Origin: Lepraria neglecta
Taxonomy: Eukaryota > Ascomycota > Lecanoromycetes > Lecanorales > Stereocaulaceae
DNA length: 64,000 bases
Reading direction: 5' to 3'
Assembly (NCBI GenBank): GCA_033220425.1
Contig: CM065652.1
Location: 2,356,001 to 2,420,000, forward strand
Numbering within the stretch: position 1 is the stretch's first letter; the number at the start of each line of letters is the position of its first letter. The notes under the pieces were generated by a model that saw only the letters and a program-made list of their open reading frames with translations, did no database searches and was not told where the DNA came from. Below, piece by piece: positions 1 to 64,000 of this stretch. Made by a program: the position numbers and the translations under genes.

Positions 1-485
1 ATGGAAGGGCGAGCATGCGAGTGAGCCTATGATACACGTAAGTGCTTGCTGCGGAGCTGCCTGTTTCCTAGTAGAGCATACCATCTTCCTGCTCTACAAC
101 AATCACATCGATTGCACCACTCAGTGTTGCTGGGTTGATCGAATTCCAGGTTTTCGAAACTGAACCCCCAATACTTCGCACATACTGCATCTCGCTAAAC
201 AAGTGTCACAGTTTCTGAAGCTGTATCAAAGCGTCCAACAACAAATCGTTCAACAAGCAGTCAAACAGGCATCGTCTTTGTAAGCCGCGTTATGGGAGTA
301 AGCATTGGAGGATCCGGTAGGCACCATCTTATATTATAAATTGCGAGCATGACACCATCCAAAACAGCACCAAGGTCCAAGATTGTGAAATCTGACACTC
401 AAACTTGGTGTTGTTCCCTACTCGAGGGACAGGCACATCATGATAACCGTTTAATAGCGTCACTAGGCGTGCGGCTCTACCCGGT

Positions 486-629
486 ATGGCTAGCCGGAAG
501 CGAAAGGAAGCGCGGAGGGCAAGGCTTGCCGAAGAGGCACGCCAAGCGCTGTCTAGAGACTCAGTCATAGATCCAGAAAGACAGCAGCTCACTTACAAAG
601 AGTGGAAGAAGAGGCAGGAGGAGAAAGGT
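486..629 (+). CDS. possible small coding exon, unknown
   Basis: The frame from the ATG at 486 encodes about 48 strongly charged residues rich in Lys, Arg and Glu, which look coding. After 629 the translation becomes hydrophobic and intron-like, and a GT at 630 could be a splice donor. It lies upstream of the fibronectin-III gene in the same frame. It could be a separate small gene, an upstream exon or chance. The family is not recognised. The rest of 1-761 shows nothing else I can support. Confidence 0.2.
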
Positions 630-761
630 TGGTCCTTGTGTTATAGGTGGATTGAAATTCTCATCTTGTTGAGCTTCTACCTCATTACAGTTTACTTCTG
701 TTTGGATGATTTTTATTACTTGCTGTCTACTTCTCCACCATCTCGGTCCAGCCAGAGACCA

Positions 762-3700
762 ATGATCTCAATACAATGGGATCTGGATGTGGGGCGGTGG
801 TACAAGGCAATTCCTAGGGTCACTGCTTCAGACCTGTCCTGGGCTGTGAGCATGCTCCAGCAGTCTGCCTTTTATTGTGCACTGGCCTGGTCAGTCTAAA
901 TCACATCCCCGCCCTTCCCTAACCCAGAGCTGAGATAACTACAGGATTGCTTATCGTTGCTACCAAATATACGAGAAGCCCAGAGACGAGCTTGAGGTTC
1001 TCCTAGGCCTTGACCCTCCTACCGTACCTGAGGTTTCTCTGGCTGGCATAACATCCGACTCGATCCTCCTGTACCAGAACCCTCCTGAAAATCCCTCTAC
1101 ACCACTCCATCTCGCTATACAGGTCAATGGAATCAAAGGTGGGACAGCCTCTCATCAGGCTACGCGCAACCAATGCTAATGTCTGCCCACAACAGTTGGC
1201 GAATTCGCTCGAGGGGACACTTCGATTCAGATTACGGGCTTGAAACACGGCAATTATTATGGCATTCGAGTTATTGCAACCGATGACGCTAATCTAAAGT
1301 CAATTGGACCTCTCATACGGCTACGCACACTGCCGTTTGCTCAGCCCAGCGACGATGGCACCGTGGGTTCGGAGGATGTTTCTAGCAAATGCGAACCTGC
1401 CGCCGTCCATGCTACATCTACGCCATTCGAGAATACTCTCCCCACTCCGACTATGCGAGAACCCGGTGTAGGTCAGCACCTGCATCAAGCAAGACGAGTC
1501 GTATCAGGTCGACGCAATTCCCCTGCAACGTCAGGCGGAGAACAAGGGAACGTGCAAGCTGGCCAGTCAGAAAGTAGCGATGAAGACGAATCTCCAGGAG
1601 CCATTCAACGCTTGACGCAGAGACTCGAATACCTAAGAGCAGAGAAGGAGAAGGTCGATAGGGAAACGCAAGAGGAAGAGCAGGAGTCTAAGTGGCACCT
1701 GGCAGAATTAACGAAGGAACGGGATCGTCTCAAGGCAGAGTACAAAGAGAAAGAAGAAGCGAGTTCCGAGCTTAGGAAGCACGGTAACTACCTGGATAAG
1801 TTGAACAGGACTGCTCAGAGCAAAAAAGCAGCAAAGGAAAAGCAGCTGCAACAGAAGAAAGCCGACAGGCAGAAGATCAAGGATGACATCGCAAGATGGG
1901 ACAAGGAAACGATTGAAATGAGACAAGATACAGAGGAAATGGTCAAAGGAAAGGCTGATGTTATTGCTTCCAAGGACAAGGAAGTCGAAGAGATACGCAA
2001 GAATCTCGCTGAAGACCTTGCTGTAATCAAATCATTGGAGGAGGAAATCCATATCAAGGGCATCCAGATCAAGGAAATGGAGAAAGAGCAAGAGCAAGAG
2101 AAATTGAACAGTGAGGGTAGTGATGGGCAGGAGCAAGCCCGAATAGAGAGGGAGAACGATCAAGTGTGGGAGAGCAAGATGCAGGCGATGCAGGCCGAGC
2201 TGAACTTCTTATGGCAGAGCGTTCAACAGGCCGAGCCCGAGAAAGTGCAGGCGGAGGAACGTCTGAGCTGGTGGATAGACAGGCGTGCTAGGAACCCCGA
2301 GCAGTTTGCCCCCATACCTTCTTTGGACTTCCCTCCCCCAGTCCAACGAAATAGATCACGAAGAAATCGACAGACCAATTCTCGCGCCAGTACCATCTCA
2401 TCTCCCCCAGCCGGCTATCAAAGTGGATCTCCTGCTTTCAACAACGCTTCGCTGATCTCACCACCTGTTTCAACCGCCTCGCCATTCTTCAACGCCATTA
2501 ACGGTATGACTCTGCCTTCCAATACGGACCGTATGAGTATTGCCCTAGCTGAAGTCGAGACTTTGACTGGTGGCGCCCCCATGAGCCCAGCTGCAGACAA
2601 TCTCCTACCTTCAAATCTTTTTCGAGATGACGACGCCACCAACCAACATTTTTCCAATGCATCTGGTCAGGACTATCTTGGCAATGCAAATCCTGATCTT
2701 TTCCTGGGGCACGCGGTCTCGAACTCGGATGCTTCGGCCCATGGACCCCATTCGCCGGTATCTGCAAGCAGTCGAGCAGGTAGTATTTTCTCGAGCCCTC
2801 ACGACAGTCTACAAAACTTACAGAGCTATCAATCACGCCCGGATCCTTTCAACGAAGGTGAAACTCATCCTGCCAGCTCAACGAGTGCGCCATTCCATCC
2901 TTCGATAGCTGCGGATTCGAATCCACTGGGGACCAGCAGGTTCGCCAACCTGTTTTCTTTCAAGCAGCGCGGAAAGCCTGGAACGCAAGAGCCCCCTCTC
3001 TTAGGAACACTAAAGCAAGGGCAGAGTCAGTCATTTCCTAGGAATATGGAGCAGGATGGTCTCGATTCAGACGCAAATCGACGACGTAGAGGAAGCTACG
3101 GCAACTGGGCCAATCCAATGGCAGGGCTACTAAATCGAAATGCACGAGCTCCAGAAGACTCCGGATTTGTTACGGCTCGCACTGGATCAGGCCGAAGGAG
3201 TCGGCTCAATATGTTTGGTACCAAATTCGACGGTCAAGAATCATCAGCTTTTGCAGACCAGCCTTCATCTTCGAGAACCTCGTCAACCTACTCCTACGAT
3301 CAGGTACTCGCAAGACCTTCAAGTGAAAGCCAGCGCTTTGGATGGCCAAACGTTGAAGGTATGCCGAATCGCAGCAGTCCATTGGGTGCCACTTGGAGTG
3401 GACGACCATGGTCACGCGCACCCTCTCGACGGCCTTCAGTGCAACACGGATCGACCAGTAATTTATCACTTGGTAGCACGCCCTTAGGTCCAGAGGAATA
3501 TCCAGGCTCGTTCTCGAAACAAAGCTCTGAGCAAGCCCCTATCGGCACACGGCCTCAGTCTTCCCAGTGTCCGGCCACTCCTAAACTGAATCCTGCAGCG
3601 CCGACCTTCAAGACGCTTTTCTCTCGGAAGGATGGAGGGAAGGCGTCGAAAACAAGTACCAGGTCTGTTGAGAAGTCGAGAGACAAAGATAGTGAGAAGG

Positions 3701-4182
3701 ACGAGACCGACGAGACAGGCTCCATACATGACACCTCGCCTCAGAACCCGCGCTTATCCCGAGATGCCCAATCAATCACTACCGCAGCTTCGACAACAGA
3801 CTCCCATGATTCCTTGGATCGCTCTACATCTGGAACGCCGACGGATGCAGCGGCTCCTTCTGGGACAAAGGAAACGCTCATGCAAAAGATCACTCGCAAG
3901 AGTAGCAGTAGCAAGTTCAACCTGAATTCATGGGCGAAAGAACGTGGACTGAAGTCCAAACCGGGTCAACCTTCTACGCCTACCGAGTTCGAAGAAGATG
4001 CTTCGAGCGAAGGGCAACTTGGCAAGAGCGCCGAAAGCACAAGCAGCACACCGCTGCAGGAAAAGGCTGGTCGTACTAGTTTATCATGGCCCAACATTCG
4101 GAGAAAATCAAAGAAAGGCGATCAGGCCTTGGCTGAAGCTATGGAGAGAGGCAGTGAAGCGGGAGATGACGATGATGCTTGA
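762..4182 (+). CDS. Fibronectin type III / coiled-coil membrane protein
   Basis: Three exons are inferred: 762-889, 945-1138 and 1196-4182, giving 1102 aa. The first intron splits a Trp codon and the second a Val codon. The ATG at 762 gives the short N-terminus typical of this fungal family; it leads into one membrane helix (about residues 26-46) and then a fibronectin-III fold ending near the motif NYYGIRVIA. Next come a long charged coiled coil (roughly residues 210-450) and a low-complexity Ser/Pro-rich tail ending in an acidic stretch. Family members are conserved in Pezizomycotina but their role is unknown; a membrane-anchored scaffold is an inference. The gene looks intact. Confidence 0.82.
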
Positions 4183-4706
4183 GCGATGTCGGGATACGAA
4201 CGTACGATATGGCTTCCATGCCTCTAATAGCCCATCATTTTGATTTTCACGTCCTAAGCTTGGCCTTGTACGGCCAACATACTGGGGCTTTCACCCCAGG
4301 TCTGACTGTATCTAGATACTTCTTGGGCTATGGTACCTACTTGCCTTCAGGGTTCCTCGTAGCCTCCTTCAATTCTTGTACATTAGGCAGGTTTACGCAG
4401 TCTTCATAGGAATTCATGCTACTTGAATGATTACGGACTTCTCTAGCATCAACTAGTGTAGCATAGGATACTAGACATAGAACTGCATAGCCTACACAGG
4501 AATCCCATACCAATGGTGCGTAAAACCATGTTTCTCGTATGGAGGGTCATCACGCTTCGACTTGAAATCGCAAGCCCTTATCGGTATTATATCCACCCTA
4601 ACATAGCCCCGATAAGAAATAAATTTCATCATCGTCGAAATCCTTCGCTCCAAACTTCTATATTTACCTCTCCCTCACCACCATGCCTTCCACCCCCTAA
4701 CAAAAC
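4183..4706. other. intergenic, no gene seen
   Basis: This is the 3' region of the fibronectin-III gene and the promoter of the next gene. Pyrimidine-rich CT tracts just before 4707 are typical of fungal promoters and 5' UTRs. No other coding signal was found. Confidence 0.5.
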
Positions 4707-6078
4707 ATGGACACAGCAGCCTACCTAACCTCCCAAGGCTGGGCCGGCCACGGCCACGCCCTCCACCACAGCGGCCGCGGCATCACAAAACCCCTCGCCG
4801 TCACCCAGAAAAACAACGTCCTTGGTATCGGCAAGAAAAGGCACGACGCCCATGCTGATCAGTGGTGGGCGAGAGCTTTTGATGAGACGTTAAAGGGGAT
4901 AAATACTACAACAAATGAAGGGACGGGGAGGATTGAGGGTGTGGTGCTTGGGAATGGGGCGAGGGCGTTGGAGATGGCGGGGAGAGGGGGTGGGAAGTGG
5001 GTTGGGGGGAAGGGACTCTATGGCCATTTTGTTAGGGGAGAGAGTTTGAGTGGGACTTTGACGCCTGAGGAGGGGGGTGGTGGGGGATCTAAGGAGACAT
5101 CGACCGGTGGGGGTGAAGTTAAGATCGAAGAGCTGGAGGATGTTGTGATGGAGACTGTGCCGAAGGAGAAAAAGGAGAAAAAGAAGAAGAGTAAGAAGCA
5201 GAGTAAGAAGCAGAAGCAGAAGCATCGAGAGGTTGTGGCTGGGGATTCTGGTGCTGCGAATTTCGGAGACGTTATGGCAGGACGTGGAGTTGGTGAAGTA
5301 AGGGAGGAGCCAACCCAGGCGATATCAAAGGGGAGCAAGAAGAGCAAGAAGCGAAAACACCGGGATGCTGAAGCTGAAGCTCAAGTCCCAGATCTTGGGG
5401 CAACCGCCGAGAGGCCTATACAGGTTTGCAGGTTCACAACCATTAACAATGGCCAAGACCAGTGGCAACTTTCGGTCTTAGATCCAGAAAAAATGGAAAA
5501 GGAGGAACGACAGCAAAGAAAGAGTTATTGGGAAGGCAGACACGCTCAGGCTTCGACTCCTGGACATAGCCAGCCAACCCAAATGCCCAATGAGCCAACA
5601 GAAAAGCCCAAAAAATTGGCTCGATCCCGAAAAAACAAAGGCACGCGAAGAAAAGCGTCGTAAAAAAGCCAAGGTCCAGCGCGCCATCGAAAGCGAGCGA
5701 AAAGCAATTGGCATTCAGACGAAGCCAGTGAGGGAGAAGAAGTACATCGATTCGGAGTTGCATAGGGCGATGATTGCGCGGAAGAATGATAGACACAAGG
5801 CCGTCAAGACTAAGAAAATGATTGAGGATGATAGGGAGAGTAATCAGAAGAGGTGGAAGGGTGAGTTCTCTAGGCTCGATACGGGGAGGAAGAAGAACAG
5901 TTTCGTACTGATTTTGGGATGGCTGGGGGCTAAGGAGTGGGGAAGCCAGCTGTACACAAACCATAGGGATTTGGTGGAATTATCAGGATCGAGGGCGTGT
6001 CGGATGAGAAGGCGAAGCAGCTACCTATTACAGGTTAGAAACCCTAACTACAAGGCACTGGCTATCCTCCGATTCTAA
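4707..6078 (+). CDS. TMA23-like G-patch nucleolar protein, frame break
   Basis: The N-terminus has the TMA23/G-patch signature: LTSQGWAG, then GRGITKPL, GIGKK and the DAHADQWW motif before AFDETLK. Lys-rich nucleolar-type tracts follow. Yeast Tma23 acts in ribosome biogenesis, and a similar nucleolar role is inferred. The first frame stops at 5661-5663, but the next frame from about 5616 continues with coding-like basic sequence to about 5860. One base too many in the A6 run at 5610-5615 would explain this (indel or assembly error). Alternatively an intron at 5424-5481, which starts GT, ends AG and has a CATTAAC branch-like motif, would also switch to the second frame. Beyond 5860 the end is unresolved: the second frame stops at 6078, while the third frame is coding-like from about 5975 and splices at 6034-6092 to a stop at 6181. 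Confidence 0.65.
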
Positions 6079-6181
6079 CACGTAGCTTGCAGGTCAATGT
6101 CATACAGCCAGTGACTTGCGAGCCAAACTAAGCACCATGAGCCGTGTATTGAAGGCCGAGCTTCTCTGGGTTGCAGCATAG

Positions 6182-7021
6182 TGGGAACCCCAATGGGTCT
6201 GTGTCGGAGGCCAGATTATTCTCAGTAGGAGGGAAATTATCACATCAATGAAGGTGTCGAGCAATCCAGTATAGACTTCAAATAGTCAATGAAGCAGATG
6301 TGATTAATGAAAAGCTGTGCAAATCCATCAACTGCCTCCTCCAAGGAATATCTTTATCGATCATGAGAGCTTTGATACTTCTTGCGAACGTGATGATTGT
6401 GTTTGCATTGATCCCCATATTGGGGAGAGCAGGTTTGATAGCTATTTACCCATCACATCGAAAACCCGGAATTAACAGATCTCTAAACTTTCTTCGCACT
6501 ACATTCCACATCAGCTTGTGCATGTAGTACTGAACTAACTGGGGTTTCCACATTTCCACTGTCGAACGTCGTCGTCCAGTCTGTGGTCAAAAATCCAGAC
6601 AGCAAGCGCTGGTCTGCTCAATTAGAGCTAGAATTTAAAAGTTCTATACTCGGGAACAGTGACAACAGAAGCCATTTTTACTCAAGATGAGGAGCTCTTG
6701 CTCCAGGAGAGTGGGATGTGAAGATTTTGAAGCTCGAAAGCATCAAAATTAAACGGAGTCAATGCTCAAAGCGTCTAGGAAGTGAAGAGCTTGCTGCGAG
6801 GGAATAGCAGCTAGTTGGGAAGTCTGCGTTCAACAAGATGTGGAAATATTGGCGGTTTTGCTTTCGAGAAGTCTGAATCGGGAGGTCTTGTAGTCAAATA
6901 CGATCGGAACTTGCAGTCTTACAGGGAAAAATTAATGGTGGTAAGGAGATGCAGTCAAGTATTGTCCACAACATAAGTCATGAGTCAGCGGCAAACTTCA
7001 TGCCCCAAATCACAATCAAAG
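6182..7021. other. intergenic, no gene seen
   Basis: This lies between two convergent genes. A short ORF at 6300-6527 lacks family similarity and splice context, so nothing in this stretch is called. Confidence 0.45.
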
Positions 7022-8214
7022 CTACCTATCAGCATCCCCACAAAGCAGCCAAGGCCTCTGCTCCCAGAAGTCATCTTTGATGATATCAGTGTGCTGTACC
7101 ACGATCTCAGCTTTCGACCGCCGCTTCCGCTCCTTCTCCTTTTGCGTCTTCGATATCTCAACTTCGCTGTTTTTGGATACGGCAAGCGCAGCTGGATCGG
7201 GAACCTCTTGATGATACTGCACAGCATTAGCATAAAACTCATTTGAAGGAATTGGATTAGGTACCGGGTAGCTTACATCACAGAAGATGATACTTCCCTT
7301 CCTGTATATCTCGGGCTCATTGTTGTAATTTATGCCGAATTGTGAGAACAGGATCTCGTTCTTGTCTGCTGCTAAAGTGCCCTGCCCGAAGCTCTCTGTA
7401 AACCTGAATCTATTTATAGTAGTTTTATATCATACCTTCAGCTTCTCCTCCGCCTTCGTAACATCCATTCCTCCGCGCTGTACCAGAGCCCAGAACGTAG
7501 TGTTGTAAAGGTTATTTATGTGGCCTGTTCTCCGTCTCAATATATGACAACCAGGGAAAGCGGGATGGAATCAAATGAAGTAGAGCTTACAATCAACCTG
7601 TCTCCAGCTCATGTAATCCCTCATCGTCTGAGTAGAAGGATAAAGCACCACTCTCCCATCGAACGATGGGAGAAGGGGCGTCAAAGGTTTTGATGGGACG
7701 AACGTAGACCAGAGATGCAAGTAATATGCTGTGAATGTCGAGACAACCGTCGTCAAAATCTTGCTAGATAGGGAAACATCATTAACATCCAAGGCTTTTC
7801 GAGATAAGATCGAAGCCGAGGAACTACCTCTCACGCCTATCAAAAAGCCTAGACGACCTCTCAAATATAAAGCTGAACAGCCATCAGCACCGCCATAGCT
7901 GGATGTGAGACCAGCATGGCTTACCTGAACTCATCACTAATCCCATAAGCAAAGCTGATATCAGGCAGTTCCTTCATCACAGCTGCAGCTGCGGCGTTCA
8001 TCAAGTCGAGTGCGGCGCGGTCATTGGGTTTCTCGAAGTCGTGCTTGGTAGAGAACCTGGCATCGTGTAAGTCATATGGGAATGGGTGAGTGGAGAAGGC
8101 GGAGGACTACTTATGGAACCCACGCCCATCGACGCGGACGACGATGTAGGTATTGGGAAGGAGGGTAGTAGTTTGTTCAAATGTTTTTACGTATTCATAT
8201 TTCGAGTTGGCCAT
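7022..8214 (-). CDS. THG1: tRNA-His guanylyltransferase Thg1
   Basis: Thg1 adds the essential G-1 to the 5' end of tRNA-His by 3'-5' polymerisation, which is required for recognition by histidyl-tRNA synthetase. Seven exons on the minus strand are inferred: 8214-8111, 8056-7925, 7872-7828, 7763-7591, 7524-7436, 7381-7277 and 7216-7022, with introns of 52-66 nt. They give exactly 280 aa, close to the family length. Metal-binding and catalytic motifs are intact: VRVDGRGFHKFS near the start and YGISDEFSF about residue 75. Later family blocks MSWRQVDCHINNLYN, FWALVQRGG and GTLAADKNEILF are present. It is tandem with RPB1, whose stop lies 596 bp upstream of this start. Confidence 0.93.
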
Positions 8215-8809
8215 ATTTACGGAGAGGGGTGGAGATGAAATTGAAAGCTTGAGTAGCAGATTTTGGAAGCACCCGGAGGTACAGAATTCATTTCATGAGG
8301 CGTGGTCGTAATATTTGGCATTCTGAAGTATTATCTACGTATGACTCACAGTACACAACGACAATGTTGTTGCTGAAAATCACTCTATTGCATCGATGTA
8401 TCTGCCCCCCACCTCCAACTTCATAGCGCTTTTATTGTACATGAAAATGGATATGCCTGATGTCCTTTGACCATGCTTCTGCAATTGCAGGCAATCAAAA
8501 ACGCCATTTTCAAAAATCCCTCCGACGACGAGCCTGCAAGCACAATCTGGTTCGAGCTGGACTTTTGCTCCTTTTAGGCTCTGAAAATGCAATGCTCCGG
8601 GCGCCATGCATGAAGACTACCACGCGAATTCCTCTAAACTAATGGGAAGCACGCCGTTGGGGCCGCTCGTCCGTCACTCTGACAGGAAAATCGAACTATA
8701 GAAATACAGGAGTGAAAGACACGCCTTCGCTTCATCGATCCTCTCGTATCTATTGAATCTTAGCCTTAGGTCAAGGGCACTTTGGGAACGCATCTCTAGG
8801 TCGTTATGT
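8215..8809. other. intergenic between RPB1 stop and THG1 start
   Basis: This holds the RPB1 3' region and the THG1 promoter. Short ORFs on both strands (for example 8460-8642) have no recognisable content. Confidence 0.5.
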
Positions 8810-11800
8810 TTATGACTGCTCTGGACTGAAAGTTGGTGAGGTTGGCGTCCATTTTGGGGACCCAGAGCCTGGTGGGGAGGCCGATCGAGCATCAGATCCA
8901 GGCCTGAGCGATTTCGAAGTTAGCATTTCCCTCTGAAGATATTTCTTGAGTCAAAGGTCATGTCTCAAGGGCTAGAGAAGTCTTCTGGCGCCCAGGGTAT
9001 GTATTATAGTTCAAGAGGTACGGAAGGGGAGACGATAAGTTAGGTAAATTAACTCACGTGAACTGCGGTGATGAGGGTGAGTACGAAAGTGGAGATGTCG
9101 GCGAGTACACGGGCGAAGCCGGGGAGATGCTTGAATTTCCTTTGAAAGCAGGGGAGCTTGGGCTATACTGAGGCGAGCTAGGGCTGTATTGAGGCGACTT
9201 CAAGGTTTAGATGTTAGCAAAGGCTCTAGAGGAGCTGAACAAGGGAAGACTTACTGTAGGTGATATTGAGGAAGCTCCGAATGCCTACAGTATTTCAAAG
9301 TCAGCATCGCCCTTTCTAAACGAACAGTGGAGCCGCAGGTCTAGTCTGCAGGAAGGAAGCTGTATGGTCTCTCTGTTGCCGAAAATAGGTTTGTAATGCG
9401 GATTGAGGCTTCAATGCGAAAAGAATTGCTAGAAGATGGAGCTCACCGGTGATGAGGGTGAGTACGAGGGTCTAAACAAGTCAGTGTGATAACAAATATC
9501 AAGAGGGAGGGAAGTACGAACGAGGTAGGAGAATACGAAGGGGAGGTGGGGGAAAAGCTTGGTCTGTGAAAGGTTAGCAACTGCGTCGTTTCGAGTGGAG
9601 AAGAGATTGCTTCGAGAACGTACGATGTAGGGCTATAGCTAGGAGATCTACACAAGATCAGCAAGTTTCAAACTGTTGGAGGATTCTGTACTTACGAAGG
9701 ACTGGCCCCCATAGCAAATTGGGGAGATGAGGGTGAGTATGACGGTCTAGGAACAAGTCAGTATGTTAATAAATGTCAAGAGGAAAGGAGTTACGAACGA
9801 AGTGGGCGTGAAGGCACTGAACGATTGCGGAATTAGCATTTCCATTTCAAATCAATTCTTAAGTGACAAGACATGTCTCAGGAGCCGAGAAATCGGGCTC
9901 CCAAGTATATCTCGCAACTCGGGATTAATAACACAGAAAGGGGAACATACGGGGACGCTGCGTAAGCAGGAGAAGCTAACTATCGTCAGTAGACTTCCTA
10001 GATCGTGGAAAGGGAGAGACAGTTACCTGGCGAAAATCTGGGTGAAGTTGCAAAGGCGCCACCAGGACTCTGATCGGAACGTTAGCATCAGGCCTTAAGC
10101 ACCTCGACCAAAGCAAAGAACATACCGAAGGAGAGTAGAATCCGGGGCTGCTAGGCGATGCACCAAATGGACTTGTGGGTGACGTGTTGAAAGGGCTGCT
10201 AGGTGAGTACCCTCCTGGGCTCCTGCTTGAATAAGGACTCAAGCCGCCACCAAATCCTTGAGGCTGATACTCGGTAAATCCTCCTGGAGTGGCAGAACCG
10301 GAATGAGAGATAGGCGAGAAGCTTGCTCCGTAATCTGGGGTGCCGATGAAGCGGGGATCAGCCTCTTGCATCGGTGAGCCGCTGTCATATGGCGTCATAG
10401 CTCCATCAGCCATGGTGCTGCCTTTGATGCCAATGTTGGGCATGATGCCTAATCTAGCATTGTCCGAGATCACGCTGTCCAGAAGATTCTGGTCCAAGTA
10501 AACCTCCATTTCTCCAGTACCTAGAGGAGCCAACTGTCCAAGCATGACGTTCTCAGACACACCTCTGCAGTCATCAAGCTCACCGCAAGCGGCAGCCTCG
10601 AGAAGGATCTCGACAGTTTCTTCAAAAGAACATCTCATCAGGGCGCCGGTATCTGCTCTGTTGATTCCATGACGAGTGATGGCCATGAGATGACCCCGAG
10701 CGGTCATGACATCAACGAGAAGTGCCAGATGTCGATGATTAACGTAGGAACCATCAAAAGCCAAGACTTGGGTCAGTTCTTTCATGAGAGCTGACCTAGT
10801 AGCTTCGATACCGAACACCTCGAAGACTTCGATGAAAGAATTCGAATAAGTGCGGGTAGTATCGACTCCAGGTATCGTCAAGACTTGACCAAGGGCCGAG
10901 CCGCTGGTATCGAGGAACCATTCCTTGCAGAGGGGGTCATCCTTAGCCATGACCAAGGCTCCATCTCCTCCTTGACGAATCTTGGTACGTGTGTTGAGGA
11001 AAGCTCGTTCAATACCGGGAACGCCTCGCAGTGTCAGTGTATCAAGGATGTGAGCTTCGAGTCGCTTTAACATCAAGTCTTCTTCAAGGTCGTCATCTTC
11101 TTCTCCCTTGCCATGATCTTGAATCATACGAATGCGAACCACTTGCTCATCCGCATTATCGTCGCTGAAGATAACAGCAAGATCTTTGGTGTAGTTCTCT
11201 TTGATCTTGTTAGCGACGTCTTGAACCGTCAGACCCTTATCAAGCAATGCACGTCGTCCAAGTATAATACGCAAGAGCCAGCGCGACTGGCGGAATTGGT
11301 CTTCCATATCACCGCCGGGTAAGATGAAATAAGATTCCACCATGTCGCGATCTGCTTCGATGACAGTTGATTGGATGTCAGGGTCATAGTAGATCTCTGT
11401 GGTCTCTGTGACGGAGCGAAGAGTGGTGTGCTCCACGGCACTTCGAAGTAGCTTAGCGCTTTCTTGATTGCCGGTACTTCCTTCCTCTTGATAGACTGTC
11501 ATAGACGGAGTCTTGATGTTCTTGGCAACGTTCAAAATCTCTTTTAGACGTGGCACACCGAGAGTCACATTTTTGGATGATACACCAGCAAAATGGAAGG
11601 TGTTGAGGGTCATCTGGGTAGCAGGCTCTCCAATGGACTGCGCAGCCAGAACTCCAACCATCTCGCCAGGACTGACGGTAGCACGGTTAAAACGACTCTC
11701 AATCTCTCCAATTACATGCTGCAAGGCCAATTTATTGAGGGAGTTCTCCATGACCAAGCGTTTAAAGGCTAGACGCGACCGCAGCTGGGCCTTGAATAGC

Positions 11801-14800
11801 AGGGTAGCATTGTGTTGGCCTTCCCTCGATAGTTCATCGTCACCTCGAACGACCACGAGCCTATCAAGTAATTCGTTGACTGCTGGAATTACTTCGGCTG
11901 GGTGTAAATTGCTCCGAGCGCCATTCTTGATCTTGAAAGTGGTCTTTGCTGTGTCTAATATCCGAATCACGTTGATTGGAAGCTGAAGCTGCTCATTGTC
12001 ATCAGGTCTGACCTCCCGCAAAAACTTACGCGCCGCCGAGAGCTGAGTGTATTCGTCTTCCAGGTACTTCTGAGTCTCGAGATCTCCAATCAACTCGTTC
12101 GCTTGTTCCAAAAACTCTGGGGAGATGGAGGTCTCTGGTCTTGAGTCCATCAGGTCAACACGGAACTTCTTCTCGAATTGCTTGTCCGAGCATGTGATTA
12201 TATCAACACGCTGCTGTTCGATGTGCACACCATCGAGACCATCTTCGCCATAGACAAATTGTACGATATCGCCTAGAGAATTGCGAACAGTGCCATCATA
12301 TTTAGCCATAACATCTTCCAAGGCCTTGACCAAACGTCGTTGAATGTAGCCTGTCTCAGCAGTCTTCACAGCAGTATCGATAAGACCCTCACGACCAGCC
12401 ATAGCGTGGAAGAAGAATTCGGTCGGTGTCAAGCCTCGCAAGTAAGAGTTCTCCACAAATCCTCGGGATTCTGGCGAGTAGTCGTCCTTTGTGAAATGGG
12501 GTAGTGTTCGATACTTGAATCCAAAAGGTATACGCTTGCCCTCGACCGACTGCTGACCCACGACGGCAGTCATCTGGGAAATATTGATCGTTGAGCCTTT
12601 AGATCCAGAGCGAGCCATTTGGGTAGCGTTGTTGAGATCCTTGAGACTCTCCTCAGTCACCCGTCCGGCATCGTCACGCGCATTGTTCAATGCCTTCGAG
12701 ACCTTGCTCTCAAAGGTCTCTCGCACATTCATGCCTGGAAGAGATTCGAGCTCGTTATCGGTTGCAGCCTGTGTAATAGCACTGACTTCCTGTTTCTGCT
12801 TGTTGACGGCGCCCTCGATCCGGGTTATGGTTTCCTTATCTGGTATAGTATCACCTATGCCAATGCTGAAACCGTTGTGCAGAAGCCAGTAGTTGACAAC
12901 CGTCTGAGCTCCGTTGAAGAAGCCCATGGCAGCCTCCCACCCCTTCTCGTTGAAGATGATGTGGACAACGCCACCACCAGTAGCGCCGACGGACTTCTTA
13001 TTCATGAGCCCATACATTATTTCGCCGCCAGAGATTAGCAATCCGTCATCATTGAGAGGGCAGAAGCCTTCATCACTGGATCGGAGAAGATTTAGGCCGG
13101 TCGGAAGTACGAGACTTAATATTTGCTTTCCAGTCCACATGGGATGCGGCTTGACGATAGCAGGCTGAGGAATGACCCCGTCCCAATCTGGGACCCAGAG
13201 CAGGATGTTCATGACTAATTCCTTAGTGAGAAAGACATCCCTTCGGCACATCTTGTAGATACCACACAATGTATCTTGCACGATACCCATCAAAGGCCCA
13301 TTGCGTTGTGGCGACACGATGTTGAGAGGAACCATACACAGCTGGTTGACTTCGGCGCGAGTTTCTTCGCTCTGAGGTACGTGCAGATTCATCTCGTCTC
13401 CATCGAAATCGGCATTGTAGGGAGAGGTCACAGAAAGATTCAGGCGGAATGTCGAGAACGGCATGACTCGAACGCGATGGCCCATCATGGACTCTTTGTG
13501 CAGCGACGGCTGGCGGTTGAAGATGATGTAGTCACCATCAACAATATGCCGTTCAACCTTCCAGCCATACTGCAAGGAGATCTCCCCAGCACGTTTGTGA
13601 TGACGCAGATCGATCCTCTCGCCAGAATCTCGAATCACATACTTTGCGCCAGGATGCTCGTTAGGACCGTTCTTGACTAATTGATGGAGCTTCTGGATGT
13701 TGTATGGGGTCACGGTTTCAGGGTATGTCAAGGTCCTTGCAACGCTTCGCGGAACCCCTACTTCGTCCAGAGATAGATTAGGATCTCCGGTGATGACCGT
13801 ACGTGCTGAGAAATCAACACGCTTTCCCATCAAGTTCCCACGGAGTCGACCTTCCTTGCCCTTTAAACGGGCTCGAATCGATTTGACTGGACGTCCAGAT
13901 TTCTGCAAGGCTTGAGGCTGCCCAGCAATATCATTGTCCATATAGGTTGCAACGTGGAACTGAAGCAGCTGTTCAAATTCGTTCACCACGTGCGCAGGAG
14001 AACCCTCAGTTTCGCAACGTCGAACATTGCCATTGGCACGGATGATATCGCCAAGTTTGTACGTCAGATCGTCCTCGCCGCGCATACCGTTGCCTCCGTC
14101 CACAGAGATGCTGGGCCGAACGGGGGGAGGGGGGACAGGAAGCACTGTAATGATCATCCATTCTGGGCGGGCATAGTCGTTGCTCAGTCCCATCTTCGTG
14201 ATGTCCTCCGTAGATATGTGACGGAATATATTCAGGGCCATCTGTGGAGTTATAGGCTTTTTCTCAGGCTGCTGTCCCTCGTTCTCCTCGTCACCTTTCT
14301 GAGGCTTCCAGGTGCCGGTCAATTTGAGTCCCTCCCGGCGAACCTCAGGTTGGACGTTTCCGCAGCCGCCGTGATCATGCTTGGGTTGTTTGTCCTTCTC
14401 AGGAGGAGCATCCTCGTCCAATGTCACCGAAGTTTCGCAGATCATCTTGGGCTTGCAGAGTCGCCAGACCGCATCGAAGCGTCTCTTGGGATCTCGGTAA
14501 CGTAGAGCGTCCGCAAATTGTGGATTGCTCTAAAAAGTGGCAACGTCAGTAAAGGTTATAAGACAAGATTGGCCATCCCTTAGGGATAACTAACTTCATC
14601 TACTAAGATCTTGCCACAGTTGTGGCAGACTGTCTCCAGCAGTTTCTTGATCTTCGTCATGAAACCTGAATCACAGAGTCAACACTGTGCACACAGAATC
14701 GAGGGCGCTTGATATGACATACCAACATGGAAGACGGGCACTGCGAGCTCAATATGCCCAAAATGTCCCGGACATTCTGACATATTCTCGTCGCAGGTAG

Positions 14801-15008
14801 CGCATTTGTAGGCTCTATCAATAGATCCAAGGCGAGGATCTGCCAAACCCATCTGTCGTGGTCGCTGGTTCTGCTCGTCCATCGTCTCCGGATATTCTAT
14901 CGGCGCCACACTCATGTTCTTGATCTCTTCTGGTGAGAGAAGCCCGAACTGAATCTCCTGGATCGAGCGCAGCGGCGCGCTGGAGAACTGGAAGTTGAGG
15001 TTCGCCAT
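8810..15008 (-). CDS. RPB1: RNA polymerase II largest subunit RPB1
   Basis: This is the catalytic largest subunit of Pol II, 1744 aa by my model. Exons: 15008-14723, 14665-14595, 14529-10126, then CTD exons 10069-10027, 9957-9951, 9816-9799, 9746-9696, 9647-9624, 9563-9522, 9471-9447, 9284-9255, 9197-9058 and 8903-8810. All phases agree and the stop is TAA. N-terminal zinc-binding Cys/His residues ([17 protein letters not shown]) and the metal-binding active-site motif [10 protein letters not shown] are intact; bridge and trigger regions follow ([22 protein letters not shown]). The tail is made of diverged YSPTSPS-like heptads and ends [16 protein letters not shown]. The split tail is unusual and is described separately. 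The gene is divergent from SWD1. Confidence 0.95.
8904..9057 (-). repeat. RPB1 CTD intron, copy A2
   Basis: This 154-nt intron before the last RPB1 exon has an acceptor half that matches the intron at 9817-9950, including the TTAGCATTTCC block (the branch-site region on the coding strand) and CATGTCTCA. The donor halves are dissimilar. Confidence 0.75.
9472..9521 (-). repeat. RPB1 CTD intron, copy B2
   Basis: This is the 50-nt partner of the intron at 9747-9798, with the same donor GTTCGTA, the same central sequence and the same AACAAGTCAGT block near the acceptor. It implies duplication of an exon-intron unit inside the CTD. Confidence 0.85.
9747..9798 (-). repeat. RPB1 CTD intron, copy B1
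   Basis: This 52-nt intron is clearly similar to the intron at 9472-9521. Read on the plus strand, both carry AACAAGTCAGT near the left end and TACGAAC at the right end, with TCAAGAGG between, at over about 80% identity by eye. The flanking downstream exons are also similar (both encode PSYSPSSP). Confidence 0.85.
9817..9950 (-). repeat. RPB1 CTD intron, copy A1
   Basis: This 134-nt intron has an acceptor-proximal part of about 90 nt that resembles the intron at 8904-9057. On the plus strand both begin CTGA-CGATT, contain TTAGCATTTCC and later CATGTCTCA at matching spacing. Confidence 0.75.
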
Positions 15009-15667
15009 GGTCGATGGTGATCGTACGCAGGGCCGGAAGTGGCGATAGAGTTGGACAGCTGAATCAACACTAAGGTTGACCTGGTCAGAAGATCACAAAA
15101 ACCTCTCCGAAGCCATCCACTATCCCAACTGTCGACTCCAGAGTCGCAGTCAGTGGAAAGTGAGGGTCCCCCGCTGTCGCGGTTCCACCGCAGCTGTCGG
15201 GCTGGCCACAAAGGGCTCCCTCCGCTGTGACTAAAACCCCCTCCGCCTGAATCTACCGTATATCTAGCCTAAATTGCTAAATCTATCTTGGGTAATCCTG
15301 ATTTGATGTCGCAACAGTCCAGGCTATACTTTGCGATAGCTGGAGGGTCGTGGAGGATGTTGTGGGTGTTGATAGTGATGGAAGAGTGACTTTGAAGTGA
15401 GGAAGCAATTTTAGCACAAATAGCGCGCCTCGTTTGCGTTTGAACGGTTCCGGCGTCCGGTTTCCGACACACTAGCTTAATAGGGCTTAGCCAGATCACG
15501 CAGAGCCGTGCTACGATCCAGTAACTCATTTGAACACTTACTGTTCGTGCCTCTTCACGCGGTCCAGGGAGATCTGCAAATCGAGTGATTCAGGAAATAT
15601 GACTGAGCTGCCTTGAAGCCTTTGATGACATTTTTCATCACCTAGTCGGCAGCGAGTCGCTGCAATC
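15009..15667. promoter_or_regulatory. divergent promoter RPB1 / SWD1
   Basis: The 659 bp between the two start codons must contain both promoters. The sequence is GC-rich near RPB1 and has CT/GA-rich patches. No convincing TATA box was found. No coding signal is visible on either strand. Confidence 0.55.
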
Positions 15668-17337
15668 ATGAATCTTGCTCTGACTGATCCGTTTATACTT
15701 GCCCAAGACTGCCCAGAGGCTCTTACAGGGAAGCTCAGTAAGAGTTACTCCACCCACTCCCTTGCCCATGCTGACTTCTAGTCACAAGGATCTGGACATG
15801 CTACCTGCCTAAGGTTCAACCGCAAAGGGGATTTCCTTGCTTCTGGCAGGGTACGTTTTCTACAGGCGCACCCAGGACACCGCTTATCATACTTCTGTAC
15901 AGGTCGATGGGACCATTGTGATATTCGATATTGAAACCAATGGAGTAGCTCGCAAGCTTCGAGGCCACACACGCCAGATCCAATCAATAAGGTACTAGAT
16001 GGTGGCATGTTGACTATCTTGCCCTGGCTAACAAATTGCAGCTGGTCACGCGATGGACGATACCTTCTCAGCTCTTCTCAAGATTGGAAATGCATCCTCT
16101 GGGATCTTAGCGACGGTACAAGGATACGGGTCGTTCGCTTTGAGGCACCCGTGTACATCGCAGAACTACATCCATACAACCAGTACGTGCAGCCGAGCAA
16201 TGTGTTGAGATCATGCTAAGATGATGCAGCTTTCTCTTTGTAGCCTCCTTATTCGAAGATCAACCCATGCTGGTCGACATCTCCAAGAATGTACCAGTTA
16301 AGCGCAAGTTACCGTCCGCACCAAGGAGACCTCTTGCCGAGGGCGAGGAACTCAGCGAGAAGCAGGTAGCCCAGGATGCTAAGCAAACTACATGCGTCAC
16401 AATCTTTACATCTCTAGGTAAACACATCATTGCCGGCACGAGCAAAGGATGGCTGAACATCATCGAGACTCAAACATGCCAGATCATACATTCGCACAAC
16501 CTATGTCCTGGTGTAATCATCTTCCTTCGCCTGACCGTATCTGGACGCGACATGGTGTCCAACTCCAGTGACCGAGTCATTCGCACTATACCATTACCAG
16601 ACCTCTCACAGCTCGACCTGGATATAGGGAAGATCAAGATCGATGTGGAGCATAAATTTCAGGATGTGGTCAACAGGCTGTCTTGGAATCATGTGGCTTT
16701 CAGCTCAACAGGAGAATATGTTTGTGCAACTACTTATATGAATCACGATATCTATGTTTGGGAAAGGAACAACGGCAGCTTGGTCAAAATCTTGGAGGGT
16801 CCAAGAGAGGAATTGGGAGTAGTAGAGGTGGGAGATCCATTGCTTTCACAGGCCTTGGCACATACTGATTCTCGACAGTGGCATCCACATCGACCTTTCG
16901 TTGCCGCATGTGGTCTCGAGAGCGGGCGCGTCTATCTTTGGTCCATCATCGCCCCACAACGCTGGTCTGCTCTTGCACCCGACTTCGCCGAAGTCGAGGA
17001 GAACGTAGAATACGTTGAGCGGGAAGACGAATTCGACATCCACCCCATCGAGGAGATCAACAAGCGCCGCTTAGATCTCGAGGATGAAGCCGTTGATGTA
17101 TTAACCGTTGAGCCTACAAAGAGTCAATTCGAGGAAGAATCATTCACTATGCCTGTCCTACTAGACATTGGCGACAGCGAGAGCGAAGAAGAGGTTGTAT
17201 TAGTAGGACCAGGCACAATGAGGCGGAAAAGCCCCGGTGAGGGCAGAGGATGGATGAACGGGGCGCAGAGTGGAGAAAGTGGCGAAGAGGGAGCGAATGG
17301 CACAGTAAAGCCTCAGTCAAACAAACGGAAGCGATGA
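15668..17337 (+). CDS. SWD1: COMPASS subunit Swd1 (RBBP5), WD40 protein
   Basis: Swd1 is a core subunit of the Set1/COMPASS H3K4 methyltransferase. Six exons: 15668-15737, 15789-15850, 15903-15991, 16042-16182, 16230-16827 and 16879-17337, giving 472 aa. WD-repeat blocks are in the family order: SGHATCLRFNRKGDFLASG, then VDGTIVIFDIETNGVARKL, WSRDGRYLLSSSQDW and EAPVYIAELHPYN. Next come ASLFEDQPMLVDIS and the conserved GVVEWHPHRPFVAACGLESG. The tail is acidic, then basic (NKRKR). The last intron, 16828-16878, is 51 nt with no in-frame stop; splicing it restores the conserved EWHPHRP junction. The gene is intact. Confidence 0.93.
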
Positions 17338-17996
17338 GGAGATACCCCACGCGTGCAAGATGTCACAATGATTGAGCAGTGAATACTCGGCCCATCGTCT
17401 TTGCGGGGACTCCCACAAAGTGAGGCAAAAAGGCCAGAGCGACCCCGCCACAGAGTGAAGTCCGTTCTCTCGGCCATACAAGAACGCTGTTCTACTGAGC
17501 CCAGCCTCGCTCGCCGCACATGAAACGCTCGAAAGCACTCTACCAAAGATAGGACGAGGAGATAGTGTCATACAACTTGCAAGAGACAGGGTTTTTACGA
17601 AATGGGGTGAAGATGCAAAACACCATAAACTCCTGACGTATGTCCACTATTCACTCTACACAACTTCCCTGCCATATCAATTATCATTGCAAGAACGAAG
17701 AGCTATTGCCACACAAACACCACCTCAACACCACAATCACCCGCCTTTTGACACCCAAATTTGTTCTCATCCTAGCGCTTGTCTAAACAAATATCCACTT
17801 CTCCCCCTGTTGTTGTGCACATGGCCATCCATATGCCACTCAATTCCTCCAAGCAAATCCCAATTGTCGCCCACATCGTGTACGTGCATACTCCCAAATC
17901 TGGCTTACAACCCTTTCTCCCGTTCAAAAGAGGGTTGCTGACCCCGTCAGCCGCAGAGACAGCAGACAATCCCCAAGAAACAAACCTACCACGAGC
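17338..17996. other. intergenic, no gene seen
   Basis: This is the 3' flank of SWD1. The C-rich stretch 17690-17900 gives short ORFs in several frames without recognisable content and may be the 5' leader of the small ORF that follows. Confidence 0.45.
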
Positions 17997-18209
17997 ATGA
18001 CGCAAAACCCCATCTCCGACCTAGACCTCACCATGAAAGTCATCATCGCCATGATTCTCACCTGCATCTTCCTAACCTTCTACGCCAACACTTTGTACCC
18101 GAGATATCTCGCCCGCGTTCCGCGCGTTGGGAGAGGGGAGAAAGCTCGCAAATTCGCAGCCGACAAGCATAAGAGAGGGGAACAGGCTCGCCTGAACGAA
18201 GAGAATTGA
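17997..18209 (+). CDS. small single-pass membrane protein, hypothetical
   Basis: The 70-aa ORF has one clear hydrophobic helix (about residues 13-33, starting at MKVIIAMIL). A basic, polar tail (ARKFAADKHKRGEQARLNE) follows, like that of small fungal membrane proteins. An inner start at residue 13 is also possible. The family is not recognised. Support comes only from composition and the open frame. Confidence 0.42.
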   Translation: MTQNPISDLDLTMKVIIAMILTCIFLTFYANTLYPRYLARVPRVGRGEKARKFAADKHKRGEQARLNEEN

Positions 18210-18500
18210 GAGGGACAAGGCTGTTTCGCTTGCGAAGCAGGGGCGATGGTACACTGGTGAGGAATTTTGACGTGTGGAGATGTGAGAGCAGGGGTGATTA
18301 GAAAAAAGGGTCATGCATGTACTTGAAAGTTATTTGATGGCATAATGGTAATGGCTGCTGTCGAACCTGAGGAGCATTGATGTCCAATGGACCATAGAGC
18401 GCCACATGCCGCTCTTGTTATGTTACAAAGGCTTGAAATGCCATGTTTGAAGAAATGCCAAATGAACTGTTTGCTTTCCAGTATGCATACCGGCACACCA

Positions 18501-19557
18501 CTAGTTAACGCCTTTCTTATACTCATATCGTCTTTTGAGAGTCCAAACCCATTCCCTGCTAATCTTGTACACCAGCATCACGATCAGAAAGACCACCAAG
18601 CCAACCACCGATATGGTAATCCAGATACTGAAACCCTGACACATCCTCGACCGCAAAGTCATCTGCACGTGCGGATCGAGCTGCTCGTAGGACAGAAAGA
18701 CTTGCATAGCACTCAGTATGATTGTCAGGTTGCCGAAAGCGAATATCAGCGGTCCGTAAAATTGAGCGAAGTATGCTCCATACTGAGCATTGATGATATG
18801 ATAGTGGAATCTGCCGAGGAAGATCTTCGTATAGAAGTTCAATCTTGTCAGACGGATTTCTCCGTAAGCGTATCTTCCGGTCACTTTTTGATCATTTATG
18901 TATTTGAAGCCTGCTGTGAAGGTGCAGAAGGTCTCCCATGTTGCTTGTTTGGGTACAAGGTGTAATCTTTGGGCGATTCGGAAATCTGATTCGTGGATGA
19001 TCAGGTACAGGTATGTTCGCAGATAGCCACGAGCTGCTTTTTGCAATCGAATCCATTCCTCTCCTTTCTCTGGCAAGAAGTGCTGAGTCCAGAACCGATG
19101 CGATAATAGATACTCTGGTAAAGGCTTGATGAATATACGGTCGTAGTACCACACCAGATGTAGATGAGCCTCTTCCGTGATGATGATCTTACGGCCCTCG
19201 ACCTCCTGCCGATGGAGCGCAGAGATGTTTTGTGCTATCATGGCTTGACATGATCCATAGATACGGTGATATCGAGTCTAGATCTGCCGCCCAAAGTTCC
19301 TTCTCTAGGAATGTCCGGATTTCTTGCTTCTCCTTGAGCGGCATTCGCGGATGACCAGGTAGATAATATACAGCCTCGTTCTGCGTTTCTGGCGACGGTC
19401 GTGGCAATTCAACATATGACGTGTTTAAGTAGTCATGGAACTCCTCTTCCTGAGAAAACGGGCATGCCGAATGTGTTTCGCTCTCCTGAGAGGACCGAAA
19501 CCGGGTGTCCACCATAACTACACAAGGGCCGAATGAGCCGCATCCAGTTCCAAGCAC
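18501..19557 (-). CDS. two-TM fungal membrane protein (probably DUF6601), frame break
   Basis: The order of blocks matches a fungal family that I believe is DUF6601: a pre-domain FLEKELWAADLDSISPYLW, then SALHRQEVEGRKIIITEE and HLHLVWYYDRIFIKPLPEYLL. Two C-terminal membrane helices follow (around YGPLIFAFGNLTIILSAM and WITISVVGLVVFLIVMLVY), and the end is basic. Function is unknown. The first part (19557-19232) and the second part (19227-18501) are in different frames; the junction is at a run of four T on the plus strand (19228-19231). One extra base there accounts for it, either a real mutation or a homopolymer error. The start is 19557 or, more family-like, the Met at 19515. Confidence 0.7.
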
Positions 19558-20137
19558 GTTGTTGGAATGATGGGCATGAGGAGCTGATGAACGGGAGATT
19601 GCCTTCAGTAACAGTCAGGAACGATCAAAACGGATCGACTCTCGCATCCTCAATAATGGAGCACCACCTTCCAAAAGACTTATAGGCTCAAAGCCTTCAA
19701 CCTGTACCACAAGACCTGCATGATTTGCATAAAGTATGATGGAGTGGCAAGGGCGCTGCCGGCATCAAACATTTCTCTAGTCTTGCAACGGAAATGCACC
19801 AATCACAAAGACTAAGAATACAAGGCAACATGTCTATTAGTTATAGTAATGCAAATATGTTACCAACTAGGCACAGCCCAGAATCTGCATGCATCATGCA
19901 TTGCGCCACATATTCCTTTCTTTGCACACCGAGGTCACCAAAGTCCAGTCTAGCCATTAGAGCTTTGTCGGCTGCTTCTCAAAAATTTACTCCAATATGA
20001 CGTGCAGCTAGATAATGAATCTTTCGTGACTTCTAACAGGATGGATGCCGACAAGGCAAAACGCCCCTCTACGCAGGCGTTGCCCTACCGATTATACTAT
20101 GAGTGTCCCTGTTTTAGTTATGACCGTACCAGTCAGC
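19558..20137. other. intergenic, no gene seen
   Basis: Only short ORFs lacking family similarity are visible (for example 19794-20000). Confidence 0.45.
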
Positions 20138-21660
20138 CTACTGGTTCAAGAGCTTTGAATTGACAACTAGTGTATGGTAATCTCTGTGCACCCTTTCAAG
20201 GCGGCTTACCTGCCAACATACCCTGGCTCTGCTTCCGTTACAACTGGAGGCGCGTTTACCTTCAATCGTATCTTGTCGGAGTCGTCTTTGAACTACGCTT
20301 TCTGAAGACCCAACGAATCGTTGCAGTGTCTGCCGCACGTTGATGTACGCTTCCCGATTGTTCTTCTCGAGCTTCACTAAGGATTTGTGGTCTGTTGAGA
20401 TAGGAATTCTGAATCTACTGTCGTCTTCCTCCCACGGTCGATCACCACCCAAGGCCGAAAACGGTCTCACAAGCATTTGCGGCTGTCCTTTCGGTACCCA
20501 TTCTGTGATTCCATTCATCTAGAAATGATGTCAGCAATAATATAGTCACCATCTAGAACCTGTTCTCAGCGAGCTTACCGTGACTTCTTCCATAGTATCA
20601 GTCTCTTTCGTCTCATAGAATTGGACTATTTCTGAGTCCCGGAAGTCAAAGGCCTGGCAGAACAATTTGTGTTGTTTCATTTTCAGTCGGTGCCCAAAAT
20701 TCTGATCAAGCATTGTCAACGTATAACCTTGTGGATGATCACCGACCATAGCGGCCAGATCGTTGACGTGCATTCCCTGACTTGGAACGCCGAAAAAGAT
20801 GACTCCGTAGGTGGACAGAAAATTGTATCTGTCAATGCTGTCTTTGCTTTCTTTCAAGAGGATGAGTACCTTGCAGGACAATCAACTTCTGCATTGTGGT
20901 GAAAGGAACCTATTCTTGCCTCTTTCAATATCATGCCACCTAAGCTGTGAGATGCAAAAACAATGGGCCTGGCGTTTCGTTGCTATGCGCCGAGACATGA
21001 GTGAGGCTCCAATCAAGCCATAGGAGACAAACACTTGGTTTTGCTTCCGCAGTTCGCGTAGCAAGCTGATGAAAGTTGCAGCATAGTCTTCGACGGTCGC
21101 AATGGAGCGGTCTGTAGCGCTAACACCAGACGAGTATCCATAAGTCCATAGCCTGATTTCTGGTATATCTTGAGCAAGCGTGTCTCGTGGCCACATGTAT
21201 CTTTCTCTAGCAGCTCTATAACTTCGAAAGGCATGGCCTCCAAAGCCGTGAAGGAAGATGCAGCTACATGGATCAGTAAAGTTCTTGAGAGATAATACTT
21301 GACGAATTACTCAATGATCTGCTCATCGTTCTTTTCTGCTGGGGATAGTGGTGTGAAGTTTATGAAATGTGCATCAATGAAAACCTCGACTTCTGGATAG
21401 TTTTCGACGGTGAGATAAAGAGATTGGTATTTCATCGATGTTTCTTCTGGAAGTTGAGTGGTTCCTACTCTGGCGGAGAATGTCGCGGCTCGGTCATCCC
21501 GTCTGGAAGAGTTTGAACTATCCACAGAAAAAGAATGAAGAACGAGATCAGAGGGTTGCTTTAGACCTAGAGTCTCGCGTAATGCTGTGTCGAAGGTGCT
21601 TCTGTCGATGTGTCTTGGTATGCATGTCGCTCTGTACGTGATCGCGAATTGAGATGCCAT
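20138..21660 (-). pseudogene. SERAC1-like alpha/beta-hydrolase (NLR-type N-domain), disrupted
   Basis: This is similar to the hydrolase domains found alone or at the N-terminus of fungal NLRs. Exon 21660-21312 splices (21310-21264) to a part starting with the oxyanion-type CIFLHGFGGHAF. That is followed by MWPRDTLAQDIPEIRLWTYG, the nucleophile elbow ASHSLGG and the STYGVIFFGVPSQGM block. A last exon from 20518, after an intron 20578-20519, carries the GGDRPWEED-like block, and a GTAAGC donor near 20206 suggests the original protein went further. The middle (about 20870-21030) lies in different frames that no obvious GT..AG intron reconciles, so I call it broken, though unusual splicing is possible. 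No NB-ARC follows downstream. Confidence 0.62.
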
Positions 21661-22785
21661 AATGAGGTGAAGCTGTCAAAGTTCGAAATCTGAGAGAAAT
21701 TTGCAGGACTCAAAAGGTGGACCACACTGTAAATGCGCGGAATTGTGGCCAAAACTTTGATTAGACTACACAGAGTTGCGCTGAGGATACCTGTCTAAGA
21801 CGCTATTGAACACCCCTGTCGAGCATCGCCTCTATGGTACGAAAACTCGGCCGAGACCAGTCAGATCTCTGCATCGGCAAACCTTGAAGCTATGTCTTCT
21901 GTTTCGATCGGCATTTTCCACAAAGTTGCTGCTTTGCCATGTTAGCTCAGCTTCATCCCCGTACAATACGTTTCAGAGCCGCCACAACCAATAGGTAGTG
22001 CTCCAAACTCAAAAAGGCAAGGTAGTTGCTCGTTTCTGCTCGGCTGACTGCAGTAGTTTTACCCGCTTCATCAAGTTTGGTGGAGCCTCCTGTTTCTGTG
22101 TACCATAGTCGGGCGTCAGGACCCTGCATGCATCTGTGTGCATCTACCCAACGAAACGAAAAGAACGTTGGCTTATCATGATGCATAACGGTTGTTACTT
22201 TAATTGCCTCGCAGGATTCCACTCCACGGATTGCAAGAATTCAGAGGACGTTTTGCCTCTCTCGAAAGTACTCGTATAGACTCTGACAGCGAATTCGACT
22301 ACTACATACCATGGACAATACACGGCACCTTCAACGCCTACTCTGCAGGCCACCCTCACATCAGCCACGGTCACCTTAACGCAATCTATAACCTACCCGA
22401 CCACAACTTCGAAAAGCTCAACATCAACACACTCAACAACTCCTTCAACTCAACTAAGTGCAATCTCCACCAACGATGTTCGGCTCACTACGTCCTCTAC
22501 TTCCACTACTGATGGTACGTCCTCCTCGTTCCTGTCTGGCTCCCTACTGACCACGGCCTAGATTAAACGCCTCATTCCACCCCACAGTCGTCCACTAGCT
22601 ACACTCCTGTCCCAAAGAACACAAATCAAGCAGTGCCGCTAAGGTCCAAGGGAGTACCATCGCTTCCGATCTTTCACCTTCTAGCTCTACCATCTACTAA
22701 CACAGGTCTGGACCGAATGGTTCACCGTCAAAAAGTGTTCTAATAGGATGATCACTACTCGGATGGACCCTTGGTTGTGGCCAGC
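21661..22785. other. intergenic, no gene seen
   Basis: An ORF at 22204-22512 and some C-rich sequence are present, but neither shows family content or splice context. This is the left flank of the MITE-like element. Confidence 0.4.
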
Positions 22786-23615
22786 GTTTTTAATGGTGCA
22801 CCAACTATTTATGCACTATTAGTTTAAACGGTGCAGTTTGCCTTTTTTTGCTAAATAGTTAGTGCAGTTTGACATTTAAATAGTGCAGTTTAAACCGTTC
22901 GAAATATTTAGTTAACGGTTTAAACCGTTTGCACTATTAGTTTGGTAGCGCATGGTGTTGTGATTTCTATGCTTGATGCGCGCCATGGTGTTATTATTTT
23001 TATGCCTGATGCGGTTAGCTGATTACCTTTTTAGGTTTAGCGCAAGAGTAGGGCTGAGGTCAGCGCGCCCCTGAAAACCTGCCAACTTTTAACTTTACTC
23101 AGGTAAAATTCAACCATGGATCGCAGCGGCGGCAGCAAGGTTGCCAGTAGCAGCGCTATACCTGTATAGGCTAGCATGGTAGACCTGTATCAACCCCTTA
23201 AAGGTGCTTAATCGACATTTTGATTGAGGCAGCGACATAGTGTTTTATCTTTATCTATTTACAAGTGCGATGCTTCTCTATAGTGTTTAGGATATCCATA
23301 AACTCCGCATGGTGTTTCTATACAGTTGTTTTTTAATACTGCTGTCGCATACCTATCGGCGATATTACTAAAGAACAGAAGCTTATCCTCCAGGAGATGG
23401 CTGCCCAATTAGAGCAGGTTTACACCAAAATTTAGTGAGATCTCGCTCTTCTTCTCCACTCCGCAGTCAAACTGTTTACACTATTAGTGCACTAATAGTT
23501 TGACCATTGCTTAATGGTTTAAACCGTTCGATGTTCCAAACGCACTATTTATTAAATGGTTAGCGTAAACGGTGCAGTTTGCCTTTCAAACTGCACCGTT
23601 TGCACTATTAAAAAC
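22786..23615. mobile_element. MITE-like non-autonomous DNA transposon, 830 bp
   Basis: The ends are imperfect inverted repeats: GTTTTTAATGGTGCA at 22786-22800, and TGCACTATTAAAAAC at 23601-23615, whose reverse complement differs at one base. Just inside both ends are clustered copies of short motifs in both orientations: AACGGTGCAGTTTG, GGTTTAAACCGTT and TGCACTATTAG. This subterminal array is typical of transposase-binding ends. The interior has no intact ORF; a short frame around 23345-23434 (ITKEQKLILQEMAAQLEQVY) could be a coding remnant. I see no target-site duplication, so the boundaries and superfamily are uncertain. Confidence 0.6.
22949..23013. repeat. tandem direct repeat, two units of 32-33 bp
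   Basis: Two adjacent copies, 22949-22980 and 22981-23013, share CATGGTGTT at the start and TATGC-TGATGCG at the end, with several substitutions between. They lie inside the MITE-like element. Confidence 0.7.
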
Positions 23616-25761
23616 ATTGCAGTTGTGGCACGATCTCAATGGATCGTCTGGTTCATGCTTTAATCGCAGGGACAGAGCGCGTTTCTAGGCCTGAAGACCT
23701 TGCAGGTTCCTTCTTGAGACAAAGCGCTAGAGCCCTCTATAAGATGCCATGACCCATGGTGGAATGCTTCAGCTATGCACCGGCTCTGGTCTAGCTAGAG
23801 GAGAAAGCAGAGTCTTTCATTTGTTCAGAAGAGCGATGTATGTAATGGGAGGCAGTGAAGTTGGATGTTATTCATGATACCGGGCAGGATATTATATCAC
23901 ACCAACACTACTGTTTCTACAATAAATAAAGACCTGCAAATGAAATGTTATCAATAAGCCTTAAACCTTATTACCATCATATGAATGTGCTTTTAATGAT
24001 ACTACGGGCTTAGAAGACGGTACTGAACCAAGATCGTTCGGATTACACCAGCCTTGGTCTCCTTCGGAGCTCCCCGGTCATATTGTCATCCAACCAGGCA
24101 CCCTGAACTCGTACCCTGGAGCTGCAAGTTTACCCCTTAAGTACACATTAGGGATGCATTCGCGGATTGTTGATAGACACTGGGCAGCTGCCAGTCCCAA
24201 GGCCTCCACGTAGACGCGGATGCTGTAAAGGATTGTTCAATCAAAGTCTCTCAATGAACGTACTATGTGACCGCTAACTAATCACATGGCTGGAAGTCCT
24301 TCCGGCAAAACCCCGGCAAAGCCCTCAGCCCTATCAGAATTCCTTCCCACTACAAGAAACCAGTCACACCTCCCTCCCTCGCTCTTCTTCTTCCCCCAAG
24401 CACCCTCACCACCACCGCTGCGTTTCTTTGCTTACAAACAGATATTTGCCACCCCGTGCAAATATCCCCGCTCCCTCAAAAGTTCGGGTCCATGCAAATG
24501 AGAAATTCGGAGTAATCTTCACCACCCACACATCCTCCCTTGGGGCATGTACCGCCCGCGAGGGCCCGCCGCGAAAGCGGTCGTGATTGGCATCAGAAAC
24601 GCAGGACCGCTATTTACTTAGTTGGATCCTATGGGAGAGCCGTTGCGAAGATTGTGTGTCCCACCCTCGTCCTTGTGATGGGGCGGATGACACTTTAGTG
24701 CAATACGCAGCGTGCCTGCCTTCAAAAGCAGGCGCAATTCGATTCCGATTACTCTGGTGGGGAGGGTGCTTCAATTTTTTCTTTTCTTGCAGGTGAGCGG
24801 ACCCTCTTTATGCATTGTGGTCCTGAGGGTGGGTTGAGGGTTGGGGATACTGCTAATGTTGGTGTGAGGAGCATTGACGGGACGCTGGTGGGGAGGAGGA
24901 TTGCTTCTCGAGAGGTTTGGGAGAGGGAGCTTGGGAGCGGGGGCTTGGGAGCAGTGCGGGAACAAGTTCGTGAGTTCAGTTGATGGCTACATCTGGGAAA
25001 TATTTTACTGATTCGTGCAGGTGGATCTCGTTCTCGCTAAGCAGGAGGCCCCTGGAGGATCATGGACATGGACGAGGAAGGATTAAACAGGAATGAGGGT
25101 GAGTAGACCGGCAATCGGCCGTTGCTACACATGGGAAAGCTATCTAAATCCTTGTTGGGGGTGGGACGGTAAGGTGATAGCTGGCGGTGGGATATTCAAT
25201 GGGACTCAGTGAGGTGAAGCGTCGAGATACGGCGGCCGAAATTGGTGTCACATAAGCCCATGAAGTCCTGCGTTAAACATAGTGACTCTTTGCGAGCAGC
25301 CTTAGCCAGCATTTGTATTAGAAGCCATAAATTAATTATTACCAATTTCAGTCTGAAGATTGTTCGAGATCAGCGAAAATCGGAATAAAGCACTAGCTAC
25401 ATCAGCGAGTATGTAACGGTTTGGACATATCCAAGATGCCTAGATGACATTGACAACGTGAAGAAACGAGTCTTGTGCCTCCACGATTACCACTGCTTTT
25501 TGTATGCTTCCACAACCGCCCCCCTCCGCCCGACCTTGGCGGTGGTATAATCGTAGAGTTGGAGCGAGAATCACCGCGCTCATTCTCTCTATAACTAAGT
25601 CCCGCGGTAGTAAGGCTCTTCCAAAGCTCCGAAGCTCTTTGCGTGAAGCGAATAGAGGAAACCGGCTCCAATAATTCCATGATGCCTTGCTCCCCAAGCA
25701 TGGATCCCATTAAGCTCATTTTGACAGGACTGAGTCCCTAACACAGCCGGAGCGAGTGAAT
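23616..25761. other. gene-poor 2.1-kb interval
   Basis: I found no gene with family similarity or consistent splicing on either strand. C/T- and G-rich patches near 24330-24500 and 24800-24960 give spurious ORFs. The right part is the 3' flank of the RGS gene. Confidence 0.4.
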
Positions 25762-27054
25762 TTAGAGCCTGTGCCCCGGAACGAAGATAAAAAGCACGAT
25801 CAGGCATACACCGATGAGTACCGTGACGAGCAAGACCATTATAGCACGCTTGTTCATAAGTTTGCGGATGTATGGCTCTCTGATACGGGCCCAGTTCATG
25901 AAGGTGTACTCGCTGAGGCCGGCAAGGGCAAGGACGGGATCGATGCCGTATTGTTGCGACGAAAGTGCATAGACGCCGATGGTGAAAGGGAGGATGAGCT
26001 GTAGCGACGAGTCGTATTAGTTATGATCAATAAATTGGTCCAGGTCATAAACTTACCCAGCAACGGATATGTTTTGGCTTGTCAAGTAGAATGCAAGCAA
26101 AGCCTGCCCAGAAGGCACCAAACATGCCCAGAAGTCCTAGACATAGTCGCAGAAACGAGCTCGGTGGCACTAAGTTGCCGAGCGCCTTCGCACGTAGAAA
26201 TCCCGGAAACGCGTCGCGTTCCATGGCTTGAAAGGTGTAGTCTTTTGCCGCATCGAAGACTTCGGGATCATCACGACCCTCCTCTTCGATCGATGTAGTG
26301 ATATCGGTGAGGATACCTTGAGGTAAGATGATCTCTCGCTCTGAGCCTGGCAAGAGGAAGGTGTAGAGGATCTTCTCTGCACTCGCTCTGATGTCTTCCC
26401 TTGCCACCGTGTGTGCTGGTGAGTTCGAATTGGTGCGGCCCGGTGAGCCATTGGTCATGAAGCTTGGTCTAGGTGGACGTTCTCTATCTGTCCCATTCGA
26501 AGGTCGATCTCCAGACGCTCGCATCCGTGATTGCTGTGAGCCCAAGCTGTCGTGGGGTGAGTGATTTGTTCCATTCCCGTTCTCTGTTCGTAGGTAGGCT
26601 GAGAGTTGTTGATCTCGCATCTTCTCGTCACCGTTGAGATTCGTCGATGGACCTGAAGGGTGGTTCATCTCACCCAAGTGGTCAAGTATGTATGAAGATC
26701 TTTTCGAGCCTGGTTTTTCCAGGTCTGGCGTTTCGACGAGAACTGATCTGCGAAGCTCGCGGACGTAATGCCGGCAGAGGGACATGTGCTGGGAGACATC
26801 GAGCCTAGAGTAGTAAAATTAGTACTAAAAGATCATCACGACTGAACACCTCCAAGGCCTTCTGTGTAGCACGAGTAAGCATACCAGAAATCTAGGTAGT
26901 CAACCGATCTTTGCTGATCTCGCATGTATATGTAGAAGGAGAAAAGGTCCACAGGTGCAAGGGTTTGTCGGCTCAGGACCTCGAAGAGAGTAGGTAGGCG
27001 ATTTCGGTTGAGGTCAGGGTGGGGTGAGGGCGTGTCCATCATGGATTGTGACAT
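25762..27054 (-). CDS. RGS-domain protein with C-terminal membrane helices (Rax1/RgsB type)
   Basis: Three exons, 27054-26885, 26804-26057 and 25998-25762, give 384 aa with a TAA stop. The N-terminal RGS fold starts LPTLFEVLSRQTLAPVDLF, then FYIYMRDQQRSVDYLDFW, with a disordered Ser/Asn-rich insert near residues 100-175. The second RGS half has IRASAEKILYTFL and AKDYTFQAMERDAFPGFL. Three to four hydrophobic helices follow, as in the yeast Rax1 group. RGS proteins speed GTP hydrolysis by G-alpha; members with membrane tails act in polarity or G-protein signalling, so a plasma-membrane role is inferred. Another Met four codons inside is an alternative start. The gene is intact. Confidence 0.85.
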
Positions 27055-28034
27055 ATTGAATAAGGTATGGCAGCTGAGGGCCGAGGAAGGGTATGTCGCG
27101 TAAAATAACGCTGAGCTACTGGTGGTCGAAGGATTTTCGTCGGCTTGATCAAGAAGACTTCATCATCCCTTTCAAGTAACACAGGCGCAGTCTTGTCGTC
27201 GCAGTGAGCCAGACCACGCTTATAGTACAACCCCTGACAGTCAGTTCAATGGATAGTAATCAATGCTACAGGAACAGAGTTATTCGATGTGACTGGCAGA
27301 GAAAGTGAGAGATATCGTTGACCGTGGACCGATCGTTGACCTTGCGGCTAATTTCCTACGCCAAGAAACCCAATTTGGCTAAGCGTCCAATCAGAACATG
27401 CCTGCTAGCTTTTTATCTCCTTGAGTGGAACATATCAATGTATTACAATAAAGATATAAAAGTCTCTATGTTCGATCTTTAGCAGATGGCGCTGAGATGA
27501 CTGGATATCTCAAGAACAAAAAGTTTATGCAAGGGTGCAGTTTACCGCAAGATCGCCAGCGGCACCAACAATGGTCAAGCTCCAAACTCCAGATATCTAT
27601 GATTTTGTCCCTTCAGTCCATATTTCCGGACGCCTTGCTTCTCGTCCACCCTTACTAATGCTGAGTTGTTGTAAGGTAACTAATTTTCCAGAACGCCATA
27701 TGCCTCCGATGAAAGGAAAACTATAAACACAGTGTCATGATAATGTGCTCCAGGTCAAAAACTGTTAAAGGCCGGCGACGAGCCTACTCTTGGTTCGCAA
27801 AGGACTAGGAATGTAAAAAATGTTCGCCTGAAGGCCGGCGGGCGGGAGTGTGGTATTATGTCCCATCGAAAAGGTCTCTGACACCAGGAAGAGACGCAAA
27901 GACGAGTACGTAGCATGTCTCTGCTTCCAGGGTTCGCAGGTAGAGGTTGCGGTTTAGTGGCAGGGATCAGCAGTGGAGAGAATACGCTTTCATTGGTGGA
28001 CAACGTACGCAACGGCTCGTGTTCTTGAAGAGTT
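27055..28034. other. intergenic, no gene seen
   Basis: This holds the RGS promoter and the SLN1 3' flank. The C-rich ORF 27755-28228 overlaps the end of SLN1 in another frame and is not supported. Confidence 0.45.
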
Positions 28035-31000
28035 TCATGACATAGGCGACACAGCTTCACCGTCTGGAGGGCGGCGGGCCTCTTTCTCGGGTAGTTCCTC
28101 TGCCGCCTCTGGTATGGTGGCGCAGTAACGCTTAAGGACTTGCTTAAGTTGTGGGCGGCGTATGGGCTTTGGCAGGAAGAAGTCCATGCCCGAGTCCATG
28201 CATTCTTTGACGTTGCTTTCCTCGGCAAAGGCAGTGAGGGCGACGATGGGAGCAGAGTAGCCCATCTCTCGTATGAGGCGCGTACTTTGGATACCGTCTA
28301 GATTAGGCATCTAGGGTATAATATTAGCTAAAGTTGTCTCTCCCTACCATGGAGCATCATTACCTGGACATCCATGAAGATCAAGTTGAAGAATTTTCGC
28401 TGCTCCATGCTCTCTTTCACAAGCTCGAATGCCTCCTGACCATCTTTTGCAACGGTCACGTCTGCGGACGAATTAGCTTGAGTCGCTCTATTGCGCTAGA
28501 GGGTATACCATAAATGTCTTCCAGTTTCAACATTCGAAGCACGACCTCTTGGTTGACCTTGTTGTCCTCCGCCACTAGCACACGAACCTTGTCGCCGCTT
28601 TGAGCCGCCTGAGCCGCAACACGTTCCATCGCTGCCAATTGTTTACCAGGGGACTCCAATGGCGATGTCGCAGCGAAGAAGGGTTGGCTCAAACCAACCA
28701 GCCTAGGCTTGGCAGGTGTGTCGAAGCTATTAAGCCCTGGCGGCACGGGTTCACCGTCGATAGACAGCTCGGAAGAAGATCGCTTCCGCTGAGGTGAGAC
28801 ATTCCCGTCCACTTCTGGAGCCAAAGTAATGCTATTGCGTCGCGAGTTCATGCTAGAGCCGGTTGTACTGTCGGCTCGTTCCTTTGTGAAGATCAAAGGT
28901 ATTCGCATTATGAACTTGCTCCCAACGCCTTCCTGACTTTCGAGCGTCATTGACCCCTTCATCAGGCTGGCTAGCTGTGAACAAATGCTCAGGCCAAGCC
29001 CTGTACCTCCGTATTTCTTGTTGAGCCCGATGTCTCCCTGTACAAAAGGTTCGAAGACGCGTTGCTGCTGGTTTTCAGGAATACCAGGCCCGGTATCTTC
29101 GACTTCGAAGTCAAAGAGCAATACTCGAGCATTTTGCGGCGGAGGTGTTGAGGATCGTTCTCGAACGGCAATGGATGGGATTGCCTTGGGCTCGTTTCCA
29201 TTGATGTGGAGTGCGGTATCCGAATACTTTGCTCTCTCGCGACCTCGACTAGCTGAGGCAGAAGAGCCAGAGTCCGACGCTACCCGTCTTGATGCTCTAG
29301 GTGATGGCCGTTTAGATCCCTTGGATACCTTGGACTGTTTCGACTGCATTGAACCCTTGCGACTCTCGGCCTTTTCTGGTGCGTCCCCCACACATCTTAT
29401 CCGAACATTCACAGAGCCATTAGGGGGTGTAAACTTGAGGCTGTTGCTCACGAGGTTAATGATTACTTGAAGTATTCTGTGCTGGTCACCCCAAAGGAAC
29501 AAGTCCCTGACTCGACCTGTTCCGTACGGACCAAAGCCGCTGTGCAACGGGGCTCCACCAGCCGTTTCCAAGCCATCCTGCGGGCCCTGATAGCTCACGA
29601 GTAGCTTGATAGACCCGTCTTTCGCCTGCTTCTCGAAAATTGAGACCACTTGGGAGCACACATCTGCTAAGCGGAACTCTCGTTCGTCCAAGGTGAGATG
29701 CTGGCCCATCTGATTCTTGGTAAACGTCAAGAGATCTGTCAACAGGTGTAGCAGAAGGTCCCCCGATTTATATATTATGCCGAGCGACCTTTTGATCTTT
29801 GTATGGTCCTCCTCTTGCATGCACACCGCACACATTCCAAGAATACCGTTTAGTGGTGTTTTCAGCTCGTGCGAAATGTTTGCAATAAACGCCGTCTTGC
29901 TCTCGTTGGCGGCTTCGGCAGCCTTTTTGCTTATCTCGAGTTCCCGTGTTCGCTCCTTAACCCTCTCTTCAAGTCGCTCATACTGCATCATGAGCTCCTC
30001 CGACATCTCATTGAATGTCCGCGTGAGATCTGTGAGCTCATCGTGGATAACGTGCTTCCCATCTTGTACCTTGCCAGGAATTCGAAAGGTCTGCCGGGGC
30101 TGTCGATTTCTGTGCTGAGCGTCTTTCTTTTTGCTGCCACCTCGCCATCGGGATATTCGTCTTATGAAACCTTCCTTCTTGGCTTCAGCGGTCATAGCCT
30201 CTGTCATCCCTTCCTCTTCACCAGACTCCAGGCCATCGTTGCTGTCCGAGACCGAAGAACGCAGACTTCCACCTCCGTCCTCTGATTCGTATCTGTAAGG
30301 TTCGACTGTTTTCTTTGTCGCTTCTCGTAACCTTCTTATTGGTCGTACTGAGATGTGGGCCAAGGGCAACAACAGTAAGAGCATGACACCGACGATACCA
30401 AAAACGCAGGCCAACAAAACGTTTCGAAGGTGATCGATCGGCGCAATTACTTCCCCATGGGATTGCTCGACAATGAGCGCCCAATTGACCATGGGAGACA
30501 TGGGCAGAGCATAACCCGTTGAGACCTGGATATTCTCTTCATTGTGGGTAGATATGTAACTACCCGCATTGTTAGGAGCCCCTGTCCTTTTTGTAAAGGC
30601 CTCCAGGACTGCTGGGTAACTTTGCATTGTAAATGGTATATTTGGCATGCCATAAGCGCGTGCTGGATGACGAGTGCTTCGGGATGCATTCTGTAATGGT
30701 GGAATTACAAAGTGAACATCGAGTTTCTTTGCGGCGGTTCTGTTTGCCTCGATATTGCCAGGATTGAGGGTACTTGACGGCAATTTCTGGTCTGGCGTGT
30801 TCGGTGCGACGATGAGGATTTGCCCTGTGGTCCCCAGGCCTTCGAGCGAGTTCTCCAAAGCAAAGATGGACTGTGCGCTACAGACGATAGTGATCCAGCC
30901 AAGGGTGTCCAGGATGGAGGAGTCGTTATTGACTGGTACAGTCAGCGAAAGCAGGCCAAATGTTTGATTGATCAACCAGGGCCCTATTAATATGGTCGAA

Positions 31001-31716
31001 TTGGGGTATAGAGGAGTTCCATTCCAGAAGGCATGGGACATATTGAAGGTACTGTTGATGACGGTGGAAGTGAAGGTCAGATTCGGATATAGTTCGACAG
31101 GGTAGCCGGTGCCATTGTCGCCCAGATAGACAGGTGTGTCATTGGCGTTCAGGTCCGACGGCAAGGGTATTTTTCCCATGATGTCTGGTGAAGTAACGTT
31201 CAGCAGACTATAGGGCCCCATGACACCAGTCCCATTCTTAGAGACGACCTGCGCCTCCAGGAGCATATCCGCCGAGAGTCCCCCTGATAGTGCGCTTTGC
31301 ATATCTGTAGTTGCGCGAACCCAGTTGGCGTTGGTGTCATTTCCTTGGTTGTAACGTTGCAAAGCGCTCTGAAGAGCGATACGTGTAGATATTGCTACGA
31401 CGCTTGATTGAAGCAGACGGAGGTTTGAGTTGAGTTGGTTGGCGTATAGGGACGCTGTGAGCGTGAGACCGGATGTTCTAACGGAAGGATTAGTCTCGAT
31501 CTTGGTAACTCAGTGCGAATTTAATTGTTTACCTGATACCAATAACAAAGTTGTAGTTGTTGACCCACTGCGATGGAAGCCGTCAGTATAATTGCCACAA
31601 CCCTGAAAGAGCTCGAGAAGGTGGGTACTTACTGTTGCAACGGCCACCACAGCCAAAGCGACGAGCGTGGTGAGGAGGACTAGGAGTCCCAATTGCTCCC
31701 GTATCCCAATTCGCAT
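28035..31716 (-). CDS. SLN1: SLN1-type hybrid histidine kinase (group VI, TcsB-like)
   Basis: This is the membrane osmosensor at the top of the HOG-pathway phosphorelay. Five exons: 31716-31633, 31567-31533, 31477-28509, 28461-28364 and 28310-28035, giving 1153 aa. The start is the ATG at 31716 ([10 protein letters not shown]), followed by TM1, a large N-glycosylation-rich extracellular sensor, TM2 near residue 395 and a HAMP-like linker. The kinase H-box is [16 protein letters not shown] (His near 575). ATP-binding boxes are [10 protein letters not shown] and [13 protein letters not shown]. The receiver domain starts [14 protein letters not shown], with phospho-acceptor Asp in LIFMDVQMP and Lys in FLPKPI. 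All key residues are present. An intron falls between codons of the MDVQ and MPNLDG segments. Confidence 0.94.
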
Positions 31717-32779
31717 CTTGACGGAGGGTCGTCTGACCAAGTGCCTTGCCTTGACCGGTCAGGCAATTTCGATGCCCTAGTATTCTCAATTATTTCGCAT
31801 CTCGGTGTTTTTCTTTTTCCCTTGCGAATGAGCATGCCCCTATTGCGAAGGAGAGGTCATCAGGCGAGTGCTCGCAGCTCGTGTGTGCCCACTTCCACAA
31901 TCTGCTTATGCCGTACGGCTCGGTCAATTCCAGGGTTCGTGCATCCGTGGTGGGCTCCGTCGAGGTCCGCTTCGGCAAGGATTCCGTTTCGAACGCTCGT
32001 CCGCTGTCAACCATCAAAAGGAAAGTCTTTCGAAATGAAGGAGTGATGGTATTGCGAGTAAGAAAGGGATGCGCTTTGTGATGCTTGGGCGCGGGTGTTT
32101 TGAGCTTCGGGCAGGGAGTGGTAGTCAGCTAAGAAGTGCAGTCTAGCAAATCTGGCGGCGCCCAAAGCGATCGCCCTCGCCGAAGCTTGAAGTGAGGCTT
32201 TGCACTAGTGAGGCTTTTGCGATCTAGAACACGGAAACGGCGTCGTTTCGGCCCGCACGCATGTCGATCTGTATCACAATTTTCATGGCCACCAAGCTAA
32301 TAGTTTGACATTTGCCTCTGAATGGCGTTCTCTATGCAGCCTTCCGTGATGTCACCCTATCTATCTTCTCACCACGTCAGTGCAGCGAGCAAGGACTCAG
32401 AGAAGTGGCCGTCTTGCTCCAGGGAGATCTAGACATGAACATAGGATTAAAGCCGATGAATTGCCTGTTATTGGCCTACAACGCTGCTGTAGAGTACAAA
32501 AAGACCCAAAACCTGCTCTCTGGTACTGCAAACTTCCGAATTTGGGAGATTCGGTACCGCCATAACTGCCACTTTGACTTCAAGCTTCCCGGGTGACGTT
32601 CCCTTTTGGCAGCTGAACACATGCTCTCATCTAGGCCAATCGAATGGCAAACGTAACAGACCCCCAGGCTACCGCTTAAAAATATATTTCTACGTTCTGA
32701 TCACCTCCATGCCTCCATGAAAGCGATCTCAACCCTCTCGCGTGTTACTGCCTTCAATATCTGTGCCCTCGTAATCCAG
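31717..32779. other. SLN1 upstream region, no gene seen
   Basis: This is the SLN1 promoter and leader. Small plus-strand ORFs (31693-32046, 32312-32596) show no recognisable domain. Confidence 0.4.
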
Positions 32780-33448
32780 TCATTGCCATTGGTGTGTCTG
32801 ATGAATCTGGTGAATCCACGGGGTTTTCACGTCCGGGAAGACCTGCTTGTTTATTTCGAAGACCAGCTGACGTGGCCATCGGTATGGCCCACAACAGTTC
32901 ACGGGGGCATCCGTCACTCTCCCATCTCGCGTAGATAGTTGTCCTGGCGTCCGATTGCCGCTGGAAAGCTTCTCCACATCGCGCTCGTCGAACTCTTCAG
33001 AGTTGCTCATAAGACCCTGGGGTTTCTTGTGGATGACGTTCAGAGAAACAGCAATGTCAGACTAGGACAATTTCAACTTGACTCTGGCGACAATGATATG
33101 CTCAAGGACCTCGGGAGTTACTTCCTCGAATTGCTCTTCGACTGCTGTTGCTTGATTTTTCTCTGCTTCACCTGCAGATCTCGGAGTCAGCATTACCCTT
33201 CAAAAGACGAGTCACAGCAGCAGGAGCAGAGTCTAGGGGACCAAAAGATGTTTTGAAGCAATGAATAGACGGATTGGAAGGTTGAAACCTCGAAAAGTGC
33301 ACGTTCTAGGCTCCGTCTCCACGAATTTGAGGATCTCCGCCTTCTTAACCGACTCTTGGTAGATTTTGTCTTGGCAGCAGTTGGAAAGCGTAAGACCATC
33401 GAACTCCAAGGGATCCGCTCCTGATTTCAAATGGCTACTCAGAGACAT
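32780..33448 (-). pseudogene. orphan gene, possibly with one in-frame stop
   Basis: From the ATG at 33448 a coding-like frame (EFDGLTLSNCCQDKIYQESV) runs to 33289. A GT at 33288 and an AG ending at 33172 define a 117-nt intron that keeps phase. The second exon (TAVEEQFEEVTPEVLEHIIV) meets a TAG at 33064-33062, which would give 89 aa. The same frame then stays open and coding-like (SDIAVSLNVIHKKPQG, SEEFDERDVEKLSSG) down to 32780. Either the protein is short or a longer gene carries one stop. No family is recognised, and the donor GTTTCA is weak. Confidence 0.3.
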
Positions 33449-34017
33449 CTTGGAGCTGCTGCAAGCACAGTGAGAAGTTGCTTGAGCAAGGAGTCGAAGA
33501 CGACCCAGGAGTAAGGGAACTTTCATGGCTTAGGTCTCGAGAAGGATTGGGAAAAGGATTTGGAGAAGGATGGCTGCATGGCAAAGCTCGTGTTCGGCCT
33601 GTCTCCGATAGGCTGCTCTACTCATGGCTTTGCTTCCTTTTCCACTCCTTACCACGTGTCGTCCCCGTATGGACATTCCAGAGGATCCCTGATTTCGGGT
33701 AGGATTTCCACTAATCATAAGGATACGACTAGTCGCCTGTCATGGCCCGAATTGTTTCTCTAGCATTGGCGGACTGACTTCGCCCAGTCATAGATAGCGG
33801 TGACCGCAGGACATATTGATTACGCTTACGAAAACCATTTCCTTATTCCTTTGTTGGTACTGTTTAGCTGATGGACGCTAAAGCACAGGGCTCGGACAGA
33901 GAAGGCCTCAACAAGTAACATTGAGAATTATCGTCACACCTGCGTCGTCTGGACGGGCATAGGGAGCCTTTTCGAAACGTTGCATTCTCTACTATCGGCT
34001 GCACATCTTCACTCGCC
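33449..34017. other. intergenic, no gene seen
   Basis: Only overlapping short ORFs are visible, with no recognisable content. Confidence 0.4.
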
Positions 34018-34710
34018 TTATTCATCATCCTCGCTATCCTCTATCACGCTACGCTTCTTCCTTTGCTGACTAGGGAGGGCCTGCTCAGACACTTCGTCTG
34101 CCTTTCGCCTTTTCGCCGGGGACTTAGACACCTTAGCAGCCTTCTTGCGATGTTCAAGACCTAGAGTAGGCAACTCATCATCCGAGCTATACTCTATCAC
34201 CCTAGACTTCTTCCTGCGGGGGCTCCTGCGGGGGGTAAGGCCCTGCTTAGGTTTCCCATCTGCCCTCTTTTCCCTAGCGGATTTAGACGATTCATGCTCC
34301 TTCGAACGGTGGCTAAGGCCGTGCTTGGGCACTTCGTCATCCTTCCTTGTCGCTGGATTCTTGTAGTCCCACATCCCGGTCGCCCACTTCAAGTCCTCCT
34401 CCATCTTCTTAACCAGCTTCCTCAACTCCTTATTCTTCAACCCCTTGCGCCACTCCCAAAGATCCACCTTCCGGCCTTCGATGTTGATAGTGTCCGAATC
34501 ACTCATCCACTCCTCAATCCTCTCCAGCTCCTCCGGCGTTATGTCTTTGAGTCGCGCATTCCGATGTTTGAGGATGAGGCACTGTTCTTCGAGGCTGAAA
34601 TCGCGGAGGTCTGGCCAGTAGAAGATAGCGATGTCTTGGAAGTCCAGGAGGCCCCAGGGGTTGGGGCAAAAGCCTGGCAGGTTGGGTCCGAGGTTGGGAG
34701 GGTCGGTCAT
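34018..34710 (-). CDS. orphan basic/acidic repeat protein, probably nuclear
   Basis: This single-exon ORF is 230 aa from the Met at 34710; the frame also opens 30 codons upstream, but that part looks like leader. The first half is a compact region (PGFCPNPWGLLDFQDIAIFY, TPEELERIEEWMSDSDTINI). The second half is a degenerate repeat: a PKHGL/PKQGL/PTLGL-type motif followed by basic stretches (SPRRKKSR, KSPAKRRK). Two copies of an RVIE/SVIE acidic block end in DDE, one in the middle and one at the C-terminus. Alternating basic and acidic Ser-rich patches suggest a nuclear, phosphorylated protein, but this is inference. No known family is recognised. Confidence 0.5.
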   Translation of the reverse strand: MTDPPNLGPNLPGFCPNPWGLLDFQDIAIFYWPDLRDFSLEEQCLILKHRNARLKDITPEELERIEEWMSDSDTINIEGRKVDLWEWRKGLKNKELRKLVKKMEEDLKWATGMWDYKNPATRKDDEVPKHGLSHRSKEHESSKSAREKRADGKPKQGLTPRRSPRRKKSRVIEYSSDDELPTLGLEHRKKAAKVSKSPAKRRKADEVSEQALPSQQRKKRSVIEDSEDDE

Positions 34711-35672
34711 TATGGGCCGAATGCTATTGGTTATCAATATGCAAGAGTAAAAATTTGAGCTGGGAGGATAAATACGATTGTAGTTGAGCATGTTTGCCAT
34801 GTGTCATGCCGTGAGAGGCCATGAGTCTCCAAGAACACACTGATTTCGAAACCTTCAACACGGAAAGCGCGTCCAACGAGACTACCACGATTAGCAGTGA
34901 GGATCAGAAGGAGCCTTTGAAAATTTCCTAAGCTATCAGAAACCTTGCGGAAAGCCATCAGGCCGGCCAGAAAAGGATCTTATAATCAACAGAGAGTGTT
35001 GAGGACTTTAATCAATTGAAGTGACACAAAAGATGTTGAGGCATTGATGGAACCAGCTTGCCACAATGGGAAAGAACAATGCGGTCAAGTTCCCCATCGC
35101 ATTTGTCTCCACACGGAAGAAGACTGCCTAGGGAGCTTACGGACGCAATAAGATTTCACATTTGGAAGATGAAAAGTGAAGACGGCTGGTAGTCAGGGAC
35201 CCCGAGGTCAGTCCAGTCATTTGACAGAGAACAAGAGTGAAGTACAGAATACGAAAATCTTCGACAGCTATGCCTACCTGGGACTGTTCTTCGGCTGTCG
35301 AATCTCGTGGTCCCAAGTTTGCTTGAAGTTAGCAGATATCGAAGGTGTCGCTACTCCTCTCGAGCCAATAACTTTAACGTTTCTGCTCAAGGCCAGCAGA
35401 ACGTCAACCACTTCTCTCTTCTCTGGAGTAACAAGTGACAACATTTTATTCAAAAGGAGCCGGATATATATGAAATTCGGGGCAGAGAGGGGTAAGGAAG
35501 GAGAATTTCGTGCTTAAGAAACGTCAGATTCTGCAATGTCGGAGGGCAAGAAGCCGTACAGACTGCTATCCTATCTGGCCATCATCCCTTCTATCTCGAA
35601 ACCCTTCCATGGCTCTCAAGGCTTCGAGTCTTGACGACTGCTTAACTCCTATCGAAGTATAACGCTCCACTT
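34711..35672. other. intergenic, no gene seen
   Basis: An ORF at 35176-35517 has no family match or coding-like pattern. Nothing further is seen. Confidence 0.4.
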
Positions 35673-36190
35673 TTAGGACGCCTCAAAGTCGAAATCCAGT
35701 TCACATTGACGATTTTCCGCCTGTTTCTTTCGCCCCTCACACCTATGCGCATCACTCAGCCATACCGTTAGAAGTATCTTAAGAGTATCCTCATACTGCT
35801 CGCTGCGGTCCCACTCGAAAGTATACTCATGCTCGCCCTGGTTCAAGAAGTCCCATAGCTTTATGGCGTACCTTCCCTCCGTGCACTCAATACCTGGTAT
35901 GAAGTCTTCGTACCTGTACTTGTATAGCAGGCAGATTTCTGCCTCTTTCAAGGTAGTCTGCCGAGCTGCGAAGGCCACTAGCCAGAGGGTCCACCAGGGC
36001 ATGTTCTCAAGCTGGAAGGTCTTATCGGCGTTGGGGAATACACTTTTGTATTCGTCACATGTTTCGATGAGGAGACCATTGGCGATTACTGACGGGTGTT
36101 GATGGTGCCACGGTCTATGGTATGGAAGGATATAGGATTGGGCCAGCCTGGTCCTGGCTTGTTGATTCGTTCGCGATGATCTGAGCTCAC
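35673..36190 (-). CDS. orphan W-W-AFA/YR/FEW family, copy 1 (partial)
   Basis: The frame is open from about 36190 to the stop at 35673, but the only ATG is at 36002, inside the domain (MPWWTLWLVAFAARQ). The full domain upstream of it (HPSVIANGLLIETCDEYKSV) has no start, so an upstream exon or truncation is implied; a coding-like stretch at 36394-36600 (MNVRQWPGDFFDWSEDS) could be that exon. Domain blocks are PWWTLWLVAFA, ICLLYKYRYEDFIPGIE and YTFEWDRSEQYEDTLK. The same order is found at 37426-38424 and more weakly at 38965-39963. Function is unknown. Confidence 0.45.
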
Positions 36191-37425
36191 GTTAACGACG
36201 TGATGGTAAAGAAGAAGCATGTCCTCGTCTTGGTGCTTACTCACTGGTATCCTCGCTGGGCTTTTGGCAGTATTGAACGACACTTCTTCGACATCGGCGT
36301 TGGTAATTCAGCTTGTGAAGTCTCAGTTATTGTTGGCATTAGAGCAGTGCTGCGATGCTTCGAGGTTACCCTCCTAACATTATCTAACCTGGACTAGGCC
36401 TTTCCGATTGATTGATGGCTGGAGTCGAACAGCTTCTTGGACGAATGGTACCTGTCCCAATGGTGTTGACCTCGCTCCAACACGGCTTTGGAGTATTCGG
36501 ACATTGTGTCGGGGGTGCTATCCTCTGACCAATCGAAGAAATCACCTGGCCATTGACGAACATTCATGGAAGAGTGCAGTGCTGAGACGCAGCTTCTGTT
36601 AGCGTTTGGCAAGTCTATCCTGGATGAACGGCTCGTAATCGCGTAGACGGCAATAGTACGTCGATGGTAAGTGATCAAAGTCTGAAAAATCTTGCGTTCC
36701 AAGTTTAAACAGGGTATTGGGAAATAGATTTCACCCGAACGGAGTGTCGCTACAGCTAAAATTGCTCTGATTGAAGTGAATGAATTATTGGGTTCCCCTG
36801 GAAGGCAAAATTGCCTGTAACACAGTCCCGACAGTCGATCCCTGCACATTGGATCGTTGTCTTGTGATTTGCATAGGTGGTCATTCTTCGATTCGGCCCT
36901 GTCGACAAACCCTTGCTAGGGTCTGACCTCATTGACATGTCTACCACCATATACTCATAAACAAAATTCAGAAACGCCCAACTCGACACAAATCGGCTAA
37001 CGTTCCTCTGCTTGTATGTAAGAGACCTCGGAGATAGCAAAGTGGCGAGCTCTCATTGGGATATGCCCGGTGATACAAGGTCACCGCGACTTGACAAAAT
37101 GGCGACGATGAGGTTAGGCGCCCTATTTTTATCATGATGTGCATGTTGAGGATCAACAAGGTGATGCACAGGCCAGTACCTTACTATTTTTGACACTTTG
37201 TGACCCACTGATTTTCTATGTTCTCGTGGGGCCCCGAAACATGAAGTTACTATGAGAAGGCTCTTGAATGCCCTGAATTTCTAAAGCGATATTGTTATCA
37301 ACACATATTATTGCCACCAATCGTTCTCGCCAGTCTCATAAACACCACCCAACCCCACTTTTCAGAAGCATCCTCCATCAAACCAAGCTTAGGGGAGCAA
37401 CACCAAGAAAGCCTTCCACTCAACA
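36191..37425. other. intergenic or unresolved exons
   Basis: A minus-strand frame at 36394-36600 looks coding and may belong to the gene at 35673. The rest (36700-37425) shows no gene. Confidence 0.35.
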
Positions 37426-38424
37426 ATGCCTAAGCAATTCGAAACGCCCTGGGCCCTACTTTTAGATCCTTGCAACAAATCTCCGCCTCAAGCTAGGCAT
37501 GAGAATGTAGCTTCGATCTCCTCACATAATACAACACTGAACCGAACAGCGGAGATAGCTAAACACAAATATGTGAAAAGCTTGAAGAAGTGGCATTTCA
37601 CATCATTATCGCCGCCAGAATCCACTAAGTCAAGCATCCAAAGACAGATTACGTTCTCGAAAATATATGGCATGACACACCAGGCGCAATTGATTGTATA
37701 CCCAGTGGTTCCCATTCAGCGGCAGCTCACACCCTCGAAGCTGAACCCCAATGCACCATCCTTCAGGTCCACCTCGTCTGATATCCCGAGACAGCTCGAA
37801 AACGCAAAGGGAAATTCCAATCAAGCTACGTCTTCCGCAAAAGATGCAGACACTCAACCACTTCTACCAATCGGTTCCTCGATACACACCCAACCACCCG
37901 ACGTACGCCCACTCCCACCACCTCAACCCAGCCAGCAACACGGCCTAGGTTGGCCTTTAACCCAACTCCTCCTCAGAAACAAATCCTTCAATGACCTCCA
38001 CACCCTCTAAATCCCCGATGCCACCTTCCTCACCGACCCCAACGCAGGCACATCATGGCACTACCTCCACGACCTCTTCGAAAACGACATCTTCAAACCC
38101 TCGCATACACCATGGTGGACACACTGGCTAACCGCCTTCGCACACGTCAACACCCGTCAGCATCCTGCTAATGGGCATGAGAGAGAAAGGGGCTGGATGC
38201 AGCAGGATATTTGCAAGGCGTATAAATGGCGGTATGGGGATAGTATGCCTGGGGTTGAGCGGATGCCGACGTTGGATGAGGATGAGTTGTTTGTTTGGCT
38301 TGTGAGTGAGCATCGGGATTATGCCTTTGAGTGGGATGGGGATAGGAAGGAGGAATTGAGGAGGGAGGTCGAGAGGTGTGTTAGGGGGCCGGGTGGGGAG
38401 AGGGGGAGGTTTCCAAGGCGGTGA
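37426..38424 (+). pseudogene. orphan W-W-AFA/YR/FEW family, copy 2, in-frame stop
   Basis: A single 999-nt frame is interrupted once, by TAA at 38008-38010. The N-terminal two thirds are Pro/Ser/Gln-rich and disordered. After the stop the same frame encodes the family domain: SHTPWWTHWLTAFAHV, ICKAYKWRYGDSMPGVE and YAFEWDGDRKEELRREV. No GT..AG intron around the stop keeps the frame, so a nonsense mutation (CAA to TAA is the simplest) or readthrough is implied. Similarity to copy 1 is clear: PWW, W, AF, YRY/WRY, PG(I/V)E and FEWD at like spacing. No known family is recognised. Confidence 0.5.
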
Positions 38425-38964
38425 TTCATGGAATTTGTCGCAACAGACTACCTTAGCGACGTGGTTGCTCCAATCCTGTAGGGCGATAAAGATAGAGATA
38501 TACTGTTGAGTAGGAACAGCTACGACGATACGAAAATCCTCAAAACAAAATCGAATTGCATGAAAGAACGGTGGTTGTAGAAACCCAATACTAAATGATG
38601 ACACGAACGAGCAACACGACTACACCATGTAGTCCTAATGCTATAAGGACATCCCACTGCATCGAAACCTTCCTGGGACGCTAATCCTACAGAGCGCATG
38701 TTAAGAAGGTCTGTTCTTCTTGCGGGCTGAATCTCCTTTTCGTTTCCTGACTTTGACCAAAAGCTTCCTTGCTGCCTCTGACTTCTGCGTAGGATTAGAT
38801 CACAAGGACCGAGCGTAGACATGTTGTAGAGCATTCCTACATTCAGTATCGGTGATTCAATATTCAATTTGCTTCAAGTACAACTGAAATTTCTATTAAA
38901 TCATGCAAGACAAGCTTCTAAAAGACTCCTCATGATCCAGCGCCAAAAATCCACGGGTACCCTA
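38425..38964. other. 540-bp spacer between convergent copies 2 and 3
   Basis: This is the shared 3' region of two convergent orphan genes. No gene is seen. Confidence 0.4.
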
Positions 38965-39963
38965 TTAGTCTGCTGCTATCTTTCTAGCGTTACCGATTTC
39001 CCCAATCTGGGCCATCTCCAGATCTCTCATGAATGCATCCTCGATCTTCTTCAATTCTTCCTCCCTACCCTCCCAGGGCTTAAAAGCGGATTCATACCAC
39101 TCATAATACCCATCAAATAACACATTCAGGATCTCATCGACGCAATTTACCCGCATCCACCGCGTGTTTTAGGATTCTAATCTCCATCGATAGCGGAATA
39201 ACCCGCGGATATCTACGTCACTTAGACCTATCGTCAACTTGGCGAATGCGACTTCCCATTCGGACCACTCGTCCATGCATTGGGGGCTAGATATTGGGGC
39301 TAGCGGAGGGAGTGGGCTTTATGGCATCGCTCCGTACGGAGGTTTGTATTTGAGTAAGGGATGCTGAGGCCAACCTGGAGGCGGGTCGGAGCTCCATAGT
39401 GAGTGGGCTGGTGGAGGAAGTTGCAAGCAGCGTGGAGGGAGACGGTCTGCCCAGGTACGACTTGGGATTAAGTGTCGGAATTCGGGGAATCTGTACCAGT
39501 CTGGGTACCAGGGCGAGTTTGGATTGGCGGGATTACGTTGCATGTAGCTCATTATGTGAGGTGGAATGATTTCATTTGGTGTGCCGTTCATCTCATCGTC
39601 GTCGAAGAGCTCGCGGACCGAGATATACTTTCTGTCATCGTCCTTTTCAATTTCAGAGTCATGCTGGGGAGGGCGTGGTTCGTGGCTCGAGGCACCATTT
39701 CTCTCTTCATAATGAGCGAAGTCCAAGGGCTGTGAGACAAATGAAGCATTGGAGACGTCTGTTAGACGGTCGAATTTTGGCGGCGGTGTGAGTGGAAGAG
39801 CTATGTGGGCAGGATCCACTCGAGGGCCGAGTTTTGGCGGGGGAGATAGTGGAAGAGGTAGTTGGTATGGCTCCGGACTGAAAACTTGCTGACAAAGGCG
39901 AGCAGAGTCGAGGTCAAGGATGTCCGCGCAATACTCGCAAGGATCCGGTTGCTGTTGTTGCAT
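38965..39963 (-). pseudogene. orphan W-W-AFA/YR/FEW family, copy 3, two in-frame stops
   Basis: One continuous 999-nt frame is interrupted by TAA at 39321-39319 and at 39171-39169. The first 214 codons are intact: a Cys-Cys start (CEYCADILDLDSARLC), a repeated PLPLSPPPKLGPRVDP / ALPLTPPPKFDRLTD motif, then acidic and aromatic sequence. A domain like copies 1 and 2 follows (EWSEWEVAFAK, LFRYRWR, YYEWYESAFKPWEGREEEL). Splicing around either stop was not found. It may be a real 214-aa protein with a dead 3' extension, or a broken longer gene. The relation to copies 1 and 2 is weaker than theirs to each other. Confidence 0.42.
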
Positions 39964-42871
39964 GGTTGGTTGATATTATTCGAAGTACTTCCTTGAGCTG
40001 TCTCCTACCGGTATTTGGCCAGGGATTTATGATGATTACGTGGGAGAACCAGCTCCGTATAGGCAATCTAGATTAGCAATTATACAAGATGTTGTTTGGT
40101 TAGAGGTGTAGAGTTATAAAGAGAAGGCTTTAGGGAACTTCAAGACGGTCGATAACGATGGGGGAGACTCTGTAGGACGAATCCTTTGAGTAGCACATGG
40201 TACCACCGGAACACAAACAACGGTTTAGGATGCTTTGTCCCACGCACTGTGTGCAACTTGGTAAAACGATAATCCCAACGAAAATGACTTTCCGAGAGTT
40301 ATGTAGCCGAGTCGGTATGTTTGTCCCATCAAACCAAGAGTTGTGACGCATGACATGGATGGGTGGTATGAATATTCAAATGGTACAAGTCGAAGCTTGA
40401 ACAGCATTCGCTATGCTCAGAGAGTGCCAGCTTGGCGCCGTCGAATGACCTGGTACTGTGATAATCTGTATGACCATTACGTATAGCTTGCCGCCAGCTC
40501 ACATCGAGTGCAGAATCAAGTCTCTGAGGCAACATGTGGCTGCGTATACGTGGCCGTCTTTCATGGTCCAAGGCGGTGTTGCCCAGCGTCTGTTCAAGAT
40601 GTCTCATTGATTGTGCTCTCAGGTATACGTAGATATTTGCTTTTGAAGCACGTTCTCAGGCAAGACCTAGACTTGAGTCGACTTTTCACCGAATCGTTTG
40701 TCCGTGTCATAACTTTTGAGTTCATCCTACTGTGCGATACCAAAATGCGGGATGCTGCTACTTAACGCGTGTCGAAAATCGCTGGATAGTAAAGGGCCCT
40801 CTATCTCATCTTATTTCGAAACTAGCAACAGGCCTGGGAGATCTCGTAATGAAGTACTATTAGTGTGACAGGTCGAAATACATGGCACGAGGATGCTTCT
40901 TCTCTGTCGGAAATCCCGAACGGACTGCAGTGATCGTGGCTCCGTATCCCGCAAAGTTTGATCATCTTATGCTCGTTTGGCTTTAACAAACGAGAAACAA
41001 TGCAAACATGAGCGTGAACCTCGTAAGATTAAAGAAGAGGACGGAAGATCTAGCGCTCAAATGTGTAAAGCTTCTGCTCAATCCAACAGGACATGCACTC
41101 TACAGGAAAGCTTTCCCTTCGTTGCGCATTTCCTGAGTCACGTAGTTTTTATCCGCTTGAGTCTAGATATTTAATCTTGACGCCACATACTTCGTGTGTT
41201 TTCTGGGTTCTGGCGAGTAAGGCAAAGCGCGAAGATCTCTCGCACAACTCCTTCGACGCCAGTCTCGTTTGGGATATTGGGAGGTTTTGCAAAGTCTGGC
41301 TGCCGGGCGTCGTGTGAGTCTAAATGACTTCTCAGCGATATATCTCCACCTAATCACGTTTTGAGTTTTTATTTTGTACTATGAAAGTGTTATTTTGCTT
41401 CTTTTTCTATCATTTTATCCGCGAGACCTTTCGCCGAAGACGTCATACAAGCGGGTGAGCATCGTTTGAAACTTGTCGGTCTGATTTCGTTATGAGGGCT
41501 GGATATTGGTCTTAGCGTTCAGATCAGGCTTAGAATAGGCATTTTCAATGTCGGATCACTTGGAGAGACCAAATCGATAACCTTGCTTGCGTCTCTTATT
41601 TTGAAGGTCACACTATCATTTGGCGCTGATTCCGCCTTGAAGACGAGTCCGAATATAGGGGGAACCACCCCTCACTCCGAGCGATGATAGCCATCACTCA
41701 TGCCGTGAAAACGAGACCTCACTGGCTGTTTGCCCTCACCTGAACCAAAGTGCGCCCCAATGACCGTCTTGTCTCCGTCATTATTCCATGAAGCTTCGTC
41801 ACAAAGTCAGCCTGGTGGTGTCTTCGGATTTCAGATGCTTCCCGTCCGTGACAATTCGTCTTGGCTGTTCCGCTTGAAGAGACCGAGGAAACCTCGCCGG
41901 TGAGTACGCCAAGAGACCGTCTCCTGCTGACTGATCCATGCAAAAGATTTATCATGGCCTCTCTGCGTACCAATCAACACTGATGTTTTCTCCCACCTCC
42001 TGCCAAGCTACCGATCCCGCCCCTACCGAGCCGTCAAAAACTCCGGGGATGTTTCAAGCCCCCCACGAGAGATCAGCGACGTGCTACGGGCCCTTTGAGA
42101 CAATGCTTTTTTTTTTCCAAGATAATATGACCTCACATTGTTGGCAGCACCAAGGCTAAGGCCAACCAACGGAACGGTACGGTATCGCTAATCCTTTGCA
42201 GCCGCATGAATTGGAGACGTCGACCACAATATTGATACCATACGGCCCTAGCAGATCGACGTGTGAGATTCCCGAATCGGGTTTCCAGCTTCTTTAATGA
42301 TACCTGGATTGGGCTTCCGCGAAGGCGCAGCTGTTGGTGTCTGCTTCATGGAGTGGCATTACTTCGCGGACGTGACATAACAGTATGGTTCTCAGCCTCA
42401 CCAGATGTTTGACGACCGAAGGTATTCCGTGCACATGCGTCATATGTTCCTCCAAACGTGTCGGCGATGGTGTCGAACGTACAATCGGAAAGAGTGTCTG
42501 TGTAGATGATCTCGATTGTTAATATAGTTGCCTTGAAGTCCAAAAAGATATAAAGTCTCCCAATTTTCCAGTACGATGCCGAGGCGACGGCCCTTCTCTT
42601 TCAACCTGTCTTTACAACCAAGATCTAGCAGCCCTGACATAGTACTCGCCCCCGAATCCAAATGGCTGTCAAGCCGCCATCGACACGGTCTGTGGCTGGC
42701 TAGCCACCTCAACGCGTACGTACATTGTTCAATCTCCCCCTCCCTCCCTCCAAATTCAGGTCGCTATTCGAGTCACAAGATCTTGTCCAAGAAGCAAGCA
42801 CCTCGCGGGTTTTAAAAGTATTCGGACATCTTCCTGTTTTGAAGCCCAGTTCATCTCGCAAGAAGCACTGA
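39964..42871. other. gene-poor 2.9-kb interval
   Basis: No ORF on either strand has family similarity or a plausible exon chain. Several 60-90 codon ORFs are scattered at random. No repeat was recognised. Confidence 0.4.
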
Positions 42872-43468
42872 ATGGATGATTCTCTGGGTTGTAATCCCGA
42901 TATTTCGCCTAATCGAGGCTTAACGGCCCATTCTTTGTACAATCAACATCTGTGGTCGAGCTGCCAGAGGCAACTTTGTGGGGCGCTCGTCCGGACTGCT
43001 TTGCTACCCGCGAGAGCGCTTACCTTCGCTACCTTGCAGATCTTCGGTCAACCTTTGGAAAACTATACTGACTATAAAACGTGCTTAGAGCAAGGCTCTA
43101 CCACGAAAAATCCATCCTTCCTCTGGCAAAGTGGCACCTGTGAAGCCCTCGTTAAGCTCGGCAACTCTGGTTCCCCACCCGCCGCCGACGCCTGCACCTT
43201 CACCTTCCAATCACTCCAAGGCTGTTTCCAAACGACCAACCAGGGCTACAATACGCACCAGGTAGGCGGTACCATCAACATTCATTTCGACGACACGTCC
43301 GACAACGGCCCTGTAGATACCGACTTGCCTACTTACAGCTTCGGGAACGCGGGCATATTTGGTGGCGGGGCATCGAGCAGTGGGCCGGGTGGGTCTATTG
43401 GTGGAGAAGGAGGAGGGTCGGGGGCGTTTTTGGCGGAGGCGACAAGTAGTACTGTTGATCAGGATTAG
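42872..43468 (+). CDS. hypothetical Cys-containing, Gly/Ser-tailed protein
   Basis: The 198-aa ORF is not recognised. Its central part looks coding, with spaced Cys residues (YKTCLEQ, SGTCEALVKLG, ADACTFTFQSLQGC). A Gly/Ser-rich tail follows (GGGASSSGPGGSIGGEGGG). The N-terminal 60 residues look less convincing; an AG at 43038-43039 may mark a real exon start with an unseen upstream signal-peptide exon. A small secreted or wall protein is possible but not shown. Confidence 0.32.
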   Translation: MDDSLGCNPDISPNRGLTAHSLYNQHLWSSCQRQLCGALVRTALLPARALTFATLQIFGQPLENYTDYKTCLEQGSTTKNPSFLWQSGTCEALVKLGNSGSPPAADACTFTFQSLQGCFQTTNQGYNTHQVGGTINIHFDDTSDNGPVDTDLPTYSFGNAGIFGGGASSSGPGGSIGGEGGGSGAFLAEATSSTVDQD

Positions 43469-44715
43469 GGGTGGTAGGGGATGGTTGTGTGTGGCGAAGA
43501 AGATGAAAGTATTGTAGTGGTTCCGTGTCATGGGTCGAGGTAGAGGGGCTGGTCCTCGTTGTTGCGTCTTCCAAACTTCCTCTCATTCAGCTTTTGTCTT
43601 ACTTGCAACTCATTTAGAGCACACTCTATACAGATAGCTAGGCCACGAAAAGTACTGGGATCTTTAAAAACAAAGCGTCATGACCGGCATTATCGCTCTT
43701 GCTTTGATGATTTGCCCAATTTTCTGCGCACACCGCACTGATTCTGCCCACACATCAGTCCAATATGCCGGCTAAATTCCCAGAATATTAGCCAAATCCA
43801 GTGGATTTTCCCATACGAGAAAAGAACTGTTCAGGTCAACAACCCTCGAACTGTCTCTCCTCCCACTCAGATTTCGAATTTCAACCCACCCTTTCTCTCC
43901 CTCCATCCTCCCCCTTCCATCCACCTTTCTAATCCAGCGGCACCAACCCTAAAACCTCTATAATATCTAGTATCCCTTCAATCCCCCCTTCCCTCTCCCC
44001 ACCCCCATCCAAAAATACAGCCCCTAGAATCGCCTGCATAGTCTCCATCGTCGTAACGGGGCTCACAAAATACTGCTGGCTCGCATTCCGATTCACCCAT
44101 CTATGCAACCCGTATATCCTCCCAACTCTCGCTAAATTCTCTCGAGAACCTATGCTAGTGCGATAATGGGTATGTTGTTCTAGATAGATTGTTTCTTAGT
44201 GATCCGCTTGTTCTCGTCGTCGTATAGTAGAGGATAGATTACTTACTCATCACGGTTTTGGTTGGATACTATAGTTTGGTGAGGGCGAGCTTGAGCACTG
44301 CGTCACCGACGATACCGAGGCGTTTGTTTCCTTCTGGTAAGGGACGGGAGCCGATGGATGACACGTTTGAGCCGGTGGCTTGCATTGCTTCCCAGAGGAA
44401 GAGGGGAAAGGTGAAGATTTAGTGGATTATGGATTGAACGTATTGGACTGTGGATTCCATGCTGAGTCTTGCCATGCTTGGGTGCAATTTGGAGGTTTGC
44501 CATAGATGGGACAATTGTATGAGGGTTGGGTTCTAGCTTATTGTAGGATGAATGGGTGAATAAAGACCATAAGGTTAGCCGTGATTGGACATTCACCCGC
44601 CAGAAAGAAATTCATGAGAATGATCTTCCGATCCTTACTATTTATTCATGGGTTTCATTATCAATATGCATTTGCTTTTTGGGGTCTCACGTTTTCTTGC
44701 CCAAACCTCATCCCC
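43469..44715. other. intergenic, no gene seen
   Basis: This is a C/T-rich flank (43860-44050) and the 3' region of the alpha-glucosidase gene. No gene is supported. Confidence 0.4.
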
Positions 44716-47700
44716 TCATCCCCACTTCAGCACCCAATCACTCTTGTACGCCCCGCCACTAGTCATGTTGTTCAATCCCGCGACCACCAATGCCTTACTC
44801 GTCTCATTATAATCGACACTACTACTTGGCACAGCTATCTCATTCAATGACACATTACTCACGCTCTGCTGGACGCCTAGCACAGTCACATTAGCTAACG
44901 GGTTGGTATCGTTGTACGTCCCTCTGGCCGAGGCGTAGAGTGCTGAATTTGAGGCAGTGAACTGTTTGAGAGTCAGCGATGTTGTATTCTAAGAGCTGAC
45001 AGGATGGCCAGTAGCTTACTTCAACGTAGAGAGTAGAATCCTGCACCAAGCTCTCCCCATCATCAATATACAAGCTCCCACTCGCACTTCCCTCCAAGCT
45101 CAACGCAGCAATAAGACCCCAAGGATTCTTCCTCGCATCTCTTGTCACCAAGGCCGTTTCCTGAGTCGGGATGACATTATTGCCTCTGATGTAGACGGGG
45201 ATATGGCCCAATGGCGCATCAATTGTCACATTCTGCCCCGCTGGTGCAGTGACCCCAGAGAGGGTATACCAATCATAATACACCTCTCCTTTACCGACAC
45301 CGGGGAAGACGCCGCTGACATTGGTGTAGCCCTGGTCTAGGACCGGCGTTACCAGGATTGCAGGGCCGAGGAAGAATTGACGATCCGCTGCTGCGAGGGA
45401 CGGATCGTTGGGGAATTCCCATGCTAGAGCACGCATGACGGTTGAGCCGGTGTTGTGGGCGAGGTAGAAGAGGGTATAAATATACGGCAGTAGCTGGTAT
45501 CTGATGTTCATTGCCGTCTTTGAGGCTTCTATGACGGAGGCCCAGACGTATGCTTCTTGGTCATTTGCGGAAAGTGTATTGTGGTTGCGATAGAAAGGAA
45601 AGAATGCGGAGAGTTGCATCCATCGGTTACACAGCTCCTCATCCGAATTGCCATTGAAGCCACACGTATCCACCCCAAACATCGGGATACCGAACAGCGA
45701 GAAAGACAGTGCCTGAGGGATGGAGAAGAACATGTACGCAAAGAGGGACGTATTGTCCCCACCCCAATGACCAGCATACTTGCCGCTCCCCGCAAACGTC
45801 GACCGACCGATGATGAATGGTCGCTTTTTCGGTATCGCTTGCAGAAGAGCGTTATATGTTGCGTTGAGTATCTGGTGGCCAAAAAGGTTATGCACGTCAT
45901 ATTCCACCGTTCCATCGGCGTGAGTAGCATTCGGAGAGACGGCATGAACGGCCAGATCTCCCTGGACGTTGTTGATCACGTAAGGAGGATGGTTAATGTC
46001 CCTAACGCCCGGAGTAGGAGTTGTCCTCAAGTAATCGCTCGCCGCCATACTTGAGGCAGTCGGATAGGAATTCGCTTGGCTAACAGACGCAGAAGAAGCC
46101 ACTGCAGCTTCGGTAGCATTTGTCAAGTTAAAGCCTTCGGGGTAGGTGTAAATGACGTCTCCTGGCTCGCCTGGTAGGAAAAATGGAGGATGGACCGGGT
46201 TCATCGTGATGTTACCGCTTCCGCAGCTGCCCACGCAGAAAGATGAGGCTTCAGACATGTCGATCCAGGCGCCGTCGAAGTTGAGTTTGCTATGCCAACT
46301 GACGAATTCATCGATCCACCACTGGCCACCGCCTCCACTGAGCCAGTCCGGGAAGACGGTGTAGCCGGGCCAGACGCTACCGATATACAGGCTACCATCC
46401 GGGTTGGTCATGAAGGCACCTGTTACATTGCCGTTGTCGAATGTAGAATAATTGTCACTGGCATTGGTTGGGTTCGGGACGTAAATGGCCGAGTCCACAA
46501 TGGGGATGTAATGACGCCCACTATCATGCAGATTTGACAAAAATGTCTCTCCTTCGCTGTAGTTGAATCTAATTGGGTCATTGTCAAAGTCCCGGTATTG
46601 ATTCATATAGTCGATATCAGTCCAGATATTCTCCAGTGGAATGCCGAACTTCTCGTAGTTGTCAACCACTTGTTGCAGGACAGTCCAGTTTGCATAACCC
46701 CATCTACATTGATGGAAGCCTAACGTGAAATATTGCTGCATGGCAGGTAGTCCGATTGCACTCATTTGGTAAGCTGTAGTGACCTCTGGTTGCGTAGGCC
46801 CAGCGTAGAAAGTTAGATCGATACTCCCTCCAAGGAGACGCCAAGTAATGTTGGTAGGCCGCAGCAAGATCTCTTGACCGTGGGCATTGCGGCTGTAGAG
46901 ACCATGTGAGTAGGACACATAGTCCGCCATAGGATCTGTCTCGTTAGATGTGACAAGCGTGAGATTGCCGTTGGACGAGTCAACCTCGTAGTATCTTGTG
47001 TCGAGATAAAAGGGGTGAGTCCCATATATATTGCTGCATGACTCGTGTTAAACTCGTCCGACTCAAAGTTCTATGCTCACAATGAGAACCACTTACTAGT
47101 CTATTGGATCTCCAACATCTGCAGCATACATAGTCTTGGTAAAATTGTTGCCCAACCTTAGTCCGTGAATGGTCTCTCCGAGCCCATACAGATTGTAATT
47201 TTCAGGCAGCGCACTAGCAAATTCCGCGAATTGACCCTCAAACACTAGCTTCGTACCAGCTGTCGAGAACAGTGTATCGCCCGTTGACACTCTAAACACC
47301 GTGAAAGAAAATGTAGGATCGTTGCTCCAAACGAAGTTCAAATCACTCATCAAACTCGCGCTGTTAGCATCACAATGGGCCATAGGCTGATGAACAATAT
47401 AATCTGGGAGATCATAATACGAAGAGTTCGAGGCTGTAATTGCAGCCGGAGTGACTCTCACAGCTAGCCGGTCTGCCGATTGATACTCGACCGTGAGATT
47501 TAAGGTGTCAATATCGTTCCCGTAGACATTACACGCCGAGCCAGCCAATGTGAGGGTTGCTGTTAAGCCAAGTGGATTCCGGACGACATTAGTGGCCGTA
47601 TACCCAGGGCACACATCTTGAGCATCCACAGCTTGAGGATCCTGGACGTTGGGAATCAACGTCGCGCCAACATCAGCCGCCGAAGGCACCGTAAAAAGGG

Positions 47701-47890
47701 GCCTAAAGGTAGTCGGAGTGCCATTCACATCCGCGCTCTGAGGGGCAGACGTCACAGAAGACGAGACCGTAGCAGACGCAAGCCCATCAGCATTTCCGCC
47801 GGCCGAATTGCTCTGCCCGTAGGAAATCTTGCTTAGCTGCAGCGTAAAGAAGATAAAGAAATTGAAGACGGATAATGGCGAGTGAAACAT
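44716..47890 (-). CDS. agdA: secreted alpha-glucosidase, GH31 (AgdA-like)
   Basis: It hydrolyses terminal alpha-1,4-linked glucose from maltose and starch oligosaccharides outside the cell. Three exons, 47890-47097, 47033-45020 and 44961-44716, give 1017 aa. I start at the ATG at 47890 because it gives a signal peptide (MFHSPLSVFNFFIFFTLQL); the frame opens further up at 48052. Family blocks in order are YNLYGLGE, GLPAMQQYFTLGFHQCRWGY, IWTDIDYMNQYRDFDND, the catalytic nucleophile motif AWIDMSEASSFCVGSCG and DYLRTTPTPGVRDI. Next are RSTFAGSGKYAGHWGGDN with the acid/base Asp, and the C-terminal NPLANVTVLGV. Many N-glycosylation sites fit secretion. It closely resembles Aspergillus AgdA and is intact. 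Confidence 0.93.
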
Positions 47891-49099
47891 GACTGGATCA
47901 GCAGGGCGGAGTTTCATCCAGCCAATTGCATAGACGAAGAGGAATGCAAGGTAGAGCAATGCCAGTATTGAGGATATTTCCGCAGCGCGCGTAACAATCG
48001 ACACGGATGAGGAGAAGAGAAAAACATACTCCAGGTTCCGAATGGCATCCATTTATATCAGATGATAGCCTAGAGTGTGGGGCCAGGTACACCTGTGCTA
48101 GTGGACGTGCTGACTTATGACGATGTTTCAAGCGCACTTTTTGATTGGGTGTTGACCGTTGAGCAAGAGGAACAAGAACGGCAGGTAACGCCAGCGAAAG
48201 GGATCATCCGGGAAGCTTTGTTTATCCCGCAGCCAAAAAGAAGGCCCGAGGTCCGATTTCCAGACGGAGAAATTGCAAGCGTAGTGGAGCTGTTGAGCTC
48301 AACCAACGAACAAACGATGAAGAAATGCCCATTGACTTGCAGCTAACGTGTCAGACTGCTTTCAAAAGGCCTCAATCGAAGGTTTGCCGGCTCCCAAATA
48401 TCTCACGGGATTGAAAGGTTGTGCAGCTGAGGGGGCGTTATCAGCCACAGCAAGCTTCCGGGTGTTGATCCTCAAAACCCGGGCCCGACCCCGCCTTTCG
48501 ATCTTTCGTTGCAATACCCCACAATAGCTTCGAGGTTTTCACTATGCGGGGCGATGGCATGTAGTGCGTCATAGGGGAGCTGCAAATGAGATGCCGTCAA
48601 ATATCAAAGCTCATAGGAGAAGATGTGGCAGGGCTGGAAGAGGAAACTTTTGATGCGTGCCAAGACTTCAGCACGGGATAGGAAAGCGGTAGAGGATTAG
48701 GTAGAGATGTATGTAGAAAGCCCGGGCGAACATGAAGAATTGGAAGGGTTGATTTCTTTTAACAACTTCTTGTATCTATGGCCACCCATTTTAGCATGCC
48801 TAAAAAGAACGCTGTGCCTGTGCTACTATGATACTTTGAATTACACGCCCCAAGCGCAAGTCATGCCCTTCTAATCCACTCCTCTGCCAATAATAAAATA
48901 TGCCGATTTCGCAAGCAACCTGGGATATCACGCCTGCTAAAGCGCTTGCTCTTCCCTTTCCAAAGCGCCGAACATGTACAATGTAAGCCCAACCGATCAT
49001 GCGGATATCCTGAATGGATAAGGGGTATGAAAAGCGCCAAAGCTGTAAGTGGATAACCCATACTGTTTGTATCAACATCCAACCAGCAAAACCCAGCTC
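47891..49099. other. upstream region of alpha-glucosidase; kinase 3' flank
   Basis: This contains the promoter of the alpha-glucosidase gene. CCCGGG-containing and GGGG-type sequence near 48470-48560 could hold CreA/Msn2-like sites, but this was not tested. The ORF 48077-48346 is not supported. Confidence 0.4.
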
Positions 49100-52000
49100 T
49101 CACATCCTGTCATCCGTCCTTGCTTTACCCCGTCTCCTGAAGAAGTCCATAACCCTCTTCGCTGCGCCAGAAGTCCCAGCATGTTGCCCTCCTACGCCAG
49201 AGCCCTGTTCCGTATTCTGCTCGTATGCGTCCGCGAATCTTCTATTGTTCTTTTGTAAAACGCCAGGACCACGTGCACGACCTTGTTGCGCGGGAGCACT
49301 GGGTGGCTCGTCCTCGTAGCTATTGAAGCCCTGAGGGTAGAGAGGCCGGTCACGCCGTGAACCAAGTGATATCTCTGACTCGGAGGGTGTACCAAGATAA
49401 GACTGTCCAGGTAGCGGCGGTTTTGAGGAAGGGTACAAGTCTGGCTGCGATTGGTACTGAGGACTGTATGTATTCTCTTGTGCACCTCGCGAAGGCGGAT
49501 CATTCCTTCGTCCCTGCTGTGTCGGGTAATCTCGCGTGCGATCTCGTCCCCCATCATAACCTGCAGGAATGTTCTCTTCCTGTCTAGAATTAGTGCCTCC
49601 CTCTTGGCCTCTATTGTATGCCATGGTCTGGGGCCGCGGCTGGCCTCGACTCGCGGGTGCCTGCTGAAGAGTGTTGGACGGTCTCCGCTCGGAAGCCGGC
49701 CGGATATCTGAAGCATCCTTGCCACTGCCCGTGCTAGCAAAGCTCTTGAACGAGAAAGAAGCCGGCAAAAGTGAAAATCTTCGTGGCTTTTCCTGTCTCG
49801 CCGGATCGCTCTCGTTCCTTAGATCACTATTCTTTCGAGAGAAGCCGAATGATGGGCGCCGTGAATCTGTGGATTGTCGAGGGCTGTCAGAAGCCATCGG
49901 AGTCTTCATACTCGTAGGAGGGTATCTTTTCTCTCTCTGTGGCTCTCCGGGTGATTGTGGTTGGGAGCGACTGCTAGATATTGACCCTACCCTGAAAAAG
50001 TTGCCCAAAGTGTTGGACCGTTTGTGCCCTCGGGATTGGTTTCGCTGCAGGCCCAGTGTTGGGGGCTCGTACTGGTGAGTGCTTGGTCGCCCGGTCGAGT
50101 CGTTTTGGAGGTATGCTTCTGGTTGTGGGATAGGTGCAGAGATGTTGTATTGCTTGCCAGGCTTAGGCTGCGTAACCCTTCCTTGCGCATTCGTGGCAGC
50201 TACTGTTGGAGCAAGTGGCTGACTGTAAGAATTACCGCGCGAAGGTAACCTACCTTGTCCGGTAGAAGTCATTGAGCCACCGGTGCTGGGTCTAGCTATT
50301 GAGGTGGAGGGCACTTGGCCGAAGGCGCTGGTAGAATCTGACACCGATAGTGGAAGATCTTTGGGTGGTCGCGCGGGTGGCGCCATATCCCTCTGCGAGC
50401 TGCCAGGTCGTTGCTGCGTCCTGCTTGAAGCAGACTGATACGTTTGACCGGGTCCCATGCCCAGAGCAATAGAAGGATCCTGAGGCAAAGGCTTCGTTGT
50501 CGAAGGCGGCGTTCTATACTGAGAGGAAACGCCTTGAGGTCCTTCAGTTCCAGCTCTCACGCGAGTCTTGGTTTGGCCAGCTGAAGTGGCAGATGTAGAT
50601 GCGTCTGTAGTTGGGGGACTGGTGGGCGGCATTGGCTCGCCTCGTACCGTTTGTCTCTGTGGAGCAACGTATTCAACCTGCACTGTCCTTCTTTTAGGGT
50701 CACGGGGCGCCTTTGCTTTATCAGCAGATTGATCCGGATCGATTTTGCCTTGGTGGTTTAGGCCCCCAGGAGACATATTGGAGGGGTGTGTCTTGGCTGG
50801 CTCCCTGACTGAAGCGCTGCGAACAAGCAGAGGAACATCTTGTGGACCTACATCGAGTAAGTTAGCAGGCACAAGACAAGAATTGCATGAGATAATGTAG
50901 AAAGCCATACCTGCTGTGACCGTGGCATTTGCAATATCACCAACGGTCGTAGTGCTGCTTGTAACCTGTGCCACGACATGCGCGAAGTCGCTCAGCCAGC
51001 TGTGTCTGGCTACCTCGAATAGATCTGCTCGTTGCCTTGGATCTGGAACAAGAATCCTTCGTAAAAGATCGCGAGCATGTGGAGTGACGTATTCAGGGAA
51101 AGTAAGAGGAGTGGTCGTAATGTATTTGTACAATAAGTTGATATTATCACCCTCTGGATTCGCTGGGTCGTCGTCGAAGGGCAAGTATCCAGCCAACATA
51201 GCGTACTGTGACACCGGTTAATTCGAGTAACTCAATTGCATGATCCAGCTCTTACCAAAATCACGCCACAACTCCATACGTCGACCTTCCTCCCAGTGTA
51301 CAGTGAGTCGGTTACCACAAGCTCAGGCGCTGCGTAGCATGGGCTTCCACAGCTCGTTGCCATCAGATCTCCTCTCCTGGACCCGTTTTGCACACGATCG
51401 AGATTCATGTCCTTGACATACTTCCGATCCGTCAGATTACGTTCGATATCCTCGTCCAGTTCGTCTCGGGGATCAAAAGTATTGGCAAATCCAAAATCGG
51501 TGATGACGATGTTCTTGTTCCGGTCGAGCAGGAGATTTTCGAGCTTGAGATCTCGATGCACGATACCCTTCTTGTGCAAGTAACCGACGCCAGACACCAA
51601 TTGGGCGAACAATTTTCTGGCGGTATGGTCCTTGAGATAGCGATGGTTTAATATGTAGTCGAAGAGTTCACCGCCGGAAGCGTATTCTAAGATGATACCA
51701 ATGTATGGCGGAGTCTCGATCATCTCGTGCAATTTGACAATGTTCGGATGCTCGAGCCCTCTCAATATTGAAACCTCGCGGTAAATCTTGGGTAGCCGAC
51801 TTGGATTTTGTCCCAGGGTCTCGCGTCGGATGAGCTTGATTGCTACCTGGACCTCGCCATTCTTTTTCCAGCCCAATTTAACCTTACCGAATTCTCCTTC
51901 TCCAAGAGTCTGCCCCAGAATGTATTCGCCAAATTTTGTCTCTTTCCGCCGTCCGCCGCTTCCTGCTGTGGCGGAATAATCCTGTCTGCTTCGAGGGGTT

Positions 52001-52911
52001 GGATTTGGAACGTCTTCTGCTGCCACGTTGTTGACCACGGCCAAGCCTGGCACGGATTCTAATTGCCGCTCTTGCTCACGCCTTATATCAATCGCCGGAT
52101 CATCCACCACAACGCGATTTATGACCTGAGTGTCATCTCTCGTAGATCTCGCAGGTGGTGGCTGGGAAACAACGTTCGAGGCTGACCGGCTTTGTACAGC
52201 AGCGGGAGATTGTTGATGACCCGGTTCACGGGTACTTATGGCCCTTTGCGGGCCATCAGGCGACGCTGGCCCTCTCCGCCGCGACCGAGCAACGTTCGTT
52301 GCTGCAGAAGTCGAATCGCTGAGGCTGTCTGGTGCATTGCCACTCGCTGGGCTGGTCGTGCCTTGCTCACTAGTGTCTAGCTGACGTGCATCAGAGACCT
52401 TACGGGACGAAGACGGCGGGTCATCGTATGGTTGTGTGGTCTGGCGAGAGGAGACCCTTCTATCAGCCAGGGGCGTACTAGAGGGTAAAGTAAAGTTTTG
52501 GGCCCGTTGATTTGAAGAAGTCCTTGGAGGAGGTGATATTGGAGGTCCGCCTTGTGATTGTTGAGTTCGCTGGTCCCTTCGAGTTTGTAGAGGTGGGGAC
52601 GAGGTAGTACCGGGCGCTACCGGAGATGCACGTGTGACATTCGCCATGTCTTGACCACGTGGCGTACTGGATGTCGATTGTACATTAGAATCAGGGGTTA
52701 TTGTTTGGTTGCCATTGCCGCTTGGTCGTGTCGATGGCCGCCTAGAAGATGACTGTGGCGAGCTTCTTGCATGCGAACTCTGGCTTTGATTATCTGGTTG
52801 CGGACTTTGCTGTGTATATTGGAGCCGTGAGGACGATGGATCTATGGCATACGCCCCTTGGGCTACTGGTGATTGCGTTTGTTGCGAAGCCACTTGCATC
52901 GTAGCCATCAA
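49100..52911 (-). CDS. kfsA: Ser/Thr kinase of the Kin4 / KfsA / Ppk1 type
   Basis: Kin4-type kinases restrain mitotic exit (spindle-position checkpoint) or septation; Aspergillus KfsA sits at spindle pole bodies. Three exons, 52911-51256, 51205-50911 and 50847-49100, give 1232 aa. A disordered N-terminus (1-325) precedes the kinase domain (about 328-620): Gly loop [12 protein letters not shown], Lys in VAIKLIRRE, catalytic [18 protein letters not shown] and a long activation-loop insert (DERNLT-type region). [12 protein letters not shown] and the GYLPFDDDP loop follow. The 600-aa Ser/Gln/Pro-rich tail ends in a family-type basic helix, [15 protein letters not shown]. The gene is intact. Which kinase subfamily it belongs to rests on the activation-loop insert and tail. 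Confidence 0.85.
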
Positions 52912-54387
52912 CGGCGTTTTAACACCAGCTCACTCCAGACCACTAGCCACCAATGCCAGTCCGGTGAACCGCGTAAGGAAGCGTAAATTTGTGTCCTATG
53001 AATTGCACCTGCGCGTAAATATAGCCTTTGAGATTGGCGGGCGCGTTTGTCTCGAGTTGCAGAGGCCTAATAACAGGGAAGAAGCAGCAGGCTCGACAGT
53101 CTGAGAAGCTCTAACAGATGTTGTCCTGTGCAGAGGGTTTCCTGCCAATCTACAACCTTATCCCACCTATTAACAACAAAAGGCTTGACCCTGCGTATGA
53201 TAATATGATCTCGGCTCAGGGTGACGTTGGCGGCTGTGATTCGATGGGCTAGAAAGGCCCGTCACAAGCTGCAGGGTGTAGAAACACGTCGAGGGTGTGG
53301 AATGGATCGTATCGCGAGCTTTTTCTTTCACGCAAAGCGACTCGACGAAGATATCGCTAGAGGGCTCGTAGGATTCGGCTTGATAGACAAGGATGCGCAA
53401 TTTCAGCTTGCTGACCTCGCTAAATTGTTGCGTGTGAATATTAAGATGACTGTCCCGAGGGATTGGTGAGTCTGAATGGAAGTTATACTCTTATTAGAGG
53501 CAGATGCTCAAAAAGAATCAAGGAAAAGCAAGTGAAGGAGCGTGGGAACGACTGTCGGGAATGACGCTATGCAGCTGTCATTAGAGGAATTGGCGACGTT
53601 CAAAGGACCTCGAGAAGCCGCTCGGCGGCCTGGCCTTAGGAGGGTGGGGAGGGTGGAGGTGGGAGGGATGTAGTGGGAGGCGGTGGAGTGGATTGTCGCT
53701 GTTATTGCAGGTTCGCTGGAAGTGAGCTGTCTGCCGATCATGGGGCAATTTCCTTTGGAGCAGGGGTTCTAACGTTCTAACTTAGGGAAGGCGCGAAACC
53801 GTCGTCTAAGGGAGGTGCCGTTAGTGCCTAAGACTTGCAAAAGCCAAACCACTTCTGATATCTGAAGCATCCAAAATTCTCGTCAAGTTACGATGGGTTT
53901 GTACAGGCCCGTTTCACTGGTCTGTTATCGGTCTGACATGCAGATTTCGAAGGTATCAGCCCTTCACTATCTCTCATGTTTAATTGGTCTCCTAGGGCAA
54001 CCATTCTTATTGGCTTTTGCATTCAAGCGCGCAGAGCTGAGCAATTAAGGTTGTCGAGCTACCAACTGCCTATGGATAGATAAGAGAGCCTCAAAAGTGA
54101 ACACGAAAGTTGTGTTTCAGGTCGGACTTGTAGGGTGTGCATATGAAAGCCACACATGCAGAAATACGGTCGTTTCAAAATCGCCCTAAACCAATGCAAA
54201 AAGAGCCGATATCTACCTATGGTTGTTCGTCACTCCCGAAAATCTGCTCATCAATCTCCACAAGGATAGCTATGTATGCAGTGTCGTGTTATGTTAGGCA
54301 TGAAATATCAATGAGGCAATCGCGTTATCGCCCATGAAGTGAAGTCATAGCAGGCCTCGGAGCCCGAGGTTCAATATTTTGGCGAGC
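52912..54387. other. intergenic, no gene seen
   Basis: This holds the kinase promoter and the 3' flank of the spartin-like gene. ORFs at 53221-53469 and 53170-53400 have no recognisable content. Confidence 0.4.
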
Positions 54388-56006
54388 TCAAGAACCCAAA
54401 GGCTCGCCAAGGCCACTGGATTTCGGCGCTGGAGCAGCATTGCCGAATCCGACCTGCGTACCAGACCCAGCTGAGCCAGAACCGACTGAGGATAGGTTCT
54501 GGTTTCCCACAGCCCCAGGTTTCTCGGAAAGCATTGCCTCAGGAGGGATGGCACCACCATCTCCTCCACCGACAACAAGGTCGCCTCCGCCAGGTGCCTT
54601 TCCAACTACCATGCCCTTTGCGACCGACCTAAATACTCAATCAGCCATTGAAACTGGTGGAACTCGGCTCTTGGACGTACTTAATAACAGCTCTACGTGA
54701 CACTCCGGCTGCATCCACATAGACAAGACCAACGTTCTTGACACCACCAACGAGACCTCCAGCAACGTTTTTGGCGTCTTCGCCATATCGATGACCAACA
54801 ACTTGAGTTGCTGCACTCGATCCTGATGCCAGCAGGTTGCGTGAAGCGTAATCAACACCGTCAGCGATAGTCGAGAAGGCCATCATAGACTTGTTTAGAA
54901 GGCCAGGTTTGTAACCCTCTCTATCGTGTGCCGCCATCTTTTTCTGCTTCTCACCACGGCGTGCTAACGTCGCTCCGAGGTTCTGGGCATGCTTTGTAAC
55001 TTGACCAACGGTCTTTGCAGATAGGTTCACAGCACCGGCGGTGGCGCTGTTCAATTTTCTAACCCTTGCTTGTGTAGTCGGGGTGAATTTCATGGGCTTC
55101 GGGTTTGGTTTCGTTTTCTTGGTGAAATTGTCTGCCCCTGCGGTAATCTGGTTTGATAGCCATCCAGACCCCGTAACAATAAGACGAGAAGCAACTGCAG
55201 CGTTCTGGACGAGTGCCGAGTCTTTGTAGGCAGGGTGCCTCGCCATTTTGAGGTATTCTTCGGAAGCATTGCAAACATTGATCTGGTTGCCCTCGCCTTC
55301 CTGAGGTAGACTGATCTCGACAGGTCCTATTTGGAATTAGCAATGACTTAAAATGCTCTATGCAGCGTAGAGTATTACTCTTAGAGCCTGCATGCACATC
55401 CTTGCCCTCGACCACGTTGTATCCCTCCCCAAGCTCACCGACGACAGAGCCGTCTTCTTCGTCCACAAGAACGATATGACCGTGTCCGCTACCATGGCCC
55501 GAGCCCACATAGCCCTCACCAGGAGCGAACTCTGCTGGGTTGTAGCTCTTCTCCTTGCCCGCCGGAAAAGTGGCACGCTCCAAGAATGCTGTACATTGTG
55601 CCAGAATCGTCTCAAAGGTATCAATGTCCTCTTGCGTGATCCTATCAGGTCCACTCCCAATCTTTGGGAATTCAATGCGTGTGAAGGCACCGCTTTCTGG
55701 CCCAAGGTCCCATCGTGGAATTAGGTAGCTTCGTGGAGGCTGGTGGTAGATCTGAGTTGTAGCAGGTAGGGAGAGATCGAGCTCTGGAGGGAGATGCAGA
55801 TGAAGGTAGAAGTCTTCTTCTGGTGCTGCGCTGCTAGGATTGGCAGAGGACAAGTCGGCAAAGGGAGATGACGTAGGGACCATCAATAGGGATAAGGTCT
55901 GTGGTCCAGAATGGCTGAGTTGAGTCTCCCGGCCATCTTGTATGTGGTAGGCACAAATGTTGCCAACGCTGTAGAGCAGCCGTGGCTCGTTGTGTCCGGC
56001 GGACAT
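54388..56006 (-). CDS. spartin-like senescence-domain protein
   Basis: Three exons, 56006-55379, 55326-54681 and 54628-54388, give 504 aa. The N-terminal part is conserved in fungal members (EPRLLYSVGNICAYHIQDG, FYLHLHLPPELDLSLPAT, DIDTFETILAQC). The second exon carries the senescence/spartin domain: VQNAAVASRLIVTGSGWLS, then TVGQVTKHAQNLGATL and ADGVDYASRNLLASGSSAAT, followed by VVGHRYGEDAKNVAGGLVG. The tail is Gly/Ala/Ser-rich. Animal spartin acts on lipid droplets and endosomes, and plant members in senescence; the fungal role is unknown and lipid-droplet association is an inference. The gene is intact. Confidence 0.85.
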
Positions 56007-56821
56007 GGTGGTGGAGCTGATAGTGGGGGCTCTTAGTGGGGTAGCTTTCGGCGACTTTCGCTGTCAGCACCTTCTAATGCACTCGATTAAGGTGGGAATA
56101 GGTTGCGGGAAATGTGAGAACTTAGGGAGAAGGAAGAAGACAGTTCAAAAGGATGCCTGCCCAATATTTAGTAAGGTATCGACGGTATTAAAGTCAGCGT
56201 GCCAAGAGCGCTTGCATATCAAATTTCGAAGGAAGGCGCGTAAAGTGGCGACAAAACTGTGATTGTGCAAATTTGGCGGAGACTAACTTTCCTACGCCCA
56301 AAAGCAATCCATGAATTGTTCTCATGATGCGGACGCGATACAGCTGAACGTCCTGCCAGGGTTTGAAAGTATCTCTGCTACATGATGTTTTCGAAAAGGA
56401 ATGAAGCGTCTGATTCTCAAGCTATGAACATCCGTGGTATTTAGACCTATCAGAGTCGTGCAAGTTGCTGCAGCTAGACATTGGTCCAGGGTTCCAGTCA
56501 TCTCTTCGCTACATTGTGGACGATTTGCACTGCTCATCTCTTACAAATGCTAACCCCCAGCTCGTCCCGTCTTACCATTCCCGCCAAACGCAATCCTTGG
56601 CTCCACATTCTGTTTCTACTAAGCCCTTTGCACTTGCGAATAGCAGCTTCGTTTTCAGGAAGTCATGGCGGTACGTGCTCTGAGCCACGGTCCCTCTTCA
56701 AGACTAAATGCACAAGGAGCCAATTTAAGGGATTCAATCACTCTACGTGGGTAGCAATCCGGAGGTAGAGTAAGTGACTTACTCAGACCTAAGTCATCAA
56801 CTTCGCGGATGACCTTGTCAG
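56007..56821. other. intergenic, no gene seen
   Basis: ORFs at 56465-56768 are in several frames and unsupported. A first exon of the NLR fragment that follows could lie near 56700-56770, where a GTAAGT donor occurs at 56770. Confidence 0.4.
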
Positions 56822-57920
56822 TATCGTTGCAGTGCACGGCCTGTACGGACACGCTCTCAAGACATGGACTTCAGAAGGTTCGAAAGCTCTGTGACTCCGG
56901 GACAAAGAAATGCTCCCAAAAAGCACTCCTTAACGCGAGAATTCTAACTCGTGGATACAACGCGGATGTGCACGCGTTCTTGGGGAATACGTCCTCCGAT
57001 CGTATTATGCAACGTGCACATAGTCTTGTCGCATAGCTTCAGGCTGACCGTGAGGTGCGTTTTCATCTGCCGGAACAGTCTGCATGCTTGTGACGGGGTC
57101 AGATCCTATGTATTTGACTACGCAAGTTTAAGGATCAAAGCACCGATTACTGAATCTCATTATCTTTAGTTCAAAGGTGCTACAGAGAGGCCCATCATCT
57201 TCGTGTGCCATTTGCTTGGAGGCATCGTCGTCAAAGAAGTATTCCCATCACAGCAAGAAGCACCGCCCAGTACTAATCTCGACTTTCAGGCATTAGCCTA
57301 CTCAGCAAGTAGGACCTCGAAACAGCTAGAGCACTTGCATTCCGTCTTCATTTCTACTTACGGGATACTCTTCCTCGGTACACCGCACAATGGTAGCGAT
57401 ATCGCCAAAATGTCCATCACAGCTCAACGCCTGGTCAGTGCTGTCGTACCCAAAAAGGTCTTAGACACGCATGGTCAGCTATTGAACGCACTCAAAGAGG
57501 ATTCAGAGACGCTGCAGAACATCACAGACCAGTTCGCACCCTTGATGAAGAGATTTCATATATATGTCTTCTAGGAGCAGGAGAAGACCCGTCTTCCCCA
57601 TACCAATGCTTATGTATGTTGCCTCTCATACTGCTTGATCGATAGACCTGACTCACCAAGGCAGATCGTTGACGAAAGCTCGGCTGCCCCAATCCTCAAC
57701 AACACCGAGAGCTCTGATATAAGCGCCAACTATAGTCAAAATGTGTAGATTTGAGAATAGTAGTGCGCCAGGATATCGAACAGTTGCAGCGGCTCACTTA
57801 AAGTACAACCGGGAGGCTTCTTCTCTGATAGCAGTTCGATGGTCACAGGCAAAGGACATGTTGAAAGAACAAAGGTCCATGGAAGCTTCGGAGTTGATGA
57901 GGAGATTGCAATCGAGAATG
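56822..57920 (+). pseudogene. decayed NLR N-terminus (SERAC1-like hydrolase)
   Basis: From the acceptor CAG at 56819-56821 the sequence matches the hydrolase domain of the NLR at 61496 block by block. Matches include IVAVHGLYGHALKTWTSEG, SSDRIMQRAHSLVA, VKE after LLGGIV, FISTYGILFLGTPHNGSD and SETLQNITDQFAPLMKRFHI. The frame is broken in several places and the nucleophile elbow reads CHLLGG rather than the usual GHSLGG. Similarity ends after a stretch corresponding to RSIEAQELI (SMEASELMRR); no NB-ARC follows. It is the tandem, decayed sister of the gene at 61221, with a P450 between them. Confidence 0.75.
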
Positions 57921-58080
57921 TATACGGAGAGATTGTTCTCATTCTGATGGGAGTCGAGGTAGCTGGGTCTGAAACATTGACTCCTCGGTGTTCGTTACAC
58001 ATCCTGCTGGTAGACCTCTGACAACCATTACTGCCTAACCATCCAAATAAACACTGTATAGCCGGAGCTTTAGGAGTCGT

Positions 58081-60438
58081 TTACTCAAACTCCACAGGAC
58101 ATCCATCTCTTGCTGACATGACTAAGGTCATCTTTTGTCGTTCTCTTGCTAATTTTTGGACGCCTCGGCTGTGATGAGATGAGTAAGCCGTCCATGCCTG
58201 AACCTGAGGTCTATCAAATTGTCCGGCTCTGATCACAGGGAATGTTTGAAGTATTCGAACGACAGCATAAGATGTTTCAGTGAGACCGAAGTCCTCTGTT
58301 ACGCCAGAAAACCCAGGTTAGCGATGGAGTCATAAGGGGTAGATCTGACGATCTCGCGGTGACTAGAGCATATGCTAGGATGACTTACGGCCAAGACAGA
58401 CCCGTGGGCCACCATTGAAAGGAAGATAACCCCAACTTGCATTGACTTCATCGTGGTATAAAGGCAGGTCCTCCTCCCACCGCTCTGGACGGAACTCCTC
58501 AGCATCGTCTCCATACAGGTCCTTCCGCCGGTGCATCGCATATATACAGAAGGCTACATTGTCGCCTTTGCGTACAAGCACAGGCGACGAACGATCGGGG
58601 CCACCACCAGTTGGGAGGATCGTGGTTCGGTGAACAGTTCGAGTGTTGACAGGCACAGAAGGATACAAGCGAAGAGCTATAGATACTCAATGATTAGCGG
58701 AAGAACCCACCCCATGACTTGGACTTGATATGAGCATACTTTCTTTGAGTACATTGGCCAGATATGTCATCTTCTTGATGTCTTCCCGTTTTAAGTCTTC
58801 ATTATCACCAGCGACCGATTGGATCTCATCCCGCAAGCGTTGTAATACCTGTGGATGGCGTGGCAGAAGATGGCTGCAATGAACGATTGGTAAGCCATGA
58901 TTGATTGCCCAAGGGGAGGGGCTGTGCCCTCACAATGTCCACGACAGCAGACAAGCTGTTGTATCTCTGCCGGCGAGCAAAATGTTGATCAGCTGATCCC
59001 GCAATGCCTTTCGATCGCGGGAGTCTTCGGCGATAGCATCAATAAACACATAACGCCCGTGGCCATCTGAGGATTTCGTGGAACTAGCCTGACGTCGATC
59101 TATGATATTCTCGATGAAGGTATGTACGGATGCGCAGGCTTCTCGGAAGCGCCGGCCACCTATGAGCCAATAGAGATCCAAGTAACGATAGCGTTGGACC
59201 ACATAGTCCTGGGCAATGTCGAATTCCTTCGCAAATTCGATATCATCTGCGGACTGAGCCGCTCTCAAACTGTACGTCGATTCCCCAAACAGAAATGCTG
59301 ATGTGGTGTCCAGTGTAAATCGGAAAAATAGAGGCTGTAGATCTATGCTCTTTTTGTTCTGGAGGATGCACGCGATCAGATCATTAACGTGCTCACGGAG
59401 TATGTCAAGATCCTGGTACTGCTGTCGGGCAAATTGTGGCCGCAGCATTTCTCGAGAATGTTTCCAAGCTGCTCCATCTTGCGTGAAGATACCATCGCCA
59501 AGCAAGGGGAAGAATATTTGGCGACGAAGTCCATACCCGAAGTCTATCTCCCAGTCAACAAGGCCCCGTTCTATAGAATCATACAAGAGCGCGTTCACAT
59601 ACCACCAAAGCGAGATGAGAACATGGCTTCGAGGTTCTTTGGATCAATTGTACCAAATGCAGGTGTTCCAAGGAATTTCTGCTCCAAGGTATTGCCGACG
59701 TCTTGAAAGTGGAATAGGAACAGCTCCATTAAGCGACTGTTTCTATCGGCCTCGAAAATTTGTAGCAATCGGTCGATGCCCCACGGCCATCCATTGCGGA
59801 GTCTCGGCGCAGGAAGACATCCATGGCTCCGACCAAATGCTTCATCTGACTAGCAAGTGTCAGTCCTGTCCGTGAAATAGACTGGAATAGGGCTCTTTGT
59901 GAGCCAGTGATTAGGGAATGAAGATTTGGCTAGTCGAACTTTCAGGTCGTTTTAGCGACAGCCTGAGATGGATATGTGCTTTTTGTGAACAGCGAAGAGC
60001 TGGAAAATGGATTTCAACGGTGAAGAGGTGTTTTGAACGTGCCAAATTGCGAAGCGCTGACAATGCGGATCGCCACATTGGAGTGGAGTTTTGAAAGTGT
60101 CAATTGCGAGTCGCAATGAGCTGACAACGCGTATTGTCATAGTGAAGAGGAGTTTCGAACGTGCAATTGTGTGCAGCAAAGAGCTGGAATATGTGTGTGT
60201 CTAGTGAAGCAGAGTTTCAATGTGCCAATTGTGAGCAGGAATGAGCTGGAAGGGTAGATTTCGACAGGACGAAGAGTTTCGAATGTGCCAAACTAGCGGT
60301 ACCCTGCCTTACCTTGGACGAGAGATATTTGGGATAGTGTTGATAAATGAACCAAAATGCGATTGAGGCGATGAATATATAGGATACAGATATTTGCTTG
60401 AGGGTCTTTGCAATGACTTCGGTCAAGGGACCAAGCAT
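58081..60438 (-). CDS. cytochrome P450, CYP52-clan-like
   Basis: This is an ER-anchored haem monooxygenase; fungal CYP52-clan enzymes hydroxylate alkanes and fatty acids at the chain end, and the substrate here is unknown. Six exons, 60438-60313, 59849-59603, 59543-58934, 58873-58740, 58676-58389 and 58295-58081, give 539 aa. An N-terminal membrane helix ([17 protein letters not shown]) precedes the I-helix motif [13 protein letters not shown]. The ExxR is KETLR, followed by the clan-type [24 protein letters not shown] and the haem-binding Cys in [13 protein letters not shown]. All six exons are needed to keep these motifs in frame. Intron 1 is 463 nt and holds a minisatellite. The gene looks intact. 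Confidence 0.9.
59994..60294. repeat. degenerate minisatellite, about five units of 57-63 bp
   Basis: The units share GAGCTGGAA or GAGCTGACAA near the start, GTGAAGAGGAGTTTCGAA in the middle and GTGCCAATTGTGAGC at the end. Units are diverged but in one orientation and evenly spaced. The array lies wholly inside intron 1 of the P450 gene (60312-59850) and explains that intron's unusual length. Confidence 0.8.
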
Positions 60439-61220
60439 CGTGAATCAAGGCGATGAAGTGCAAGCAACAGGAAACCGAACAATCTTAAAGTCTGACGACG
60501 CGTGCAGGGACCCGCATTATGGAATAAATGCCTGCTTGGACTCGAGTTTCTGGCAGGTAGTCCTGCAGATGCAATTAGCCAATTAGCCGGGGGGTTGCCA
60601 GGGGTATGCGCCAAAGGACAGTTGGGGGCGATGAATGCTGCAATGAAAGGCCAATGACATCCTTAGACTCGCGGGGGGAAGCGATCCCAGCCGATTCCGA
60701 CCGGGGCTATTTCATTCCACGGGCTATGCGCTTCACCAAGCATGTTTTTTTCCGCCTTGATTTCGATTCTAGCTCATTATCCAATGCTGCTTCCCACTAT
60801 GCTCCGTATCTTGTCAGCAGTGGACGCTTTGGGCGCCTAAGGGACCCCTCCGGTGAGTCCTAGACTCCGCCTCCCGCCTACCGAGCTACTTTGCAACACG
60901 ATAACAGACTGCCAACCAAAAGTAGTCTATCATCCTACTCCGTTAACGGCAGGCGCCCGAGCTCACCCCACCATGTTCGAACTCGAATCCAAGGCAAATG
61001 CTTCTCCGCTTTCGCAATATTGTCTGTCCTGTTAGATAATTATCACACTGCTAAATGTGACTCGGCGAGTCCGCCCTAAAAGTGCTGACGAGTGGCATTA
61101 AACGTCTATCCGCCCCAAGGACATTTCGTTGCGCTTTGTTCGTGATATCAATAGTCTCGATAATTTTCATCACGGATCATCTCGAATTGCTCTGCATCTA
61201 CGATCAATGCATGTTTGAAA
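60439..61220. promoter_or_regulatory. divergent promoter between P450 and NLR
   Basis: The genes point away from each other, so both promoters lie in these 782 bp. No specific element could be assigned and no coding sequence was found. Confidence 0.45.
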
Positions 61221-64000
61221 ATGATTTCGGAGGGTCTGAGGACCGTGCATTCTCCAGATGTTGAAAGTGGACAAGATGCTTTGTATGTGGAGTGAGTATA
61301 TCCATGCATCAAACTCGCAACTTGTACAATCGCTTTCAAACATGTGGTTGCTTGAGGTCCTTGACCATGTGTATGCCTTTAGATCTTTTTCTTTCCCTTC
61401 CTCCTACGTCGCTCTCGTTTTCGTTCGCTAATTTCTTGATACTATTGTTTGCGTGGCTGGTCACACGGGTTCATCACGATCTAACACATCCACAGTATCG
61501 TCGCAGTCCATGGCTTAGAGGGAGATCAGCTGGGTACCTGGACCGATCCGCAGACCGGTACCGTCTGGCTCAGAGACTTACTTCCGTTCAATATCCTGCC
61601 TTCACGAGTACTCGCTTTCGGTTACGAGGCAGAGGCCTCCGTATTCTTTGGCGATAGTTCAGCAAACAGGATCTTACAACATGCCCATACCCTCGTTGCG
61701 GAACTTCAAGCGGATCGAGCCCTGAGCAATGCCGAGGAGCGCCCAATCATATTCATCTGCCACGGCCTTGGGGGCCTGTTGGTGAAGAAAGCACTTGCAT
61801 ACTCCGCTACACAGACCTCGAACAAGGTCGACCACCTATACTCTATCTACATCTCCACCTACGGCATTCTCTTTATGGGCACTCCTCATAACGGGATGGA
61901 ACATAATCCGTGGCAAATGATAGCCCATAGATCGAAGGCTACCGGGGGGCGCCTCGTGATCTTCTGAAGGCCCTGACAAAGAATTCGGAGACTCTACAAA
62001 ATATCACAGACCAATTTGCACCCTTAGTCAAACAATACCATATCTATTTCTTCTGGGAAGGCGTTGAGACAACATCAGGACACAAAACGGATTATGTGGT
62101 ACGACAAGATTCAGCCGCACCTATCTGGGACAATACTGAGCGTTCTGCCCTCTACGCTACCCATTTGCAAATGTGCAGATTCAAGAGTCGTGAGTCTACG
62201 GACTTCAAGACAGTACTTGCTGCTTTGTTGAGATATGCGCGAGACGCTCCAGGGAGCATTGGGCCACGATGGATCAACGCGAGGAAGTTCCTCGCCACCC
62301 AACGGTCGATTGAGGCACAAGAACTAATTGGCTTCGACGCACATAATGATAACGCCCCTTTCGTCTGCCAGAGCCCCAAGGTTCAACAGAGGAAGGAGGA
62401 CCGAAAGCTCAAGAACAAACATTTTCGTGTACCACATAACGCCAGCAGTATATTCACTGGCAGAGACGTCGTTACTCAGATACTTCGAAATAAGATATTA
62501 GAGCCTTCCGAATTTGATACCCCACACCAGCAGAAGCGATTCGTACTCTACGGCTTGGGGGGATCTGGTAAAACTCAGTTCTGCTTAAAGTTCGTTTCAG
62601 ATTATCGTGACAGGTAAGACAAGAATCACAAGGACTGCAACGTTAAGTCGTGCTAAGCAAGACAATTCTAGCTTCTGGGCTATATTCTGGATAGACGCAA
62701 GCAGTGTTCTAAACGCTGAGAGAGCCTTATCTGAGATCGGACGACTGGGGGGCTCGGACGAGACTTATGAAGCCGGAATGTACTGGCTGACTAGCCTTGA
62801 GATGCCATGGCTCTTAGTCATTGACAATGCTGATGACCCCACCGTCGACTACTCAAGATTCTTTCCGGCGGGGGATAGAGGACATATCCTGGTAACGAGT
62901 CGCAACTCTGACTGCAAGATACATGCCACAGTTGGTTACTACGAATTTTGTGAGATGGATGAGGAGGATGCTATTACGCTTCTTTTGAAAGCAGCCCAAC
63001 ATGGCGGTATCGACGACAAGGACGTGAGAGAAACCGCAAGGCCCATCGTCAAGACTCTTGGTCATCTTGCACTGGCTCTGATCCAAGCCGGTGCGTCAAT
63101 TAGCCATGGAATATGCACTCTGGAAGACTATCTTGAAGTCTTTGCTGTGTACAAGAAACAAATCATGAGCTACCGGCTTGTGCAAGGCACTGACAATTAC
63201 CGCTATACTATATACACCACCTGGGAGGTCTCGGTTCAGAGGATAGAGAGCTTAGCATCAGAAGAGGCGGTTGACGCTATTCAGATCCTCCAGATCATAG
63301 CATTCCTACATTTTGAGCAAGTGCCGGCCAACCTGTTTGAACGCGCATGGAAAATCTCGCATCCAGCAGACGAGGTTGTGGCTCCAAGAACCTGGGCCGC
63401 AAAGATATTGGAAATCATGTTGAGCTTCACTGTATTCGCTTATCTGTATAATCTCTTACTCAAGGTACGCATTGGAAGCAAGCCATCGCGTCCACTAGAC
63501 ATTTTACTCCAGAAAGGCCCTCAATGGAATAGGTACCGTTTCCGCGAAGCAATGGCTCTGTTACTTCAGTTTTCTCTTATTTCCCTAGACGAGGAGAAAA
63601 AGTACTACTCCATGCATCCAATGGTCCACTTTTGGGCAAGAGAACGCTTGACTAAGGATGATCAGGGTATCTGGTCCGATAATGCCCTTATTACTCTAGC
63701 GGATTCTATAACTCCAGAACTTGACCCGCTCAGTCAACCCTATCGAAGGTCACTACTTCCTCACATTGATGCCTGTTTGCAATACAAACACTCTCAATCT
63801 CCTTCAGAGGGCCACAATGGAGACTCGCCTGTCTCAAATACCGTCAAGTTCGCAGCAATATACTCCGAGTGCGGTATGTGGACCAAAGCCAAAGAGTTAC
63901 AGGAGAGTGTACTGGACCTGCAACAAAAGTCACTAGGAGAAGAACATCCCGAAAGCCTCAAGGCAATGACTGCTCTTGCCTGGACCTATTGGAACCTCAG
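61221..64000 (+). CDS. NLR: SERAC1-like hydrolase, NB-ARC, TPR; runs off window
   Basis: This is a fungal STAND receptor of the kind linked to non-self recognition. Exons 61221-61291, 61496-62613 and 62672 to beyond 64000. Hydrolase blocks are IVAVHGLEGDQLGTW, RPIIFICHGLGGLLVKKA and YISTYGILFMGTPHNGM. NB-ARC has GRDVV, Walker A GLGGSGKTQF, Walker B WLLVIDNADD, HILVTSRN and the GLPL-like GHLALALIQAGA. A winged-helix region ends MHPMVHFWARERL, then kinesin-light-chain-type TPRs begin (ELQESVLDLQQKSLGEEHP). The reading frame changes at the G6 run 61944-61949 (one base short), which may be a mutation or assembly error; all else is open. The elbow GHGLGG lacks the usual nucleophile Ser of GHSLGG, so catalysis is doubtful. 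Confidence 0.85.

Follow-up and report, generated by a model that had tools for sequence, protein, structure and literature searches.

Repeated local duplication as the probable source of an intron-rich CTD-coding end in an RPB1 gene of Lepraria neglecta

Why should the C-terminal domain (CTD) of RPB1 be encoded by a string of tiny exons when the core of the same gene lies in a single uninterrupted exon? The question is raised by a locus of Lepraria neglecta which we followed up in a window of 64 kb (64,000 nucleotides, the whole stretch of DNA that was analysed). On the minus strand, positions 15008-8810 hold an intact RPB1 gene of 1750 aa, the joined frame of which is open and has a single stop at its end. 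The gene has 12 introns in 5253 coding nt and its layout is, from 5' to 3', two short introns, a core exon of 4404 nt and then ten introns. The features are as follows, in gene order:

8810..15008, minus strand: RPB1 gene (open joined frame, Pfam Rpb1 domains, PDB RPB1 matches)
14666..14722, minus strand: 5' intron A, 57 nt (joined RPB1 frame)
14530..14594, minus strand: 5' intron B, 65 nt (joined RPB1 frame)
10126..14529, minus strand: core exon, 4404 nt, without introns, extending to the first CTD-like repeats
10070..10125, minus strand: CTD intron 1, 56 nt, phase 0 (splice chain and unguided scan)
10027..10069, minus strand: CTD exon 1, 43 nt (dropped by the scan at cost -10)
9976..10026, minus strand: CTD intron 2, 51 nt, phase 1 (use of a second acceptor, 18 nt further downstream, would give a 7-nt exon)
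9951..9975, minus strand: CTD exon 2, 25 nt (splice chain and scan)
9817..9950, minus strand: CTD intron 3, 134 nt, phase 2 (paralogue of intron 10 in its 3' part)
9799..9816, minus strand: CTD exon 3, 18 nt, phase 2-2 (lost from the scan at costs -7 and -10)
9747..9798, minus strand: CTD intron 4, 52 nt, phase 2 (paralogue of intron 7)
9696..9746, minus strand: CTD exon 4, 51 nt, phase 2-2 (has one of three TACTCACCCTCATC copies)
9648..9695, minus strand: CTD intron 5, 48 nt, phase 2 (splice chain and scan)
9624..9647, minus strand: CTD exon 5, 24 nt, phase 2-2 (splice chain)
9564..9623, minus strand: CTD intron 6, 60 nt, phase 2 (open if retained, adding 20 aa)
9522..9563, minus strand: CTD exon 6, 42 nt (as long as two heptads), phase 2-2
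9472..9521, minus strand: CTD intron 7, 50 nt, phase 2 (paralogue of intron 4)
9447..9471, minus strand: CTD exon 7, 25 nt (seven consecutive codons in common with exon 9)
9285..9446, minus strand: CTD intron 8, 162 nt, phase 0 (3' part possibly related to that of intron 10)
9255..9284, minus strand: CTD exon 8, 30 nt, phase 0-0 (lost from the scan at costs -7 and -10)
9198..9254, minus strand: CTD intron 9, 57 nt, phase 0 (splice chain and scan)
9058..9197, minus strand: CTD exon 9, 140 nt, longest of the CTD exons (splice chain)
8904..9057, minus strand: CTD intron 10, 154 nt, phase 2 (paralogue of intron 3 in its 3' part)
8810..8903, minus strand: CTD exon 10, 94 nt, ending in the stop codon TAA (splice chain)

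The gene is a member of the RPB1 family because: (i), seven Pfam Rpb1 domains (1-7) lie in 10126-14526, within the core exon. (ii), RPB1 chains of the PDB match a 458-aa stretch at 10126-11499, the best being 3h0g (E 7.5e-137), presumably a fission yeast structure, and the 260-aa end of the protein matches the CTDs of solved RPB1 chains. (iii), the spliced tail matches Pfam PF05001 (RNA_pol_Rpb1_R) with 65.1 bits in 11 stretches, and the last 198 aa contain 15 non-overlapping heptads with at least five of the seven consensus residues. Like the CTD described by PF05001, the tail is made of YSP[ST]SP-type repeats; it differs in that its coding region is split by ten introns and in degenerate blocks such as SPAF..SSISP. 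Relatives were also found at 11 loci in contigs of a viral collection (25-44% identity) and in a bacterial and archaeal collection, where the best 80 of 581 share 34-46% identity and are archaeal by name with the exception of one that is binned as a bacterium.

The tail itself, at 10125-8810 on the minus strand, represents the last 492 coding nt and reads as 163 aa in an open frame when ten GT..AG introns are removed. All ten contain a CTRAY branch-like pentamer starting 13-20 nt before the intron end (offsets counted by eye in introns 3, 8 and 10) and so have the makeup of fungal-type spliceosomal introns. The first-pass annotation had proposed that the CTD is split into ten small exons, and at the sequence level its chain holds, as do nine of the ten exon lengths that it gave; exon 2 is better taken as 25 nt (9975-9951) than as 7 nt. 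Intron 2 (10026-9976) ends in ACTGACGATAGTTAG, which yields the 25-nt exon, and the 7-nt version would follow from an alternative acceptor, ...TTACGCAG. As 18 nt separate the two acceptors, either one keeps the frame and could serve. The earlier remark that several of the introns are alike in phase was also correct: introns 3-7 and 10 are all in phase 2.

Does such a chain stand out from what splice-like signals yield by chance? A dynamic-programming scan was run with CTD-like residue composition and generic splice signals as its input, the weights being set on general grounds and no splice sites being supplied. At an intron cost of -4, the scan returned exactly the ten CTD introns with a score of 111.2, against a best of 24.9 in 200 dinucleotide shuffles and of 31.3 in 186 random window segments (200 drawn, 14 near the locus removed), and all of these nulls had at most three introns. 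At a cost of -7, eight introns were kept and exons 3 and 8 were lost (score 84.1 against a best of 26.0 in 60 shuffles); at -10, there were seven introns, exons 3, 8 and 1 were lost and one acceptor was shifted. Exon 8 is separately supported by its translation: the residues that run across introns 8 and 9 recur unbroken within exon 9, where an uninterrupted 11-residue block resembles the 10-residue block of exon 8. The evidence for exon 3 is weaker. One might still suppose that the 3' end is decaying or misread and that the real protein terminates early in the CTD, given that the unspliced core frame passes non-heptad residues to a stop at 9978-9976. We find this scarcely credible, in view of a heptad frame that continues across ten canonical introns and scores far above shuffles, of the 11 PF05001 stretches, and of repeats that have the same residues in differing synonymous codons.

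Introns are crowded in the tail, with ten per 492 coding nt in the CTD against none in the 4404-nt core exon. If introns were spread uniformly, at least 10 of the 12 would fall in the last 492 nt with a probability of about 3e-9, a value to be read knowing that the region was picked post hoc. The contrast is between a crowded CTD tail and an intron-free core exon. Directly downstream of RPB1 and on the same strand lies a Thg1 gene (tRNA-His guanylyltransferase, Pfam; about 7000-8214, minus strand). Starting at 8214, this neighbour has 6 introns in a CDS of 843 nt (splice sites placed by eye), hence the genome is not intron-poor. That observation speaks for ordinary descent, in which RPB1 genes of this fungal group have many CTD introns and any duplications are old and unremarkable. 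Such a history is conceivable, though we would not bet on it, and it is compatible with the explanation that we favour below; alone, however, it leaves the paralogy among the introns and the contrast with the intron-free core unexplained.

The kinship of the introns is what the first-pass annotation overlooked, as some of them appear to be copies of one another. By blastn in the window, introns 4 and 7 share 83% identity along 47 nt (E about 1e-8), and introns 3 and 10 share 73% along 79 nt of their 3' parts (E about 1e-9); none of 300 shuffles that kept the donor, branch pentamer and acceptor fixed reached the score of either pair. These are the only clearly related pairs among the 45 that the CTD introns can form. 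Four more are suggestive, with shuffles as good in 0/300 (4-9), 3/300 (8-10), 4/300 (4-10) and 6/300 (7-10) cases, uncorrected for 45 pairs, so most CTD introns have no shown paralogue. Within the best 14 of the 45 pairs, the next, 4-5, had its score reached by 27 of 300 shuffles. A kinship of introns 1 and 9 was rejected (45 of 300 shuffles as good), and intron 8 is matched by a profile built from introns 3 and 10 at an E of 0.19 only.

The two clear pairs end in different ways. The similarity of introns 4 and 7 runs on into the following exon, and that of introns 3 and 10 largely ends at the 3' splice site; paralogous introns together with copied flanking exon DNA are found for 4/7 only, the 3/10 likeness being mainly intronic. 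Repetition is also apparent in the exons, where exons 4, 7 and 9 have TACTCACCCTCATC in common as exact DNA. Exons 7 and 9 both carry TCG TAC TCA CCC TCA TCA CCG and exon 4 nearly so, and the other YSP[ST]SP repeats, among those listed, mostly use codons different from this exon 7/9 block. Identical 12-mer pairs number 16 in the spliced tail and 16 in the genomic stretch, with 13 of the former and none of the latter lying within 200 nt, a contrast partly due to the greater length of the genomic stretch.

Read from its sequence, the CTD end of this intact RPB1 gene is a mosaic in which ten small exons alternate with ten introns, most of them short, and its best explanation, which we consider probable, is the repeated local duplication of CTD segments that bore introns, combined with ordinary splicing. 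Growth by duplication is suggested because introns 4/7 and 3/10 are paralogous and because exons 4, 7 and 9 are DNA-identical in stretches, and several overlapping duplications are suggested because the copied blocks differ in their ends. We thus propose that CTD stretches already holding introns were duplicated locally, several times and in overlapping fashion, each copy with its own ends, and that this was the source of the mosaic at least in part. The copied segments would have brought their introns along, and these would also space the repeats apart. All ten introns would most likely be spliced out constitutively through recognition as short introns, leaving one normal heptad CTD. Some observations fit the proposal less well: a copying of introns only would also end the 3/10 similarity at the 3' splice site, the profile of these two introns weakly matches a site beyond the gene (33259-33177, E 0.0018), and the scan loses exons 3 and 8 at a stricter intron cost.

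Precedents exist for parts of the proposed scheme. In yeast, the CTD-coding DNA rearranges, its repeats expanding and contracting, as PMC4882425 describes. The likeness to the present case lies in repetitive CTD-coding DNA that can grow and shrink; the difference is that the accessible text of that paper does not mention introns, while the segments duplicated here would include them. Introns can also arise by tandem duplication, as PMC4974935 describes for a potato gene. A tandem duplication spanning an intron-exon boundary is the common element, but a single new intron was gained in potato, whereas whole introns were apparently copied within repeats here. In Zymoseptoria tritici, intron duplications other than introner-like elements, including tandem ones within a gene, are given as less than 1% of single intron gains in PMC4457414, and on that figure duplication within genes may be an uncommon route.

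Alternatively, the related introns could belong to a mobile family that spread by repeated insertion, the CTD being one of many targets. The fact that the 3/10 similarity stops near the 3' splice site is what such a family would predict, and the profile of introns 3 and 10 does match one candidate site elsewhere. This site, on the minus strand at 33177-33259 and followed by CAG, is a candidate intron of a putative gene, and the match (33259-33177) has an E of 0.0018 with introns 3 and 10, of 0.0006 when intron 8 is added and of 0.082 when introns 4 and 7 are added. However, the match is weak and consists mostly of branch point and acceptor, GTTTCA, the donor placed by eye, is a poor one, and the surrounding gene is putative. 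Moreover, the similarity of introns 4 and 7 includes flanking exon DNA, and blastn of the ten CTD introns against the 64-kb window reached E 0.22 at best outside the CTD, so we judge a mobile family unlikely. A profile of introns 4 and 7 likewise gave no other match in the window better than E 0.69. A 3'-end motif was not informative: written from introns 3, 8 and 10 and the 33.2-kb site, it found exactly those four sites, which is circular, and with three mismatches its 24 matches are at the level of chance (mean 17.7 in shuffles, 24 being reached by 13 of 100). Among 84 crude intron candidates in the window, the 3' module occurred in CTD introns only, under a donor rule that would miss the 33.2-kb site. 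Introner-like elements and the sister (stw)introns of fungi, as described in PMC4457414 and PMC8469720, resemble the present introns in being mutually similar in sequence; they are found across unrelated genes, unlike the two clear pairs seen here in one gene, with 64 kb searched.

If local duplication is retained as the preferred reading, what would the mosaic do to the message? Constitutive splicing of the CTD introns is the simplest reading. When introns are retained one at a time, a stop appears within the intron for seven of the ten (introns 2, 3, 4, 5, 8, 9 and 10); retained intron 6 adds 20 residues in frame, and with intron 1 or 7 retained the frame changes but stays free of stops to the end of the joined CDS. 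Variation of CTD length by exon skipping appears possible on paper. In a frame test covering nine of the ten CTD exons (exon 10 left out), skipping of exons 3, 4, 5, 6 or 8 was in frame and skipping of exons 1, 2, 7 or 9 broke it; the earlier suggestion that the 42-nt or the 24-nt exon could be skipped without loss of frame is therefore right, these being exons 6 and 5 among the five. One could thus argue that regulated exon skipping or alternative acceptors produce CTD isoforms of different lengths, especially as either of two acceptors 18 nt apart would begin exon 2 in frame and the scan itself omits exons 3 and 8 at stricter cost. Such isoforms are nevertheless quite unlikely in our opinion, since the keeping of frame may follow from duplicated phase-2 segments with no need for selection and since fungi vary their splicing mostly by intron retention, exon skipping being rare.

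It is tempting to speculate that an intron-packed CTD is a built-in sensor of splicing that also stabilises CTD length, the thought being prompted by the role of the CTD in promoting co-transcriptional splicing. Poor splicing of the ten-intron end would then yield RPB1 messages that are truncated or contain stops, and with them a lower output of polymerase, and the introns would hold unstable heptad repeats apart and stabilise the length of the domain. We regard this as a long shot. The locus matters more directly as a compact case of introns copied together with protein repeats. A description of a CTD divided into many exons was not found among literature matches listed by title, with most subscription journals outside that search, which is weak evidence of novelty. 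The length and degeneracy of fungal CTDs are read from gene models, in which tiny exons are easily missed, and a CTD may as a result falsely look truncated or degenerate. According to one review (PMC4215175), greater degeneracy of the CTD appears to accompany multicellular complexity in fungi and red algae, a statement that could be checked again with hidden introns in mind.

In passing, a search for Rfam RNA elements in 8700-10300 gave one match, of 20 bits against a gathering score of 50 and on the other strand, which was dismissed as chance. Elsewhere in the window, long open frames on the plus strand at 4704-5660 and 1183-4179 have no Pfam match at E 0.01, and a large open frame on the minus strand at 28456-31509 encodes a histidine kinase (HisKA and HATPase_c, with HAMP below cut-off).
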